Source: Ruegeria sp. THAF33 (GTDB lineage Bacteria > Pseudomonadota > Alphaproteobacteria > Rhodobacterales > Rhodobacteraceae). Taken from it: 64,000 bases of DNA. The notes under the pieces are model-generated. The model was not told the origin of the DNA and did not search any database. It saw only the letters and a list, made by a program, of their open reading frames with translations. The stretch's first letter is position 1, and every line of letters starts with the position of its first letter. The stretch covers positions 3,098,501 through 3,162,500 of the forward strand of contig NZ_CP045384.1 of the NCBI RefSeq assembly GCF_009363615.1, given 5' to 3'. This document shows, one piece after another, positions 1 through 64,000 of this stretch. Made by a program: the position numbers and the translations under genes.

Positions 1-525
1 GCCGGTGGTCACGCCGCAGCCGATATAGCAGATCTTGTCGAACGGCGCGTCCTCGCGCACCCTGGCCAGCGCGATTTCCGGCAGAACCGTGTGGTTCGAG
101 AAGGTCGAGCAGCCCATGTAGTGCAGGATCGGATCGCCATCCAGCGTCGAAAAGCGCGAGGTGCCGTCGGGCATCAGCCCCTGGCCCTGCGTCTCGCGGA
201 TGGCCTGGCACAGGTTGGTCTTGGGATGCAGACAGTATTCGCACTCGCGGCATTCAGGCGTGTAGAGCGGGATCACGTGATCGCCCGGCTTCAGGCTGGT
301 CACACCCGGGCCGACCTCGACCACCACGCCGGCGCCCTCGTGCCCCAGAATGGCCGGGAACAGGCCTTCGGGGTCGGCGCCCGACAGGGTGAATTCATCC
401 GTATGACAGATGCCAGTGGCCTTGATTTCAACCAGAACCTCGCCCGCCTTTGGGCCTTCAAGGTTCACATCCATCACTTCCAAAGGTTTGCCCGCCTGTA
501 CGGCGACGGCAGCACGGGTACGCAT
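1..525 (-). CDS. S-(hydroxymethyl)glutathione dehydrogenase / class III alcohol dehydrogenase (C-terminal part outside window)
   Basis: The 175 residues visible are the N-terminal catalytic half of a zinc alcohol dehydrogenase. It starts [17 protein letters not shown]. It shows the catalytic-zinc motif GICHTDEF near residue 40, GHEGAG near residue 61, and the structural-zinc cluster [15 protein letters not shown] near residues 90-105. It runs out of the window at [10 protein letters not shown], which carries the second catalytic-zinc cysteine. Class III enzymes oxidise S-hydroxymethylglutathione in formaldehyde detoxification, and CRECEYC with the long linker is typical of that class. The ATG lies behind an AGGGAGATAA ribosome site. 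Formaldehyde removal would suit the Rieske demethylase pair at 8.9-11.2 kb, but the two are not linked. The family is clear; the exact substrate class is inferred from motifs. Confidence 0.93.
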
Positions 526-655
526 GGTACTTATCTCCCTGTCACTTTTGCCCCGACCCTGCGTCAAATACAGGGTGTTTTCAACTGTGCTTTCTTGGCA
601 GGTTGGCTAATTGTTTGATATTGCAGAAACGACATTGCCAGAATGAGGAGCGCCA

Positions 656-943
656 ATGCACCGTTTTTTACCGATCTTTATCTTTCTGGCGGCCTGCGCA
701 GACACAAGCGTTCCGCAGGATGTCGCCACCACCTCAGAAGACGCTCCTGTTGATCTGGCATTTTGCAAGGGCGAGCCCTTTGCCGAAACGGTCGGTCAGC
801 CCGTATCAACGATTCAAGCCGACCTTCCCGAACGGTCTCGTGTTTTGGGCCCGGATGACATCGCCACACAGGATTACCGTATCGACAGGCTGAACGTCTA
901 TGTGAACGACACCGGTGTTATTCAGCGTCTGACCTGCGGGTAA
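656..943 (+). CDS. Peptidase inhibitor I78 family lipoprotein
   Basis: A 95-aa protein with a short hydrophobic signal ending in a lipobox-like stretch (FLAACAD, Cys at about residue 14), so it is probably a lipoprotein. The mature part has the I78 pattern: CKGEPF, then GQPVSTI, then a central Arg-Val, TQDYRIDRLNVYVND and a terminal RLTCG. I78 proteins are small inhibitors of serine proteases found in many proteobacteria. The ATG follows a GAGGAGCGCC ribosome site. The gene stands alone between the divergent dehydrogenase and the ImuB-like gene. Family assignment rests on the C-terminal Asp-Tyr-Arg / Arg-Leu-Asn pattern; the target protease is unknown. Confidence 0.8.
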   Translation: MHRFLPIFIFLAACADTSVPQDVATTSEDAPVDLAFCKGEPFAETVGQPVSTIQADLPERSRVLGPDDIATQDYRIDRLNVYVNDTGVIQRLTCG

Positions 944-1005
944 GCGTGGACTCGGCAGGTGATTCTGAATTAAGAACAAAATAAGAACATCAATGATGCC
1001 TGCCG

Positions 1006-2658
1006 ATGCCCAAACGCCGAATTCTTTCGCTGTGGTTTCCCCGTCTGGGGGCCGAACGGCTGGTCCGCGCCGCGCGGGGCCTGCATGCCGGGCCTTTGGC
1101 CGTTGTGGCCGAACAGTCGAACATGCAGATCGTCACGTCGTTGAATGCCGAGGCACAGGCCGCCGGATTGCGCGTGGGTCAGCCGGTACGCGATGCCCAT
1201 GCCATGTGCGCCAGCTTGATCACCCGCCCTCGCAACGCCCCGGTCGAGGCTGCGTTTCTGACCGCGCTGCGCCGCTGGGCGGGCAAGTTCAGCCCATGGG
1301 TGGCCGAAGAGGCCCCCGATGGCCTGATCGTTGACCTGTCGGGCTGTGCCCATCTGTTCGGCGGTGAAGAGACCTTGCTGAGCGTGCTTGAGACCGACTG
1401 CGCCGACATGGGCCTGAGCGTTCAGATGGGTATCGCCGACACGCTGGGCGCAGCCTGGGCGCTGGCGCGTTATGCGGGGCAAGAGGCCACGTCTGACCGC
1501 AACGGCGACGCCATCAGCCAAGAGGCACGCGCCACCCGCGCCCGGGCAAGCAAGCGGCGGCACTGGACCAGGGGCGGGGCCGCGCCACAGGTGATGGCGC
1601 TGGGCGGTGGCGCGCGGATTGCCACGCCGGGGCAGGCCTATGGCGCGCTCAGCCCCCTGCCCATCGCGGCGCTGCGGCTGGACGATCAGACCGTGGCGCA
1701 ACTGAACCGCCTGGGCCTGCGCCGGATCGGTGATCTGCTGGGCCAGCCGCGTGCCAGTTTGGCACGGCGGTTCGGCCGCGGGCTGGTGTTGCGTCTGGAT
1801 CAGGCGATGGGCAGCGCGCCCGAGCCGGTCTCGCCCGCCCGTCCGCCACATCACTTTGCAGTGCGGATGACTCTGCCCAACCCGATTGGCCTGGTCGAAG
1901 ACGTGATGGCCGCTGTCGATCGGATTCTGCCAACGCTCTGCACCAAACTGGAAGAGAAGGGGCGCGGGGCCCGCACGCTGCGTCTGGAAGCCCACCGTGC
2001 GGATCAGGCCGCTGAAATCATCGAGATCGGCCTGGCCCGTCCGACCTATGACAAAAATCGCATTCGCCCTTTGTTAGAGATGAAAGTTGACAAGATCGAC
2101 GCAGGCTATGGCATCGACTTGCTGCGGCTTGAAGCGATCCAGACAGAACCCATCCACGCCCGCACCATCGCCGGTCATGCCGAAGCGCGCCGCGTGGCCT
2201 GCAACCGGCTTGAGGGCAATACAGCCGTGGATGACCTTACGGCCAAGCTGGGCGCGCGGGTCGGGCTGGACGCGATCACCCGGCGGCATCCTGCGGCCTC
2301 TCATATCCCCGAGAAAACGGCGCAAACGCTGGCGGCGGCCTGGTCGGAACCCGCGCGCGACTGGCCTGCCCCGCCGCGCCCCCGCCCCTTGCAGATGTGG
2401 CAGCCCGAACCCGTGATGGCCCCGGAAACCCCGAATGTGCCCTGCACCTTTCGCTGGCGTGGACGAGACTGGCAACTGGCGCAGGCCACCGGCCCGGAAC
2501 GCATCGCGCCGGAATGGTGGCTGGATGACCCCAACTGGCGCAGCGGGGTACGCGATTACTGGGTGGTGGTGACAGAACAAGGCGAGCGCCTGTGGTTGTT
2601 CTATGGCCACGGGGGCGCGATGTCCGCAGGCTGGTTCTGTCAGGGGCAGTTTTGTTAG
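1006..2658 (+). CDS. imuB: ImuB-like Y-family DNA polymerase homologue
   Basis: A 550-aa protein beginning MPKRRILSLWFPRL, the usual start of ImuB. Residues 1-350 match the palm, fingers and little-finger layout of Y-family polymerases; a helix-hairpin-helix-like stretch (LNRLGLRRIGDLLGQPR) lies near residues 230-250. The C-terminal 150 residues are rich in Pro and Trp, as in ImuB tails. ImuB normally acts with ImuA and DnaE2 in damage-induced mutagenesis, giving up catalysis and recruiting the clamp. Here neither imuA nor dnaE2 is adjacent: upstream is an I78 lipoprotein and downstream a convergent SDR. An in-frame TGA lies just upstream of the ATG, so the start is well bounded, although no good ribosome site is visible. 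Confidence 0.82.
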   Translation: MPKRRILSLWFPRLGAERLVRAARGLHAGPLAVVAEQSNMQIVTSLNAEAQAAGLRVGQPVRDAHAMCASLITRPRNAPVEAAFLTALRRWAGKFSPWVAEEAPDGLIVDLSGCAHLFGGEETLLSVLETDCADMGLSVQMGIADTLGAAWALARYAGQEATSDRNGDAISQEARATRARASKRRHWTRGGAAPQVMALGGGARIATPGQAYGALSPLPIAALRLDDQTVAQLNRLGLRRIGDLLGQPRASLARRFGRGLVLRLDQAMGSAPEPVSPARPPHHFAVRMTLPNPIGLVEDVMAAVDRILPTLCTKLEEKGRGARTLRLEAHRADQAAEIIEIGLARPTYDKNRIRPLLEMKVDKIDAGYGIDLLRLEAIQTEPIHARTIAGHAEARRVACNRLEGNTAVDDLTAKLGARVGLDAITRRHPAASHIPEKTAQTLAAAWSEPARDWPAPPRPRPLQMWQPEPVMAPETPNVPCTFRWRGRDWQLAQATGPERIAPEWWLDDPNWRSGVRDYWVVVTEQGERLWLFYGHGGAMSAGWFCQGQFC

Positions 2659-2661
2659 AGT

Positions 2662-3387
2662 CTATTTTCCACGATAAACTAGCAGATCCGGCAAACAGTC
2701 GATCAGACGAATGAACCAGGAAAACGGTGCCGGAAAATCCGTACGGAAACGGCGACGCGCCATCGCATTGACCACGCGATCCGCCGCATCCTCGGGCGAC
2801 ATCAGCATCGGCATCTTGAAACCGTTCTTTTTGGTCAGGCGGGTTTTGATGAAGCCCGGATTGACGATACGCACCGTCACGCCCGTACCCGCCAAGTCGT
2901 GTCGCATCGTCTCGGCCAGAGAAATCAGCGCGGCCTTGCTGGCTCCGTACCCGATTGCGGCGGGCAGCCCGTGATACCCGGCCAGTGACCCGATCAAAGT
3001 AACCTCTCCCTGGCCTGCCCGGACAAAACCCGGAACGGTTTCACCCAGAACCCGTAGCGCACCCAGATAGTTCACATCGCTCATCCTGAGCGACGCCTCG
3101 GTGTCCCATTCGGCCGAACGCATGGGGTCATAAGCCCCGGCATTGTAAACCAGCCCGTCGACATGCCCCGCCTCGGCAACAGCCGAGCGAACAGAGTCTA
3201 ACTCGGTCACATCGCACCGGATCGCGCGCGCATCCGGCAGTTCAGAACACAGTTCGGACAGCCGCTCAAGATTGCGCGCAGACAGGATCAGGGAAGCACC
3301 CTGTTGGCCAAGCGCATGCGCCAAAGCGCGACCCAGCCCTTCGCTTGCGCCGATGATCCAAATGGTTTTGCCGTCAAAGCTGCTCAT
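2662..3387 (-). CDS. Short-chain dehydrogenase/reductase, RSP1087-like
   Basis: A 241-aa classical SDR. The cofactor loop is IIGASEGLGRALA near residues 11-23, the NAG motif is YNAGAYD near residue 84, and the catalytic Ser...Tyr-x3-Lys is IGSLAG...GYGASKAAL near residues 132-152. The C-terminus (FSWFIRLIDCLPDL) is hydrophobic, suggesting membrane association. It is divergent from the FAD oxidoreductase/chalcone-isomerase operon, and its upstream region carries the same TGATCC-N17-GTAT signal as that operon. From memory, an SDR (RSP1087) belongs to the singlet-oxygen-induced RSP1091-1087 set of Rhodobacter sphaeroides, which otherwise matches the neighbours here. The substrate is unknown; an action on modified lipid is inference. 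Confidence 0.88.
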   Translation of the reverse strand: MSSFDGKTIWIIGASEGLGRALAHALGQQGASLILSARNLERLSELCSELPDARAIRCDVTELDSVRSAVAEAGHVDGLVYNAGAYDPMRSAEWDTEASLRMSDVNYLGALRVLGETVPGFVRAGQGEVTLIGSLAGYHGLPAAIGYGASKAALISLAETMRHDLAGTGVTVRIVNPGFIKTRLTKKNGFKMPMLMSPEDAADRVVNAMARRRFRTDFPAPFSWFIRLIDCLPDLLVYRGK

Positions 3388-3416
3388 GTGTGGGCCGATT
3401 CAGTTGTGTTTCACCA

Positions 3417-3445
3417 TAATACGGCCTCGCATCCGCTTCGGATCA
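3417..3445 (-). promoter_or_regulatory. Predicted ECF sigma (RpoE/ChrR-type) promoter for the SDR gene
   Basis: On the minus strand TGATCC (3445-3440) is followed by 17 bases and then GTATTA (3422-3417), about 30 bases upstream of the SDR start. The -35 hexamer and spacing fit the promoter class recalled for Rhodobacter RpoE (TGATCC, about 18 bases, then TA-rich). The plus-strand promoter of the divergent operon has the same arrangement, which strengthens the call. No transcription start is known. Confidence 0.55.
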
Positions 3446-3521
3446 AAACGGTAGCGCAGGTCACGGAAGCTCAAACCAGAAGCCACAAGGTAGTGCATCT
3501 GTTAAAAACTTCTAATCGGAT

Positions 3522-3550
3522 TGATCCACTTGTGCCTACCCTGCGTATCT
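3522..3550 (+). promoter_or_regulatory. Predicted ECF sigma (RpoE/ChrR-type) promoter for the FAD oxidoreductase operon
   Basis: TGATCC at 3522-3527, 17 bases, then GTATCT at 3545-3550, about 30 bases before the chosen ATG at 3581. It has the same hexamer, the same 17-base spacing and the same GTAT as the divergent promoter at 3417-3445. The operon behind it matches by family the RSP1091-1088 genes known to depend on RpoE in Rhodobacter sphaeroides. The sigma factor and its anti-sigma ChrR are not in this window. Confidence 0.55.
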
Positions 3551-3580
3551 TTTTGTAAACTGTCACATAAAGAGGCTGGA

Positions 3581-4912
3581 ATGTTCGACGAACCCCGGGG
3601 CGTACGGAAGAAAATCGCGATTGTAGGTGCAGGCATTTCGGGACTTTCCGCCGCTTACTATCTTTCAGAAAACAACGACGTGACAGTCTATGAGGCCGAA
3701 CCTCGGCTTGGTGGCCATGCCCGCACGGTGATGGCCGGAAAGAACGGGGATCAACCGGTCGATACGGGCTTCATCGTCTTCAACTATGCGACATATCCCT
3801 ACCTGACCCGGCTGTTTGATAAACTGGGCGTGCCCGTGATCGAAAGCGAGATGAGCTTTGGCGCGACAATCGACAATGGCCGCATTGAATACGGGTTGAA
3901 CAATCTGCGCACACTGACCGCTCAAAAGCGCAATCTGGCGCGTCCGGCTTACTATAAAATGATCGCTGATATTCTGCGGTTTGGCAAAGAAGCCCCAGAA
4001 GCCGCCAAGGACGATGACACCACGATTGGCGAATTGGTGGACCAGCTGCGGCTGGGTCACTGGTTCCGGCACAATTATCTGATGCCGATGTGCGGTGCCA
4101 TCTGGTCTACGCCGGTCGAGTTCGTGGATCAGTTCCCCGCACGCTCTTTGGTGCAGTTTTTCCGCAATCACGCTTTGCTGGCAAGTGGTCGCGCAAACCA
4201 GCATCAATGGTACACGGTCAAAGGCGGCAGCATAGAGTATGTCCGCCGGATCGACGCGGCCCTTCGTGCGCGGGGGGCAGAAATACGTCTGGCCAGCCCT
4301 GTTCAGAATGTATCCCGTGACGAGATGGGCGTCACCATCCACAGCCAGGGCGCCGTGGATCAGTTCGATGAAATCATCCTGGCCACCCATTCGGACCAGT
4401 CGCTTTCCATTTTGGGTGATGGCGCGACCCCCGCGGAAGCCGCTGCATTGGGCGCAATCCGCTACCAGCCCAATACGGCCATATTGCATTGTGAACCAGG
4501 TCAGATGCCAAAGCGGCGCGCCTGCTGGTCAAGCTGGACCTATCGTTCGCAAGCCGGAGATGTGGGGGTAACCTACTGGATGAACCGGCTTCAGAACATT
4601 CCGGACAGTGACCCGCTGTTTGTAACGCTGAACGCTTCATCAGAAATTCCCGCGGAAAAGATCTATGACCAGGTCGAATTTGCCCATCCGGTCTTCGACA
4701 AGGCCGCCCTGAAGGCGCAAGGGCAAATCCGCGAGATGCAGGGACAGAACCGAACTTGGTTTGCCGGTGCTTACAACCGGCACGGATTTCACGAAGACGG
4801 GATAGCCAGCGCGATGCATGTCGTTGCTCGAATAAATGGTGCCCCGCAAACCATCGGAGCTGAAAATGGCATTCCTGGGAAAGACCCGGCCCTATCTGTT
4901 GCCGCTGAATAA
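3581..4912 (+). CDS. FAD/NAD(P)-binding oxidoreductase, COG2907 flavin amine oxidase-like (RSP1091-like)
   Basis: A 443-aa flavoprotein. The N-terminal dinucleotide fold is IAIVGAGISGLSAAYYL (about residues 11-27), followed by YEAEPRLGGHART and DTGFIVFN, typical of COG2907. The C-terminal FAD contact is WFAGAYNRHGFHEDG near residue 395. The ATG at 3581 follows AGAGGCTGGA and removes a non-conserved 20-residue extension. Family members sit beside cyclopropane-type fatty acid genes; in Rhodobacter sphaeroides the homologue belongs to the singlet-oxygen regulon, and genes of this set have been linked to furan fatty acid synthesis (recalled; exact gene match uncertain). The usual neighbours, DUF1365 and cyclopropane synthase, are absent here. 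The end overlaps the next gene by 47 bases. Confidence 0.88.
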   Translation: MFDEPRGVRKKIAIVGAGISGLSAAYYLSENNDVTVYEAEPRLGGHARTVMAGKNGDQPVDTGFIVFNYATYPYLTRLFDKLGVPVIESEMSFGATIDNGRIEYGLNNLRTLTAQKRNLARPAYYKMIADILRFGKEAPEAAKDDDTTIGELVDQLRLGHWFRHNYLMPMCGAIWSTPVEFVDQFPARSLVQFFRNHALLASGRANQHQWYTVKGGSIEYVRRIDAALRARGAEIRLASPVQNVSRDEMGVTIHSQGAVDQFDEIILATHSDQSLSILGDGATPAEAAALGAIRYQPNTAILHCEPGQMPKRRACWSSWTYRSQAGDVGVTYWMNRLQNIPDSDPLFVTLNASSEIPAEKIYDQVEFAHPVFDKAALKAQGQIREMQGQNRTWFAGAYNRHGFHEDGIASAMHVVARINGAPQTIGAENGIPGKDPALSVAAE

Positions 4913-5411
4913 GGCGATATGGCGCACAGCGTTTCTTGCACTTTCCTTGCTGATCCCTAATGGGCTGATCGCATCGCCGGTCACGGAAGAACTGAACGAT
5001 GCCCAGCTGCGCGGAACCGCGACGTTCCGGTATCTGGGTTTGCCGATCTATGACGCCAAACTCTATACGCCCAAAGGTGCGCCGTTCAGTTGGAGCGAAG
5101 ATATCGCCCTGCAACTGACCTATCGCAAGAACATCAAGAAGAAAGCGCTGGTCAACTCGACGCTTGACGAGATGGACCGCATCGGCCGTTCAGCACCCGT
5201 TCGCGACCAACTGAACCGGTGTTTCAAAGCCGTGGCAAAAGGGGACAGTTATCTGGCGGTTTCTGATGGTCCCGACAAGGTCAGTTTCTGGCTGAACGGG
5301 CAAAAGACCTGCACCATGGCGTATCCGGGCATCAAGCGCAGTTTCATGTCTGTGTTCCTGGGAGACAACACGCGGTCCGCGTCTTTCACGCGCAGGCTAC
5401 AGGGGCGGTGA
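4866..5411 (+). CDS. Chalcone isomerase-like protein (RSP1090-like)
   Basis: A 181-aa protein with an N-terminal hydrophobic segment (TAFLALSLLIPNGLIA, about residues 16-31) that looks like a signal peptide. The mature part has the bacterial chalcone-isomerase-like signature: LRGTATFRYLGLPIYDAKLYTP, seen here at about residues 45-66, later LQLTYRKNIKKKALV and an F-x-LNG segment. I chose ATG 4866 over 4836 because GGAG sits seven bases before it; the earlier start has no ribosome site. Bacterial members are not flavonoid enzymes. In Rhodobacter the homologue is co-transcribed with the flavin oxidase and takes part in the singlet-oxygen response. It overlaps the next gene at TGATG. Confidence 0.82.
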   Translation: MAFLGKTRPYLLPLNKAIWRTAFLALSLLIPNGLIASPVTEELNDAQLRGTATFRYLGLPIYDAKLYTPKGAPFSWSEDIALQLTYRKNIKKKALVNSTLDEMDRIGRSAPVRDQLNRCFKAVAKGDSYLAVSDGPDKVSFWLNGQKTCTMAYPGIKRSFMSVFLGDNTRSASFTRRLQGR

Positions 5412-6634
5412 TGCTCTATCCCCGGGTCAGTCTCTATGCGTTGATGCTCGCTGCGGCGGGTATCCCGCTTTATATCCACTTGCCGCGCTTTGCAGCCGTG
5501 AACCTGGGTATTGGCCTTGGGGTCATTGGTACGGTGCTGCTGGTGATCCGTTTGGTGGATCTGGTGCAGGATCCGCTGATCGGTTGGGCAATCGACCGAT
5601 GGCCCGGCGGCCAGCTTGCATTTGCGGCGATGGCGGCTTTGGGGCTGGCAATCGGGTTTCCCCTGCTTTTCAATCTGCCGCAGGGTGCCAGCGTGCCTGA
5701 ACTTGTCGCGATCCTGATCTTGCTGTTCTCGGCGTACAGCCTGGGAACCATTCTTCTGTATGGTCGCAGCGCAACTCTGGCGAAGCGAACCGATCCGAAA
5801 GAGCTGATGACACTGGCCGCCTATCGTGAAGGCGGGCAGTTGACCGGGGTGGTCATCGCAGCCAGCGCTCCGGCCCTGTTGGTTGCTTTCGGGGCACACT
5901 CCCAAGGCTACCCCGCATTCGGAGCGTTTCTGGGGCTGCTGTCCGTTCTGACCCTGATACTGACGATCCCGATCTGGCGACGCAGACCGATCACCGGATC
6001 AGGCCTGTCCTTTGCAGGTCTGGGTCAGGCCGGTGGCTTGCGCCTTCTTGCGCTGGCTTTGGTCAACAGCCTCCCGGTTGCCATAACCTCCACCCTGTTT
6101 TTGTTTTTTGTGGAAGACCGGCTGCAACTGCCGGGAAAGGCGGGTCCTTTGTTGATCCTGTTCTTCCTGAGCGCAGGCGCGAGCGTCCCGCTCTGGGCAA
6201 AGCTCAGCAACAAAATTGGCCCGAAACAGACTCTGATTATCGCCATGCCGCTCTCGATCGCCGGCTTTATCGGCGCCGCCACACTGAGTGCAGGAAATCT
6301 TGCGGGGTTTGCAATGATCTGTCTCGCCTCGGGCGCGGCGCTGGGCGCGGATATGGTCGTGTTGCCGGCCATGTTCTCGATCGTCCTTACCCGGGCCGGG
6401 CTGAACGCATCAGCTGCGTTTGGCATCTGGTCCTTCGCTGGCAAACTGGGCCTCGCCCTGGCTGCCTTTTTCACTCTGCCGCTGCTGGAACGCAGCGGTT
6501 TCACCCCCGGTCAAACCAATTCCGCACAGGCGCTGGATACACTCAATCTTGCCTATGCTGTGCTGCCCTGCATCCTGAAAGTCGGAGCGTTCGGGATGGT
6601 GTTGACCCTGCCCACCGAGGTCACAAGCAAATGA
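5411..6634 (+). CDS. MFS transporter, MFS_2 (sodium/glycoside symporter-like) family
   Basis: About 407 aa with 12 predicted hydrophobic segments. The segment LVDLVQDPLIGWAIDRW at about residues 48-64 is the motif of the MFS_2 / glycoside-pentoside-hexuronide:cation symporter group. The ATG at 5411 shares its A with the preceding TGA stop (TGATG), so translation is probably coupled; GTG at 5408 is the only other nearby choice. It lies in the flavin oxidase/chalcone-isomerase operon and corresponds by family to the symporter of the Rhodobacter RSP1091-1088 group. In this setting the cargo may be a lipid rather than a sugar, but the sequence does not say. Confidence 0.85.
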   Translation: MLYPRVSLYALMLAAAGIPLYIHLPRFAAVNLGIGLGVIGTVLLVIRLVDLVQDPLIGWAIDRWPGGQLAFAAMAALGLAIGFPLLFNLPQGASVPELVAILILLFSAYSLGTILLYGRSATLAKRTDPKELMTLAAYREGGQLTGVVIAASAPALLVAFGAHSQGYPAFGAFLGLLSVLTLILTIPIWRRRPITGSGLSFAGLGQAGGLRLLALALVNSLPVAITSTLFLFFVEDRLQLPGKAGPLLILFFLSAGASVPLWAKLSNKIGPKQTLIIAMPLSIAGFIGAATLSAGNLAGFAMICLASGAALGADMVVLPAMFSIVLTRAGLNASAAFGIWSFAGKLGLALAAFFTLPLLERSGFTPGQTNSAQALDTLNLAYAVLPCILKVGAFGMVLTLPTEVTSK

Positions 6635-7248
6635 ATGCTTTCACCGTCATCCTTCTGGTCCTTCTGACCGCTGTCTTCATCCGTGCAAGGCTGCTGAGCT
6701 TTCGCGCGCAATCGCCGTCCGATTACAGTGGTACCGGGCCAGATTTTTCGCTGAAAAAACACCTGAACGGAGAGATCTTGTCCGAGGGCCTGATCTATGG
6801 CCCCAACGGCAAAATGTCGAACAGCTTTGTCGCGCGCATGTCCGGCGAATGGCAAGGCAACTCTGGCACGCTGACCGAATACTTCACCTATTCCAATGGA
6901 AAACAGATGACCCGCAAATGGTACCTGACGCTGGGAACCGGCAACACGTTCACGGCAATGGCGGATGATATCGTGGGCGAAGGTCGGGGCATCATCTCGG
7001 GGTCCACGGTGAAACTGACCTATCGTATCATTCTGCCAGATGACGCCGGTGGACATACGTTGGATGTCACCGATTGGATGTATCTGACAGAAACCGGCGT
7101 CATCATGAATCGGTCCGAGATGCGCAAGTTTGGCGTCAAGGTCGCGGAACTGATCGCCACAATGCGTCCAAGCCCCAGTTCTAAACCGATGCATCCAAGT
7201 GGGTCAAACGGGTATGACGCGACTTTGGAAGGGAAGCCGTTGCAATGA
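6631..7248 (+). CDS. DUF3833 family protein (first of two)
   Basis: A 205-aa protein overlapping the transporter stop by ATGA. Residues 1-20 are a hydrophobic anchor or signal (FTVILLVLLTAVFIRARLL) without a clear lipobox. The rest has the DUF3833 pattern: LKKHLNGEILSEG, GEWQGNSGTLTEYFTYSNG, RKWYLTL and a late DVTDWMYL followed by NRSEMRKFGVKVAEL. The 30-residue tail after IATMRP is polar and non-conserved. DUF3833 proteins are cell-envelope proteins of unknown biochemical role. The next gene is a paralogue with the same layout, so this looks like a tandem duplication. Confidence 0.8.
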   Translation: MNAFTVILLVLLTAVFIRARLLSFRAQSPSDYSGTGPDFSLKKHLNGEILSEGLIYGPNGKMSNSFVARMSGEWQGNSGTLTEYFTYSNGKQMTRKWYLTLGTGNTFTAMADDIVGEGRGIISGSTVKLTYRIILPDDAGGHTLDVTDWMYLTETGVIMNRSEMRKFGVKVAELIATMRPSPSSKPMHPSGSNGYDATLEGKPLQ

Positions 7249-7787
7249 TCACCTTTCGCTCTTTCATCGCCTGCGTCGCCATCGCAAGCCTTGCACTTCT
7301 GGCGGCCTGCTCCAGCAAACCGAAGGTACCAAAAACGTTTCTGTCGGACCGACAGTTGAACCTCGAGGAATTTTTCGAAGGCAAAACAGTGGCCTACGGT
7401 CAGTTTCAGGATGTTCTGGGAAATATCCCCCGCAGATTCACGGTTGATATCGACGGGACATGGGACGGCGAAACCCTGACCCTGGTCGAAGACTTCGTCT
7501 ACGACGATGGCGCGACGGAACAACGCATCTGGACATTGACCAAAACCGGAGAGGATACGTGGACCGGTACGGCGCCTGGCGTGCTGGGAACCGCCAGCGG
7601 GATTGAGCGCGGGGATACGTTCAACTGGAAATACAAGATCGACCTGCCGATCAAGGACGGGACCATGCGTGTCAAATTCGACGATTGGATGTGGCTGCTG
7701 GATGACGACCGTCTGCTGAACCGCGCGTATGTCTCACGCTATGGCGTCCGTCTGGGTGAAGTCATCCTGTTCTTCGAGAAGAAATAG
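7245..7787 (+). CDS. DUF3833 family lipoprotein (second of two)
   Basis: A 180-aa lipoprotein: signal FRSFIACVAIASLALL, then lipobox LLAAC with Cys at residue 22. The mature part repeats the DUF3833 pattern seen in the gene before it: LEEFFEGKTVAYG, GTWDGETLTLVEDFVYDDG, RIWTLTK, FDDWMWLLDDDRLLNRAYVS and a final YGVRLGEVILFFEKK. The start overlaps the previous stop (ATGA), so the five genes from 3581 to 7787 form one tightly packed operon. Lipidation suggests outer-membrane placement, fitting a role in the response to membrane damage by singlet oxygen. The molecular function is unknown. Confidence 0.85.
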   Translation: MITFRSFIACVAIASLALLAACSSKPKVPKTFLSDRQLNLEEFFEGKTVAYGQFQDVLGNIPRRFTVDIDGTWDGETLTLVEDFVYDDGATEQRIWTLTKTGEDTWTGTAPGVLGTASGIERGDTFNWKYKIDLPIKDGTMRVKFDDWMWLLDDDRLLNRAYVSRYGVRLGEVILFFEKK

Positions 7788-8332
7788 GGCCGCCAGGACC
7801 GGTTTCATCACAAAAGTCAGTAGAAAATAAACTCGTCCACCAATGCTGTCGTCGATCCCTTGACCTCACCGGCCGTGTTTGCCCTTGGCCCGTCCGAGGC
7901 CGCGCCCTCGGCGCGTTCGCCGCCCTCGACCTTCAAGCGCGCGCGTTCTATCTGCCCCCAGAGGAAAAACAGACCATCCCGTTTTCCCATGAGGCGCGAA
8001 GGAACTGTTGTCCGCAAAACACCTGTTTTCGGTTTTGGCATCTGCTCTCTTACTGCCTCCGGTGTTTTCCACCATTTTCGGAAAACGTAATGGTTTTTCC
8101 CGAAAAAGACAATTTTTTATGGACAAAATGAGGTTTTCTACCGGCCGTTGACAAGGTGGACTGACAACTCTCGCATGACGGATATTCGCCTTCTTCACCT
8201 GCCCCATTGAAAGCCAGCACTATCCCAAACGGATCAACTTCACCGAAAAGGGCTTGCTGCAAACCTCCTTCACTTGGCTTGACACTCTCTTTTCCAGCCA
8301 TGCTCAGGCGACGTGCAGCGTTTCGTTTCTGA
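7788..8332. other. Intergenic stretch, no convincing gene
   Basis: About 545 bases between the DUF3833 operon and the transposase remnant. Open frames are short, lack ribosome sites and match no family I know. Base composition drops around 8040-8160, with T-runs and a near-palindrome of TTTTCGG and AAAAC blocks at 8050-8105. Together with the remnant just downstream it looks like scarred, formerly mobile DNA. Confidence 0.5.
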
Positions 8333-8545
8333 TCAGAGCAGCCGGGCCTTCGCCGTCGCGGTTGGGGGATAATTTGGCGGCGCCGATGTCAGACGTGGCC
8401 GCATCCATCGCAAGGCCATCGGCCACCGCAAAACGCCATGCTGGCGGGCCTGCCACGCCCCTGTGCCAAGGACTGTGATCCCGGCGCCGTCCACGCTGCC
8501 GGAAAATTTCCATGTCTGTTTTGAAACCGGAAATGTCGCAAGCAT
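8333..8545 (-). pseudogene. Frameshifted IS5-type transposase remnant
   Basis: Two overlapping minus-strand frames together give a short internal piece of an IS5-family DDE transposase. The first (about 8494-8425) reads SVDGAGITVLGTGAWQARQHG, shown here as positions only beyond the VDGAGI and WQARQHG keys. The second (about 8426-8333) reads ADGLAMDAATSDIGAAKL, resembling the family pattern LAMDTATSDIRAVE. The first frame carries the usual V-D-x-T/A-G-I with the first catalytic Asp. One frameshift separates the halves, and both ends of the gene are missing. No terminal repeats could be assigned. Recognition is from remembered IS5 transposases. Confidence 0.6.
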
Positions 8546-8570
8546 TTCAGCGCTCAAGCGGGTAAAAAGT

Positions 8571-10107
<1,537 letters not shown>

Positions 10108-10112
10108 GTCTG

Positions 10113-11195
10113 ATGAAAGACCTGAACACGCTTTCATCAGCCGTCTGGCAGGATGGAGAGATGCTGGAATGTGTCTCGGTCGTGCCCGAGATGCCGAACA
10201 CTGCCAGCTTTTCGTTCCGGGCCCCCTCGGGGGCGCAGTTCGCCTATTACCCTGGTCAGTTCCTGACGCTCGAGATTCCGGCGCCCGGCCAGCCCGGGGG
10301 AGTCGTGCATCGCACCTACACGATCTCATCGTCGCCGTCGCGGCCGCGGTCGATCACCATCACCGCCAAAGCGCAACCCGACAGTATCGGCACGCGCTGG
10401 ATGCTTGACAATCTTCAACCCGGCATGCGGATCAAGGCCATTGGGCCTGCGGGCCTGTTCACCAACGCGTTGAGCGATGCGCGCAAGTTCCTGTTTATCT
10501 CGGCTGGCTCGGGCATCACGCCGATGATGTCGATGACCACCTGCATGTGGGACGAAGGCCGCGATCTGGACGTTGTCTTCATCAACTGCGCCAAAAGGCC
10601 ATCCGAGATCATCTTCCGCCAGCGCTTGGAACAGATGGCCAGCCGCACGGATGGTTTGGACCTGAAATTCGTGGTGGAAGAGCCGGACCGCTACCGCCCA
10701 TGGACCGGATATCAGGGTCAGTTCAACCAATTGATGCTGGGCCTGATGGCGCCGGATTACCTTGAGCGCGAAGTCTATTGCTGCGGTCCTGAGCCCTTCA
10801 TGCAAGCAGTACGCGACGCGCTGGCCGGTCTTGGTTTTGATATGAACAACTACCATCAGGAAAGCTTCGGCGCGCCGGTGGAAACCGAGGCGGATCAGCC
10901 CGAGTTGGATGACGTTGTTCTGGACGACGACAGCAGCGCCGAGATCCTGTTCGCGACCTCGGGCGTGACGGCCAAGGTTGCCGAGACCGACACGGTGCTT
11001 GCCGCCGCCCGCTCGGTTGGCCTGAACATACCGTCAGGCTGTACATTCGGCGTGTGCGGGACCTGCAAGGTCAAGAAAACTGCCGGAGAGGTCCATATGG
11101 TCCACAACGGAGGGATCTCGGAAGACGACATCGACGCGGGGTACATTCTGGCCTGCTGCTCGAACCCGATCGGCAAGGTCGAAGTCGAGGTTTAG
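10113..11195 (+). CDS. Hybrid FAD/NAD(P)H-2Fe2S oxidoreductase, GbcB-like
   Basis: A 360-aa reductase made of three parts. An FAD-binding barrel has PGQFLTLEI and HRTYTISSSPS (about residues 48-75). An NAD-binding domain has FISAGSGITPMMSM (about 128-141) and the CCGPEPFM motif near 228. A C-terminal plant-type 2Fe-2S ferredoxin has CTFGVCGTCKVKK plus a late Cys in ILACCSNP (about 310-350). This order is that of GbcB and related electron donors to Rieske demethylases. It starts five bases after the oxygenase stop, so the two form an operon under the cobalamin riboswitch. It should pass electrons from NAD(P)H to the Rieske centre of the oxygenase. Confidence 0.88.
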   Translation: MKDLNTLSSAVWQDGEMLECVSVVPEMPNTASFSFRAPSGAQFAYYPGQFLTLEIPAPGQPGGVVHRTYTISSSPSRPRSITITAKAQPDSIGTRWMLDNLQPGMRIKAIGPAGLFTNALSDARKFLFISAGSGITPMMSMTTCMWDEGRDLDVVFINCAKRPSEIIFRQRLEQMASRTDGLDLKFVVEEPDRYRPWTGYQGQFNQLMLGLMAPDYLEREVYCCGPEPFMQAVRDALAGLGFDMNNYHQESFGAPVETEADQPELDDVVLDDDSSAEILFATSGVTAKVAETDTVLAAARSVGLNIPSGCTFGVCGTCKVKKTAGEVHMVHNGGISEDDIDAGYILACCSNPIGKVEVEV

Positions 11196-11218
11196 GTGCT
11201 TCGCATCCCGATCAAAGC

Positions 11219-11249
11219 CGCAGCGTGGCTGACACCCGCTGCGGTTTTC
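11219..11249 (+). terminator. Rho-independent terminator after the demethylase operon
   Basis: CCGCAGCG (11219-11226), an 11-base loop, then CGCTGCGG (11238-11245) and TTTT. The stem is a perfect eight pairs and lies 24 bases after the reductase stop, in the right orientation to end the oxygenase/reductase transcript. Confidence 0.8.
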
Positions 11250-11691
11250 GGCGTGGTTTTTCTGCCCGTTGCAGAATCCGGGCCAGATTGGGTCGCCGAA
11301 TGTCCGGCGCTTTCGGGCTTTCCCGCCATCTCACGGACGCGGCGCGAGCATTTGCCTTTGTCTTCGCCGACCATCACGCTGTTATCGAAAACGCGAAAAG
11401 AGAGAGCCCCACAATGCCCGTGGCTGTTCCCAGCGGCCGATCCTGAGCACCCCTACAAGGGTTTGAAGAGGTTCTGGCGGTCAGTCAAATGACCGCACAT
11501 CTGGAAAACCAACGAAAACATGATCACAGGCACGCGCCTCGCAGACGACCCCTTGCGGCAATCAGCTCAAGCTGACGACTTCATCGTCCGCAGACCGGTT
11601 GATCAATCATGGCAGTGGATAATGTGTTCGTCGGCGCGGTGTCGAAGCTTGGGCCCGGAGCCAATACGCTAAGCTTGTCCGAGAGTAGGTG
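11250..11691. other. Gene-poor stretch
   Basis: About 440 bases between the terminator and the integrase remnant. A 98-codon open frame (11196-11492) overlaps the terminator and has no recognisable domain or ribosome site, so I do not call it. Some of the sequence may belong to the decayed integrase, but I could not recognise further conserved blocks. Confidence 0.45.
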
Positions 11692-11904
11692 TAAGCGATT
11701 GGATGAGTGTCATCAGGCCAGAGAACCCATTCACTCAGACGCACCAAAGCGGCGTTGATTCAGTTGATCTATCAGAAAACGGGTACTTTGCGTGTTGTCC
11801 AACTGTTGCTTGCCCATAGCAAGACGGACAGTACAGTGCGTTACCCGGAATGGACGCGAACAGCAGCCAAGACGTACATTTTATTGGTCAGAGGCTGCCC
11901 CTGA
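11692..11904 (+). pseudogene. Tyrosine recombinase/integrase C-terminal remnant
   Basis: The frame ending at 11904 reads THSLRRTKAALI, then RVVQLLLAHSKTDSTVRY. This is the C-terminal core of a phage-type integrase: catalytic HxLRR, the H of the LLxHxxxxxTxRY box and the nucleophile Tyr. Just upstream, in another frame (11692-11735), SDWMSVI matches the stretch that usually precedes it, so a frameshift lies near 11735. The N-terminal two thirds are missing, and after the tyrosine the sequence diverges. Its end overlaps the LacI gene on the other strand. It marks a former integration event between the demethylase operon and the sugar operon. Confidence 0.7.
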
Positions 11905-12891
11905 GGTTCCTCGAATTGTCAGGGTTGCAGAATACTCGAAATGGCGAACTGGCATTTCAGGTGTTCGCATGCGGTCCAGAAGGATCTCGGCCAATCGCGT
12001 ACCCAATTTTTTTGGGTTGATCGCCATTGTTGTGAGGCCAGGCGTCGAGACGGCGGCATCTTCGATGTCGTCGAAGCCTACTACTGAAAAGTCACGCCCG
12101 GGTTTCAAATTGGATTGGATCAAGCCAAAGCATGCCCCAAGTGCAACAACATCGCCATTGCAAACAACGCCTGTTACCTCAGGGTGTCGCTGGCGAAGTG
12201 CGGTGATTGCTTCAACACCAGAGCGTTTGGTTTCTTCGCATGGCCAGATAACCGGATGCACGCCGCCCAATTTCTCCAAGGCACTCAGATAACCGGCGAT
12301 GCGCTCTTCGCGCACAGACGTCTGTTCGGTTCCGCCTAAGTAGGCGATGTGCCTGTGCCCCAAATCAATCAAGTGTTGTGTGGCCTGCACGAGGGCCTCT
12401 TTGTTTAGAACACCAACGTGATCCAGAGACTGAGACACCTTTCGCATGAATGTGACAGCAGGAACACCGTGAGCATCCAGAAGCCCCATGGCGTCCCCGC
12501 TGGTGTTGAGTGCCGGAACCCAGATCAGACCACGTCGACCAAATCTGATGCAGGCTTCCAGAAGGCGGTCCTGGCGCTGAAGGTCTCCTTGAGCATCGAG
12601 GACCGAAACCATAAAGCCCTCGGCCTCCAGCAGGTTAACAGCGCCGCTAACAACCTCTGCGTTGAACGGGTTTGCCAACTTGTTAAGGATAAAGCCGATT
12701 TCGCGATTGTCGCCCGATCGCATTGTGGCCGCTGCGTGATTTGGGACGTATCGAAGCCGCTTAGCCGCGCTCAAAACTTTTTGACGCGTTTTTTCTGAAA
12801 TTCGACCTGTGTCGCGCAAGACCTGACTAACAGTTGGTACTGACACGCCAGCTTCTTTGGCAACGCTGGATAGGGTGGGTTTCTTCGCCAT
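11881..12891 (-). CDS. LacI-family transcriptional regulator of the adjacent sugar operon
   Basis: A 336-aa LacI-family protein. The HTH and hinge occupy residues 5-55: TLSSVAKEAGVSVPTVSQVL, then NHAAATMRSG. The periplasmic-binding-type effector domain follows, with EIGFILNKLANPFNAEV and a late VVGFDDIEDAAVSTPGLTT. It is divergent from the ABC transporter operon and has a 16-base palindrome close to its own start and a second one near the operon promoter (12907-12922 and 12994-13009). It probably represses both the operon and itself until the sugar ligand binds. The ligand is inferred only from the operon content. Confidence 0.92.
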   Translation of the reverse strand: MAKKPTLSSVAKEAGVSVPTVSQVLRDTGRISEKTRQKVLSAAKRLRYVPNHAAATMRSGDNREIGFILNKLANPFNAEVVSGAVNLLEAEGFMVSVLDAQGDLQRQDRLLEACIRFGRRGLIWVPALNTSGDAMGLLDAHGVPAVTFMRKVSQSLDHVGVLNKEALVQATQHLIDLGHRHIAYLGGTEQTSVREERIAGYLSALEKLGGVHPVIWPCEETKRSGVEAITALRQRHPEVTGVVCNGDVVALGACFGLIQSNLKPGRDFSVVGFDDIEDAAVSTPGLTTMAINPKKLGTRLAEILLDRMRTPEMPVRHFEYSATLTIRGTSGAASDQ

Positions 12892-12906
12892 GGATGAGTT
12901 TTTACA

Positions 12907-12922
12907 GATATAACGTTTTGTC
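12907..12922. promoter_or_regulatory. LacI-type operator O1
   Basis: GATATAACGTTTTGTC, an imperfect palindrome centred on CG, the usual centre of LacI-family operators. Its reverse complement (GACAAAACGTTATATC) matches the second copy at 12994-13009 at 14 of 16 bases. It lies 16 bases upstream of the repressor start codon, so it would also serve autoregulation. Confidence 0.65.
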
Positions 12923-12993
12923 TATTTTGCAGTCGAAATCGAATACTTCAAGTAAAATATGGGAATACAAACGGGCTATCTGACTTGACTCAT

Positions 12994-13009
12994 GATAAAA
13001 CGATATATC
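12994..13009. promoter_or_regulatory. LacI-type operator O2
   Basis: GATAAAACGATATATC, the second copy of the operator, 87 bases centre-to-centre from O1 and about 95 bases before the substrate-binding-protein start. The two-site layout allows repressor looping, as in other LacI systems. Confidence 0.65.
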
Positions 13010-13103
13010 ATAGTGCCAACATTCGCCATAGACTGATCCAAGATTGTCGGCGAGGGAGGGAGGTTGCCAGATTTTGGCCAGCCTCAGACAAACGGAGGAA
13101 AAC

Positions 13104-14372
13104 ATGTCCATTCAATCGAAACTTGCGGGTGCCGTATCAGGTTTGGCTATTCTTGTTGGCGCAGCTGCCGTACAAGCCGAAACTCTGTTCTGGTCGACCC
13201 AAGCCCGTCCTGCTGAAGAGGCGCAAGCCATGCGGGCCGAGGTGCTTGGTGGATTTGATGGCGAAGTTGATTACCAGCCAAACGAAGATGGCCCTTGGTT
13301 GACCCGGCTCCAAGCCGAGTTGCAGGCGGGCTCGGGAAGTATTGATCTGCTGGGCTCTTTGCACGGCAACTTCTCGGCAATGAACCCCGATGATCTGATG
13401 GATCTCAGCGATCTGGGTGTGATGTCGGCGTCGGACACTTTCAACGATCTGGCTAAGCTGGGAACGGACAGCCTGCAATACATGCCGTGGATGCAAGCGA
13501 GCTATATCATGGCCGCCAACAAGGAAGCGCTGCAATACCTGCCAGAAGGTGCAGACGTTAACGCGCTGACCTATGACCAGTTGATCGCATGGACAGCCAA
13601 TGTCGAACAAGCGACTGGTCAGAAGAAATTCGGTTTTCCGGCTGGGCCCAAAGGGCTGAAACACCGTTTTTTCCAAGGCTATCTTTACCCGTCCTACACT
13701 AACGGTGTCGTGCGAACGTTTGCGTCGCCCGAGGCTGTGACCGCATGGGAGAAGTTCAAAGAGCTTTGGAGCCATACGAACCCTGCATCAACCAACTTCT
13801 CGTTTATGCAGGAACAGCTATTGAACGGAGATGCGTGGATCGTTTTCGATCACACCTCGCGCCTGGCGCAGGCATTCAATGAACGCCCCGATGATTTCGT
13901 CGCCTTCCCGGCGCCCGCAGGTCCGACCGGCCGTGGCTTCATGCCTGTTCTGGCAGGTGTTGCCATCCCGCGCACCGCGCCGGATGCAGAAGGTGCCAAA
14001 GCTCTGGTAACTTATTTGATGCAGCCAGAGACGCAGATCGCAACTCTGAGAGCCACTAACTTCTTTCCTGTAGTTGACGTCGAGTTGCCAGACGATTTGC
14101 CGCCTTCGGTAAAAGCTGCCGGTGAAGCCGTTGCCAAGATGAGCGGTTCGGCAGATGCCAATCCTGGATTGTTGCCCGCAGGTCTGGGCAGCATGGGCGG
14201 TGATTTCAATCGTGTCTACGTAGATACGTTTGAACGCATTGTTCTGGCTGGCCAGCCCATCGAGCAGGTCCTGGATGATCAGAAGAAACAGCTTGAAAAA
14301 ATCATGACTGAAACCGGCGCGCCCTGCTGGGCACCTGATGCGCCTTCGGAAGGCGCGTGCCCGGTCGAGTAA
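13104..14372 (+). CDS. ABC transporter substrate-binding protein (family 1 sugar-type)
   Basis: 422 aa from ATG 13104, preceded by CGGAGGAAAAC; an upstream in-frame extension is rejected. The signal peptide is LAGAVSGLAILVGAAAVQA, cleaved before ETLFWSTQ. The mature protein has the family-1 extracellular solute-binding fold: WLTRLQAELQAG early, FGFPAGPKGLKHRFFQGY in the middle and AWIVFDHTSRLAQA late. It is the first gene of the operon and should bind the transported glycoside in the periplasm. The following hairpin (14387-14409) may keep the level of this component above that of the permeases. The ligand is inferred from the downstream hydrolase and isomerase to be a mannosyl- or glucosylglycerate. 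Confidence 0.9.
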   Translation: MSIQSKLAGAVSGLAILVGAAAVQAETLFWSTQARPAEEAQAMRAEVLGGFDGEVDYQPNEDGPWLTRLQAELQAGSGSIDLLGSLHGNFSAMNPDDLMDLSDLGVMSASDTFNDLAKLGTDSLQYMPWMQASYIMAANKEALQYLPEGADVNALTYDQLIAWTANVEQATGQKKFGFPAGPKGLKHRFFQGYLYPSYTNGVVRTFASPEAVTAWEKFKELWSHTNPASTNFSFMQEQLLNGDAWIVFDHTSRLAQAFNERPDDFVAFPAPAGPTGRGFMPVLAGVAIPRTAPDAEGAKALVTYLMQPETQIATLRATNFFPVVDVELPDDLPPSVKAAGEAVAKMSGSADANPGLLPAGLGSMGGDFNRVYVDTFERIVLAGQPIEQVLDDQKKQLEKIMTETGAPCWAPDAPSEGACPVE

Positions 14373-14386
14373 GACCTTCCAACGGT

Positions 14387-14409
14387 CGGGCCGCTGAAAT
14401 AGCGGCCCG
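14387..14409 (+). other. Intercistronic stem-loop between binding protein and permease
   Basis: CGGGCCGCT, loop GAAAT, AGCGGCCCG: nine perfect pairs with no T-run after it. In many ABC operons such a structure protects the upstream mRNA or damps transcription into the permease genes, so that binding protein outnumbers membrane parts. That role here is inference. Confidence 0.65.
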
Positions 14410-14446
14410 GCTCCCCAGCATTTTCCCAACTTGAAGGAGCGGTCCG

Positions 14447-15292
14447 ATGGAAGCGCGGCTATTGCCATACCTTCTGATCCTCCCGGTGACTCTGTTTCTC
14501 TGCCTGTTCTTTCTTTACCCGTTTGCGTTGGTGGCGCAGCAGGCTTTTGGAACCGAGAGCGGTTTCTCACTGGATAACTTTCGCGAGGTTGTGAACTACT
14601 GGAAGTTCCCGATTTCAATGAAGAACACTTTTCTTCTGGCAGCGGCTGTGGTGCCGATCCAGTTGGCCCTTTCGCTTCTGATGGCCACAATGGTCACGAA
14701 GATGCAAAGGGGACGCGATCTGGTTCTGTACATTTGGACCATCCCGCTGGGCATTTCGGACCTTGCAGCTGGTATCATCTGGTTGGCTATCTTCGAGCAG
14801 TCAGGCTTCCTGAATTCGATGATGGTGGGATTGGGTGTCACTGACCAACCTGTGAGTTTGCTGAGCTATCAGACCCCCTGGATTGTATTCCTTGCGATTA
14901 TGCTGGCCGAGATTTGGCGCGCAACCGCGATTATGCTTGTGATCCTTGTCGCAGGCATCGGCTTGATACCCAAGGAATACTACGAGGCCGCAGACGTGTT
15001 CGGAGCCTCGCGCTGGAAGCAATTCACGCGGATCACCCTGCCCCTTTTGCGCCCGTCCCTGCAAACGGCCCTGGTCCTGCGCGTCATCCTTGCCTTTGAG
15101 GTTTTTGCCGTGGTCGCAGCCCTTGGGGGCACGATTTTTCCGGTGCTTATGGGCGAGATCTACGCCTATCAGTTTGATCTGCAAAATGGCGGTGCGGCAG
15201 CAGCACTCGCGATCATCGTTCTGATTATCTCGATCGTCTTCACTCTGATCATTATGCGCGCCTTGCGCGTCCCGAAAGGAGCCACGATATGA
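14447..15292 (+). CDS. ABC sugar transporter permease (MalF-like)
   Basis: A 281-aa inner-membrane permease with six predicted membrane segments. The first is LPYLLILPVTLFLCLFFLYP (residues 4-23). The cytoplasmic EAA loop is YYEAADVFGASRWKQFTRIT near residue 180, followed by LPLLRPSL. It pairs with the next gene, whose start overlaps this stop by four bases (ATGA). Start ATG 14447 follows GAAGGAGCGGTCCG. It belongs to the binding-protein-dependent sugar transporters of the carbohydrate uptake 1 type. Confidence 0.9.
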   Translation: MEARLLPYLLILPVTLFLCLFFLYPFALVAQQAFGTESGFSLDNFREVVNYWKFPISMKNTFLLAAAVVPIQLALSLLMATMVTKMQRGRDLVLYIWTIPLGISDLAAGIIWLAIFEQSGFLNSMMVGLGVTDQPVSLLSYQTPWIVFLAIMLAEIWRATAIMLVILVAGIGLIPKEYYEAADVFGASRWKQFTRITLPLLRPSLQTALVLRVILAFEVFAVVAALGGTIFPVLMGEIYAYQFDLQNGGAAAALAIIVLIISIVFTLIIMRALRVPKGATI

Positions 15293-16125
15293 CGGCTGTT
15301 GCAGACGTAGTTGCCCCCGACGCGCGTAAGGCGGGCAAAGGGCTTTACCGGGCCGGGGTTATCCTGCTGTGCGCCTGGGTGATCGTCCCGCTCTACCTAT
15401 TGTTTGTGAACACGATGTCCTCACCGGATACTGTGAACAGCTTCCCCAAGAGCTTCCTCCCGGAATTTGACATGGGATCCTTGGAATTCTTTGCGGGGTT
15501 CCAGGGAATGCTGGCGGCACTGTGGAATTCAGTTGTGGTTGCTTTGATGACGATGGTGATGTCCATCGCGATCGGAGCCCCGGCTGGGTACGCCCTGTCA
15601 CGGTTCGACTTCCGGGGGAAGGAACTGTTCCGCCTGTTGATCCTGCTGACACGGGCTTTCCCACTGCCACTGCTGGCGTTGCCTCTGGCGGTTCTCTTTA
15701 TCCGCACGGGTCTGGATGACACAGCCTTCGGTCTGGCCCTTGTCCACACCACACTGGCAATCCCCTTTGCGGTGCTCATAACCTTTTCGCTATTCTCAGG
15801 TATTCCGCTTGAGCTGGAAGAAGCGGCCTGGACATTGGGCTGCACGCGTCTGACCGCCTTTACCAAGGTGATCCTGCCGTTGGTCCTCCCGGGGATCACG
15901 GCCTCGGCTATCTTTGCCTTCGTGATCTCGTGGAACGAGGTTTTCGCGGCCGCCGTTCTGACCATCGAAAACCGGACGCTTCCCGCGTTCCTGTTGCAGA
16001 CCCTGGGCGAAGCACCGCTGCATCTGAAATTTGCAGGCGGGTTCATTCTCGTGGTGCCTGCACTGATTTTCATCTTCGCCGTGCGCAAATATCTCTTTGC
16101 CATGTGGGGTATTGCCAACCGCTGA
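15289..16125 (+). CDS. ABC sugar transporter permease (MalG-like)
   Basis: A 278-aa permease, the second membrane subunit. The first membrane segment is near residues 20-40 (AGVILLCAWVIVPLYLLFV). The EAA loop is ELEEAAWTLGCTRLTAFTKV near residue 180, followed by ILPLVLPGITASAIFAF. The start overlaps the MalF-like stop by ATGA, so the two are translationally coupled, as their equal amounts in the complex would require. It ends 23 bases before the ATPase gene. Confidence 0.9.
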   Translation: MTAVADVVAPDARKAGKGLYRAGVILLCAWVIVPLYLLFVNTMSSPDTVNSFPKSFLPEFDMGSLEFFAGFQGMLAALWNSVVVALMTMVMSIAIGAPAGYALSRFDFRGKELFRLLILLTRAFPLPLLALPLAVLFIRTGLDDTAFGLALVHTTLAIPFAVLITFSLFSGIPLELEEAAWTLGCTRLTAFTKVILPLVLPGITASAIFAFVISWNEVFAAAVLTIENRTLPAFLLQTLGEAPLHLKFAGGFILVVPALIFIFAVRKYLFAMWGIANR

Positions 16126-16148
16126 GCGGTGGCTGAAAGGAAACTGTT

Positions 16149-17189
16149 ATGGCTGAAATACAGATCAAAAACATCGCCAAGAACTTTGGGTCCTACCAGG
16201 CTCTGCACGACATCAACCTAACCATCTCAGATCAGGAATTCATGGTGCTTTTGGGTGCTTCAGGCTGCGGCAAGTCCACGCTTTTGCGTATCATTGCGGG
16301 GCTCGAGACAGCGACCACCGGCGAGGTCTGGATCGGTGGTCGCCGGGTGGATCACCTGTCGCCAAAGGATCGCGGTATCTCGATGGTGTTCCAGAATTAC
16401 GCGGTGTTCCCGCATCTGACTGTGTTCGAAAATATCGGCTTTGGTCTGCGGATGCAGAAACTGCCCGATGAGGAAGTCAAACGTCGGGTCGAACGCACCG
16501 CTGGATTGATGCATATCGAGCAGCTTCTGAAGCGCTATTCGGGCGAGCTGTCGGGTGGTCAGCGCCAACGGGTCGCCGTTGCCCGTGCATTGGCGATGGA
16601 ACCGGATGTGATCCTGATGGACGAGCCGCTGTCTAACCTTGACGCATTGTTGCGGATGGAGATGCGGGCCGAGCTAAAGGGTGTTCTGGCTGAAAGTAAA
16701 ACCACAGCAATCTACGTGACCCACGATCAGGTCGAAGCTATGTCCATGGCTGACCGGATCAGCGTCATGCATCAGGGCAAAATAGTTCAGGCCGCCTCGC
16801 CAATCGAGGTGTACCGGGATCCAGCGGCCGAGTTTGTGGCCAGCTTTATCGGCAATCCGCCAATGAACTTCCTTCCTGCCGAAGCAGCGGGTTCCGGGCG
16901 CTGGAATGTGGCCGGGCAAAACTTTGACGGGCCGGCAAACGGCAAAGAACTGAAATGGGCGATTCGACCGGAAGATCTGCGCATTGCAGATCAGGGTTTC
17001 GGAGCGCGGGCCAAAGTTGTGGAGCCTCTGGGCGCGCATTTGCTGGTGACTTGCGATGTGGACGGGCACCAATTCCGCGCTGTGCTGGATAGTGAGCTCG
17101 ACGTGAAACCAGGTGACGTACTCACCTTGGCGCCGCAAGAGGGTCGCGGACGCTGGTTTGACCCCAAAACAACTCTGGCCGTTGCGTAA
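16149..17189 (+). CDS. ABC sugar transporter ATP-binding protein (UgpC/MsmK-like)
   Basis: A 346-aa ATPase. Walker A is GASGCGKST (about residues 37-45), the Q-loop is MVFQNYAVFP, the signature LSGGQRQR (about 134), Walker B VILMDEPLSNLD, and the switch His is in YVTHDQVEAM (about 191). The C-terminal 110 residues form the TOBE-type regulatory domain seen in MalK/UgpC proteins (WAIRPEDLRI). It energises the two permeases upstream. Ribosome site AAAGGAAACTGTT precedes the start. Confidence 0.93.
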   Translation: MAEIQIKNIAKNFGSYQALHDINLTISDQEFMVLLGASGCGKSTLLRIIAGLETATTGEVWIGGRRVDHLSPKDRGISMVFQNYAVFPHLTVFENIGFGLRMQKLPDEEVKRRVERTAGLMHIEQLLKRYSGELSGGQRQRVAVARALAMEPDVILMDEPLSNLDALLRMEMRAELKGVLAESKTTAIYVTHDQVEAMSMADRISVMHQGKIVQAASPIEVYRDPAAEFVASFIGNPPMNFLPAEAAGSGRWNVAGQNFDGPANGKELKWAIRPEDLRIADQGFGARAKVVEPLGAHLLVTCDVDGHQFRAVLDSELDVKPGDVLTLAPQEGRGRWFDPKTTLAVA

Positions 17190-17201
17190 AGGAGAACCAC
17201 G

Positions 17202-18479
17202 ATGAGCCAAGCGCTGATCGATCAGGCCTGCAAAGTAATGGAAGGCAACGACCGTGGCAGTTATACCGTGCCTACCCACGGTCTCTATCCCTTTCAGTGG
17301 AACTGGGATAGCGCATTGTCTGCGCTAGGCTTTTCGCATTTTGACATGGACAGGGCTTGGGTCGAGGTCGAGACTCTAATGGCCCATCAGTGGGAAGACG
17401 GTATGGTGCCCCATATCGTATTTCACGAACCCGATGACGGCTATTTCCCCGGTCCTGACGTCTGGCAAACCGGCCAATCTGTACCGACGACCGGTATCAC
17501 CCAGCCGGCGGTTGCGGGTCTTGCCCTGCGCAAACTCTATAATCGCGCCGAAGACAAAGCCGCCGCCCGGACGCGGCTTGCTGAACTTCTGCCCAAGGTC
17601 CACGCATGGCATCAGTGGTTCTACCGCAACCGCGATCCAGAAAACACCGGGCTGGTGGCAATCATTCACCCGTGGGAATCCGGGCGAGACAACTCGGTGG
17701 ACTGGGACGAAGGGCTGGATGCTGTACCGACTGAGGGCATAGCACCGTTCACGCGACGCGATACAACACATGCCAATCCCGATCATCGCCCGACAGATGA
17801 TCAGTACCAAAGGTATATCTGGTTGGTGGAACACTTCCGCGGATTGCGATGGGATAACACAAAACTACATGACGCCTCGCCTTTCCGATTGGTTGACCCG
17901 GGGTTCAATGCCATCCTTATTCGGTCTTGTGACGATGTTGCGGAATTAGCGGAGATTTTGGGTATTCCTGCCATGGCCTCTGAAGCGCGCGAAATGGCCA
18001 CCAAGGGCCGTGAAGCGTTGGAAAGCTTATGGAATGCAAATCTTGGACAATACACGTGTTACAACCGCGCCGCCGGGGTTCTGCAAGACACGCCAACGGT
18101 CGGCGGGTTACTTGCGGCAATTGCTCAGGTGCCTCCCGAGCGCGCCGAAGCCCTGGTGCGAAGGATCGCCTTGCTGTCCGAGCGATGCGATTATCTGGTG
18201 CCAAGCCACGACCCGGCAGATGACGCCTTTGACAGTAAACGCTATTGGCGTGGACCGACATGGCTGGTCGTGAACTATATGATTGCCGAAGGGCTGATCC
18301 AATCAGGACAGGAAGCAATGGCACAACGTATCCTTGCTGGCAGCTTGCGCCTCATTGAGAAAAGCGGCTTTGCGGAATACTATGATCCCATCAGCGGTGA
18401 ACCGTGTGGGGGTGGAGATTTCACTTGGACAGCTGCAATGGTGATTGAAATTCTCAAGATTCAAAAAGTGCCCGCATGA
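17202..18479 (+). CDS. MGH1-like / GH63-type glycoside hydrolase (predicted mannosylglycerate or glucosylglycerate hydrolase)
   Basis: A 425-aa enzyme of the (alpha/alpha)6-barrel GH63/GH37 group with the layout of mannosylglycerate hydrolases. Near residue 30 is QWNWDSAL. Near residue 145 is HPWESGRDNSVDWDE, whose Asp in GRDNS is the likely general acid. Near the C-terminus is CGGGDFTWTAAM. There is no signal peptide, so it acts in the cytoplasm on imported glycoside. The known MGH1-type enzymes split mannosylglycerate or glucosylglycerate into sugar plus glycerate. The next gene is a D-lyxose/D-mannose isomerase, which favours a mannoside. Mannosylglycerate (digeneaside) is a major photosynthate of red algae, fitting a marine host. 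Family call is firm; the substrate is inference. Confidence 0.78.
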   Translation: MSQALIDQACKVMEGNDRGSYTVPTHGLYPFQWNWDSALSALGFSHFDMDRAWVEVETLMAHQWEDGMVPHIVFHEPDDGYFPGPDVWQTGQSVPTTGITQPAVAGLALRKLYNRAEDKAAARTRLAELLPKVHAWHQWFYRNRDPENTGLVAIIHPWESGRDNSVDWDEGLDAVPTEGIAPFTRRDTTHANPDHRPTDDQYQRYIWLVEHFRGLRWDNTKLHDASPFRLVDPGFNAILIRSCDDVAELAEILGIPAMASEAREMATKGREALESLWNANLGQYTCYNRAAGVLQDTPTVGGLLAAIAQVPPERAEALVRRIALLSERCDYLVPSHDPADDAFDSKRYWRGPTWLVVNYMIAEGLIQSGQEAMAQRILAGSLRLIEKSGFAEYYDPISGEPCGGGDFTWTAAMVIEILKIQKVPA

Positions 18480-19162
18480 AACGTTCGCGCATCAACGAGA
18501 TTATGGCGCAAGCAAATGAGCTAATTCGCTCTCACGGTTTCACATTGCCGCCGTTTGCCTATTGGACGCCAGAAGAATTTAAGGCTCGTGAAAGCGATGC
18601 CCGTCACGTGATTGACGCGCGTTGCGGTTGGGATATCACTGACTACGGCGACGGTGATTTTGATCGGATGGGCCTGTTTCTTTTCACCCTGCGCAACGGT
18701 CTGCAGAGCGACTTGGCGAAAGGCGGCGGCATGTGTTACGCTGAGAAGCTGTTGATTTCACGGCAAGATCAGCTTTCGCCGATGCACACGCATGTTCTGA
18801 AGGCAGAAGATATCATCAACCGTGGTGGCGCGACCCTAGTGGTCGAGCTTTTCGGCTCGGATGATGCCGGAGGTTTTGCAGAGGATCGCGGCGGCGTAGT
18901 CTGGCTGGATGGTATCCGCCGCGACTACGGCCCGGGCGAGAAACTGCGCCTGGCCCCTGGTGAAAGCGTCACCCTTCGCCCTGGTGATTGGCACGCGTTT
19001 TGGGGCGAAGGTGGCGATGTGCTGATCGGCGAGGTCTCGACCGTCAATGACGACGAGACCGACAATGTTTTTCGCGACCCAATTGGCCGATTTGCCGAGG
19101 TTCAGGAGGACGTCGCGCCGACACATCTTCTGGTCAGCGACTACTCAAAATGGCTAGGCTGA
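18476..19162 (+). CDS. D-lyxose/D-mannose isomerase family protein
   Basis: A 228-aa cupin-fold sugar isomerase of the D-lyxose ketol-isomerase family (PF07385 type). The metal-binding core is LSPMHTHVLKAEDIINRGG near residues 102-120 (two His and a Glu), with a further His in RPGDWHAFWGEG (near 170) and GEVSTVNDDETDN after it. Characterised members interconvert D-lyxose and D-xylulose, and also D-mannose and D-fructose. As the last gene of an operon with an MGH1-like hydrolase it would turn released mannose into fructose. Its start overlaps the hydrolase stop by four bases (ATGA). No kinase for fructose is in the operon. Confidence 0.85.
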   Translation: MKRSRINEIMAQANELIRSHGFTLPPFAYWTPEEFKARESDARHVIDARCGWDITDYGDGDFDRMGLFLFTLRNGLQSDLAKGGGMCYAEKLLISRQDQLSPMHTHVLKAEDIINRGGATLVVELFGSDDAGGFAEDRGGVVWLDGIRRDYGPGEKLRLAPGESVTLRPGDWHAFWGEGGDVLIGEVSTVNDDETDNVFRDPIGRFAEVQEDVAPTHLLVSDYSKWLG

Positions 19163-19442
19163 TTGACGAAGCCATTGGAGGAGTTCGTGGCGTCTTGGCG
19201 CGAACTTAACCCTCTTTATCCGAGTCTGAGCGGTCATCCTTCGCCGAAAATTGGCAATATCTATAGGCTTCATTTGCCCGTTCGCTGCGTTGTGCTTCAA
19301 CAGCTGGAAACGCGAACAACGCCACGGTTTTAGGATCACCACGATATTCAATTCGCCTGAAAATTAGACGTTACTTACGACGACAGTATCAAATCGAGCC
19401 TGAACGACTTGAAAATTCTGATTTGAGCGTGAAACTTAACAC

Positions 19443-20861
19443 ATGAGTGAGTATTTTGATGAAATGTTCAACGGCGATGGATCACTCAGAGGTCCATATG
19501 AAGAGATCGGCCGCTGGTTCAATGCTGAAGACGTATCACGGCTGAGGGCGAAACAGCGTGAAGCCGAAGAAGTTTTTAGGCTGACGGGCATCACCTTTAA
19601 TGTTTACGGCAAAGCAGAGGCAGAAGAACGACTGATACCGTTTGATATCGTGCCGCGTGTCATTTCGGCACGAGAGTGGCAGCGGCTGGAACGAGGTATC
19701 GAACAGCGAGTTCGGGCAATCAACGCGTTTCTTCATGACATATACCACCGTCAGGAAATTGTTCGCGCTGGCCGTGTGCCGGCTGAGATGATCGCCGCAA
19801 ACGAAGCGTTCCTGCCGCAGATGTTGGGCATCACGCCACCTGGTAAGGTCTATACGCACATAGTCGGTGTTGATTTGGTGCGAACCGGGCCGGACGAGTT
19901 TTTTGTGCTGGAAGACAATGCGCGTACACCGTCCGGTGTGAGCTATATGCTCGAGAACCGGGAAACGATGCTCAAAATGTTCCCGGAACTGTTTAGCGCC
20001 ACAAATGTCCGGAATGTTTCCGATTACCCGCGTAGTTTAAGACGGTCCCTGGCTGCATGCGCGCCAGCTTGCGCCGAGGGAGAACCCACTGTCGCCGTGT
20101 TGACGCCTGGCATCTACAATTCAGCCTACTACGAGCACGCCTTCTTGGCAGATCAGATGGCCGTGGAATTGGTCGAAGGTCACGACTTGCGGGTTGTAAA
20201 CGGGCGTGTCTGCATGCGCACCACCAGAGGTTATAAACCCATTGACGTTCTCTATCGCAGAGTGGATGACGACTTTCTGGACCCGTTGAATTTCAACCCC
20301 GACAGCGCATTGGGCGTGCCGGGTATTCTGGACGTTTATCGCGCTGGCGGTATCACGATTGCGAACGCCCCGGGAACAGGCATAGCCGATGACAAGGCGA
20401 TCTATTCATACATGCCTGAAATCGTTGAATTCTACACGGGTGAGAAGCCCCTGCTTCAAAATGTTCCCACGTGGCGTTGCAGCGATCCCGAATCTCTGTC
20501 CTACGTACTGGACAATCTGTCCGAGCTTGTTGTGAAAGAAGTGCACGGGTCTGGCGGCTACGGGATGTTGATCGGCCCGACCGCCAGCAAGAAAGAGATT
20601 TCAGCTTTCCGCGACAAGCTCAAAGCGCGGCCGGCGAACTATATTGCTCAACCGACACTGTCGCTTTCAACCGTTCCGATCTTCGCGCGCTCGGGGCTGG
20701 CCCCCAGACATGTCGATCTGCGGCCTTTCGTATTAGTGTCGCCTGAGGGGATCAAGATCACTCCCGGCGGCCTGACCCGCGTGGCACTTAAAAAGGGGTC
20801 ATTGGTCGTCAACTCGAGCCAGGGCGGTGGAACCAAAGACACCTGGGTTCTGGAGGACTGA
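19443..20861 (+). CDS. Circularly permuted type 2 ATP-grasp protein (Anbu locus)
   Basis: A 472-aa protein of the circularly permuted ATP-grasp 2 family. Motifs include NVYGKAEAEERLIPFDIVPR (about 58-77), GVDLVRTGPDEFFVLEDNARTP (seen near 141-162), the acidic DVLYRRVDDDFLDPL near 270 and VKEVHGSGGYGMLIGP near 361, a glycine-rich nucleotide loop. The gene heads the four-gene set ATP-grasp, alpha-E, transglutaminase, Anbu, which recurs across proteobacteria. The family has been proposed to form amide bonds in a peptide or peptide-tag pathway; no substrate is established. The next gene follows after two bases. Confidence 0.92.
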   Translation: MSEYFDEMFNGDGSLRGPYEEIGRWFNAEDVSRLRAKQREAEEVFRLTGITFNVYGKAEAEERLIPFDIVPRVISAREWQRLERGIEQRVRAINAFLHDIYHRQEIVRAGRVPAEMIAANEAFLPQMLGITPPGKVYTHIVGVDLVRTGPDEFFVLEDNARTPSGVSYMLENRETMLKMFPELFSATNVRNVSDYPRSLRRSLAACAPACAEGEPTVAVLTPGIYNSAYYEHAFLADQMAVELVEGHDLRVVNGRVCMRTTRGYKPIDVLYRRVDDDFLDPLNFNPDSALGVPGILDVYRAGGITIANAPGTGIADDKAIYSYMPEIVEFYTGEKPLLQNVPTWRCSDPESLSYVLDNLSELVVKEVHGSGGYGMLIGPTASKKEISAFRDKLKARPANYIAQPTLSLSTVPIFARSGLAPRHVDLRPFVLVSPEGIKITPGGLTRVALKKGSLVVNSSQGGGTKDTWVLED

Positions 20862-20863
20862 CC

Positions 20864-21805
20864 ATGCTGGGAAAAACTGCTGGTGGGTTGTTCTGGATGT
20901 CCCGCTACCTGGAACGAGCGGAAAACACGGCCAGGCTGCTTGAAACAGGTCAGCGGATGGCGTTGACCCGCACCAAGAATTCGACCGAAGAATGGGGTTC
21001 TGTTCTGAAAACGGCCGGCGTTCTGGATGGGTACCACGCCAAATACGATGATGTTTCAAAAGACAACGCGGTGGATTGGATGCTGCGTGATGCGGATAAT
21101 CCATCCTCGATCAAGTCAGTCATCAAGCAGGCAAGAGACAATGCGCGCCTTGTTCGAACCGCACTGACACACGATGTTTGGAGCGCAGTAAACTCTACCT
21201 GGATGCAGATTGATGATGTCATGAAGCGCCGCGTGAATGAGCGGGACCTGCCTGCGACGCTGGAGCTTATTCGCCAACAGGCGGCCCTGGTTCGTGGCGC
21301 TACATTGGGCACGATGCTACGCAATGACATTTTCGACTTCACCCGCATTGGTACCTTCGTCGAACGAGCCGACAATACCGGGCGCATTCTGGATGTGAAA
21401 TACTACGTTCTTCTGCCCACAGCTTTCTCAGTTGGCTCATCACTGGACAACATCCAATGGGAAAGCATTCTCCGTTCCGTCGGCGCTGGCGGAGGATATC
21501 GAATGACCCACGGTGAGAAAACCCAACCGTCTGATATCGCACAGTTTTTGATCTTGGATCAGCGAATGCCGCGCAGCCTTCACTTTTGCTGCAGAAAAAT
21601 TCAAGAAAACCTTTCTTACCTAAAGAAAGACTATGGCTTTGCCGGGCCTTCCTGCGAGGCCTCGAATGGCCTCTACGAGAAATACCTGGATCAAAAAATC
21701 TCTGATATCTTCGAAATCGGTCTGCATGAGTACATTCAGGATTTTCTGACAGATCTCGGCAGCTTAAGTCGACAGATCGAGGTTGATTACAGGTTCTACG
21801 AGTAG
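20864..21805 (+). CDS. Alpha-E domain-containing protein (Anbu locus)
   Basis: A 313-aa all-helical protein of the alpha-E family. It begins LGKTAGGLFWMSRYLERAEN, the family's hallmark start, repeats a similar motif later (IGTFVERADNTGRILDVKYY, near 163-182), and ends in a conserved DFLTDLGSLSRQIEVDY. It is always found beside the circularly permuted ATP-grasp protein, sometimes fused to it, and is thought to act with it. It lies two bases after that gene and three bases before the transglutaminase gene. Biochemical role unknown. Confidence 0.92.
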   Translation: MLGKTAGGLFWMSRYLERAENTARLLETGQRMALTRTKNSTEEWGSVLKTAGVLDGYHAKYDDVSKDNAVDWMLRDADNPSSIKSVIKQARDNARLVRTALTHDVWSAVNSTWMQIDDVMKRRVNERDLPATLELIRQQAALVRGATLGTMLRNDIFDFTRIGTFVERADNTGRILDVKYYVLLPTAFSVGSSLDNIQWESILRSVGAGGGYRMTHGEKTQPSDIAQFLILDQRMPRSLHFCCRKIQENLSYLKKDYGFAGPSCEASNGLYEKYLDQKISDIFEIGLHEYIQDFLTDLGSLSRQIEVDYRFYE

Positions 21806-21808
21806 CCA

Positions 21809-22606
21809 ATGAAACTGCACATTCGACACGAGACACGATACGACTTCGATGCACCCGTTCCCTTCGGGCTGCAACAGCTGAGAAAGACACCAAAGTCATT
21901 CCGCAATCAGAACATTGTAAGTTGGAGCACCCAAATCACTGGCGGGCGCAAAGAACTGACTTTTGAAGACTACCACCGCAACACCGTGGAATTGATCAGT
22001 TTCGACGTAAACACCCAAAGCATCTCGTTGATTTCAGAAGGCGTTGTAGAAGTGGAAGACACACATGGCGTCCTCGGGCGTCACGAAGGGTCGACTCCAT
22101 TGTGGCTATTCAAAAGGAGCACCCCTCAGACAACGCCGGGGAAAGGGGTTGCCGAAGTAATAGGCGCGTTGCCCAAAGGCGAACCGCTGGAAAAGATGCA
22201 TGCCCTTTCCGAAAGCATTCGCACTCAGGTCGCGTACGAGATTGGAAGTTCGCACCCGGGCTGGAGCGCAGAAGACGCACTCGAATCCGGGTGCGGCGTG
22301 TGTCAGGACCACGCGCATATTTTCATTGCCTGCGCACGACAGATTGGAGTTCCTGCACGCTATGTATCGGGTTACCTGATGATGAACGAAACGGAACTAC
22401 AGGACGCGACCCATGCCTGGGCCGAAGTGTACTTGGACGGGCTTGGGTGGGTCGGGTTCGACGTTTCAAACGGGATCTCACCTGACGATCGATACGTACG
22501 CGTCGCGACCGGTCTGGACTATTCCCAAGCTGCCCCAGTAATAGGGAACAGAATTGGGGCAGCGGGTGAGCAATTGACAGTGCAGTTGCAGGTCGCACAG
22601 CAATAA
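21809..22606 (+). CDS. Transglutaminase-like cysteine peptidase family protein (Anbu locus)
   Basis: A 265-aa protein with an N-terminal beta region (MKLHIRHETRYDFDAPVPFG) and a transglutaminase core. The catalytic Cys is in SGCGVCQDHAHIFIACAR (near 157-174), the His in DATHAWAEVYLDGLGWVGFD (near 196-215), and the Asp in the same segment (FDVSNG). Proteins of this type in the Anbu locus are predicted to cut or transfer amide bonds, opposing or complementing the ATP-grasp ligase. No signal peptide is seen, so it is cytoplasmic. It ends 11 bases before the Anbu gene. Confidence 0.92.
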   Translation: MKLHIRHETRYDFDAPVPFGLQQLRKTPKSFRNQNIVSWSTQITGGRKELTFEDYHRNTVELISFDVNTQSISLISEGVVEVEDTHGVLGRHEGSTPLWLFKRSTPQTTPGKGVAEVIGALPKGEPLEKMHALSESIRTQVAYEIGSSHPGWSAEDALESGCGVCQDHAHIFIACARQIGVPARYVSGYLMMNETELQDATHAWAEVYLDGLGWVGFDVSNGISPDDRYVRVATGLDYSQAAPVIGNRIGAAGEQLTVQLQVAQQ

Positions 22607-22617
22607 CGGAGAATTTG

Positions 22618-23367
22618 ATGACCTATGCTGTGGGTATGCGGCTGAATCGCGGGTTGGTGTTCATGTCCGACACGCGCACGAATGCAGGCGTCGATAATGT
22701 TTCGACCTTCAACAAGATGTTCAATTGGACAGTTGATGGCGATCGGTCGATCACTATCCTAACGGCCGGAAACCTTGCGACTACTCAGGCCACCATAAGC
22801 CTTCTGGAAGAGCGGACCAAAGCGCCAGAAGATCGCTCGCCGTCCATACTGGAAGCACCGACAATGTTCCAAGTCGCGCAACTGGTCGCGGCTACGTTGA
22901 ATGACGTCATACAGGAGCATTCCCAATCCGGTCAGCAAGCCGACAGCGCCTTTCATGCGACACTCATCTTAGGTGGCCAGATCAAAGGCGGCCCGTCTCG
23001 CCTGTTTCTGATCTACCCCGAAGGCAACTTTATCGAGGCTGGCGCTGACACTCCGTTCTTTCAGATTGGAGAGACGAAATACGGTCGTCCAATTCTGGTG
23101 CGCGCCTATGATCCGGAGATGAGCTTTGCGGAAACTGTGAAACTCCTGCTTGTCAGCTTCGACTCCACGATCAAGGCCAATCTATCTGTCGGAGCTCCGC
23201 TTGACCTTCTTCTTTACGATGAAGACAGTCTTGAAGGCGGCACACGGTCCAGATTCGAACCCGACGATCAGTACTTTCGCACCATTTCCGAGGTGTGGGG
23301 CGACGCGTTGAAATCGGCCTTGTCCAAGCTTCCAGAATACAAACCAGAGCGAAAGCCAAATGATTGA
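22618..23367 (+). CDS. Anbu (ancestral proteasome beta-subunit-like) peptidase
   Basis: A 249-aa Ntn-hydrolase of the proteasome-type family COG3484. The ATG at 22618 follows CGGAG by seven bases and puts Thr at position 2, which becomes the N-terminal nucleophile once Met is removed; TTG 22615 would bury it. The fold signature is TYAVGMRLNRGLVFMSDTRT (residues 2-21), with SDTRTNAG and FNKMFNW, and the second-half LFLIYPEGNFIEA. Anbu assembles into open helical or ring-like oligomers without an ATPase cap. Its partners here are the three genes just upstream, all in the same operon. Physiological substrates are unknown. Confidence 0.92.
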   Translation: MTYAVGMRLNRGLVFMSDTRTNAGVDNVSTFNKMFNWTVDGDRSITILTAGNLATTQATISLLEERTKAPEDRSPSILEAPTMFQVAQLVAATLNDVIQEHSQSGQQADSAFHATLILGGQIKGGPSRLFLIYPEGNFIEAGADTPFFQIGETKYGRPILVRAYDPEMSFAETVKLLLVSFDSTIKANLSVGAPLDLLLYDEDSLEGGTRSRFEPDDQYFRTISEVWGDALKSALSKLPEYKPERKPND

Positions 23368-23633
23368 GCGTCCGCTTTATCCGCATTGCCGACTTTCGCT
23401 GAGCTTTGCTTGAACGTCTACTTGGCGGGCTAGGCAAACGATGGACTATACGATCGCACCCGTGTTTCTACCCGCAATAAAAGCGCGCCGTGTTTGCCAA
23501 ATTCGGAAGAACAGTGTTGAATCTGAAAGGGATTAACCTGAGTTGTCGACGCGCGCTTGGATAGTAACACTGACTTCGAAGCACATTGTTCTTGTTGCTG
23601 GATTGGACGCCTGAAAGCTTTACTTCAGGCAAC

Positions 23634-24641
23634 TCATGAAGCTTGCATTTCCCTCTCCGGCCAGAACTCGTCCACTATGACATAAGCGACAATCACGAAG
23701 AAAGCGGCCCCTGCAACTTGCAATACGCGCGTGATACTTTTGACGTCAGCTTCATCCGAAAACGGTGCAACCGACCCACCGTAAACGATCAGAACCGTTG
23801 TCAACGCCGAACCGGCTGCTGCCGCGAGTGCGGCCTGAGACTTCCCAAGCGCTCCCAGGGTGAAGCAGAAAAACAGACATAATAAAATGGGCGTCAGAAT
23901 AACCGGTGCGATCACGTTTATCTCGTAACAGATGATCGACACCGCTGCCCCAAGCAGGTTTGCCGTAAGCATAGCTTTGGCGACGGCTTTTCCCATCGAC
24001 GGCATGGCGGCCAGTTGCTGGCTCAAAAGAGCGACAAAGAACAGAACCAACAATGCAGATGCCCCGGACACAAAAAACACCATGGCAAATGGAAGCGTCA
24101 CAAGCGACATTCTGACGATCCGCCGGTACCGGTCAAAATCTGGTGGCGCGTCGGCTTTCTTTTGGGCGACTGTTTGAGGTTCCGCTGGGATCATCACAAA
24201 CATCAGCGTGGATACGAAACCTGCAAATAGCAGGTTAATCGGTATCCAAAATACAAGCACAAGCGCCAGATCCTGCGATTGCAAAACGAGGTTCGGGATC
24301 ATCAACGCCCCCATGAGTGCTATGACACCGGGTAGAACTCCGGCCCCTGAAACTGACCACATGAAGGACAGGATGATCCCGATGGCAACCAGAATAAGGA
24401 ATACCACGGGATAGGGAGCGAAAACGGACGACAACAGGAATGAGATGAACATCAATCCTATAGAGAAAACAAACAGCTTTGCGAATGCCGCCAACGGCAG
24501 CGCGGTGGGCGCTTGTAGGAACAGCGCGGTGAAAACTGCTCCCACAACCGCCAAAGGCCACCCAAGAAACAAGCCCAAGGCGAAAACGCCGGTCACACCC
24601 AGCGCAAGCCGGATAACGGATTTTCGATCCTCAATAGGCAT
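23634..24641 (-). CDS. DUF2955 / FUSC-like inner-membrane protein
   Basis: About 335 aa from the ATG at 24641, which lies inside the end of the HlyD gene (11-base overlap); an upstream ATG at 24686 would add 15 non-conserved residues. At least nine hydrophobic segments are visible in two blocks, for example LALGVTGVFALGLFLGWPLA near the start and ALLVLFFVALLSQQLAAM in the middle, with a soluble linker near residues 155-180. This two-block plan is that of aromatic-acid-exporter/FUSC-type proteins that work with a HlyD-family adaptor. It is last in the AI-2E/HlyD/DUF2955 operon. Cargo unknown. Confidence 0.8.
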   Translation of the reverse strand: MPIEDRKSVIRLALGVTGVFALGLFLGWPLAVVGAVFTALFLQAPTALPLAAFAKLFVFSIGLMFISFLLSSVFAPYPVVFLILVAIGIILSFMWSVSGAGVLPGVIALMGALMIPNLVLQSQDLALVLVFWIPINLLFAGFVSTLMFVMIPAEPQTVAQKKADAPPDFDRYRRIVRMSLVTLPFAMVFFVSGASALLVLFFVALLSQQLAAMPSMGKAVAKAMLTANLLGAAVSIICYEINVIAPVILTPILLCLFFCFTLGALGKSQAALAAAAGSALTTVLIVYGGSVAPFSDEADVKSITRVLQVAGAAFFVIVAYVIVDEFWPEREMQAS

Positions 24642-25695
24642 AGGATAGTATTGAGACCAAACGGATATAGGTCCGGCCGACCACATTCAGCAGGGAATTG
24701 TCGCTCAAATACATGATCACGTCGGCCTGCCCGTTGAGTTGGAAGCGCAGTTCGTCTTCGGCGTTTCCGGCCTCGTATCCCGGCAGCACGATCCGAACGG
24801 GAAACCGTTCTGGTTCGCGCAGAAACCCCTTGGTACTTGGCGGGCTGGCCAACTGGCCAGGTTCATCGCCACCGCTCAAGGATACAGCCGCGCTGAAGCT
24901 CTCAATGACACCCGGGATAATTTGACCGGGGTGCATATCCAATACGACATCAACAGGAGAACCCACCCCAGCCCGGCCTAGGTTGTTTTCCGTAAAATAC
25001 GCCTCTATCCATATGTCGGTTGCATCCAGGAACGTCAAAAGGTCCTGACCGGACCGTGCATACGTACCGGGTGCGATCAACAGATTGGATATGACACCCG
25101 TCGCCGGAGCACGCAGTTCAGTCCATTCCAGGTTTAGCTCTGCATCCGCCAAGGCAGCTAACGCGCGCTGAATTTTTGGATTTTCGATCCCGTCGTCACC
25201 CAGCCTCTGCTTTGCTTTTTCAAGATCCGCTTTGGCGTTTTCATAATTTGCCTCGGACTCTGCCAGTTGACCTCGGGCATCGTCGGCTTTTGAGACGGCG
25301 ATCAATCCCTTTCTTTCCAGCGCAAAAACACGCTCTGTTTGAATGCGTATTGTGTCCAGATCGCTCTGGGCCCGCGCCAGTTTGGCTTGCGCGGCTCTTA
25401 CCTCTGCCGAGGATGCACCCACCTCCTGCGTGGCCGCTTCTAGATCAGCTTCCGCCTTGTTGCGTTGAATTTCGTAGGGCCTGGGGTCGATCCGAACCAG
25501 AATATCACCTGCCGAGACGATCTGTCCGTTTTCGACAAGAACTTCGGTCACTGTACCGGTGACCTGTGGAACGATCTGGGTCGCAATGGCCTTTACTCTG
25601 GCATTCCCGGTAAACGGCGTTTTTCGGTCAGCGACAAGATACCAGATAAGAAAAACAAGAATGACGGCCAAAGTGGTCCAAATCGTCTTTCTCAT
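24631..25695 (-). CDS. HlyD-family membrane fusion (periplasmic adaptor) protein
   Basis: A 354-aa adaptor with an N-terminal membrane anchor (TIWTTLAVILVFLIWYLVA), a biotinyl-lipoyl-like half motif IVPQVTGTVTEVLVENGQIV (about 42-61), a long helical hairpin rich in Ala/Glu (about 80-170), and the returning half LRAPATGVISNLLIAPG (about 192-208). It resembles EmrA/AaeA adaptors. The start overlaps the AI-2E-type gene stop by four bases, and the end overlaps the DUF2955 gene. With DUF2955 it probably forms a small export system of the AaeAB kind. Confidence 0.88.
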   Translation of the reverse strand: MRKTIWTTLAVILVFLIWYLVADRKTPFTGNARVKAIATQIVPQVTGTVTEVLVENGQIVSAGDILVRIDPRPYEIQRNKAEADLEAATQEVGASSAEVRAAQAKLARAQSDLDTIRIQTERVFALERKGLIAVSKADDARGQLAESEANYENAKADLEKAKQRLGDDGIENPKIQRALAALADAELNLEWTELRAPATGVISNLLIAPGTYARSGQDLLTFLDATDIWIEAYFTENNLGRAGVGSPVDVVLDMHPGQIIPGVIESFSAAVSLSGGDEPGQLASPPSTKGFLREPERFPVRIVLPGYEAGNAEDELRFQLNGQADVIMYLSDNSLLNVVGRTYIRLVSILSYAY

Positions 25696-26771
25696 TTCGT
25701 GGCTCCTTCAGCCGCGCTTTCAGCTTCTGCAGGGGCGTCGATCCAGACCTTGAACAGCTCATAAAACACGGCAAACAGAACAGGTCCCATAAAAATGCCG
25801 ATCAAGCCATAGGCCATCATGCCGCCAAGAACACCAATGAGTATGACCAGCATTGGTGTTTCGAGGCCTTTTGAGATGAATACAGGCCTTAGGAAGCTGT
25901 CCATTATCGCAACGGGAATAGCCAGGATTGTGAAGATCAACGCGGCACCGCCGGACATGGTGCTCCAAGCGTAAATAATCACTGGCAAAAGAACCAAACC
26001 GGGCCCGATCTGGATAATCGAGAGGATCAAACAGATAAACGCCAGCGTGGCGGCCGAGCCAATTCCGAACAGCGCCAACAATATCCAAACCACGACCGCC
26101 TGAATCGCAGCCACGCCAATCACACCTTTTGTCACATTGCGGATCGTAGCGCCGGCAAGTGTAACGAACTCACCGCCACGGGGCGCAAAGACACGGTTGG
26201 CAAAGCGCTGCAGGCCTTGCACCAGACTTGGACCAGGACTGAACAAAGCCCCCATGATCAAGACGGACAGGGCCAGCGCCAAGAGCCCAAGCCCTATGCT
26301 TACGACCTTTCCGAACAGTGATTTGGTGATCTCAAGAATCTGCGCGCCGTATTTGGCAAGCGCGCCGTCAAGGTTTCGTTCAAACAAGCCCCAGACTTCA
26401 GCAATTTTGTTTCCGACCAGCGGCAGCTCCTTTAAGCCATCGGGTGCCGGTGGGACTTTTAGCTCGCCGTTGTCAGCTTGTTCTGCAAATCCAGACCCAA
26501 GTTCGGCTGCTCCGGATACCGCTGTCGCGACCGGTCCCAAGGTCAGAACGAGGCCCAACAATACCAGTATCGTCGTCGCAAGCTTCTTTCTTCCGCCCAA
26601 CCTGGACTGCAGCCAATCGAAAACCGGATAGAGTGCGACGCACAGGATCGTCGCCCAGATGACCACGCTTGCCAGCGGGGCCACCATTACCAAAGCGCTG
26701 TAAAGGAATAGCCCGAGAAACAGCAATCTAATCGCGAGATCGACAATCTTCGCGTCCTGAGTCTTTTCCAT
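25692..26771 (-). CDS. AI-2E family transporter (PF01594)
   Basis: A 359-aa membrane protein with the PF01594 plan: a first pair of segments (LAIRLLFLGLFLYSALVMVA), a central soluble region (about 80-150) with LVGNKIAEVWGLFERNLDGAL, and a C-terminal block including IGPGLVLLPVIIYAW and LVILIGVLGGMMAYGLIGIF. The start follows GGAGG by eight bases. Despite the family name, most members are not shown to move autoinducer-2. It heads the operon with the HlyD adaptor and the DUF2955 protein, so a shared efflux role is plausible. Confidence 0.85.
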   Translation of the reverse strand: MEKTQDAKIVDLAIRLLFLGLFLYSALVMVAPLASVVIWATILCVALYPVFDWLQSRLGGRKKLATTILVLLGLVLTLGPVATAVSGAAELGSGFAEQADNGELKVPPAPDGLKELPLVGNKIAEVWGLFERNLDGALAKYGAQILEITKSLFGKVVSIGLGLLALALSVLIMGALFSPGPSLVQGLQRFANRVFAPRGGEFVTLAGATIRNVTKGVIGVAAIQAVVVWILLALFGIGSAATLAFICLILSIIQIGPGLVLLPVIIYAWSTMSGGAALIFTILAIPVAIMDSFLRPVFISKGLETPMLVILIGVLGGMMAYGLIGIFMGPVLFAVFYELFKVWIDAPAEAESAAEGATK

Positions 26772-26947
26772 ACCATCCCTCCAAGATTTGTTTGTTCAAA
26801 CTTTACACTCAAAAAAATTAATATGTATATTTAAAATACCAAAAAACCTGCAACCATTTGAAGTATATCGCAAATCCGGATTTCAGAGGGGCTGTTCGGT
26901 CGACGTATTGCCTGCGTATGAAATCGCAGTGGCTCGGCGGGGCAAAA

Positions 26948-27274
26948 CTAGTTGTCCTCTTGCTTGTCGTCCTGGGACAGGATTGTATCTGCCACCGTAG
27001 TCGCTGCAGTCACGAAGATACCGAGCCCAACGATGATGTAGAAAATTGTAAATATTTTCCCTGCCGCTGTTTCAGGAGAAAAGTCACCGAACCCAACGGT
27101 CGAAATTGTCACAACAGAAAAATAGATAGAGTCAAGCCAGCTCCAACCTTCGACATAACGGTAAAACACCGACGCCCAGAGGATCATGCCAGTAGTGAAT
27201 GCTAGAAGGCCCTTCACCCTGCCATCTTTAAAGGCGACGCCTATACCTCGCGTAATTCTCGTTAGTGAATTCAT
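26948..27274 (-). CDS. Two-TM potassium channel family protein
   Basis: A 108-aa ion channel subunit. TM1 is about residues 24-44 (LAFTTGMILWASVFYRYVE), the pore helix and filter are DSIYFSVVTISTVGFGDFSP (about 49-68, filter TVGFGD), and TM2 is about 75-97 (IFTIFYIIVGLGIFVTAATT). The layout is that of KcsA-like Ion_trans_2 channels, which work as tetramers. There is no RCK domain; the tail is short and acidic (SQDDKQEDN). The gene is single, and local base composition is AT-rich compared with its neighbours. The start has no strong ribosome site. Confidence 0.87.
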   Translation of the reverse strand: MNSLTRITRGIGVAFKDGRVKGLLAFTTGMILWASVFYRYVEGWSWLDSIYFSVVTISTVGFGDFSPETAAGKIFTIFYIIVGLGIFVTAATTVADTILSQDDKQEDN

Positions 27275-27729
27275 AAAGAAAGAATACCAAGGGATTTATT
27301 TATACATAGGATTTTTTGAATTTTCTCGTATTTTTCCAAAAAGCCTGTTGCGCTCCCACCGCGCGTGTCCGGCAGGAATGTTAACCAATGTCTCGCTCAA
27401 TCGCTTCGGGATTACTCAAGTCAATTCTGTTTTTAATCACCCGGCAAAGTCGGCAATGGGCTCGAAGCCGTCTTCCAAGCATTTTTGATTAACGTCAGCT
27501 TTCGGGTCATTTGCAGCCGCTGACTCCCTGCGATTTGGGTGGCAAGGTTACGCATTTTGCGGATGGGTCACACCTTTCTGATTCAAGTCACATAATATCA
27601 ATGATTTAGCCCTGGCATGTGTCACGCCTTTATTGGCGGCGGCCACAGATTTTAGAGATCCGATCCCTCACTTTGTTCAACAGAAGCGGACCGAACTTCC
27701 TCGTGCCGCAGTGAGCAATTGAGGTTGAT
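27275..27729. other. AT-rich intergenic region at the left border of the island
   Basis: About 455 bases without a credible gene. The left half is AT-rich with several T-runs. Near 27560-27635 there are repeated TCACA/GTCAC blocks (GGGTCACACC, AAGTCACATAA, TGTGTCACGCC) in both orientations, which could be binding sites for the helix-turn-helix proteins that follow. I found no copy of the tRNA-Lys 3' end here, so an attachment site is not shown. Confidence 0.4.
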
Positions 27730-27933
27730 ATGCCCAAGTTGACACAAGATCAGCTGGCGGAGCGGTGGCACATGTCGCCGCGGACGCTGGAGCAGTGGCG
27801 CTGGCTCGGAAAGGGCCCCAGGTTTTTGAAGATCGGCGCGCGCGTTTTATACGATGAAGGCGTGATCGAAGCCTTTGAGGAGGCGCAGGTCTGCCAGAAT
27901 ACATGCGGACCGATTTCCGGGGAGGGTGTGTAA
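27730..27933 (+). CDS. Small helix-turn-helix (excisionase/AlpA-like) protein
   Basis: 67 aa. The MerR/excisionase-type winged helix is LTQDQLAERWHMSPRTLEQW, followed by GPRFLKIGARVLYDEGVIEAFE, the strand-and-wing pattern typical of AlpA/Xis proteins. Start ATG at 27730 follows TTGAGGTTGAT. The stop overlaps the next start (TAATG), so the two are coupled, and an integrase follows. It probably controls excision or expression of the island genes. Confidence 0.8.
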   Translation: MPKLTQDQLAERWHMSPRTLEQWRWLGKGPRFLKIGARVLYDEGVIEAFEEAQVCQNTCGPISGEGV

Positions 27934-28439
27934 TGGCAAAGTCCTTCCCCTCACACAAAGTCAAATCGCACCTTGTCTACACAGTCTGGGAGGTGGCGGA
28001 CGTTTTGAGCTGTCATCGCCAGACCGTCATTCGCTGGATTGGGAACAACGGACTTGCGGCTGATACCAGCAGCAAGCCCTGGTTGATCGAAGGACATGTG
28101 ATCAAGGACTTCCTCGGACAAAGACAACGCAAGACGCGGTGCAAGTTGGCATTGCATCACTGCTACTGCCTCAGCTGCAGAGGTCCGCGCGAACCCGACG
28201 GCAAGATCGCTGACTATGTTCAGGAAACAGCTTCCAGCGGCCGCCTAACAGCCCTCTGTCCGACGTGTGGTGCGGTCATGAACAAGATCATTCGCCGTTC
28301 AGATCTGGAAGCCATTCAGGCCAAACTGGAGGTCACACTTCAACAAGCCTCCCCAAGATTAGTGTCCTGTACCGAACCCCATTCAAGAGTGACCTTGAAA
28401 GAGGAGCCCGAGACCCATGCCAAAACACACCTCGGATAA
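27933..28439 (+). CDS. Helix-turn-helix protein with zinc-ribbon-like cysteines
   Basis: 168 aa from the ATG that overlaps the previous stop. The N-terminal third is an excisionase-like helix-turn-helix (YTVWEVADVLSCHRQTVIRW, then the wing and IEGHVIKDFLGQR). The middle has two Cys pairs, CLSCRGPR near residue 79 and CPTCGAVM near 111, spaced like a zinc ribbon. The C-terminal 40 residues are polar and probably disordered. It overlaps the integrase start by 23 bases. The triad helix-turn-helix, helix-turn-helix plus zinc ribbon, and integrase suggests a defined mobile module. Function beyond DNA binding is unknown. Confidence 0.7.
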   Translation: MAKSFPSHKVKSHLVYTVWEVADVLSCHRQTVIRWIGNNGLAADTSSKPWLIEGHVIKDFLGQRQRKTRCKLALHHCYCLSCRGPREPDGKIADYVQETASSGRLTALCPTCGAVMNKIIRRSDLEAIQAKLEVTLQQASPRLVSCTEPHSRVTLKEEPETHAKTHLG

Positions 28440-29475
28440 CCTGCGCATCAAGCGCAAACACCTTGTCTGGCTGAAGGACGCAAAGGGGTTGTCGCAATCT
28501 TCGATCGACAAAGCCGCAGCGTCGATTGCCATCTATGACAGATGGCTCAAAGGTAAGGATTACAGGGCGTTCCATTCAGAAAGGGCGCGCGCGTTCAAAC
28601 GCCATCTGCAAGGTCTACGCAATGACCGCACAGGCGCTTCATTGTCGCCTGCCACGATCAACGGCGTGCTGCGCGACGTCATGAAGTTCTTTGACTGGAT
28701 GGCGGACCAACCGGGGTACAAGTCCAGGATCTCCCGCGCCGACATTGCCTATCTCACACCGGATCGCAAATCGGAACAGGCCCGTCGCGGCACCCTTTGG
28801 AAACCGCATCCGTCTCCCGAACAGGTTGAACGCCTGTTGTCTGAGATGCCCATAGAAACAGTCATCCAGCGCCGTGATCGTGCGCTGATCGCCTTCTTGT
28901 TTCTGACCGGATCACGTGAAGGTGCCGCCATCACCGTGCGGCTGCGTCATGTCGATCTAGCCAATAAATGCGTTCAGTTTGACGGCCGTTCCGTGGATAC
29001 AAAGTTTGGAAAGTCCTTCACGACCAGTTTCTTTCCCTTCGGTGATGATGTCGAAAGGATTCTGCGAGACTGGATCACGGAGCTTCGTCAGGACCATCTT
29101 TTCTCGGACACGGATCCTCTGTTCCCAAAGACACGCGTCGCTGTTGGCCCGTCCAGACGGTTTGAGGCAGTAGGTATCGCGCGCGAGCCGTGGGCCGGCC
29201 CGTCGTCTGCGGCCAGGATCTTCAAGCAATCTTTCGTCAACGCCGGGCTGCCACCGTTTTCGCCGCACCGCGTGCGAGATACGATCGCAGAGCTGGCAAA
29301 ACTTCACTGCAGGACACCAGAGGACTATAAAGCCTGGTCGCAGAATATGGGACACGACGACGTGATGACGACGTTCAGCTCCTATGGTTCTGTTTCACCT
29401 GGCCGTCAGGTCGAACTGATGGGGCGGTTTCGCCGCCGTGGACCGTTGCCAGACGAGGACGCGGTTATTGATTAA
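28417..29475 (+). CDS. Tyrosine-type recombinase/integrase of the island
   Basis: 352 aa. The N-terminal SAM-like core-binding domain spans about residues 5-100 (LSQSSIDKAAASIAIYDRWL). The catalytic domain has Arg in FLFLTGSREGAAITV (near 168), His-x-x-Arg in FSPHRVRDTIAELAK (near 288), His in NMGHDDVMTTFSSYG and the Tyr nucleophile in SSYG (near 325-331). All catalytic residues are present, so it may be active. It ends three bases from the convergent QueC-like gene. It probably moved the 27.7-32.1 kb segment; tRNA-Lys at the right edge is the natural target, but no att duplicate was found. Confidence 0.88.
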   Translation: MPKHTSDNLRIKRKHLVWLKDAKGLSQSSIDKAAASIAIYDRWLKGKDYRAFHSERARAFKRHLQGLRNDRTGASLSPATINGVLRDVMKFFDWMADQPGYKSRISRADIAYLTPDRKSEQARRGTLWKPHPSPEQVERLLSEMPIETVIQRRDRALIAFLFLTGSREGAAITVRLRHVDLANKCVQFDGRSVDTKFGKSFTTSFFPFGDDVERILRDWITELRQDHLFSDTDPLFPKTRVAVGPSRRFEAVGIAREPWAGPSSAARIFKQSFVNAGLPPFSPHRVRDTIAELAKLHCRTPEDYKAWSQNMGHDDVMTTFSSYGSVSPGRQVELMGRFRRRGPLPDEDAVID

Positions 29476-29478
29476 TGA

Positions 29479-31332
29479 TCAACTCCGGTGACGGACCCGA
29501 ACGACCACGCGCTCGGGAGCAAGCCGGTATCCGTTCCAAGAGAGATTTTCGATCAACTCTTGGGGCTTATCAACTGACAGACCAGCGGACTCGAATCTCT
29601 TTGCAATCGTTCTTCGCGCGGTCAGTATTCTCCGCCTAACGACTTCGCTGGTTTCAACGCCTAATTTTTCGACGAGGTCGCCAGACTTCAAGCAGGGATA
29701 CTCCAAAGGTTCGAGACCTTTGCCTGCCGCACGGAGCCACTCTTCAGCCAAAACGATCAACAGATCCGCTGTGGCGTTTTTCTTAAGCTCAATATGTTCG
29801 CCGATCAAAACCAAACGTGAGGTTTTGTCGATTTCTATGGTCAGCGGTGGTTTCTCTTTCTCGTTTTTATCAACTGAGGGAGCCGGCACGAAAGGCAAGG
29901 ACAAGGCGCTCTGCATCGCACCATATAGTCTTGGCAAACTCTGTTCAGGGAACTCACCGGGTGACTTGCTTTCAAGAATTCTGCGCATCACCGATGTGAC
30001 CGCCTTTCCATGGCGGTTCAGCAAATCTGCGATCATCACCATGGCTGTGTCTGGCGGATTGTCGAGGTGATTGACCGCATCCAACACAACGGGGAAATTT
30101 CGGATCAGTGCATCTGGCGTGGCGTTTTCAAACAACACTGCATTGCGCACATAGGACAACGCCATCTCCCGGTCGGTCCCGTTCGGTCGAGCGTCCGACA
30201 TAAGGTCCACGCGATAGGCATCTTCCGGGTCAAATCGCTCCAACCCCTTTGAAAGCATCGCGAACCGCCGATCGATACACTGCGAACAGCGCCCACAATG
30301 GAAGTATTGATGGGTTTGATTATGCACATCAACGCAGCTACGCGTCTCGATAATCTGGTCTGCTATCCCCAGTTGCGCAATGCGTTCCACGACTTCTGCT
30401 TTTGTGCGCGCGAAGAATGGATTGTCGACCCGCATATCCTTCTCGAAAACAAGCCGCAGAAGACCGGTGAACAGCTTCAGTGTCTTTGGATGCGTGGTTC
30501 GCGTCGCTCGTGTTCCAACGACGTTGCCGACCGGCGGTAGGTTGAGGCTCACGACCCCGTTTTCATGGAACGACACGCGGTCCAGTCCAAAGGCCGTTGC
30601 AGTGATCGACCCAAGTACCGCAAACAGGAATGAGCGTGTGCGATGCGTTCTTTCCGCGGTCGATCGGCTCTTCAACTGGGCGGTCATGGGAATGTGACGG
30701 CACGTTTCCGGTCCGTACCGTTTGCTCAACGCTGAGATCAGCCGTTTCTGGACTGGCGCTATTTTCGTGGAAGAGGCATGACTGACCAAAGCAACCCGAT
30801 GCTTCTGTTCTACGATTTCTTCCACAGCACCCGCAAAGGAATCGAGCCCGCCGGAAAACATCAGGACGCGGTGGGGCGTCCATGAACTATTTCGGCCGAA
30901 TTTGAAGAAGCGCGATCGCTCTGCATCCGGTTCGTCTTTGGTCGAAAAAGAAAATTCAAAGCGGTCGCCGGATAGAAACATCAACGTTTCTTCCAGAGCC
31001 TGTATTACGCTCTCACGTTGCCAGAAATCCAGATCGCGTACCGGCATGGTGGCTACGAACCGTCTGTGCCACTTCTCACCCATCTTCTGATCCGCCGGGC
31101 CACCACGGCTGACTGCCGCGTCCGCGCAATAGACAAGCGCGGCAATCTCCAGCAAATCGAGTGCACGATCCTGCAGGGCCTCGACCAATTGACGGTTCAA
31201 TTGTCCAATCCGCAGCGTCATTGCGACTTCGCGGCCAGCAATGTCGAGACGCAGGACTTCATCACCGCCGCTTTTTGTCAGCGGCGGCAACCATCTGACT
31301 TCAACTTCAGACAACGGCGCGACGGCGCCCAA
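29479..31332 (-). CDS. QueC-like PP-loop protein with C-terminal OmpR-type winged helix (QatC/Cap9-like)
   Basis: About 617 aa. An N-terminal region of unknown fold (1-150) precedes a QueC-like ATP pyrophosphatase: the PP-loop is HRVLMFSGGLDSFAGAVEEI (about 153-172) and the zinc cluster is HCGRCSQCIDRRF near residue 345. QueC makes preQ0; divergent relatives (QatC in Qat, Cap9 in type IV CBASS) serve anti-phage systems. A separate C-terminal domain (about 500-610), with VVRRRILTARRTIAKRF and ending LIENLSWNGYRLAP, resembles an OmpR/PhoB winged helix, which I do not know from those systems. The frame opens at a TTG overlapping the upstream gene by 26 bases; the exact start is uncertain. No queD, queE or queF is nearby, so queuosine synthesis is unlikely. 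Confidence 0.72.
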   Translation of the reverse strand: MGAVAPLSEVEVRWLPPLTKSGGDEVLRLDIAGREVAMTLRIGQLNRQLVEALQDRALDLLEIAALVYCADAAVSRGGPADQKMGEKWHRRFVATMPVRDLDFWQRESVIQALEETLMFLSGDRFEFSFSTKDEPDAERSRFFKFGRNSSWTPHRVLMFSGGLDSFAGAVEEIVEQKHRVALVSHASSTKIAPVQKRLISALSKRYGPETCRHIPMTAQLKSRSTAERTHRTRSFLFAVLGSITATAFGLDRVSFHENGVVSLNLPPVGNVVGTRATRTTHPKTLKLFTGLLRLVFEKDMRVDNPFFARTKAEVVERIAQLGIADQIIETRSCVDVHNQTHQYFHCGRCSQCIDRRFAMLSKGLERFDPEDAYRVDLMSDARPNGTDREMALSYVRNAVLFENATPDALIRNFPVVLDAVNHLDNPPDTAMVMIADLLNRHGKAVTSVMRRILESKSPGEFPEQSLPRLYGAMQSALSLPFVPAPSVDKNEKEKPPLTIEIDKTSRLVLIGEHIELKKNATADLLIVLAEEWLRAAGKGLEPLEYPCLKSGDLVEKLGVETSEVVRRRILTARRTIAKRFESAGLSVDKPQELIENLSWNGYRLAPERVVVRVRHRS

Positions 31333-32086
31333 ACTCCGAGCGCATCTTTTTGAACGCGTAAGCTGTGAACTTGTCTATTGCATCGCGATCAAGCGCCTGC
31401 TTCTGCCAGACGGTTTTGCCATACCAGCCGCCTGCATATTCTTCGACAATTCTAGACACTTCAAATGTGTGCTGGGCGAGGGCTTTTTGAAATGTCACTC
31501 GCTGGGCATCGGTGGAAAAGCGTCGATCCTCGCCAGTGTGATTGGCGAGTTCCCGGCTCAGATAATAGTCTAGCGAGCGGTATGTCAGCCGGGCAAAGAA
31601 ATCCCGCGAGAGTCTCGCAAATGCATCACCCGAGGCGAAGCTCGCGAGTGCTTGGCGAATTTCTTGCGGTGTCGGTTCAAACAGGGATGGCAACCGGTCG
31701 TGCAGCTGAACGGAAAGGCTTTCCAAGAGCGCGACCTTCGCCAATTCTCCTGCATCTGAGGAACTTCGGAGATCGAAGCTGTTGCGATCAATGGCACGAT
31801 CCAAACCGGCCAGCAAGCCGGTCACTGAACCGAGCTCCGACGTCGCAATGCCCAAGTCAGCCAAAGCGTCTTCGAAGCCAGGAGCCCTTGCAAGCAAAGG
31901 CAGCCTCACGAGGAGATCACTTACAAACTGAAACCTGGGGTCACGACTCGCCCGTGCGAGATCGCTCTCAGATGCATCCGCTGCGGCCTCGGCGATCTCT
32001 TCGACTGACGCATCGGTTGCGATCAGATCAACGACCTCGCGCCACTTCCTGGATCGAGGCAAAGTGCCAAGCCTGATGTGTCCCAT
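31307..32086 (-). CDS. Unknown protein paired with the QueC-like protein
   Basis: 259 aa from ATG 32086, chosen because GGGAGGAAC lies directly before it; a 9-residue longer form has no ribosome site. It begins MGHIRLGTLPRSRKWREVV, giving a Gly after the initiator Met. The body is mostly helical and charged, with LVRLPLLARAPGFEDALADLG, SLFEPTPQEIRQALASFASG and an Arg-rich end (FGRRRAVV). A pattern FQKALAQHTFEVSRIVEEYAGGWYGK near 210-235 looks like a conserved core. I recognise no known domain. It overlaps the QueC-like gene, so the two are co-expressed and probably act together. By analogy with type IV CBASS it could be the target of nucleobase conjugation at its N-terminus; this is speculation. 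Confidence 0.6.
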   Translation of the reverse strand: MGHIRLGTLPRSRKWREVVDLIATDASVEEIAEAAADASESDLARASRDPRFQFVSDLLVRLPLLARAPGFEDALADLGIATSELGSVTGLLAGLDRAIDRNSFDLRSSSDAGELAKVALLESLSVQLHDRLPSLFEPTPQEIRQALASFASGDAFARLSRDFFARLTYRSLDYYLSRELANHTGEDRRFSTDAQRVTFQKALAQHTFEVSRIVEEYAGGWYGKTVWQKQALDRDAIDKFTAYAFKKMRSEFGRRRAVV

Positions 32087-32220
32087 CCGTTCCTCCCTCG
32101 CCTGAAGAGTCATTCAACCATCAGGCGAATGTAAAGGGAAAAATGGCGGCCTTCGCTTACCCTACGCTTACCCGAAGCGAGTGTTAGGCATGAGATCGCC
32201 TCGTAAGTCTTTGAAAACAG

Positions 32221-32296
32221 TGGTGAGCCGTGCAGGATTCGAACCTGCGACCCACTGATTAAAAGTCAGTTGCTCTACCAACTGAGCTAACGGCCC
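32221..32296 (-). tRNA. tRNA-Lys(TTT)
   Basis: The minus strand reads GGGCCGTTAGCTCAGTTGG... with anticodon loop CTTTTAA (anticodon TTT) and T-arm GGTTCGAATCC, ending with an encoded CCA (76 bases). The acceptor stem pairs throughout with one G-U. Its 3' end faces the integrase island, the usual orientation for tRNA-targeted integration. Confidence 0.96.
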
Positions 32297-32515
32297 ACTC
32301 TTTTGTTGGATCTGTCGATCCGTGGCGCTCTTTACGGCAATTCCCCGACCGGGTTCAAGCCCTTATTTCGCGCCTCGTTTCGCCGTAACAACGCGTGTTT
32401 CCGGCAACCCGATAGGCGGCTTAATTAGGCAGGTGGCGCTGGAGGGTCAACCCCTTTTTTGAGGAATCTTCGCGACAGGGTGGATTCATGTTCGGACCGA
32501 CGTTATATGCCGGCC

Positions 32516-33349
32516 ATGCAACAGAGACTCGACACCGGACTGCCGTTCATAAAGATGCACGGGCTGGGCAATGACTTTGTCATTGTTGACGTACGCGCGC
32601 AGGATGCCCCGATCACGCCGGCGCTGGCCCGGGGAATCGGGCATCGGCAATTTGGTGTGGGATTCGATCAGTTGGCCGTTATCGAAAAAGGTGAAGCCGA
32701 CGCGCATCTGGTGTTCTACAATTCCGATGGATCAACCTCGGCCGCCTGCGGCAACGCCACCCGCTGTATTGCACGATTGCTTATGGATGAGACGGGTCGC
32801 TCTGCCCTGAAGCTCACCACGGAACGTGGAACCCTTCATGCGCGGGATGCCGGTGATGGGCTTACCTCAGTCAACATGGGGCACCCGCAGCTGGACTGGC
32901 GCGAAGTTCCTCTGGCAGAAGAGATGGACACGCTGGAATTGCCAATCGAAGGCACCCCGACGGCAACGGGAATGGGAAACCCGCATTGCACATTCTTCGT
33001 TGAAAACGCCGAAGCGATCCCGTTGGCAGAATTTGGCGCGCGTTACGAATACCACCCGCTTTATCCCGAACGCACTAATGTCCAGGTGGCCCAGGTCATT
33101 GGCCCGGATCACATCCGTATGCGCGTCTGGGAGCGCGGAGTAGGCATCACTTTGGCATCTGGGTCTTCATCCTGTGCAACAGCCGTGGCTGCCGCGCGAC
33201 GGGGGCTGACCGGTCGCAAGGTGCGGATTGATTTGGATGGTGGCACGCTTTGGGTCGACTGGCGCGACGATGGTGTCTGGATGACCGGCCCGACATGTCA
33301 CGTTTTCTCTGGCACTCTGACGCCTGAATTTCTGAGGTCGCTGGGATGA
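32516..33349 (+). CDS. dapF: Diaminopimelate epimerase
   Basis: 277 aa from ATG 32516 (ATG 32507, three codons earlier, is also possible). It converts LL- to meso-diaminopimelate for lysine and peptidoglycan. The start motif is [15 protein letters not shown]. The two catalytic cysteines lie in [10 protein letters not shown] (near residue 77) and [14 protein letters not shown] (near 220); the second motif has SSSC where many enzymes have GTGAC, but the Cys is kept. A substrate loop is [11 protein letters not shown]. It overlaps mtaB by four bases (ATGA), a common alphaproteobacterial arrangement. Confidence 0.95.
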
Positions 33350-34602
33350 ACCCGCCCAAGTTCACCACGTTGGGCTGCCGCCTGAACGCCTATGAAACCG
33401 AGGCGATGAAAGAGCTGTCGCAACAGGCCGGTCTGACAGACGCTGTGGTGGTGAACACATGCGCAGTGACGGCTGAGGCCGTGCGCAAGGCCCGGCAGGA
33501 GATCCGCAAGCTACGGCGCGAGAATCCGAATGCCCGCCTGATCGTCACAGGCTGTGCCGCCCAGACCGAGCCCGAAACCTTTGCCCGGATGGACGAGGTC
33601 GATGCGGTCATCGGCAACACTGAAAAGATGCGCCCCGAGACCTGGCAAGGCATGGCTGCCGATTTCATCGGTCAGACCGAGGCGGTGCAGGTGGATGACA
33701 TCATGTCGGTCACGGAAACGGCCGGCCATCTGATCGACGGGTTCGGCACCCGCTCGCGCGCCTATGTGCAGGTTCAGAACGGCTGTGACCACCGCTGTAC
33801 CTTCTGCATCATTCCCTATGGCCGGGGCAACTCACGCAGCGTCCCGGCCGGTGTGGTGGTGGATCAGATCAAGCGGCTTGTCGACAAGGGGTATAACGAG
33901 GTCGTGCTGACCGGGGTCGATTTGACATCCTGGGGCGCCGACCTACCCGCAAGCCCCAAGCTGGGCGATCTTGTGATGCGCATCCTCAAGCTGGTGCCGG
34001 ATTTGCCACGCCTGCGGATCAGTTCGATTGATTCGATCGAGGTTGATGAGAATCTGATGCAGGCCATCGCAACCGAACCGCGCCTGATGCCGCACCTACA
34101 TCTGTCGCTACAGCATGGCGACGATCTGATTCTAAAGCGCATGAAACGCCGCCACTTGCGCGACGACGCCATCCGCTTTACAGAAGAGGCACGCAAGCTG
34201 CGCCCCGACATGACCTTTGGTGCGGATATCATCGCAGGCTTCCCGACCGAGTCCGAAGCGCATTTCGAAAACTCGCTGAAGCTGATCACCGACTGCGACC
34301 TGACCTGGCTGCATGTCTTCCCCTATTCCAAGCGTGAAGGCACACCGGCAGCCCGCATACCGCAGCAGGTGAATGGAACGGTCATCAAGGATCGCGCCGC
34401 CCGCTTGCGCGCAGCAGGCGACGCTCAGGTCACAAAGCACTTGTCACAACAAATCGGCAAAACCCATCACATCCTGATGGAAAACCCGCATATGGGCCGA
34501 ACCGAACAGTTCACCGAGGTTTCGTTCAAAGCACCTCAACCCGAAGGCCAGATCGTGCGCGCTGCTATAACCGGGCGGACCATGACCCAACTCACGGCCT
34601 GA
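33346..34602 (+). CDS. mtaB: tRNA t6A37 methylthiotransferase MtaB
   Basis: A 418-aa radical-SAM enzyme. The N-terminal UPF0004 domain has three cluster cysteines ([22 protein letters not shown]). The radical-SAM motif is [15 protein letters not shown] near residue 147, followed by [19 protein letters not shown]-like C-terminus follows. MtaB adds the 2-methylthio group to N6-threonylcarbamoyl-adenosine 37 of tRNAs reading ANN codons. It overlaps dapF by four bases and is followed by GC-rich hairpins. Confidence 0.95.
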
Positions 34603-34690
34603 TTCCCTTCATCAGGCAAGAAAGACCCCGGGGAAGAACTGGCCAATGGCCAAGAAGAGGGGCAAGGGCCCTGTGACCCCTTCTGGAAAC

Positions 34691-34723
34691 AAAAACCCCC
34701 GCAACCGGATGGCGCGGGGGTTT
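34691..34723. terminator. Bidirectional terminator between mtaB and petC
   Basis: AAAAACCCCCGC (34691-34702), an 11-base loop, then GCGGGGGTTT (34714-34723). On the minus strand the stem is followed by TTTTT, so it should end the petABC transcript strongly; on plus the T-run is only three bases. Confidence 0.8.
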
Positions 34724-34748
34724 CAATTTATGCTTACTGAAAAGGGTC

Positions 34749-35540
34749 TCAGTCTTCTTTACGAAGTTTACCCTTATGCGGAGCCCACAGGCGCTTGTTG
34801 ACCAGATAGAGAAGCACCGACAGAACGGTCAGGAAAATCACGCCAACAAAGCCAGCGTTCTTGCGCTCCATCATCTTCGGCTCGGCTGCCCACATCAGGA
34901 ACGCCGAGACGTCCTCTGACATGTGTTCGACAGAGTTCGAGTGCCCGTCAGCAAACTCGACCTGTTCATCCGCCAGCGGCGGTGCCATCGAAATCCAGCC
35001 ACCGGGGAAGGCCTTGTTTTCGTAAAGGACAGTTCCTGCCTCTTCCTTCTCTTCACCAGTATAGCCGTCCAGCAGTGAGGCGATGTACTCGGCTCCGCCC
35101 ATGCCTTTGACCAGCTGATTGATGCCCAAACCGTAAGGTCCGTGGAAGCCCGCGCGGGCCTTGGCCATCAGGCTCAGGTCCGGTGCGCCGACACCGTTGT
35201 TGGCCGGGAAGTGGTCTGTCGGAATCGCCGGGCGGAAATCGTCCAGCTCGGGATCGAACACTTCGAAGTTGTCAGCCGCATAGGCGATGACTTCTTCTTC
35301 CGAATAGCCCAGCGCTTCCAGATCGCGCAAAGGCACATATTGCAGACCGTGGCAGGCTGCGCAGACCTCGGTATAGATCTGAAGGCCGCGCTGCAGCTGA
35401 TGCTGGTCCCAGGTACCGAAGGGTCCTTCGAACGAGAAGTCGAAGTCTTCGATATGCTGCTCACCCCCACCTGCTGCAATGGATGCAACAGGGGTCAGGG
35501 CCAAGGCAAACGCGGCGCCGATTGCAAGTTTCTTGAACAT
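34749..35540 (-). CDS. petC: Cytochrome c1 of the bc1 complex
   Basis: 263 aa with a signal peptide ([19 protein letters not shown]). The haem site is VCAACHGL near residue 59, and the sixth ligand Met lies in the usual downstream region (ISMAPPL or nearby). A C-terminal membrane anchor is [22 protein letters not shown] near 232-253. It passes electrons from the Rieske protein to cytochrome c in the periplasm. It is last in petABC, 17 bases after petB. Confidence 0.96.
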
Positions 35541-35557
35541 GTTTCCGGTCCCTCTTC

Positions 35558-36889
35558 TTACTCGGCCGGCGTGGCTTTGGCGTCAGCCTTGCCATAATGC
35601 GCGTTGAAGTCTTCTTCGATGGTCTCGGGCTGTGCCAGAGGCTTCTCGATCACTCCGAGGATCGGCAGGATCACGAAGAAATAGGCGAACCAGTAGGCGG
35701 ACGCGATCAGCGAGAAGGTCGCATAGGGCTCTTCCGCGGGCATCGCACCCAGCCACATCAGGGCAAAGAAGTCGATGACCAGCAGGTAGAACCACCATTT
35801 GAACATCGGACGGTACTTACCCGAACGCACGTTAGACGTGTCCAGCCAGGGCGCCAGCGCCATGGCCAGGATCGCGCCGAACATCGCAAGAACACCGAAG
35901 AACTTGGCATCGATGATACCGCCGGTGATGAAGCTTGCGAATTGAACGACCCAGACCTCACCGGTGAACGCACGCAGGATCGCGTAGAACGGCAGGAAGT
36001 ACCATTCGGGAACGATGTGTGCAGGTGTCACCAGAGGGTTGGCTTCGATGTAGTTGTCCGGGTGGCCCAGATAGTTCGGCATAAAGCCCACGACGGCCCA
36101 GAACACGACCAGGATCACGGCCAGGGCGAAGAGATCCTTGATCACGAAGTACGGCCAGAACGGCAGCGTGTCTTTCTCGGCCTCAGCTTTCGAGCCCCGG
36201 CGCACTTCAACACCTGTCGGGTTGTTGTTGCCGGTGGTGTGGAAGGCCCAGATATGCACCACAACCAATGCCGCAATGATAAACGGCAGCAGATAGTGCA
36301 ACGAGAAGAAGCGGTTCAGCGTGGCGTTGTCCACGGCGGGCCCGCCCAGCAACCAAGTCTGAAGCGCGTCACCAACAAACGGGATCGCACCAAACAGGCC
36401 GGTGATCACGGTCGCACCCCAGAAGGACATCTGACCCCAGGGCAGAACATAGCCCATGAAGGCGGTGCCCATCATCATCAGGTAGATCAGCATACCAATG
36501 ATCCACGTGATCTCACGCGGGGCTTTGTACGAGCCATAATACAGGCCGCGGAACATATGGATGTAAACCGCCACAAAGAACAGCGATGCGCCATTCATGT
36601 GCAGATAGCGGATAAAGTGACCGCCATTCACGTTGCGCATGATGTGCTCGATGCTGGCAAAGGCCAGATCAACATGCGGGGTATAGTGCATCACCAAAAC
36701 GATACCGGTGATGATTTGCAGCGCCAGGCAGAATGCCAGAACGATGCCCCAGATCCACCACCAGTTCAGGTTCTTGGGGGTCGGGATCATAAGGGTATCG
36801 TACAGCAGGCCAACAATCGGCAGACGGCTGTTCAGCCACTTCTCGCCGTTTGTCTTCGGCTCGTAATGATCGTGGGGAATTCCGGACAT
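35558..36889 (-). CDS. petB: Cytochrome b of the bc1 complex
   Basis: 443 aa with eight predicted membrane segments. Haem ligand His pairs lie in helices with [20 protein letters not shown] and [18 protein letters not shown]. The Qo-site motif is [14 protein letters not shown] (PEWY near 296). It oxidises ubiquinol and splits electrons between the Rieske protein and low-potential haems. The length fits alphaproteobacterial enzymes. It lies 15 bases after petA on the minus strand. Confidence 0.97.
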
Positions 36890-36904
36890 AAGTTTGGGTC
36901 TCCC

Positions 36905-37489
36905 TTAGCCGAGTTTGATTGTGCTGTTGTCCACCCATTCTGCGGGCGGGACAGGCAGGTTCTCAGGCGCGGGGCCTTTACGGATACGACCGGCGAGGTC
37001 GTAGTGCGAGCCGTGGCACGGGCAGAACCAGCCACCGAAGTCGCCGGCATCCCCCAGAGGCACACAGCCGAGGTGCGTACAAACGCCCATCTGAACGATC
37101 CAGGCACCCGGCGCTTCGCCTTCCGGTGACGGCATGACGCGGTTTGCGTCAGTCGCAGGCGCATCTGCGCTCAGGTTGAAGTTGCGTGCAAGCGGATCTG
37201 GCAGCGCATCAACACCTTCGGCGTCCTGTTCCTGGGCTTCCTGAATCTCGGCACCAGTGCGGTGACGGACAAAAACGGGTTTTCCCAGCCATTTTACCGT
37301 CAGTTGCGTGCCCGGCTCGACGCCGCTCACATCCACACGGATCGAGGACAGCGCCTGAACGTCTGCCGACGGGTTCATTTGGTTGATCAGTGGCCATACG
37401 GCTGCACCTGTTGCAACGACACCTGCGCCGCCAGCGACGTAGTACAGGAAATCTCTGCGGGTGCCTTCGTGGTCTTCTGCGTGGGACAC
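36905..37489 (-). CDS. petA: Rieske iron-sulfur protein of the bc1 complex
   Basis: 194 aa from the GTG at 37489, preceded by GGAGATAACCTC; this gives the usual start [20 protein letters not shown]. The longer ATG frame (37546) adds 19 atypical residues. The twin-arginine-like TRRDFL precedes a membrane anchor ([18 protein letters not shown]). The 2Fe-2S site is [11 protein letters not shown] and CPCHGSHYD near residues 133-157. It is first in petABC. Confidence 0.96.
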
Positions 37490-37950
37490 GAGGTTATCTC
37501 CGATTATCTGGCGCCCGCGGACGGGCAAATAGCTCGCGCACCGCACGAATGCGGTGTCTTAACCGCGCTTACTATCGGGGAGAATAGTGTTCGTCCAGCG
37601 TTCATAAACGCGCAATACGCCGCATGTGTCCCTTCATGCACGTGACGAGGGGCTTTTTTTGGTGATTCTCGTCCGCAACTTTGCCTGCGGCTTCGAATCA
37701 AGGGGGGTTGATTCGAACCTCGAACTCCGTTTTGCAGGCGAAATCCAGCCCGATTCTGACCACCAGTCGGCCAGTCATTTGAGAGCGTATTCTTGACAAT
37801 CAGCATCACGAAGCAACGATTGTCTGCCGAGTAAATCATATTCGCCAAATAGATGATTTAAATCGAAAATTGAGCGCAATTACACAGTTGCACTTTTTCC
37901 GTGAATACCGGACAGCGCAAAAACGCGCGAACTCCTGCAAGGAGACCCCA
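37490..37950. other. Divergent promoter region between petA and the cytochrome c gene
   Basis: About 460 bases with no gene. It must hold the petABC promoter (minus) and that of the cytochrome c gene (plus). The right half (37780-37890) is AT-rich. A perfect inverted repeat at 37692-37717 is listed separately. I saw no clear sigma-70 match worth naming. Confidence 0.6.
37692..37717. repeat. Perfect 10-bp inverted repeat with a G6 loop
   Basis: TTCGAATCAA, GGGGGG, TTGATTCGAA: ten perfect pairs around six G, about 200 bases upstream of petA on its coding side and 235 bases before the cytochrome c gene. It could be a protein-binding palindrome or a hairpin. On neither strand is there a T-run, so it is not a standard terminator. 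Confidence 0.7.
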
Positions 37951-38397
37951 ATGTCAAAAATCACCCTGGCCACTGCGATATTCACATTGGCCCTGTCCTC
38001 GCAAACACTTGCGGCAGGTGATCCTGCGAAAGGCGAGGCGATGTACAACCGCTGTTCATCGTGTCATGCGATCATCAAGGACGGCGAAGTACTGGTCAAA
38101 GGCGGAATCACCGGCCCGAATCTCTATGGCGTCGTCGGACGTGTCGCCGGCTCCGAAAAAGACTATCGCTATGGCAGCGAGCGCCTGCCGGTCGGTATGT
38201 TCACCGATGACATGATCCGCGCCGGCGAAGAGGGTCTGATCTGGACCGAAGAAAACATCGCCGCCTATTCCAAAGACCCCATCGGTTTCATCAAAGAGTA
38301 TCTGGATGACGAAACCGCCCGCCCGAACATGAGCGTCAAGCTCAGGAAAGGCGCGGAAGATATCGCCGCCTATCTGGCAACGTTCAGTTCCGAGTAA
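37951..38397 (+). CDS. c-type cytochrome, cytochrome c2-like
   Basis: 148 aa from ATG 37951, which follows CAAGGAGACCCC. The signal peptide is LATAIFTLALSSQTLAAG. The haem motif is CSSCH near residue 36, and the axial Met is in RPNMSVKLR near residue 128. The mature protein is about 127 residues, fitting class I cytochromes c2/c-550 that carry electrons from bc1 to oxidases or denitrification enzymes. It lies beside the petABC operon but diverges from it. Confidence 0.9.
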   Translation: MSKITLATAIFTLALSSQTLAAGDPAKGEAMYNRCSSCHAIIKDGEVLVKGGITGPNLYGVVGRVAGSEKDYRYGSERLPVGMFTDDMIRAGEEGLIWTEENIAAYSKDPIGFIKEYLDDETARPNMSVKLRKGAEDIAAYLATFSSE

Positions 38398-38416
38398 TCC
38401 TTTTTCCCGGTGCTGG

Positions 38417-39028
38417 TTACGCCTTGTGCATCAAGGCGGCCAGCTGACCGGTTTCACTGCCAAATCCGCCGGGCACTTTGTCGGCGGCAGCGATTCTTGC
38501 CTCCTCCGGCTTGTTCTGGCCCAGTTTCCAGGTGCCCTGGATATCCTCTACCTGCATCCGGCATGGTACGATCATCCGCATCATTCTGGCCAACGCGTCA
38601 TCAGACATTTTCCCGGTGACCCATGGCGCCTTGGGCAGCAGTCGATCTTCAAAGAATGCGGTTTGTCGATCCAGCAAATCACGCAGCTCGTCCTGCGGGC
38701 GCAGTTCAAGCCGTCCGGTCAGGTGCACGGCGACATAGTTCCACGTCGGAACCTGATCGGCGACACCGTACCAGTCGGGCGAGACATAGCCATCAGGCCC
38801 CTGCACCGCGATCCTGACCTCTTTCGGCCCGTGCAGCATACGGACAATGGGGTTTGATCGCACCAGATGAAGATCGACCACCGCACCGTCCTCAGACAGC
38901 AGAAAGGGCACGTGACTGATCAATGGCGCGCCGTCGCCGGAAATCGCCAGAACGCCAAAAGCCCGGTCACGGGCGAATTCAATATGACGCGCTCGATCCT
39001 CGACGCGGAAGGCTGGATTTGGGTGCAT
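38417..39028 (-). CDS. FMN-binding negative transcriptional regulator, PaiB family
   Basis: 203 aa from ATG 39028, which follows GGAGGTCGCCC; the much longer open frame upstream is antisense to the FMN riboswitch and rejected. PaiB-type motifs are MHPNPAFRVED, AISGDGAPLISHVPFLL, WNYVAVHLTGRLEL (near 113-126) and the C-terminal KLGQNKPEE. The split-barrel fold binds FMN or haem; the PaiB name comes from a Bacillus sporulation regulator, so a DNA-binding role is not assured. It faces away from the FMN-riboswitch-controlled ribH gene. Confidence 0.88.
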   Translation of the reverse strand: MHPNPAFRVEDRARHIEFARDRAFGVLAISGDGAPLISHVPFLLSEDGAVVDLHLVRSNPIVRMLHGPKEVRIAVQGPDGYVSPDWYGVADQVPTWNYVAVHLTGRLELRPQDELRDLLDRQTAFFEDRLLPKAPWVTGKMSDDALARMMRMIVPCRMQVEDIQGTWKLGQNKPEEARIAAADKVPGGFGSETGQLAALMHKA

Positions 39029-39086
39029 GGGCGACCTCCTGCCAAATCTCTTGCAGATGGGGTTGGTTCTTGGCAAGGTCTGCCTC

Positions 39087-39278
39087 GTTCTCAGGGCGGG
39101 GTGGAATTCCCCACCGGCGGTATGCGGGCCATGACCCGCAAGCCCGCGAGCGGCTCTGCCGTGTCCACGATCCGAACGGCAAAGGCCGGTATTCGGACAA
39201 AGTGTGGAACCACGAAAGAGTGTCAGCAGATCTGGTGAGAGGCCAGAGCCGACGGTCAAAGTCCGGATGGAAGAGAAC
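39087..39278 (+). promoter_or_regulatory. FMN riboswitch (RFN element)
   Basis: The P1 stem GTTCTC (39087-39092) pairs with GAGAAC (39273-39278). Between them lie the conserved RFN blocks: CAGGGCGGGGTGGAATTCCC, CACCGGCGGTATGC, AGCCCGCGAGCGGC, CAGATCTGGTGAGA and CCGACGGTCAAAGTCCGGATG. It stands 124 bases upstream of ribH in the same direction. FMN binding should lower expression of the downstream lumazine synthase. Confidence 0.95.
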
Positions 39279-39401
39279 GTGCAAGCCGTGCCGGTGAACC
39301 GGCGCGCCTGCTCGTGATCGCCTTGGGTGACGTGTCATGCCGGGCTGGCAGCGAAGGTTTTCGCGACCGCCAGCAGGCCACCGAACTGAAAGGAGATCAC
39401 G

Positions 39402-39842
39402 ATGACACACACCCGCTATGCTTTTGTCAAAGCCAACTGGCATTCCGACATCGTCGACCGCGCGCTTGACGGTTTTCTGGAACTGATCCCGGCCGATCAG
39501 GTCGATGTTTTCGACGTTCCCGGCGCGTTCGAGATGCCGCTGCTGGCCCGCGATCTGGCCCAAACCGGCCGCTACGCCGCTGTCGCCTGCGCCGCATTTG
39601 TCGTGGATGGCGGTATTTACCGGCACGATTTCGTGGCGCAGGCCGTTGTCGATGGGTTGATGCGCGCGGGCATGGATACCGGCGTACCGGTCCTGTCCGT
39701 TTCCCTGACGCCGCACCAGTATCAGGAAACCGATCACCACAACGCCATCTACCGCGCGCATTTTGTTGAGAAAGGCCGCGAAGCCGCACAAGCTGCGCTG
39801 AAAATCACAGCGACCCGAACGGCGCTGATGCAGGCCGCCTGA
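39402..39842 (+). CDS. ribH: 6,7-dimethyl-8-ribityllumazine synthase, type II (RibH2-like)
   Basis: A 146-aa enzyme forming the riboflavin precursor from 5-amino-6-ribitylaminouracil and 3,4-dihydroxy-2-butanone 4-phosphate. Motifs: FVKANWHSDIVDRAL at the start, VPGAFEMPLLARDLA near 44-58, VDGGIYRHDFVAQAV near 67-81 (catalytic His), and SLTPHQYQE. The WHSDIV start and Tyr-Arg-His block are those of the second, decameric RibH type of Brucella and relatives. The gene stands alone behind an FMN riboswitch and a strong AAAGGAGATCACG site, suggesting a second, flavin-regulated copy besides a housekeeping one elsewhere. Confidence 0.93.
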   Translation: MTHTRYAFVKANWHSDIVDRALDGFLELIPADQVDVFDVPGAFEMPLLARDLAQTGRYAAVACAAFVVDGGIYRHDFVAQAVVDGLMRAGMDTGVPVLSVSLTPHQYQETDHHNAIYRAHFVEKGREAAQAALKITATRTALMQAA

Positions 39843-39869
39843 TCTTCATCTTTTCAAAAATACTCATTC

Positions 39870-39889
39870 GCGCCACCGCAAGGTGGCGC
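39870..39889. terminator. GNRA-capped hairpin after ribH
   Basis: GCGCCACC, tetraloop GCAA, GGTGGCGC: eight perfect pairs, 28 bases after the ribH stop. No T-run follows on plus. On minus the stem is followed by GAATGAG, also not T-rich. It probably marks the 3' end of the ribH mRNA or protects it. Confidence 0.55.
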
Positions 39890-39961
39890 CCACCAATTCG
39901 CAAATCCCCTTGAGGCTCAAGGCGCTCCCCGCTAATCACGACGCTCAAAGGAGCACGCCCC

Positions 39962-41062
39962 ATGTCGATGAACAGTTTTGGCCATCTATTCCGCGTCACC
40001 ACCTGGGGTGAAAGCCATGGACCCGCCTTGGGTGCCACCGTTGACGGCTGTCCGCCGGGTGTCACCATCGACGAGACCATGATCCAGCACTGGCTGGACA
40101 AGCGCAAACCGGGGCAGAACAAGTTCACCACCCAGCGGCGCGAACCCGATCAGGTGAAAATCCTGTCCGGTGTGTTCGAAGGGCAAACCACCGGAACGCC
40201 TGTGCAGCTGATGATCGAGAACACCGATCAGCGCTCGAAAGACTATGGCGATATCATCGACAAGTTCCGTCCGGGGCACGCCGATATCACCTATTGGCAG
40301 AAATACGGAATCCGGGATTATCGCGGCGGCGGGCGCAGTTCTGCACGCGAAACAGCCGCGCGTGTGGCTGCGGGTGGATTGGCGCGTGAGGCGATCAAAC
40401 AGATCGCACCCAACGTGCAGATCACCGGGTACATGACCCAGATTGGGCCGCATAAGATCGAGCGCGACAATTTCGATTGGTCCCAGATCGAACAGAACCC
40501 GTTCTGGACACCGGATGCGCAAGCCGCCGAGACGTGGGCCACCTATCTGGACGATCTGCGCAAGTCCGGCAACTCGGTTGGCGCAATTGTCGAAGTTGTG
40601 GCGCGCGGCGTGCCCGCAGGGCTTGGCGCGCCGGTTTACGCCAAGTTAGACACTGATCTAGCTGCTGCGATGATGTCGATCAACGCGGTCAAAGGCGTCG
40701 AAATCGGCGAAGGCATGGCCGCGGCTGAACTGACGGGCGAGGCCAACGCCGACGAAATATTCATGGGGCAGAACGGTCCTCAATACAGCTCGAACCATGC
40801 GGGCGGGATTCTGGGCGGCATCTCAACCGGGCAGGACATCGTCGTGCGCTTTGCGGTCAAGCCGACCTCGTCGATTCTGACCACACGCAAAACCATCACC
40901 AAATCAGGCGAAGAGACCGAGATCATCACCAAGGGCCGTCACGACCCTTGTGTTGGTATTCGCGCGGTCCCGGTAGGAGAGGCGATGATGGCCTGCGTGA
41001 TCCTCGACCACCTGCTGTTGCATCGCGGCCAGATCGGAGAGAACCGTGGACGGATCGGCTGA
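39962..41062 (+). CDS. aroC: Chorismate synthase
   Basis: 366 aa. It makes chorismate from EPSP with reduced FMN, the last step of the shikimate pathway. Motifs: [18 protein letters not shown] near residues 7-24, [21 protein letters not shown] and [15 protein letters not shown] near 102-136, and FAVKPTSSI late. Ribosome site AAAGGAGCACGCCCC precedes the ATG. Its end overlaps the HD-domain gene by 17 bases. Dependence on reduced flavin gives a loose link to the adjacent riboflavin gene. Confidence 0.97.
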
Positions 41063-41708
41063 TCTGCGCACCCGCCTGCGGGCTGTGGTCGCACATCGCA
41101 TGGAAACGGATCCGGCCCATGATTTGGCCCATCTGGATCGTGTTTGGACCAACGCCCGGGCCATCGCTGATGATCAAACCGATATGTCCGTGCTGCTGGC
41201 CGCAAGTTATCTGCACGATCTTGTGAATCTGCCCAAGGACGATCCCGACCGGCATCTTGCCTCGCGCAGATCCGCAGCTGAATCAGAGCCTATTCTTAAA
41301 GAAATCGGGTTTGAGGCCGATCAGGTCCGTGCGATTCAGCACGCGATCGAAGCCCATAGTTTTTCGGCCGATATCCCCCCTGAAACGATCGAGGCATGCA
41401 TTCTGCGCGATGCGGACCGCCTTGACGCCCTGGGCGCCATCGGTATCGCCCGCAACTTTTCCGTTTCCGGAGCCTTGGGGCGCACTCTTTATCATCCTGC
41501 GGACCCTTTTGCCCAAGCCCGGCCACTGGATGACCTTCATTTCTCGCTCGACCACTGGAAGGTGAAACTGCTGCGCCTGCCAGGTGACATGTTGACCGAG
41601 ACCGGAAGGCGGATTGCAGAACAACGCACCGCGCGCATGCTCCGCTTTCTTGAAGAATTCGCTGAAGAGATCGGCTGTTCCTTGCCGCAATCCTGGGCGA
41701 ATTGCTGA
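41046..41708 (+). CDS. HD-domain phosphohydrolase (YedJ-like)
   Basis: 220 aa, starting at GTG 41046 inside the end of aroC, with GGAGAGAACC before it. The HD motif residues are visible: [10 protein letters not shown] near 18, SYLHDLVN near 50 (the HD pair), the His of IEAHSFSA near 98 and [15 protein letters not shown] near 117 (distal Asp). This is the small stand-alone HD family related to YedJ, metal-dependent phosphohydrolases of unknown natural substrate. Coupling to aroC is probably only positional. Confidence 0.87.
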
Positions 41709-41753
41709 ATCCACCCGTTGATCTTTGCCCGTCAAAGACGCAGGTTCGCGCCG

Positions 41754-42689
41754 ATGACAAAACCCTTAACTTCGCATCGACCTCTGCTTGCCGTAACGCT
41801 GAAGCTGTGCGCCTTGTTCCTGTTCACGTCGATGTCCGCGCTGGTCAAAGCACTTTCAGATGAATTCCCGCCGGGCCAATTGGTGTTTTTTCGGTCCCTG
41901 TTCGCAATCCCCGTGATCATTCTTTGGCTCATCGCGCGGGGAGAGTTGTCGAAAGGCTTTGTGGTCAAGAAACCCATAGGCCATTTCTGGCGCGGTGTTC
42001 TGGGAACAAGCGCCATGGGTCTTACCTTTACCGGCCTCAGCCTGTTGCCCCTGCCGGAAGTCACTGCCATCGGGTACGCGACACCGATCTTCACCCTGAT
42101 TCTGGCCGCCGTCATGCTGGGCGAACGGATTCGGCTTATTCGTATCGGCGCCGTGGCTTTGGGTCTGCTGGGCGTCCTGATCATGATCTGGCCACGTCTT
42201 GGCACCACCGAGATGGAGGTCGCCGCCACCATCGGCGCGTTATGCGTGCTGGGCGCAACCCTCGCCCGTGCCTTCGTTCAGATCCATATCCGGCAATTGG
42301 TCAAGGTCGATCACCCCGCGGCCATCGTGTTCTATTTCTCGATGACCGCGACGCTCCTGTCCGCTCTGACCGCGTTCTGGGGATGGACGATGCCGACAGT
42401 AAATCAGGCTCTAATACTGATCATGATGGGCCTGATCGGCGGCGTCGCGCAGATTTTGGTCACATCTTCCTATCGGTTTGGTCAGGCCTCGATGCTGGCA
42501 CCTTATGACTATGCAACGATGCTTTTTGCGATCGTGATAGGCTATGTCTGGTTCGACGAACTGCCAACGCTTGCAATCCTGATCGGGGCCGCGCTGGTGA
42601 TTGCAGGCAATGTTGTCGTCATCTGGCGCGAACACCAGTTGGGGCTGGAGCGCGGCAAGGCCCGGTCGGTTACAGACCCCAAAGCATGA
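41754..42689 (+). CDS. DMT superfamily transporter, EamA family
   Basis: 311 aa from ATG 41754 (an upstream ATG at 41718 adds 12 residues without a ribosome site). Ten predicted membrane segments in two EamA repeats: the first contains LFTSMSALVKALSDEFPPGQ, the second AIVFYFSMTATLLSALTAFWGW. It ends with a basic cytoplasmic tail. Such proteins export metabolites or amino acids; a substrate cannot be read from sequence. Confidence 0.88.
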   Translation: MTKPLTSHRPLLAVTLKLCALFLFTSMSALVKALSDEFPPGQLVFFRSLFAIPVIILWLIARGELSKGFVVKKPIGHFWRGVLGTSAMGLTFTGLSLLPLPEVTAIGYATPIFTLILAAVMLGERIRLIRIGAVALGLLGVLIMIWPRLGTTEMEVAATIGALCVLGATLARAFVQIHIRQLVKVDHPAAIVFYFSMTATLLSALTAFWGWTMPTVNQALILIMMGLIGGVAQILVTSSYRFGQASMLAPYDYATMLFAIVIGYVWFDELPTLAILIGAALVIAGNVVVIWREHQLGLERGKARSVTDPKA

Positions 42690-42745
42690 CTTTACCTTTT
42701 GCAATCTTCCCCTAGGTTGGGCCGAACAGTCAAAGAGGTTCCCAA

Positions 42746-43345
42746 ATGAGCGACGCGCAGGATCACAAGGAAAAGATGCAGAAGGTGCAGGCCCAGCACC
42801 GCAAGAAAGTGTCCGAGGCCGTGGATCCAGGCCGCGGTCTGGTCCTGATCAATACCGGCAAGGGCAAAGGCAAGTCCTCGGCCGCGTTCGGCGTGGTCAT
42901 TCGTGCCTTGGGCTGGGGCCAGAAGGTTGCTGTGGTGCAGTTCATCAAGGGCAAATGGAAAACCGGAGAGCGCCGTTTCTTCGAAGAGCGTGATCTGGTG
43001 ACATGGCATACGATGGGCGAAGGTTTTACCTGGGACACACAGGACCGGGAGCGCGATATTGCAGCTGCCAATGCCGCCTTCGACAAGGCCTGCGCCCTGA
43101 TGTCCAGCGGCGAATACGATCTGGTTGTGCTGGACGAGATCAACATCGCCCTGCGTTACGAATACCTGTCGGTCGAACAGGTCATCGAAGGTTTGAACGC
43201 GCGTTCGGAAAAGACCAGCGTATTCCTGACTGGCCGCGACGCGCCGAACGGGCTGCGTGACTATGCTGATCTGGTCACGGAAATGACCGAGGAGAAACAC
43301 CCGTTCCAAGCGGGCATCAAAGCACAGCGCGGCGTGGATTTCTGA
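42746..43345 (+). CDS. cobO: Cob(I)yrinic acid a,c-diamide adenosyltransferase
   Basis: 199 aa. The CobO/BtuR/CobA-type P-loop is NTGKGKGKSSAAFG (near 31-44), followed by VIRALGWGQKVAVVQFIKGKW, TWHTMGEGFTW and the acidic LVVLDEINIALRYEYL near 130. It attaches the adenosyl group to cobalt in late cobalamin synthesis or salvage. No cobalamin riboswitch lies before it, although one controls the demethylase operon at 8.6 kb. The other cob genes are not in the window. Confidence 0.94.
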   Translation: MSDAQDHKEKMQKVQAQHRKKVSEAVDPGRGLVLINTGKGKGKSSAAFGVVIRALGWGQKVAVVQFIKGKWKTGERRFFEERDLVTWHTMGEGFTWDTQDRERDIAAANAAFDKACALMSSGEYDLVVLDEINIALRYEYLSVEQVIEGLNARSEKTSVFLTGRDAPNGLRDYADLVTEMTEEKHPFQAGIKAQRGVDF

Positions 43346-43419
43346 AGCAACGTTGCTGCAAGGCTGGCGGTGCATAGCCGCCAGTTCCGGTCATCGCCCT
43401 ACCGCGTTGACCGATTCTG

Positions 43420-44439
43420 TCATGTCGCAGGTTCCGGGAAACGCTGGCGTGTTCGGTTGGCGAAAGCCACAAGCGACAGCATTACCGGTACTTCGACCAG
43501 GACCCCCACAACCGTCGCCAGCGCCGCGCCGGAATGAAGACCGAACAAGCTGATTGCGACGGCAACGGCCAGCTCGAAGAAATTCGATGTCCCGATCATG
43601 GCACAGGGCGCTGCGATCCGGTGGGGGACCTTCAGCGCAAAAGCCGCGCCATAGGCAATGGCAAATATGCCGTAGCTTTGGATCAGAATGGGAACGGCGA
43701 TCAACACGATGACCGTCGGTTTCGCCAGAATGGTCTGACCTTGCAGGCCGAACAGGATGACCACGGTTGCAATCAATCCCATGACGGACCACGGTTTCAC
43801 CCGCGAAGAAAAGGCTTCTATCGCCTGTTTAGAGCCTAATCTGCGGCGGGTGATCAACCCGGCGACAAGCGGCAGCACCACATAAAGGACCGTGGCCAAA
43901 ACCAAAGTCTGCCACGGCACTTCGATGTCGGTGACACCCAGCAAAAAGGCCACGATCGGCGCAAATGCCACGACCATGATCAGATCATTGACGGAAACCT
44001 GAACCAGCGTGTACGTCGCGTCGCCTCTGGTGAGCTGCGACCATACAAACACCATGGCGGTGCAAGGGGCGGCCCCCAGCAGGATCAGACCGGCAGTGTA
44101 TTGCGCCGCATCTTCGGGCGCGATCCAGGGTGCGAAGACATAGTCGAAAAACAGAACGGCCAGCAGTGCCATTGTGAAAGGCTTTATCAGCCAGTTCACC
44201 ACCAGCGTCACAATCAGACCACGTGGCTGGCGGGCGACTCCGGCGACTGCGCCGAAATCGACGTTGACCATCATCGGGTAAACCATTGCCCAGATCAGCA
44301 CTGCCACCACCAGGTTGACGCTGGCGATTTCGGCGCTTGCCACCAACTGCACCAGCCCCGGCGCGGCCAGCCCGATCAGGACGCCACCGATCATCGCAAG
44401 TGCAACCCAGATCGTGAGATATCGTTCAAAAATGCTCAT
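43420..44439 (-). CDS. acr3: ACR3-family arsenite efflux permease
   Basis: A 339-aa carrier with ten predicted membrane segments. The conserved thiolate motif is [15 protein letters not shown] near residue 117, whose Cys is required in studied ACR3 proteins. It begins [16 protein letters not shown], as is usual in the family. It exports arsenite produced by the ArsC domain of the first gene in the operon. Its start overlaps the arsJ stop by ATGA. Confidence 0.93.
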
Positions 44440-45701
44440 GATAGCGCCTCAGCCGTTTGATCCGTAAGTTTGCCAGAGGTCAGCGCGGCAAGCCCGACCA
44501 TCACGGCCGCCGTGCCCAGCACCAGGGGCAGCCCCCCGACCTGATAGGTCAGGCCAGACAAGACGGTGCCGGCCAACCGCCCCGTCGCATTTGCCATGTA
44601 GTAAAAGCCGACATCCATCGTCACACGCTCGGACCGGGTGAAGGCAAGAATAAGATAGGAATGCAGCGATGAGTTGACCGCGAAGATCGCACCAAAGACC
44701 AAAAGCCCGACGACCAGCGTCAGGGTCAGCCAGGTCTCGGGCCCATTTGACAGCAAAACTGCCAATGTCAGAGCCGCAAGAACGCAGAACAGGATCGCCG
44801 CCCAGCTGCGTGCGGCACGGATCAGATCACCTTCGGTTCGATCCGACGCACGAAGAATCCTTGGCGCGTTGGCTTGCACGGCGCCATAGAGGATGATCCA
44901 CACCGCCATGAATGTTCCGATCATGAAGAACGCGGCCCGATTGCCCTCTTCGGTGCCATCTGAAAGAACAGCATAGAAATAGATCGGGATGCCGACCACG
45001 AACCAGACGTCCCGCGCACCGAACAGGAAGACACGCGCCGCGGACAACCAGTTCACATTTGCGGATTTTGAAAAAACCTCAGAGAACTTTGCGCCCTTGC
45101 GCCCCTTCGGCAGGCCCGCTGGCATGAACAACATCACCGCGACCAGGATCACCGCCAGAGCGGCGGCCATGGCAAGCACTGCCGGAAGGAAGCCCAGTGT
45201 TGCAAGCATGGCGGCACCCAACAGGAATCCCAGCCCTTTGACCGCGTTTTTCGAACCCGTCAGAACCGCAACCCATCGAAACAACGCGCCTCCTTCGGAG
45301 GGAGCCAGCAATTTGACCGCCGATTTCGAAGACATTTTGGCCAGATCCTTGGCCACTCCGCTGGCCCCTTGCACGATCATGACAAAAGTGACCGAAGCCG
45401 CGACCGTCCAGTTCGGGTCAAGCTGCGTCATGGCAAGCAACGCGACAATCTGCACCCCTAGCCCTGCATAGAGGGTCGAGGTCAACCCGAACCGTGCGGC
45501 GATCCAACCGGCGGACAGGTTGGTGACAATCCCGGCGATTTCATAAAGCACAAACAGATAGGCAAGTTGCACCGGCGAGAAGCCCAGGGTGTGAAAGTGC
45601 AACAGCACCAACATCCTGAGCGCCCCGTCGGTCAGCATGAAGGCCCAATAGGCAGCCGTGACCGCGATATAGGCCGACAGTCCTTCGGGGCGTTGCGTCA
45701 C
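44436..45701 (-). CDS. arsJ: Organoarsenical efflux MFS transporter ArsJ
   Basis: 421 aa from the GTG at 45701, which overlaps the GAPDH stop (GTGA). It starts [20 protein letters not shown], then [20 protein letters not shown], the ArsJ signature. Twelve membrane segments are predicted. ArsJ exports 1-arseno-3-phosphoglycerate made by the companion GAPDH from glyceraldehyde phosphate and arsenate; after export it falls apart and releases arsenate outside. The adjacent gapdh gene makes the assignment firm. Confidence 0.93.
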
Positions 45702-46696
45702 AATGATGCCCCGACCATCAGCGCGACATCCACCAGCCGATGCGCATAGCCCATCTCGTTGTCGTACCACGCATAGATTTTCACCTGCGTCCCGTTCACA
45801 ACCATGGTCGAGGGCGCATCGACGATCGAAGAGCGTTCGTCATTGGTATAATCGGTGGACACCAGCGGACGCGTCTCATATCCCAAAATGCCCTTCAGTT
45901 CGCCCTCGGCTGCAGTTTTGAAGAAGGCGTTGACCTCTTCAACCGTGGTTTCACGCTCAACCTCGAACACGCAATCGGTCAGCGAGGCGTTCAGCAATGG
46001 CACCCGAACCGCGTGGCCGTTCAAACGACCTTTGAGTTCCGGATATATCAGAGTGATGGCCGTGGCCGAGCCGGTCGTGGTCGGGATCAGAGAGTTCAGG
46101 GCCGAGCGTGCGCGCCTGAGGTCCTTGGCAGGCCGGTCCACGATTGTCTGCGTATTGGTTACGTCGTGAATCGTCGTCATCGATCCATGGCGGATGCCCA
46201 GGTTTTCGTGAATGACCTTTACGACAGGCGCAAGACAGTTTGTCGTGCACGAGGCCGCCGTCACGATCCTATGCGCCGCAGGGTCGAAAGTTTCGTCATT
46301 TACACCCATGACGATATTGGCCGTCGACCCGTCCTTGACCGGAGCAGAGACAACAACCTTCTTCACCCCAGCGTCAAAATACGGTGCCAGCTTCGCTTCG
46401 GTCTTGAACACGCCGGTGCAGTCGATCACCACATCAACACCGTCCAGCGGCAACGCACTCAGGTCTTTTGTGCCAACGAACGGCAGGCGGGTACCGTTGA
46501 CCGTGATGCTGTCTGCATCATGGTCGAATTCCGCGTCCCAGCGCCCATGCACGGTGTCGAACTCCAGCAGATGCGCATGCATCTCGGGATCACCGACGGC
46601 ATCGTTGATCCAGGCAATCTTTGCGCCTTTTTCAAGCAAAGGCTTCAGGGCCAGTTTTCCCATACGGCCAAGGCCGTTCAGTGCGTAGGTGGTCAT
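45698..46696 (-). CDS. ArsJ-associated glyceraldehyde-3-phosphate dehydrogenase
   Basis: 332 aa. The NAD fold starts [15 protein letters not shown]. The catalytic Cys is in [14 protein letters not shown] near residue 148, and the C-terminal SWYDNE-type motif is [16 protein letters not shown]. It differs from housekeeping GAPDH at the start (GLGRMGKL rather than GFGRIGR), as arsenic-operon copies do. It makes 1-arseno-3-phosphoglycerate for ArsJ. Overlaps on both sides are four bases. Confidence 0.92.
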
Positions 46697-47520
46697 TTCG
46701 TTTCCTCGGTAGGCGTGCGCCCGATTTCATCGACGGCGGATTGCAATGCGATCCGGTCAAGGCTTTCGAACGGCAATGACGAAAAGGCCTGAATCCGGCG
46801 CTTCAGTGCGCCGTAGGCGGTTTGAAAGGCCAGGCTTTTCTCGGCGTCGGTACCTTCGGCCTTGACCGGATCTTCCACGCCCCAATGGCCACTTATCGGT
46901 TGACCCTCCCAAGCCGGGCATTCCTCGTTGGCGGCCTGATTGCAGACAGTAAAGACAAAATCCATGACGGGCGCGTCCGGCGCCGAAAACTCGGACAGAT
47001 TCTTCGGCCGCAGGACCGAGATATCGTGCCCCTTGTCGCGCAGAACCTGCACAGCAAAGGGATTGAGTTCTGAACTGGGCCGCGTCCCGGCTGAATAAAC
47101 GTTGAACCGGTCGCCGCCGATCTGTCGCAGCAAGGATTCGGCAAAAATCGAACGGGCTGAGTTGCCGGAGCAAATGAACAGCACATTGAACTTTCGGTTC
47201 GTCGCGGTGTCTTTGGGAAAGGGCATGCAGATATCCGGTCGGCCACGGCAGCAATCCACGATCAGGAAATCGAGCATTTGCTGCACAGTTTTCATTTCAA
47301 TCGAATAGAGCAGAGACGTCCCGGATCGTTCCTGTTTCACCAGCCCCGACCGCTGCAAAGCATTCAGATAGTTCGACATGGTGCTGGGCTTGATATCCAG
47401 CTCCGCCGCCAGCTCGCCTGCGGGAACCCTGTCAGGAAACCGTCGCATCAACATGCGAAACACGGTGATGCGCTGCGGGTGGCCAAGGATGGTCAATTGA
47501 TCGGTTATCTGTTCTATCAT
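46693..47520 (-). CDS. ArsR repressor - ArsC arsenate reductase fusion
   Basis: 275 aa, two joined functions. Residues 1-85 are an ArsR-type winged helix ([16 protein letters not shown], then [20 protein letters not shown]). A candidate arsenic-sensing Cys pair is VDCCRG near 89. Residues 108-235 are a low-molecular-weight phosphatase-type arsenate reductase with the Cys-x5-Arg loop in [17 protein letters not shown] near 115 and a late [12 protein letters not shown]. It is the first gene of the operon and probably represses it through the palindrome just upstream. Fusion lets one protein sense arsenite and reduce arsenate; fused forms are known in related bacteria. Confidence 0.88.
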
Positions 47521-47540
47521 ATTTCATGAATTATTGAAAT
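47521..47540. promoter_or_regulatory. Palindrome upstream of the ars operon, predicted ArsR operator
   Basis: ATTTCA, eight bases, TGAAAT, touching the start codon of the arsR-arsC gene. It is AT-rich and of the length seen for ArsR-type operators. Bound repressor would block the ribosome-site region and promoter of the operon. Confidence 0.5.
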
Positions 47541-47755
47541 ATTGCGAATGAGTCAATTTCATTCCGCGTCGTCACAAAAAATTCACGGATCAGAGCGCCA
47601 ATTTGAAAGATTGGCCGCAGGCTTTCGGTTCACAACTTGAGGCCCGGCCATGCTGAGCAACGCCAAAACGGTTACAACCGGGCTTGCAGGCGCCGAACTG
47701 ACGGTTTAAACGAAGCTTCGCATCCGGTCATAATGTGTTCGGTATGACCTACGGT

Positions 47756-47831
47756 GCCGCTGTAGCTCAGCTGGTAGAGCACGTCATTCGTAATGATGGG
47801 GTCGGGGGTTCGAGTCCCTTCAGCGGCACCA
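47756..47831 (+). tRNA. tRNA-Thr(CGT)
   Basis: 76 bases beginning GCCGCTGTAGCTCAGCTGG, anticodon arm CGTCA-TTCGTAA-TGATG (anticodon CGT), T-arm GGGTTCGAGTCCC and an encoded CCA. The seven-pair acceptor stem GCCGCTG/CAGCGGC is perfect. Confidence 0.96.
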
Positions 47832-48051
47832 GATTTCATCGAAATCGTAAGGGAAATACTTCTGCTAAGAAAGCGTTCCCACTATGTTCTTGTGCCGGGA
47901 TATATTTTACGCGGTTAAAACGGACATCCGCTCGCTCTATAGCGAATGATCGCTTCGAGCCCATAGCAGACAATCTCGGAACGAAATGATATGGTCGCAG
48001 AACCAGAGGCGCTCATACATTCAGGAACCGAACTTTACGGAGGTCGGATGA

Positions 48052-48345
48052 ATGATCATGCGTATTTTTCAGGTCGTGACACGGCCGGGCAAAGAGGAAG
48101 AGTTCAGCAAGTTCTTCCATGAAACAGCTATCCCCTTGATGAGAGGTACCAAAGGCATCGTTCAAGTGTTTCCTGGTGCCGCACGTGCTGACACACCGCG
48201 AGAGTTCAGCTTTGTGATGATTTGGGAAAACCTGGAGTCACTAAAGGCTTTTGTCGGCGATAACTACCAGAGTCCGCATATCGATCCGGCGGAGGCCGAA
48301 TTGGTCGAGTCGCGTTCTATCAAGCACTACGAACTTGTCCAATAA
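48052..48345 (+). CDS. Small antibiotic-biosynthesis-monooxygenase (ABM) family protein
   Basis: 97 aa with the dimeric alpha/beta-barrel pattern: MRIFQVVTRPGKEEEFSKFF at the start, a central VQVFPGAARADTPREFSFVM and IWENLESLKAFVGDN. ABM-type proteins include quinol monooxygenases and haem-degrading enzymes; this one lacks features that would choose between them. GGAGG lies eight bases before ATG 48052. A GFA-family gene follows after 41 bases in the same direction. Confidence 0.75.
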   Translation: MIMRIFQVVTRPGKEEEFSKFFHETAIPLMRGTKGIVQVFPGAARADTPREFSFVMIWENLESLKAFVGDNYQSPHIDPAEAELVESRSIKHYELVQ

Positions 48346-48386
48346 GGGCCATGGCTTGAATAAAGGGAAACAACTCGGGGGAAATA

Positions 48387-48845
48387 ATGATCAAAGGGAA
48401 ATGCGGCTGCGGAGCCGTAACGTATAAGATGACTTCGCCACCCATGTTCGTGCATTGCTGCCACTGTCGCGAATGCCAGCGACAAACCGGAGCGGCCTAC
48501 GTCTTGAACGCAATCATTGAAGCTGATCGCGTGCAGTTTGAGGGGCCAATCACTGAACATGAGCTCTCTACTCCAAGCGGGAAAGGTCAGATCATTACGC
48601 GCTGTAGGGATTGTGGCGTCGCCGTTTTTAGCAGCTACATGATCCGCCTTGGCAAGCTAAGGTACGTGCGCGTCGGAACATTGAACAACCCGGATCAATG
48701 TCCTCCGGATGTACAGATTTTCACCAACAGCAAGCAGGCCTGGGTGCCACTCAGCAAAGACATTCCTATCTTTGAGGAATTTTACAAATTCGATGAGGTG
48801 TGGCCGCCCAATGCGTTGGACCGTTTGGAGATAGCTCTATCCTGA
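48387..48845 (+). CDS. GFA (glutathione-dependent formaldehyde-activating) family protein
   Basis: 152 aa with the zinc-binding pattern of the family: KGKCGCGAVTYKM near the start, then HCCHCRECQRQTGAAY near 23-38, and TRCRDCGVAVFSSY near 71-84. Members bind glutathione-carbonyl adducts; few have proven catalysis. It follows the ABM gene in what may be a two-gene unit. Start ATG follows GGGGGAAATA. Confidence 0.85.
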   Translation: MIKGKCGCGAVTYKMTSPPMFVHCCHCRECQRQTGAAYVLNAIIEADRVQFEGPITEHELSTPSGKGQIITRCRDCGVAVFSSYMIRLGKLRYVRVGTLNNPDQCPPDVQIFTNSKQAWVPLSKDIPIFEEFYKFDEVWPPNALDRLEIALS

Positions 48846-49006
48846 CGGGCCAGTCGCTCGGGCCGAATGGCAGCTTTGTCCGGAGAGCGGCCATTGATGC
48901 TCTGCGCAGCAAACGACTGCATTGAGCCTAATCTGCCTTATTCTTCGGAACAGCCGAAGTCCGCATGTCTTAGGCGACCATCACGGACCGCGCCTTCGCA
49001 ATGACC

Positions 49007-50290
49007 CTAAGCCAACGTGGAATAAACCTCGGCAACTCGCTGAAAGGTCCAAAAGCAGGCGATAGCCGCGCATCCACCGGCTAAGCCCACTCGCAGGGAC
49101 ATCCACAAACTGGAGTTCACGCGCCGACACATTATCAAGGCAGGCCAGAGTGCAAGAATAATGGCAACTTGGCCAAGCTCGACGCCAAGATTGAAGGCAA
49201 GCAGGCTTTGCCAGATGTTTGGGGAGGTGACCTGCAAGATCTTGTGCAACACAAAGCTAAACCCGAGCCCATGCAGGAGGCCAATCAGTGTCGTCAGAAG
49301 CACCATCGTGACCTCAGAACGCGCGTTGTCCTTGAAACTCATAAACGCTGCTGCGGCTGCAAAAATAATAGAAATCGCGATCCCGGTTTCGACGGCAGGA
49401 ACAAACCACGCGCCCGATGGCACAAACCCGAAGAACCCCAGAGACAGCGTCACGCTATGTCCAACGGTAAAACCGGTTGCACGCAGCAATAGCGCCCTGA
49501 GTGTCTGCGCTCCGATGACCAAACACACAACAAACAAAACATGATCCAACCCTTAGAGGATATGTCGTATGCCTTCCCAGGCGAAACTGAGGAATCCTCC
49601 ATACCCCTTCTTCTGAACCACCAATGGTTCGGTCATCAGGCCCCGAGATCGGAATATCTGAGGCGTGTCAGACGCGTAGTCGAGAATGAGGTTGGCCGTT
49701 TGGTGCTGATCCGGCAAGCCGGGGTCCAGCACGTTAGAAATGCTGTACGATTGGATTGGGCCGTCAGTGTCATAATACAGGACGAGATCGACAATCGTAT
49801 CACCAACAAAAAGCGGTGGCATTAAGGCCGTTTCGGTGTCCACGGCCTGTTGAGCTTCGGCCAAAGATGCAAATCCGGGCTCATTTCCAACGCGATGCAA
49901 GCGAACGGACTTAACTGTTCCTCTCAAGCGCTGATTGTCGACCAACAGATGCAACCCACCTTCCGCGAATTGCCCCAGCCCATTGGGATCGCTCATGACA
50001 GCCGGCAAGTCGACGAAGTGGACCACCTGACCGTCGCTCATGGCATTGGTCGTGAATGGTGCAGCTTCCGGCAAGGCATCACCATTCTGATCACCGACCT
50101 TGTCTGCAACCAGATAAGGCATGGGCGTGCGCATGTAGACACGCAGACCGTCTTCGGAATGCTCGACATGCGAAATTCGAACGTTGAGGTTAAGCAAAAA
50201 ATGCGCCGAGGCTGACAGCGTCAGTGACAAAAACACACCCACAAACAGAGCGCCGAAAGCAAAAACCTTTGATCTTAAATACTTATGCAT
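49007..50290 (-). pseudogene. HupE/UreJ-family membrane protein split by an in-frame TAA
   Basis: Reading from 50290, a 245-aa exported part (signal VFAFGALFVGVFLSLTLSASA, then a beta-rich domain) ends at FAWEGIRHIL and TAA (49553-49555). The same frame goes on without a shift: GLDHVLFVVCLVIGAQTLRA, five or six membrane segments and a stop at 49007. In intact relatives the two halves are continuous through a G-x-x-H-I-x-x-G-x-D-H motif, so one nonsense codon splits the gene between its two His motifs. It is either a pseudogene, a sequencing error, or a gene read through or made as two chains. A 180-aa second chain could start at the Met in 49549. It lies in a minus-strand operon with the next two genes. 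Confidence 0.75.
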
Positions 50291-52094
50291 TTGGATCGCG
50301 AGCCTCGATTACAGTTAATCCATCCAGCTTCCATTGCCCTGACTCAGGTACGACCTCGGCTAGCACCCGAAACGTAACCGCGCGCATATGAGCGTGTCCC
50401 CAATGACCGCCTTGGGCTTTCACTGTCCATTTTGCCAGAGTGCTAAATCCACCCGGTTTGAGGGTCGGGTCAACGCGCTCTAATTTCAGGTCTCTAATAT
50501 CAGTAACCGTAGCAAGACTGCCTCCTGGCGTTCGGATCACGAGACCACGCTCTACCTCCGTTGCGATGTCGCCCAGAGATGCCGCCGTTACAATGTGGGC
50601 CAGCTCTGCCTTTCTTGCTGCCGGCGAAGTTTCCAGGGTCACCGTGTTCAAGTTTTTGACCATCGAGTGCAGTATGTCTTCCGCAACCTGCTGCTCAGGG
50701 GGCTCGGGCTTATTCCAAAGTAATTCCGGCAAATATCCCGAAAATACAAACGTTGCCGAAGCAGCGGCAATCATAGTCACGCAACTGGCACGCTTTGCGA
50801 CTTTGTCCCTGGTTAGCAGGAGAAAACCGAGTGAGACGGCGCTGATAATCCCGGCGATCAACGCCATAGCCGGGTTCTGCCGTTTTTGCTGCTCAAATGG
50901 AATCTGAGTAACAGATGCTCTTTGGTATTGGAGCAGGTGGTTCTGCCAGTGAAACTGAGGGTCCGCAGGTGTCACAGCTCCAAAGAATGGCCCAGCGATA
51001 TCGTTTGAAATGGTTGCAACGCGGGAAATTTCCTCGTCAAACATATCCCATGTGACTGTCACCTGATCGGGAAGCTCTACCGATGAGAAGGACAGGATAG
51101 CTCCGATAAACGCATTGTTCACGGACACTTCCTTTCCAGGCTCGACAACCTGATAACCCTGCGATGTCAGCTCCAGGAGCTTTGCTGTAGCGTTCGACGG
51201 TTGCACTAATTTGCCATCAATTGTCACCGGGTTACGAGAAGCCAGGAAGGACGCCGCTTGGTTTACGATCATGGCGCTACGCTGTGGCGAAAGTGTTTGA
51301 CCGACTTCGGTAGTTTCACCAATCCAAGGCGCCAGTTCACGCAAGCGGATCAGCGTCTCATGCCGAACTTCACGAGGTTCGATGTAGAGAAAGGTGGATG
51401 TCCCGTCCTGCGCTTTTCGATTTAGGCTTTCAGCAGAAAAACGGCTATCCCACGGATCAGGCCAGTGAATCTTTAACTCTGCCGGCTTTGACAAGAAGCT
51501 AAAATCGGTGACCGGAACCTCTCGGTCAAAAACCTGCATCCCGATAGTCGCCAGTGGTTCACCATCCCGCGATGGAGGCACTATAGTCAGCTCGTTGGGG
51601 ACTGTGTTTTGAAACGCAAAGAACACTTTGACGAACAGAACACGCGGATCTTTTGGCGGGCTGGGAACAACTTGACCCGAGAATGGATTCCGCTGACCTG
51701 CAAGTGGCGAGGCCCGGTCGATGCGTGTTCGGTATTCTAAATTTCTGATTTCAGCGTTTAGGGGCTGATTGTCCCTTCCAACAATCGATAACGCCCGACT
51801 TTCGGCTTGGGCAAAACCTTGTTTGGTCTCTTGTTTAGCCTCCGGCTCACCCTCGACGAAATCCGATGACCAACCGATTGGCAACATATCAGTAAACAAC
51901 GGAATATCTTCGACATAGATCTCAAGGTCGACGTAGACCCCATCGTCTTTGATATGAAGGACAGCGATGTTGGGGGCGACTTCTGATCCGTTAGTCAGAA
52001 CGACATCCGCCGAAACGGCGCGCGCACCTGAGGCCATCAGGCTCAGCATCAGAAATAGTCGGCACAGATACTGCCAAATTGGAATTTTGTTCAC
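50283..52094 (-). CDS. Unrecognised exported membrane protein (603 aa)
   Basis: 603 aa, starting at GTG 52094 nine bases after the hydrolase stop. The signal peptide is YLCRLFLMLSLMASGARAVS. A long periplasmic region (30-410) is followed by two membrane segments (about 415-435, AGIISAVSLGFLLL, and 445-462, VTMIAAASATFVFSGYL) and a soluble tail of about 140 residues ending KLDGLTVIEARDPNA. I do not recognise the domains. It overlaps the HupE/UreJ-like gene by eight bases, so the two probably act together in the envelope. The neighbouring family is linked to metal or hydrogenase functions elsewhere, but nothing here shows that. Confidence 0.7.
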   Translation of the reverse strand: MNKIPIWQYLCRLFLMLSLMASGARAVSADVVLTNGSEVAPNIAVLHIKDDGVYVDLEIYVEDIPLFTDMLPIGWSSDFVEGEPEAKQETKQGFAQAESRALSIVGRDNQPLNAEIRNLEYRTRIDRASPLAGQRNPFSGQVVPSPPKDPRVLFVKVFFAFQNTVPNELTIVPPSRDGEPLATIGMQVFDREVPVTDFSFLSKPAELKIHWPDPWDSRFSAESLNRKAQDGTSTFLYIEPREVRHETLIRLRELAPWIGETTEVGQTLSPQRSAMIVNQAASFLASRNPVTIDGKLVQPSNATAKLLELTSQGYQVVEPGKEVSVNNAFIGAILSFSSVELPDQVTVTWDMFDEEISRVATISNDIAGPFFGAVTPADPQFHWQNHLLQYQRASVTQIPFEQQKRQNPAMALIAGIISAVSLGFLLLTRDKVAKRASCVTMIAAASATFVFSGYLPELLWNKPEPPEQQVAEDILHSMVKNLNTVTLETSPAARKAELAHIVTAASLGDIATEVERGLVIRTPGGSLATVTDIRDLKLERVDPTLKPGGFSTLAKWTVKAQGGHWGHAHMRAVTFRVLAEVVPESGQWKLDGLTVIEARDPNA

Positions 52095-52103
52095 CCCTGA
52101 ACT

Positions 52104-53297
52104 TTATTTTTCCGGCATTGGCGGTGGCGTGTAACCATCCCATTTGCCCGCTTTGACTTTGTCGGACGGCTCTTTTTCTTTTGAACGCGGGGCATTGATA
52201 TACTCGTCGCTCACAGCTGGTGGCAGTGCATAGTCATCAACACTCGCTTCCCGAACAACGATCTGGTCCTTGGTGACGTTGATCACCTGAAGATCTCGCG
52301 CGAGTGTGAGCGGTCCATCGTAAGTCGAACGGACACCTTCCAAAATCGCCTGATAATTCTCGGGTGAAAGAACAGAGTGATACCCCAGCGCCATACGCGG
52401 TTCGACCGCAGACATCACTTTGCCAAAGGCCGCAGGTTCGGTATGAACGCGCGTGGCTACATAGGTCGCCTGTTTCATGTCCCAGCCAAAATATGGGGCC
52501 AAAGCGTCAGGTGGCAGAAAAGCCTCGTGAGAAGCGATATCCGCCCCTTTGGCATATTCTACGTACCATTTGTTTGGGTAAGTATCTCCGCCAAAGACGT
52601 ATTTCAGTCCATTCCATTCCAGAGAATAACTCACCGAGCCATCTAAGCTGTGGATAGCAGGCCAGGAACGGATAGTTACGTCGTTCTCCTGATAAACGAT
52701 CTCGTTTTCCTGCATGTAATCGAATTCGGTAACTTCAAGCTTGGCACCATCATCCGGCAGCGCCCCCGTACGTGTGGCCAGATCCCAAGCATAGGCTTTT
52801 GACATTCCTTCTACATAGGCTTTGGTGCCCAGTTCATCCTCTGATCCGGACGGGCCGAAGACGCGGAGCGGAGTATATCTGCCCGAAAGCCAACCCCCAA
52901 CATGAAGACCCATGAAGTCTCCAACGTGGTCTACATGCAAATGACTGAAAAAGACCTTATCGACCTTCGCAAAATCCGGTCTCAATGAAAACAAGTTTCC
53001 AGTTGCACCCGTGCCCACGTCAAACAGGAAAACGTCTCCATTTCCTAGTTCAACATAAAATGAAATCGAAACGGCAGCTTTGGTTTGGTTGGGCATCCCC
53101 GTCCCCAATGCAGTGATACGCATCTCATCCGCGCCAAGGATTTCAGTGTTGGGAAAGTATGACGCGGGATAAACACCATTTTCAATTGCAGAAGCAGTTC
53201 GACCAGTCGGCAGCGCGTTTTGCGCTGAAGCGGTGCCAGCCAACGACAAACCCAATGCCAATAGTGCGCCAGTCGTGGAATTCATAATGCTATTCAT
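52104..53297 (-). CDS. Exported metallo-beta-lactamase-fold hydrolase
   Basis: 397 aa from ATG 53297, which follows GGGGGGATCA. The signal peptide is ALLALGLSLAGTASAQ. The zinc motif is FFSHLHVDHVGDFMGLH near residues 118-134; further ligands are the Asp in FGGDTYPN and the His in LGYHSVLS. RNase Z/arylsulfatase-like members of this group carry such a late His. Public names for close relatives include GntH of guanitoxin synthesis, but no other guanitoxin gene is here. It faces a TetR-type regulator across paired palindromes, so its expression is probably inducible. Substrate unknown. Confidence 0.82.
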   Translation of the reverse strand: MNSIMNSTTGALLALGLSLAGTASAQNALPTGRTASAIENGVYPASYFPNTEILGADEMRITALGTGMPNQTKAAVSISFYVELGNGDVFLFDVGTGATGNLFSLRPDFAKVDKVFFSHLHVDHVGDFMGLHVGGWLSGRYTPLRVFGPSGSEDELGTKAYVEGMSKAYAWDLATRTGALPDDGAKLEVTEFDYMQENEIVYQENDVTIRSWPAIHSLDGSVSYSLEWNGLKYVFGGDTYPNKWYVEYAKGADIASHEAFLPPDALAPYFGWDMKQATYVATRVHTEPAAFGKVMSAVEPRMALGYHSVLSPENYQAILEGVRSTYDGPLTLARDLQVINVTKDQIVVREASVDDYALPPAVSDEYINAPRSKEKEPSDKVKAGKWDGYTPPPMPEK

Positions 53298-53357
53298 TGA
53301 TCCCCCCCTTTTCTGCATGTTGCTTAGGAGAGCACGATGTCGTGAACTCCCAGTCAA

Positions 53358-53397
53358 CCATAGACTTCTCTACGGTAAGTCCATAGACTGCTCTATG
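53358..53397. promoter_or_regulatory. Paired palindromes, predicted TetR operators
   Basis: CATAGA-CTTC-TCTACG (53359-53374) and CATAGA-CTGC-TCTATG (53382-53397). The second is a perfect six-base palindrome around four bases, the first has one mismatch, and they sit 23 bases apart, about two helical turns. They lie between the divergent hydrolase and TetR genes and are probably the regulator's binding sites for both promoters. Confidence 0.7.
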
Positions 53398-53422
53398 TCA
53401 AACAAAGAATGCTGTAATCTGA

Positions 53423-53992
53423 ATGTCAGAAACTATCACCCGAGCCTCACCCAAAAACGCCGCGACCAAAGAAGACTGGATATTGCTGGCTTACAAAGTC
53501 CTGAACGAGGGCGGCGTTTCCGCGATAAAAGTCGTACCAATGGCAAAGCGACTGAACCTGACAAGCGGTAGCTTTTATTGGCATTTCAAAAACGTCCGTG
53601 AGCTTTTGGATGAGGTTCTCAGATATTGGGAGCAGGAACTGACTGACAAAGTGATCGCACAGGCAAAGACATTTGGCGGCCCCCCGGAAGACCGAATTCT
53701 TCTTCTTATGAAAAAGGTCATTGAAGAGGACGCCGCATTGCCTGATCACGCTGTCTCAGTCTGGGCGAATACCGATGAGAAGGTGAAAGAATCGTATCAA
53801 AGAACCATCGGCAAACGCTTCCAATTTGCCGCCTGGATGTTTGAACAGGCCGGTTTCTCGAATGAGGAAGCGAAAGCGCGTGGAAGACTCATGGTCACGT
53901 CGCTAATGGGAGACTCTTCGACTGGTCTGAAGGCGCAAGGCGATTGGGAAAAGGTCATCGAACGGGAACACGCAATTCTTATTGGAAAGTAG
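53423..53992 (+). CDS. TetR/AcrR-family transcriptional regulator
   Basis: 189 aa. The DNA-binding domain is ILLAYKVLNEGGVSAIKVVP then RLNLTSGSFYWHFKNVRELL (about residues 20-65), the standard TetR helix-turn-helix with Phe-Tyr-Trp-His-Phe. The ligand domain has WANTDEKVKESYQRTIGKRF. It diverges from the exported hydrolase; the shared region holds two near-identical palindromes. It probably represses itself and the hydrolase operon. No strong ribosome site precedes the ATG. Confidence 0.9.
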   Translation: MSETITRASPKNAATKEDWILLAYKVLNEGGVSAIKVVPMAKRLNLTSGSFYWHFKNVRELLDEVLRYWEQELTDKVIAQAKTFGGPPEDRILLLMKKVIEEDAALPDHAVSVWANTDEKVKESYQRTIGKRFQFAAWMFEQAGFSNEEAKARGRLMVTSLMGDSSTGLKAQGDWEKVIEREHAILIGK

Positions 53993-54117
53993 AAAAAAGT
54001 CAGGATACTAGCCGGAATAGAATGCTTGCTGGAAACGGAACACTAGTTTTACCAGCCTCATGACCCATTGGATTAAGCTATGCGGCGTGATTCACGGTTC
54101 GAAAACGAGCGATTAAC

Positions 54118-54915
54118 ATGTCTGATCACTTCTGACTAACGGACACGCAGATGGCGCGTCTTGAGCCTTTCTTCCCGCAGTCCCACGGGAAACCTCGCGT
54201 CGATGACAAGCGTGTTTTGAGTGGGATTATATTCATTAATCGTAACGGGTTAAGATGGCGTGATGCACCCAAGGAATTCGAGCCACACAAGACCTTGTAC
54301 AACTGTTGGAAGCGGTGGAGTGATAAGGGCATCTTCGCGGAAATGATGATGGGCCTGTCCGCCGATCACGGCGAAGAAAAGACCGTGGTGATTGATGCGA
54401 CCTATCTGAAGGCGCACCGCATGGCATCCAGCCTCGGGGTCAAAAAAGGGGGCGATGACGACTGATACACTGCCTGGCAGGCGCATCTACAGGATGCTGC
54501 CGAGAGGGGACGCACCAAAGGCGGCATGAACACGAAGCTAGATGCCATCTGTGACAGCCAGGGGCACCCGTTGAACTTCTTTATGACCGCCGGTCAGGTC
54601 AGTGATGATACCGGTGCAAAGGCCCTGCTAAACGGTCTGCCGGACGTGGATTGGCTGCCTGGAGATCGTGGATATGATGCCGATTGGTTCAGAGAAGCGT
54701 TACAAGACAAAGGGATAAAGGCCTGCACACCTGGTCGAAGACAGCGAAAGAAGCCCGTCCGATACGACAAGCGACGCTACAAACGTCGCACCCGTATTGA
54801 GATCATGTTCGGCAGGTTGAAAGATTGGCGGTGAGTTGCAACACAATACGCCCGCTGCCCGAAGGCTTTCCTGTAAACAATCGCACTCGCGGCTATCGTC
54901 ATATACTGCTTATGA
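54118..54915 (+). mobile_element. Degenerate IS5-family insertion sequence (transposase with several in-frame stops)
   Basis: A single frame from 54118 to 54915 reads as an IS5 transposase: RLEPFFPQSHGKPRVDDK, GIIFINRNGLRWRDAPKE, DATYLKAHRMASS with the first Asp, GGMNTKLDAICDSQGHPL, LPGDRGYDADWFREAL (second Asp) and RTRIEIMFGRLKDWR (Glu). It is broken by TGA near 54133, TGA at 54463, TGA at about 54832 and TAA near 54880, so it cannot be active as one protein. There is no frameshift; decay is by stops. The true ends are probably near 54050 and 54930; I could not match terminal repeats with confidence. Confidence 0.85.
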
Positions 54916-55246
54916 GCCCTGAGCCTAGCGCTTGTAATTCCAACTCTCGAACCTTGCTAAGTTCCACTTCGCGCAACTTACGTGCCGTTGCTTTGTGCTA
55001 AACACCTCCAAGGCTTCTGGTGATGTTTCGACCAAAAAGTTTGCCCATCTCTGGATCAGTGGTGCCCATTAAAATTTGGGCGTAGACATCCTAACCCGCC
55101 AAGCCGTACCGGGTCCGCTTGGTTGCTCAAGGTTCCTATCATTGCTCATGGCCTGCTTTTCGTGTTTAAAATTCGTCGTGTAAGTCCACCACCGCCCGTG
55201 ACACCACGCACGCCAAATGATCACTAAAATAAAGACTTACAAAAAC
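54916..55246. other. Intergenic stretch between the IS and tRNA-Arg
   Basis: About 330 bases. No credible gene, tRNA or terminator was seen. It may contain the outer end of the insertion sequence. Confidence 0.5.
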
Positions 55247-55323
55247 TGGCGACCCCGGCAGGATTCGAACCTGCAACCTGCCCCTTAGGAGGGGGCTGCT
55301 CTATCCAGTTGAGCCACGGGGCC
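55247..55323 (-). tRNA. tRNA-Arg(CCT)
   Basis: The minus strand reads GGCCCCGTGGCTCAACTGG..., anticodon stem GCCCC with loop CTCCTAA (anticodon CCT), T-arm GGTTCGAATCC and an encoded CCA (77 bases). The degenerate IS lies upstream of its 3' side, a common insertion neighbourhood. Confidence 0.95.
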
Positions 55324-55438
55324 GCGCCCCGCCTTCTGTAACCGGGAATTTCCGTGTTGTCATCGCCTTTGCACAATTGTTGTACACACCGACCTGTTCG
55401 CGCTAGCATCGGACAAAACAACTACGCAGGTGCCTCCC

Positions 55439-56464
55439 GTGAACAGTGAAACCAAACGCCCGCTTACCCTTCGTGATGTGTCCGAGGCTTCCGGTGTCTC
55501 AGAGATGACGGTGAGCCGGGTTCTGCGTAACAGGGGGGATGTGTCCGACGCCACCCGCACCCGCGTTCTGGCCGCCGCAAAAGAGCTGGGATATGTCCCC
55601 AACAAGATCGCGGGCGCGCTGGCATCCAGCCGGGTCAACCTGGTCGCGGTAATCATCCCCTCGCTTTCGAACATGGTGTTTCCCGAGGTGATGACCGGCA
55701 TCAATCAGGTGCTGGAAGATACCGAACTGCAACCCGTGGTTGGCGTGACGGATTATCTGCCCGAGAAAGAGGAAAAAGTGCTGTACGAGATGCTCTCGTG
55801 GCGACCCTCGGGCGTGATCATTGCCGGGCTGGAACACACTGACGCGGCCCGCGCCATGCTGGATTCGGCGGGCATTCCGGTGGTCGAGATCATGGATACC
55901 GACGGCAAACCTGTCGACGCGATGGTGGGCATCTCGCATCGCCGCGCCGGGCGCGAGATGGCGCAGGCGATTCTGAAGGCCGGGTATCAACATATCGGCT
56001 TCATGGGCACCAAGATGCCATTGGATCACCGTGCCCGAAAACGCTTTGAAGGGTTTACCGAAGTGCTAGGCAAACACGGGATCGAGATTGAAGATCGCGA
56101 GTTCTATTCCGGTGGCTCTGCCCTGGCCAAGGGGCGCGAGATGACACAGGCCATGCTTGATCGGTCGCCTGATCTGGATTTCCTGTATTATTCCAACGAT
56201 ATGATTGGCGCCGGTGGTCTGTTGTACCTGCTGGAGCAAGGCGTGGATATCCCGGGGCAGATCGGTCTGGCCGGGTTCAACAACGTGGAACTTTTGCAGG
56301 GTCTTCCGCGCAAATTGGCGACGATGGATGCCTGTCGTCTGGACATAGGACGTCAGGCCGCACAGATCATCGCTGAACGCCTGAAGGACCCGGATTCCGA
56401 AATCGAGACACGGGTCACGCTGACCCCCAAGATCAGCTATGGCGATACCCTGAAACGACGATGA
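55439..56464 (+). CDS. LacI-family transcriptional regulator (GntR-of-gluconate type)
   Basis: 341 aa from GTG 55439 (GTG 55430 is three codons earlier). The helix-turn-helix is LTLRDVSEASGVSEMTVSRV and the hinge NKIAGALASSR. The effector domain begins LVAVIIPSLSNMVFPEVM and contains the late IGLAGFNNVELLQGL. The pattern resembles regulators of gluconate-like sugar acids. A palindrome core ACAATTGT lies at 55373-55380 just upstream and may be its own operator. The next gene overlaps the stop by ATGA but is a DNA repair protein, so the regulator's true targets are probably elsewhere. Confidence 0.9.
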   Translation: MNSETKRPLTLRDVSEASGVSEMTVSRVLRNRGDVSDATRTRVLAAAKELGYVPNKIAGALASSRVNLVAVIIPSLSNMVFPEVMTGINQVLEDTELQPVVGVTDYLPEKEEKVLYEMLSWRPSGVIIAGLEHTDAARAMLDSAGIPVVEIMDTDGKPVDAMVGISHRRAGREMAQAILKAGYQHIGFMGTKMPLDHRARKRFEGFTEVLGKHGIEIEDREFYSGGSALAKGREMTQAMLDRSPDLDFLYYSNDMIGAGGLLYLLEQGVDIPGQIGLAGFNNVELLQGLPRKLATMDACRLDIGRQAAQIIAERLKDPDSEIETRVTLTPKISYGDTLKRR

Positions 56465-57681
56465 ATGCGCCCCTGAAGCGGCTCGACAACTGGACGGCCC
56501 GCGCCATTTTTCTGGATCGCCATGCTTTGGCCGAACAACCCGCGGGCGCGGCCAAGGGCGCCGGGCTTCTGGACCTTGTCCAGCGGTTGGGATTCGTGCA
56601 GCTTGACAGCATCAACACGGTTGCCCGCGCTCATGACATGATCCTGTTTTCCCGACGGCCTGCGTATCGAAGCGCCAACCTGAAAAGGCTCTATGAAAGG
56701 GAAAAAGCGCTGTTCGAACACTGGACACATGATGCGGCCGTGATCCCGATGTCGTTCTATCCGCACTGGCATCTGCGCTTTCAGCGTGATGCGGATCTGT
56801 TGAAGGCCCGTTGGAAGAACTGGCGGCGGGATGGGTTCGAGCAACAGTTCGAGACTGTCTTGCAACACATCCGCGACCACGGGCCCGTGTGTTCGTCAGA
56901 CGTTGGCAGGGATGAAAAGAAAGGCTCGGGCGGTTGGTGGAACTGGCACCCGTCAAAAACCGCATTGGAGTTTCTGTGGCGTTCCGGGGCCCTGACCGTC
57001 GTGGGCCGCGATGGGTTTCAGAAACGTTATGATCTGACCGAACGTGTGATCGAAACCCACCTGTGCCCCGGGAACATGGCCTGTGATGCGACGGCGACCG
57101 TGGATTGGCTGTGCAACGCAGCGCTGGACCGGTTGGGGTTTGCCACGTCCGGAGAGCTGGCCGCGTTCTGGGGCACGGTTACCGCCGCCGAAGCCAAAGA
57201 CTGGTGTGCCACGGCGTTGGCTCAAGGAAATATCGAAGAGATCGAGGCCACTTGCGCCGATGGACGCCTGCGCAAAACCTTTGCCCGCCCTGATTTGATG
57301 GATCGGGCAACCGACTTGCCGCAACCGCCCGGTCGGATTCGCGTGCTCAGCCCGTTTGATCCCATGCTTCGGGACAGAAACCGGGCCGAGCGGCTGTTTG
57401 GCTTTCACTATCGTATCGAAGTTTTCGTGCCCGAAGCCAAGCGCACATATGGGTATTACGTCTTCCCCTTGCTTGAAGGCGATCGATTGATCGGCCGGAT
57501 CGACATGAAGGCGCATCGCGATCGCGACCTGCTGCATGTCAAAGCGCTCTGGCCCGAACGCGGGGTGCGCTGGTCTGACGCCCGCAGCCGTCGCCTGAAC
57601 GCCGAACTGGACCGGGTGCGCCGACTGGCAGGCGTCACCCAGGTGGAATTTGCAAGGGGCTGGCTGAAAGACCCTAAATAG
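56461..57681 (+). CDS. AlkX/YcaQ-like winged-helix DNA glycosylase
   Basis: A 406-aa protein of the HTH_42 family. The catalytic segment is LGFVQLDSINTVARAHD near residues 42-58; its Gln-Leu-Asp matches the Q-x-D form of AlkX/YcaQ rather than the Q-x-Q form of AlkZ. Other motifs are LYEREKALFEHWTHDAAVIP and the C-terminal VKALWPERGVRWSD. AlkX unhooks interstrand crosslinks and removes N7-alkylguanine in Escherichia coli. The start overlaps the LacI stop by four bases. Family call is firm; activity is inferred. Confidence 0.88.
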   Translation: MNAPLKRLDNWTARAIFLDRHALAEQPAGAAKGAGLLDLVQRLGFVQLDSINTVARAHDMILFSRRPAYRSANLKRLYEREKALFEHWTHDAAVIPMSFYPHWHLRFQRDADLLKARWKNWRRDGFEQQFETVLQHIRDHGPVCSSDVGRDEKKGSGGWWNWHPSKTALEFLWRSGALTVVGRDGFQKRYDLTERVIETHLCPGNMACDATATVDWLCNAALDRLGFATSGELAAFWGTVTAAEAKDWCATALAQGNIEEIEATCADGRLRKTFARPDLMDRATDLPQPPGRIRVLSPFDPMLRDRNRAERLFGFHYRIEVFVPEAKRTYGYYVFPLLEGDRLIGRIDMKAHRDRDLLHVKALWPERGVRWSDARSRRLNAELDRVRRLAGVTQVEFARGWLKDPK

Positions 57682-57684
57682 GGC

Positions 57685-58383
57685 CTATTCCGCGTCCGTC
57701 AGGGTCAGTTTGATCGGTTCCAGCCCGTCAATCTCTCCTGTTATGATGTCGCCGGCCACAACCGGGCCTACGCCGGCCGGTGTACCTGTCAGGATCAGAT
57801 CGCCGGGGCGCAGATGGTAGAAACCGGACAGATGGCTGACGATTTCATCGATCTTCCAGATGAGCTCTTCCAGGGTAGCGTCCTGACGTAGTTCGCCGTT
57901 CACGCTCAGCCGGATATGTTTGCCATCGTCCGGCGACCAGTCCACGGCAGGGGTCAGCGGCGCGAAGACTGCTCCGTTTTCGACGTCTTTACCCAGATCC
58001 CAAGGCCGCTGTTTGTCCCGCTCGAGGAGTTGCAGATCGCGGCGTGTCATGTCGAGCGCGCAGCCATAGGCATAAACCGCATCCCAAGCCTGCGCACTCG
58101 AGGCACGAAACACCGGTTTTCCGATTGCCAGCGCCAGCTCCATTTCGTGATGGTAATTCTTCGTCCCCGCCGGGTACGGAACCGTCGCGCCGGACAGGAT
58201 TGCGTTTGGCGCGGATTTGGTGAAATAGAAGGGCGCATCGCGATCCACCTCATTCCCCATCTCTGCTGCATGCGCGGCATAGTTTCGCCCGACGCAGAAA
58301 ATGCGCCCGACAGGGTACCCGGCCGTCTCGCCAACGACAGGAATGGTTATGGGATCGGGAAGGGAAAACAGGCTGTTTGACAT
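57685..58383 (-). CDS. Fumarylacetoacetate hydrolase (FAH) family protein
   Basis: 232 aa from ATG 58383 (SD AGGAACCACG), giving the start SNSLFSLPDPITIPVVGE; upstream ATGs are not conserved. FAH motifs are GRIFCVGRNYAAHAAEMGNE (about 26-45), the metal-binding HHEMELALAIGKP near 80 (Glu-x-Glu), GYALDM-like YGCALDMTRRDLQ and ILTGTPAGVGPV near the end. Family members hydrolyse acylpyruvates such as fumarylpyruvate, maleylpyruvate or acylpyruvates from aromatic degradation. HpaR and HpcH/HpaI homologues are 0.6-1.3 kb away, hinting at an aromatic-acid theme. Confidence 0.9.
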   Translation of the reverse strand: MSNSLFSLPDPITIPVVGETAGYPVGRIFCVGRNYAAHAAEMGNEVDRDAPFYFTKSAPNAILSGATVPYPAGTKNYHHEMELALAIGKPVFRASSAQAWDAVYAYGCALDMTRRDLQLLERDKQRPWDLGKDVENGAVFAPLTPAVDWSPDDGKHIRLSVNGELRQDATLEELIWKIDEIVSHLSGFYHLRPGDLILTGTPAGVGPVVAGDIITGEIDGLEPIKLTLTDAE

Positions 58384-58991
58384 CGTGGTTCCTGAATTTT
58401 TCATCGCTGCCATCTTACGCCTGCCAGAGCTGCCAGCAAGCCGGGAATGCACGCTGGATTTCGCCAATATCCAAGAGTTGTTTCAGCGCGAACCTGCTCA
58501 ATTCTGACCTGAACGCCCAGTGCCGTTCCAATGCTGTTTCACATCCGTCTTTATTGATGCACCGGAACTTGGGCAGATCGGAATTTAACTTGGCTCTGGC
58601 GCAAGTCGGGCTAAGTCTTGAATAGGAATTTCGGGGCGCATCCAGCTTGAGGGGTGCGATGGCAGCAAATCACCGCGCATGCGGAAACTCTCGGCCGGAA
58701 TGACGCCAAGTCATCCCTTGCGGGCCAGGTTTCCCTTCGGCATTTGCCCAAGACTGTTTCGGAGAGCATAGGTGCACGGCCTTTCCCCCAAAGGCCAAAA
58801 GGCCCTAATCAGAGCCACATTTCCGGCTCGCCATATACTCCGATGCGCAGGCCGGACCGTCAGGCAAGGCGTGACGCAACCGGCCTCAGGCCAGGCCAAA
58901 CCCAAATCCAAGTCTGGCCACCCCGTCGGAGATCGCCCCTAAAATCTCCGGCGGGGTCCTTGCAAATGACACCCATGTTCTGCCCCCGGCA
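58384..58991. other. Intergenic region with a strong hairpin
   Basis: About 608 bases with no credible gene. At 58921-58956 a long hairpin can form: CCCCG-T-CGGAGAT, ten-base loop, ATCTCCG-G-CGGGG, twelve pairs with one mismatch. It lies 36 bases beyond the HpaR stop on that gene's coding side and is probably its 3' end signal, although there is no T-run. The rest holds the FAH promoter. Confidence 0.55.
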
Positions 58992-59426
58992 TCAGGTATC
59001 CAGGTCGTTCAAATCGTTCAGAAGATCCAGCAACAATTCGTGTTTTTCCGGCCCCAGGCGGGAACGAATGCGTTCCGCCTGCGCCATGCTGGCGGGCTGA
59101 TTGGCGTGAATGATCTGAACGCCACGCTCGCCGATCTCGACAATCTGGCGACGCCGGTCAGCCGGGTGGCATCGTCGGGAGATCAGGCCGCGATGCTCCA
59201 GTTTTTGCAGTATCCGTGTCAGGCTTGGCAACAACAGACAGGCGCGTTCGGCAATATGCGTCGGTTCCTGCGGGCCTTCTTCGTTCAACACGCGCAACAC
59301 GCGCCACTGCTGTTCGGTGACACCGGCGTCGGCCAGCATTGCTCGGATGGGTCCCATAACCTTTTCCCGCGCCCGCAAAAGCGCAATGGGCAAAGATCGC
59401 GACGTCAGTGGGAGGTCGTCGGTCAT
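58992..59426 (-). CDS. hpaR: MarR-family regulator, HpaR-type
   Basis: 144 aa with the winged-helix MarR fold: LPIALLRAREKVMGPIRAML at the start, VTEQQWRVLRVLNEEGP near 36-52, the recognition helix LLLPSLTRILQKLEHRGLI near 64-82 and the wing CHPADRRRQIVEI. The MGPIRAML start and VTEQQWR are typical of the homoprotocatechuate-operon repressor HpaR. It diverges from the HpcH/HpaI aldolase gene, which matches that pathway. The rest of the hpa operon is not in the window. Confidence 0.85.
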   Translation of the reverse strand: MTDDLPLTSRSLPIALLRAREKVMGPIRAMLADAGVTEQQWRVLRVLNEEGPQEPTHIAERACLLLPSLTRILQKLEHRGLISRRCHPADRRRQIVEIGERGVQIIHANQPASMAQAERIRSRLGPEKHELLLDLLNDLNDLDT

Positions 59427-59658
59427 GCCAAAATTATCGCCGAAATCCGTGATTTACGCAAGGGAACCCTCGGTCTTCGGTTTGAAGCACAAGAACCGCC
59501 GGGACGCCGCCGCCCTTGCGTGACGCGCCTTTGCCGCCGTCAATCCGATGACGCCAAATTGCATTAAAACTGGACAATTTCGCGCCACGTAAGAAGATGT
59601 GGAAACGGCCGCTTTCGCGACCACTTGGCGCCGAAGGTTTTGCAACAAAGGAAACAGT

Positions 59659-60429
59659 ATGGCTGCGCAGCAGAACGCGTTCAAACAGGCTCTAAAAAAG
59701 GGAAAAATGCAGATCGGGTGCTGGATGAGCTTTGCGGAGCCTATAGCGGCCGAGATGATGGGAACCGCCGGTTTTGATTGGCTGGTAATCGATGGAGAGC
59801 ATGCCGCAAACGATATCCGGTCGATCCGGGACCAGCTTCTGGCGCTTGCGGCAAGCGACTCTCATGCGGTTGTGCGGGTTCCCGTGGGTGAGACCTGGCT
59901 GATCAAGATGGTTCTGGATGCGGGTGCTCAGACCATTCTGGTTCCGATCGTGGAAAGCGCCGAGCAGGCGCAAGAGCTGGTTCGGGCCTGCCGTTATCCC
60001 CCTGCCGGTGTCCGCGGTGTGGGCGCGATGGCATCGCGGGCGACGATGTACGGATCGGTCGGAGATTATATTCAGACCGCAGATCAGGAGATTTGCCTGT
60101 TGTTGCAGGTGGAAACCCGCGCCGGAATTGCTGCTCTGGACGACATTTTGGATGTTGAAGGCGTCGATGGCGTATTCATTGGCCCTGCCGATCTGTCGAC
60201 CGATATGGGCCATCAGGGCAACAGCGCGGCACCCGAGGTGCGGGCGGTTATCCGGGATGCACTGACCCGGATCAAGGCCGCAGGCAAAGCGCCGGGCATT
60301 CTGGCCACAAATGACGAGGCCCGTCAGGCATATCTGGATATGGGCGCACAGTTCTTGGCGGTTGGCATTGATGTGATGCTGCTGACGCAAACGGCACGTG
60401 ATCTCGCCGCACGATGGAAAGCCAACTAA
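59659..60429 (+). CDS. HpcH/HpaI-type class II aldolase
   Basis: 256 aa from ATG 59659 (ribosome site AAAGGAAACAGT). It begins NAFKQALKKGKMQIGCWMSF. Motifs: WLVIDGEHAANDIRS near 44-58 (metal-binding Glu), VETRAGIAALDDIL near 149 and GVFIGPADLSTDMG near 170 (metal-binding Asp). The family splits 4-hydroxy-2-oxoheptanedioate or related 2-oxo-hydroxy acids, giving pyruvate plus an aldehyde. Divergence from an HpaR homologue supports a link to homoprotocatechuate breakdown, though family members act on several substrates. Confidence 0.9.
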   Translation: MAAQQNAFKQALKKGKMQIGCWMSFAEPIAAEMMGTAGFDWLVIDGEHAANDIRSIRDQLLALAASDSHAVVRVPVGETWLIKMVLDAGAQTILVPIVESAEQAQELVRACRYPPAGVRGVGAMASRATMYGSVGDYIQTADQEICLLLQVETRAGIAALDDILDVEGVDGVFIGPADLSTDMGHQGNSAAPEVRAVIRDALTRIKAAGKAPGILATNDEARQAYLDMGAQFLAVGIDVMLLTQTARDLAARWKAN

Positions 60430-60433
60430 CCGC

Positions 60434-61576
60434 TCAACGGACCATGGCCGCTGCGGCCTGGGCGTAGCCGCCCGAGGCACCGTCAACGAAATGCACATGA
60501 TCGTCCCGTGTGGCCGACGGGACGAAACAGGTCATCATCGCCTCGTCCTGCACGTGCAGACCGTATCGGATTTTGCCGCGCCCGCGTGCTTCTTTCAGCA
60601 AGTGTTCGATCTGTCGCAAAGTGGCCGGGTCACAATCCAACGTCATCTTCAGGCCGTCATCGAACTTGCGGAAATCGGCATTGCTGCTGACCATCGTCCT
60701 GTAATGTTCGGGTTCAAACTGCCCCAGCTTCTTGCTTGTTTTGAACAATATCGCGATCAGCAGGTTCTGAAACAGAAGAACGAGCTTGTGCAGAAACAAA
60801 TTCCGCCCGTTGCGCGAAACATGCGCGTCAATGTCGAGGCCGGGGGGCGGCCAACTCATGGGCGGACCATTCATCGGCACCGGATGACCTGCGCGCTCCA
60901 GCTCTTCTGACGCGGACAGAACCGATTGCGCAAGGTCGGCAAAGTCGCGTTCAGTTGCCGACGCAGTGGGTTCAACGACCAGTGACACGATCTGACCGTG
61001 CCGCGCCGGGCTGTTGGACCATCTGCATGACAGGCCTGTCAGGTCCGGTTGCGCACCCGGTTCGGCAGGCGCGATCACATGATGACCCGCTTTCATTTCT
61101 GCCTCGGCCCAGGCCAAGCCTCCGCCTGAGAACATGGCATAATCCACCCCGGAAGAGGGCGCAAAACGAGCGACGCGCAAGTCCCTGCCTGCTTTTCGGA
61201 TATCCGCCACCGACACCAGCGCCGCACGCAACGGCATGGAAAACTCTTCTTCCGCCCAGCGCCGCATGGCTGACAGAGTATCCCGCGCTGCTTCAACTTC
61301 GCTGGGGGGGATCGCAAACGCCGCCCCGTCGCCGCCAAAGACATAGGGAAACAACTTGCCGTCCATCGCGTTTATCATCGCCGAGATAACAGCAGCCCCC
61401 ACGGTGTTGACGGTTTTGTATCGTCCCCGCGCGATCTCGCCGGTTGAATCGACAATGTCGGCGACCCCCAGAAACCAGTCGTCGGGCATCGGCGAAAACT
61501 GTGCCGGGTCCGCCAGACGGGTGAAATCCCTCAGCAGGGGCAGGTTTTCGTAAAATGCGGAATGGAGGTCTTTCAT
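60434..61576 (-). CDS. DUF3095 family protein (nucleotide-cyclase-like)
   Basis: 380 aa from ATG 61576, which follows GAGGGGGAAA; the longer frame is non-conserved. Family DUF3095: LRDFTRLADPAQFSPMPDDW, then VADIVDSTGEIARGRYKTVN (Asp-x-x-Asp-x-Thr) near 38-57 and FPYVFGGDGAAFAIP near 77-91. These last two patterns resemble the metal sites of class III nucleotide cyclases, so a cyclase-like role is possible. The C-terminal third has a segment FLHKLVLLFQNLLIAILFKT that could sit at the membrane. It converges on the aldolase gene with four bases between them. Confidence 0.82.
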   Translation of the reverse strand: MKDLHSAFYENLPLLRDFTRLADPAQFSPMPDDWFLGVADIVDSTGEIARGRYKTVNTVGAAVISAMINAMDGKLFPYVFGGDGAAFAIPPSEVEAARDTLSAMRRWAEEEFSMPLRAALVSVADIRKAGRDLRVARFAPSSGVDYAMFSGGGLAWAEAEMKAGHHVIAPAEPGAQPDLTGLSCRWSNSPARHGQIVSLVVEPTASATERDFADLAQSVLSASEELERAGHPVPMNGPPMSWPPPGLDIDAHVSRNGRNLFLHKLVLLFQNLLIAILFKTSKKLGQFEPEHYRTMVSSNADFRKFDDGLKMTLDCDPATLRQIEHLLKEARGRGKIRYGLHVQDEAMMTCFVPSATRDDHVHFVDGASGGYAQAAAAMVR

Positions 61577-61717
61577 TTTCCCCCTCGAAATCAAACTTCT
61601 GGCAATGATAGCCGGAATGCGGCCCGAGTCCTCGTTTTGAAACATAGTACACATGCTTGTGCGTTGCATCATTGCGTGCCAAGCATTCCTTTCGGATGAG
61701 CGGAAAAGAGGCGGGAT

Positions 61718-62890
61718 ATGCAGGCGGGTTTGGTGGTTTTGTGCCTGGGCTATGTGCTCAGCCAGTTTTTCCGTGCATTTCTGGCTGTGCTCAGCCTGGA
61801 TCTTGAACGCGATATCGGTGCTACACCCGAAGATCTGGCCTTTGCATCCGGCCTTTGGTTTCTGGTGTTCGCTGCTATGCAAATCCCGGTCGGCTGGGCG
61901 CTGGACAAGGTTGGGCCCAGGCTGACCGCAGCCGCGCTTCTTCTGGTTGGCGGTGCAGGAGGATCCGCAATTTTTGCGGTCGCGACCTCACCGTTGCATG
62001 TCAGCATTGCCATGGGCCTGATCGGGGTTGGGTGCTCTCCGGTTCTGATGGCTTCTTACTTCATCTTTGCCCGCGAATACCCGCCCGCGAAATTCGCGAC
62101 ACTGGCCGCCGTCATGCTGGGTGTTGGGTCAGTGGGCAATCTCGTGGCCTCTTATCCGACTGCGCTTGCTGTCGAATGGATGGGATGGCGCGCCACTATG
62201 GTTGGGCTGGCCGTGATATCTGCTGCGATTGCTTTGGGTATTTGGCTGAGCCTGCGCGATCCAGCGAAGGTTGATACGGAACACAAGGGTTCACTTCTGG
62301 ACCTGCTGAAAGAGCCTGCACTGTGGCTGATCATGCCTTTGATGCTGGTGGCCTATGCGCCCTCTGCCGCGCTGCGCGGGCTATGGGCCGGGCCGTATCT
62401 GAACGATGTCTTCGGGCTCAGCACCACCCAGATTGGCACCGCGACACTGGTCATGGGGTCTGCGATGATTGTCGGCACCTTTGTCTACGGACCGCTGGAT
62501 CGCGTCTTCGGCACTCGGAAATGGGTTATCTTCACGGGCAACGCGCTGGGTGTCGTGGCACTGACCCTGCTTTGCGTTTGGATCGACCACGCCACATGGC
62601 TGTCCGTTCTGCTGTTGGCCATCATAGGGTTCACCGGGGCCAGTTTTCCGGTCATCATGGCCCATGGTCGGGCCTTCGTTCCCCCCAATCTGGTGGGCCG
62701 AGGCGTAACCCTGTTGAACCTTTTCGGAATCGGAGGGGTCGGCATCGCCCAATTCGTCACCGGGCGCATTCATGCCGCCACTACCCAGGCCGGAACGACC
62801 GCGCCCTACACCGCGATTTTCGGGTTTTTTGCCGTAACCCTTGCCTTCGGTTGCGTGATATATCTATTCAGCCGGGATAATGTGGATTGA
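61718..62890 (+). CDS. MFS transporter
   Basis: 390 aa with twelve predicted membrane segments. It starts MQAGLVVLCLGYVLSQFFRA; the first motif-A-like loop is PVGWALDKVGPRLTAAALLL near 57-76. A further loop is GPLDRVFGTRKWVIFTG near 255. Ribosome site AGAGGCGGGAT precedes the ATG. It ends inside the region before the glycosyltransferase (20 bases apart). Substrate unknown; general efflux is likely. Confidence 0.85.
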   Translation: MQAGLVVLCLGYVLSQFFRAFLAVLSLDLERDIGATPEDLAFASGLWFLVFAAMQIPVGWALDKVGPRLTAAALLLVGGAGGSAIFAVATSPLHVSIAMGLIGVGCSPVLMASYFIFAREYPPAKFATLAAVMLGVGSVGNLVASYPTALAVEWMGWRATMVGLAVISAAIALGIWLSLRDPAKVDTEHKGSLLDLLKEPALWLIMPLMLVAYAPSAALRGLWAGPYLNDVFGLSTTQIGTATLVMGSAMIVGTFVYGPLDRVFGTRKWVIFTGNALGVVALTLLCVWIDHATWLSVLLLAIIGFTGASFPVIMAHGRAFVPPNLVGRGVTLLNLFGIGGVGIAQFVTGRIHAATTQAGTTAPYTAIFGFFAVTLAFGCVIYLFSRDNVD

Positions 62891-62909
62891 AGCAATTGCG
62901 GAGCAAGCC

Positions 62910-63965
62910 GTGCAGGAAATCGAGGTTATAGCGCCGAACCTGAAACACAGCCTCTCCGGCGTCACCACAACCGTCATCCGCCTGCTGCCGATCCAGAAGC
63001 ATATGATCGGGATCGTTGCCACGGGACCCGGCCTGCCGGATGATCTGCCTCATATCCGGTTAATCAAAATTCCGTTCCTTTCGAACAGAACGCTTCGGGT
63101 GTGGCATGCACGGCGCAACACCGAGATGCTGATGGGTTTGTTTCTGAAACATGTGCTGCGACGCAATCTGAAACTTCTGTTCACCTCGGCTGCGCAACGA
63201 AATCATTCGGGGTTCACTAAATGGCTGATTTCGAAAATGGATGCGCTGATCGCCACAACGCCGCAAGCGGCGTCGTTTCTGGAACATCCCGCAACCGTCA
63301 TCATGCACGGTGTGAACACCGAACTGTTTCACCCGGCCGAGGACAAAACCGCCCTGCGGCAGAAACTGGGGCTGCCAGAAGGGACCTTGATCGGGTGTTT
63401 CGGGCGCATTCGACCTCAGAAAGGTGTCGATCTTCTGGTGGATGCGGCGATCGAGGTTCTGCCGAACCATCCCGACGCCAGCATCGTGTTCACCGGGCGC
63501 GCCACCAAAGAATTTGAAGCGTTCCAACAGGAACAGGAGGCCAAGCTCAAAGCTGCCGGGCTGTCGGAACGGGTGCACTTCCTGGGCGAGCGTCCCTGGG
63601 AGGAAATCGTTGAAACCTACCGCGCTCTGGACCTGTTCGTGGCCCCGGCCCGTCACGAAGGGTTCGGCCTTACACCGCTTGAGGCGATGGCCTCCGGCGT
63701 GCCTGCAATCGCCTGCCACGGGGTCGGAGCCTTCAGCGCCCAGATCGAGGACGGGAAAACCGGCCGCTTGATCGAAAAGGACAACGCCGGGGCGCTGGCC
63801 GAAGCACTGGAACAGATGTTGAGCGATCCGGACAAGCTGGTGCAATCCGGTCAGGCCGCAAGACAGCGTGTCGAGCAGCATTTTCGAATCGAAGGTGAGG
63901 CCGAGGCCATCGTGCAGGTCTATCGGTCTTTGCTGAACACGGGTGAAAACGCGCATTCGGGTTAA
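62910..63965 (+). CDS. LpsB/LpcC-like family 4 glycosyltransferase (LPS core)
   Basis: 351 aa from GTG 62910, preceded by GGAG six bases earlier; ATG 62880 overlaps the MFS gene and adds ten atypical residues. It begins QEIEVIAPNLKHSLSGVTTT, the usual start of rhizobial and roseobacter LpsB/LpcC mannosyltransferases of the lipopolysaccharide core. The GT4 donor site is IGCFGRIRPQKGVDLLVDA near 165-183 and ARHEGFGLTPLEAMASGVP near 255 (Glu-x7-Glu). It acts in the cytoplasm on nucleotide-sugar donors. The exact sugar is inferred from family resemblance. Confidence 0.87.
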   Translation: MQEIEVIAPNLKHSLSGVTTTVIRLLPIQKHMIGIVATGPGLPDDLPHIRLIKIPFLSNRTLRVWHARRNTEMLMGLFLKHVLRRNLKLLFTSAAQRNHSGFTKWLISKMDALIATTPQAASFLEHPATVIMHGVNTELFHPAEDKTALRQKLGLPEGTLIGCFGRIRPQKGVDLLVDAAIEVLPNHPDASIVFTGRATKEFEAFQQEQEAKLKAAGLSERVHFLGERPWEEIVETYRALDLFVAPARHEGFGLTPLEAMASGVPAIACHGVGAFSAQIEDGKTGRLIEKDNAGALAEALEQMLSDPDKLVQSGQAARQRVEQHFRIEGEAEAIVQVYRSLLNTGENAHSG

Positions 63966-64000
63966 AATCGACGTCAATTCGGCCAAATCACCCGTGATAG

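Follow-up and report, generated by a model that had tools for sequence, protein, structure and literature searches.

What are the two overlapping genes that lie between an integrase gene and a tRNA-Lys gene in Ruegeria sp. THAF33? In a preliminary description of the 64,000-nucleotide stretch analyzed here (the window), they were read as a QueC-like PP-loop enzyme and an unrecognized 259-aa protein, and were proposed as a new, minimal defense or protein-modification system. Our comparisons indicate that the pair is best explained as a mobile QatB-QatC-type anti-phage cassette reduced to two core proteins, a reading to which we assign a probability of roughly 0.7. The pair comprises the following features.

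29479..31314, (-): QatC-like enzyme with a C-terminal winged helix, 611 aa from the predicted start TTG 31314
29491..29850, (-): OmpR/PhoB-type winged helix, residues 489-608, predicted in a model of the window's enzyme
29917..31311, (-): QatC module, residues 2-466, with an N-terminal extension, the PP-loop domain, and the helices that bind QatB in QatC
30277..30336, (-): zinc cysteines C327...C340-G-x-C343-S-Q-C346
30493..30504, (-): TRTT, residues 271-274, counterpart of QatC T278-T281 in the alignment to 9zee_B
30838..30855, (-): SGGLDS PP-loop, residues 154-159
31307..32086, (-): 259-aa partner, a QatB-like all-helical protein with the N-terminus MGHIRLGTLPRSRKW
32078..32086, (-): start codon and Gly2-His3 codons of the partner, the proposed acceptor end

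The enzyme ORF matched the Pfam QueC family (PF06508; 3.1e-7), the QatC profiles of PADLOC (8.6e-58) and NCBIfam (6e-63; 213 bits, below the equivalog cut-off of 280), and the PDB QatC chains 9vlk (1.7e-32) and 9zee (1.2e-26). These matches, together with the SGGLDS motif and the Cys...CGRCSQC zinc site read in the ORF, bear out the earlier identification of a QueC-like PP-loop enzyme with zinc cysteines. The window enzyme contained SGGxDS, the Thr-Thr pair, and the zinc cysteines, the three marks of a QatC. Loss of the PP-loop or zinc residues in homologues, raised in the preliminary description as a point that would count against its proposal, was not the rule: SGGxDS was present in 146 of 147 full-length relatives, and in a 58-row enzyme alignment (A4) the zinc cysteines, R272, H275, and P276 were invariant, with T271, T273, and T274 conserved at 90% or more. 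The comparison shows, on strong homology, that the enzyme is a QatC keeping the ATP, Thr-Thr, and zinc residues and carrying an OmpR-type winged helix. Its conserved catalytic set maps onto the QatC residues at which changes abolish defense by qatABCD (PMC13279940).

Membership of the QueC superfamily (Pfam PF06508) could also indicate a metabolic or tRNA-modifying enzyme. The queuosine enzyme QueC shares the PP-loop and the zinc site with the window enzyme but differs from it in motifs, length, and partner, the canonical QueC motifs being replaced by those of QatC. Moreover, queuosine was not recovered in E. coli with QatC (PMC13329287), and the pair is patchy, mobile, and found in damaged copies. 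We regard a metabolic role as very improbable.

The fused winged helix had been missed in the preliminary description. Modeling shows this predicted domain for the window's enzyme. Among 146 enzyme tails, 57 were at least 330 aa and 69 were short (<290 aa), and the long tails aligned with the short ones only over the QatB-binding helices, so that a family-wide DNA-binding end is not established.

The partner begins at ATG 32086, preceded by GAGGGAGGA. The first start listed for the enzyme ORF is TTG 31332, giving 617 aa, and the start at TTG 31314 produces an 8-nt overlap with the partner's stop, in agreement with the overlapping arrangement first described. The same overlap was found in 42 of 159 loci when the start codon nearest the partner's stop was taken for each relative, all these starts being predicted.

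No convincing family emerged when the partner sequence was searched against Pfam, PADLOC, NCBIfam, PHROGs, and PDB, and profile-profile comparison of QatB with the partner family gave no similarity. In Foldseek, no match fell below 0.001 and no QatB was among the best 50 of 308. Structural comparison by VIA-align matched the partner to QatB. We conclude that the partner is most likely a structural QatB, with good homology, and not a new kind of protein. The CD-NTase that would mark Type IV CBASS was not found in the adjacent gene, the only one to which this comparison applies, which encodes this all-helical, QatB-like protein.

The partner starts with MGH on a very short tail of approximately 12 residues, and Gly2 would be exposed if Met is removed; to this extent, the N-terminus suits the N-terminal modification suggested earlier. 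Among the word-search matches listed (120 of 1004 and 120 of 256), 221 began with MGH, 7 had MGH within 60 residues, and 12 did not show it. Among the profile hits of the partner in the host's family, 12 of 13 other loci had an xGH start, with L009 lacking that end. These two sets are the less biased measures of MGH conservation. The pattern search relied on two patterns, one of them MGH, and rows of the partner alignment (A3) were chosen for an ATG-Gly-His start, which together build the invariant Gly2 and His3 into A3.

To place the pair among its relatives, we compared loci matched by the partner alignment, which numbered 181 in genomes and 97 in IMG/VR viral contigs; 80 of each formed the analyzed set of 160. 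The partner was followed by the enzyme on the same strand in 159 of the 160 loci, from several phyla, the exception (L067) having a shortened partner and no enzyme. Two further loci, L006 (shortened) and L010, had no enzyme in the approximately 1.5 kb examined downstream. Such recurrence argues that the pair is not a chance association. In the tree, the enzymes formed one clade with 100/99 support, separate from canonical QatC (99/96) and from a third group; long branches connect the latter two groups. The third QatC-related group consists of proteins of 462-465 aa (L204, 6962-8356; L205, 6936-8321; L206, 6852-8240), which gave no match to the strict SGGxDS and TxTTHP patterns. In L205 and L206, the gene is directly preceded by an ORF of 204-211 aa with an MSDGP sequence; the ORF of L205 had no Pfam match.

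The survey of homologous pairs, which the preliminary description had called for, revealed a mobile, patchy family, with phage-type genes near many of its members. In the host's family, a partner match occurred in 14 of 248 genomes, the host included, and damaged copies of the pair were found (e.g., L005, L016, L020, L038, L043, L067, and L072). The window's partner had no match in isolate phages at 1e-5 and a single partial match in plasmids, in Leptospira. Of the 159 loci, 80 have a large serine recombinase cluster near the pair; clusters of phage primase, Sak4-like, and Cas4-exonuclease proteins occur in 54, 39, and 30, respectively, each cluster being named from one representative. Around L085, L112, L179, L163, L096, and their relatives, prophage-like neighbors recurred from the serine recombinase, primase, Sak4, Cas4-exonuclease, and DUF2924 clusters.

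Comparison with qatABCD, whose QatB-QatC core is known from PDB 9y01/9y02 (PMC13279940), showed a common QatC fold and active site, including Thr-Thr and the four Cys residues, a common QatB-like fold with Gly2, and the same order of adjacent genes, B then C. QatA (KAP NTPase) and QatD (TatD nuclease) were each found in none of the 159 loci, 84 of which had both flanks of at least 3 kb. The QatA profile was built from eight QatA proteins and the QatD profile from seven; four of four checked were KAP NTPases and TatD DNases, respectively. With E values up to 1 allowed, the window had no match to profiles of canonical QatA, QatB, and QatD, which agrees with the QatA and QatD absence reported at the outset, and the canonical QatB profile found nothing in the 159 loci. 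The two systems also differ in that canonical QatB begins with MGTS (8/8) on a long, flexible tail of 30-90 residues, that the window's QatC has a winged helix and belongs to the separate enzyme clade, and that the window pair sits on a tRNA-targeting element, with relatives near phage-type genes.

The idea of a different, minimal system therefore holds for the two-gene form without QatA and QatD. It does not hold for an unrelated system, since a structural QatB beside a QatC makes the pair a natural QatBC core. QatB and QatC alone are reported to protect against phage lambda-vir, and QatB G2D to abolish defense (PMC13279940). A defense role of the window pair is likely. According to PMC13329287, qatA and qatD lie near 34.3% and 33.6% of the QatC cluster, which implies that most members have neither listed as a neighbor; the sections considered here contain no description of the two-gene form. 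Passages of PMC13141931 deal with a canonical qat operon. Among the open-access papers listed by our searches, no title or abstract opening describes a QatBC system of two genes that includes a winged helix.

The setting of the pair on mobile DNA, beside an integrase and tRNA-Lys as originally noted, was resolved into the following features.

27455..32220, no strand: integrative element of approximately 4.8 kb, ends approximate, 92-95% identical in L020, L021, and L022
27730..27933, (+): 67-aa HTH_17 protein, possibly an excisionase
27903..28439, (+): 178-aa HTH_17 protein; its DUF5679 match is weak and below the cut-off
28417..29475, (+): tyrosine integrase (PF00589, 4.4e-9), convergent to the enzyme gene, their stop codons 3 nt apart
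32153..32174, (-): tandem GGGTAAGCG repeats 11 bp apart, approximately 87 nt before the partner start
32221..32296, (-): tRNA-Lys (TTT), the insertion site, upstream of the partner, its 3' end abutting the element

In Rhodobacterales, the pair rides this approximately 4.8-kb integrative element at tRNA 3' ends. Copies in Shimia abyssi, Ruegeria profundi, and an uncultured Roseobacter adjoin tRNA-Lys, tRNA-Thr, and tRNA-Arg, respectively, and a scan of 26 close loci placed a tRNA gene just upstream of the partner in 23, with tRNA-Lys in 13, tRNA-Arg in 5, tRNA-Thr in 4, and tRNA-Ala in 1. In 21 of 160 loci, a window-type integrase gene directly follows the enzyme gene in convergent orientation. 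The element yielded no long attachment repeat when one was looked for, and in three relatives whose sequence was followed further, its left flank was not detected next to tRNA-Lys. A same-genus relative, 94% identical over tRNA-Lys and the next gene, has a diverged element at the same tRNA-Lys, indicating that different versions entered the site or diverged there. This tRNA-Lys is occupied by other DNA in L238 (G730; 2377 and 9690-9743), where a 54-nt copy of the 3' half of the tRNA marks the boundary. Comparable copies of 45-51 nt in a number of genomes of the genus make this tRNA-Lys look like an insertion hotspot.

Of 147 upstream regions, 20 have repeats of the GGGTAAGCG type (GGTAAG; a pattern chosen after seeing the window's copy) 11 bp apart. 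These regions all belong to L020-L046, and most of the repeats lie 84-103 nt before the partner start; they could be a winged-helix operator or an integrase arm site. Some other relatives have GGGACAGAT-type repeats 9 bp apart. The position of the GGTAAG repeats, between the attachment site and the gene, and the presence of a winged helix that might bind these element-end repeats would suit a pair that regulates its own mobile element, through control of excision, copy, or lysogeny, and has no part in defense. This alternative seems quite unlikely to us, because the pair also lies near unrelated recombinases of the serine recombinase cluster, L046 has no window-type integrase in the DNA examined, the repeats may be integrase arm sites, and QatBC homologues protect against phage (PMC13279940).

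If the pair is a QatBC cassette, the question that follows concerns the group attached to the partner. The preliminary description pointed to the joining of a deazaguanine to a protein N-terminus, reported for QueC relatives of Qat and Type IV CBASS immunity; in the latter, Cap9 is likewise a QueC-family enzyme with the N-terminal Gly of a partner as its target. Cap9 and QueC, however, have a Tyr-Asp base reader, whereas the window enzyme has TRTTHP of the QatC Thr-Thr type.

We therefore examined the CDG pathway in the genomes. The host genome (100% complete, 0.57% contamination) had no canonical QueC, no PTPS/QueD, and no match to the one QueE model used, consistent with the reported lack of queuosine-synthesis genes; a second PF06508 match was rejected as QueC, being NAD synthase. 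The search covered 42 partner-bearing genomes, 41 of them distinct (G229 and G311 have the same contig and places; other duplicates are possible); the named loci comprise 30 selected from among the 80 genome loci, with all but two of the selection searched. Full-length canonical QueC was found in 12 of the 42 and a PTPS/QueD relative in 16, and 25 had neither (24 of the 41 distinct genomes, host included). Both genes of the pair were open frames in 17 of these 24; in the others, the pair was cut by the contig end (G007) or was damaged or enzyme-less (G035, G064, G093, G191, G246, and G308). QueE gave no match in 23 of the 24 and a 24-bit partial match in one, in a test that is not very sensitive, since the single QueE model matched all six control genomes having QueC and QueD only weakly (20-53 bits).

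These counts suggest that host-made CDG is probably not needed. Barring an external supply of CDG or an unrecognized route to it, the enzyme would work without CDG, which fits the Thr-Thr pocket. The pair was not associated with genomes lacking CDG synthesis (PTPS in 16 of 42 searched vs 22 of 61 relatives) and thus seems indifferent to the pathway. Among genomes with canonical QatC, a PTPS match was found in seven of eight, one of them weak. A canonical qatABCD operon was also observed in L195, in a genome (G431) that belongs to the host's family and gave no PTPS/QueD match.

A Cap9-like deazaguanylation could still draw on CDG from an unrecognized host route, from uptake, or from an infecting phage's own 7-deazaguanine genes. 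The QueC ancestry, the Gly2 acceptor, and the 16 genomes with a PTPS/QueD relative speak for it, as does TGT, which is present in all 24 genomes without QueC and QueD, so that those bacteria probably salvage preQ0, preQ1, or queuine. We nevertheless judge it unlikely. QueC and QueD are missing from more than half of the distinct genomes, QueE is unmatched in all but one of those, and we know of no CDG uptake. In addition, the Thr-Thr of QatC replaces the Tyr-Asp base reader (PMC13279940). Of the original proposal, the N-terminal Gly2 end remains suitable for modification; deazaguanine as the attached group is doubtful, given the QatC-type active site and the many hosts apparently unable to make CDG.

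The QatBC reading leads to the following mechanism. The partner and the enzyme would form a complex, the partner's Met would be removed, and QatC would use ATP to modify the alpha-amine of Gly2. The winged helix might place the complex on DNA, a role that QatA may serve in qatABCD, and could sense invading DNA or control its own promoter. The modification would then switch on protection against phage. We tentatively propose, at less than even odds, a self-contained mobile immune pair in which a QatC with its own DNA-binding domain modifies Gly2 of QatB with a group other than CDG made by the host. This group could be a different metabolite of the cell or a 7-deazaguanine that only an infecting phage supplies. 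If the latter is true, the phage's own base-modification pathway would be the trigger.

The reaction of QatC has been stated as unresolved, and its activity was not reconstituted in vitro (PMC13279940); a natural two-protein QatBC whose tail is very short may be more tractable. Its hosts, many apparently without CDG synthesis, provide a direct argument about the QatC substrate. With this family, the range of QatBC-type genes comes to include prophage-like DNA and a very small element that targets tRNA genes, and a DNA-binding domain becomes associated with them.
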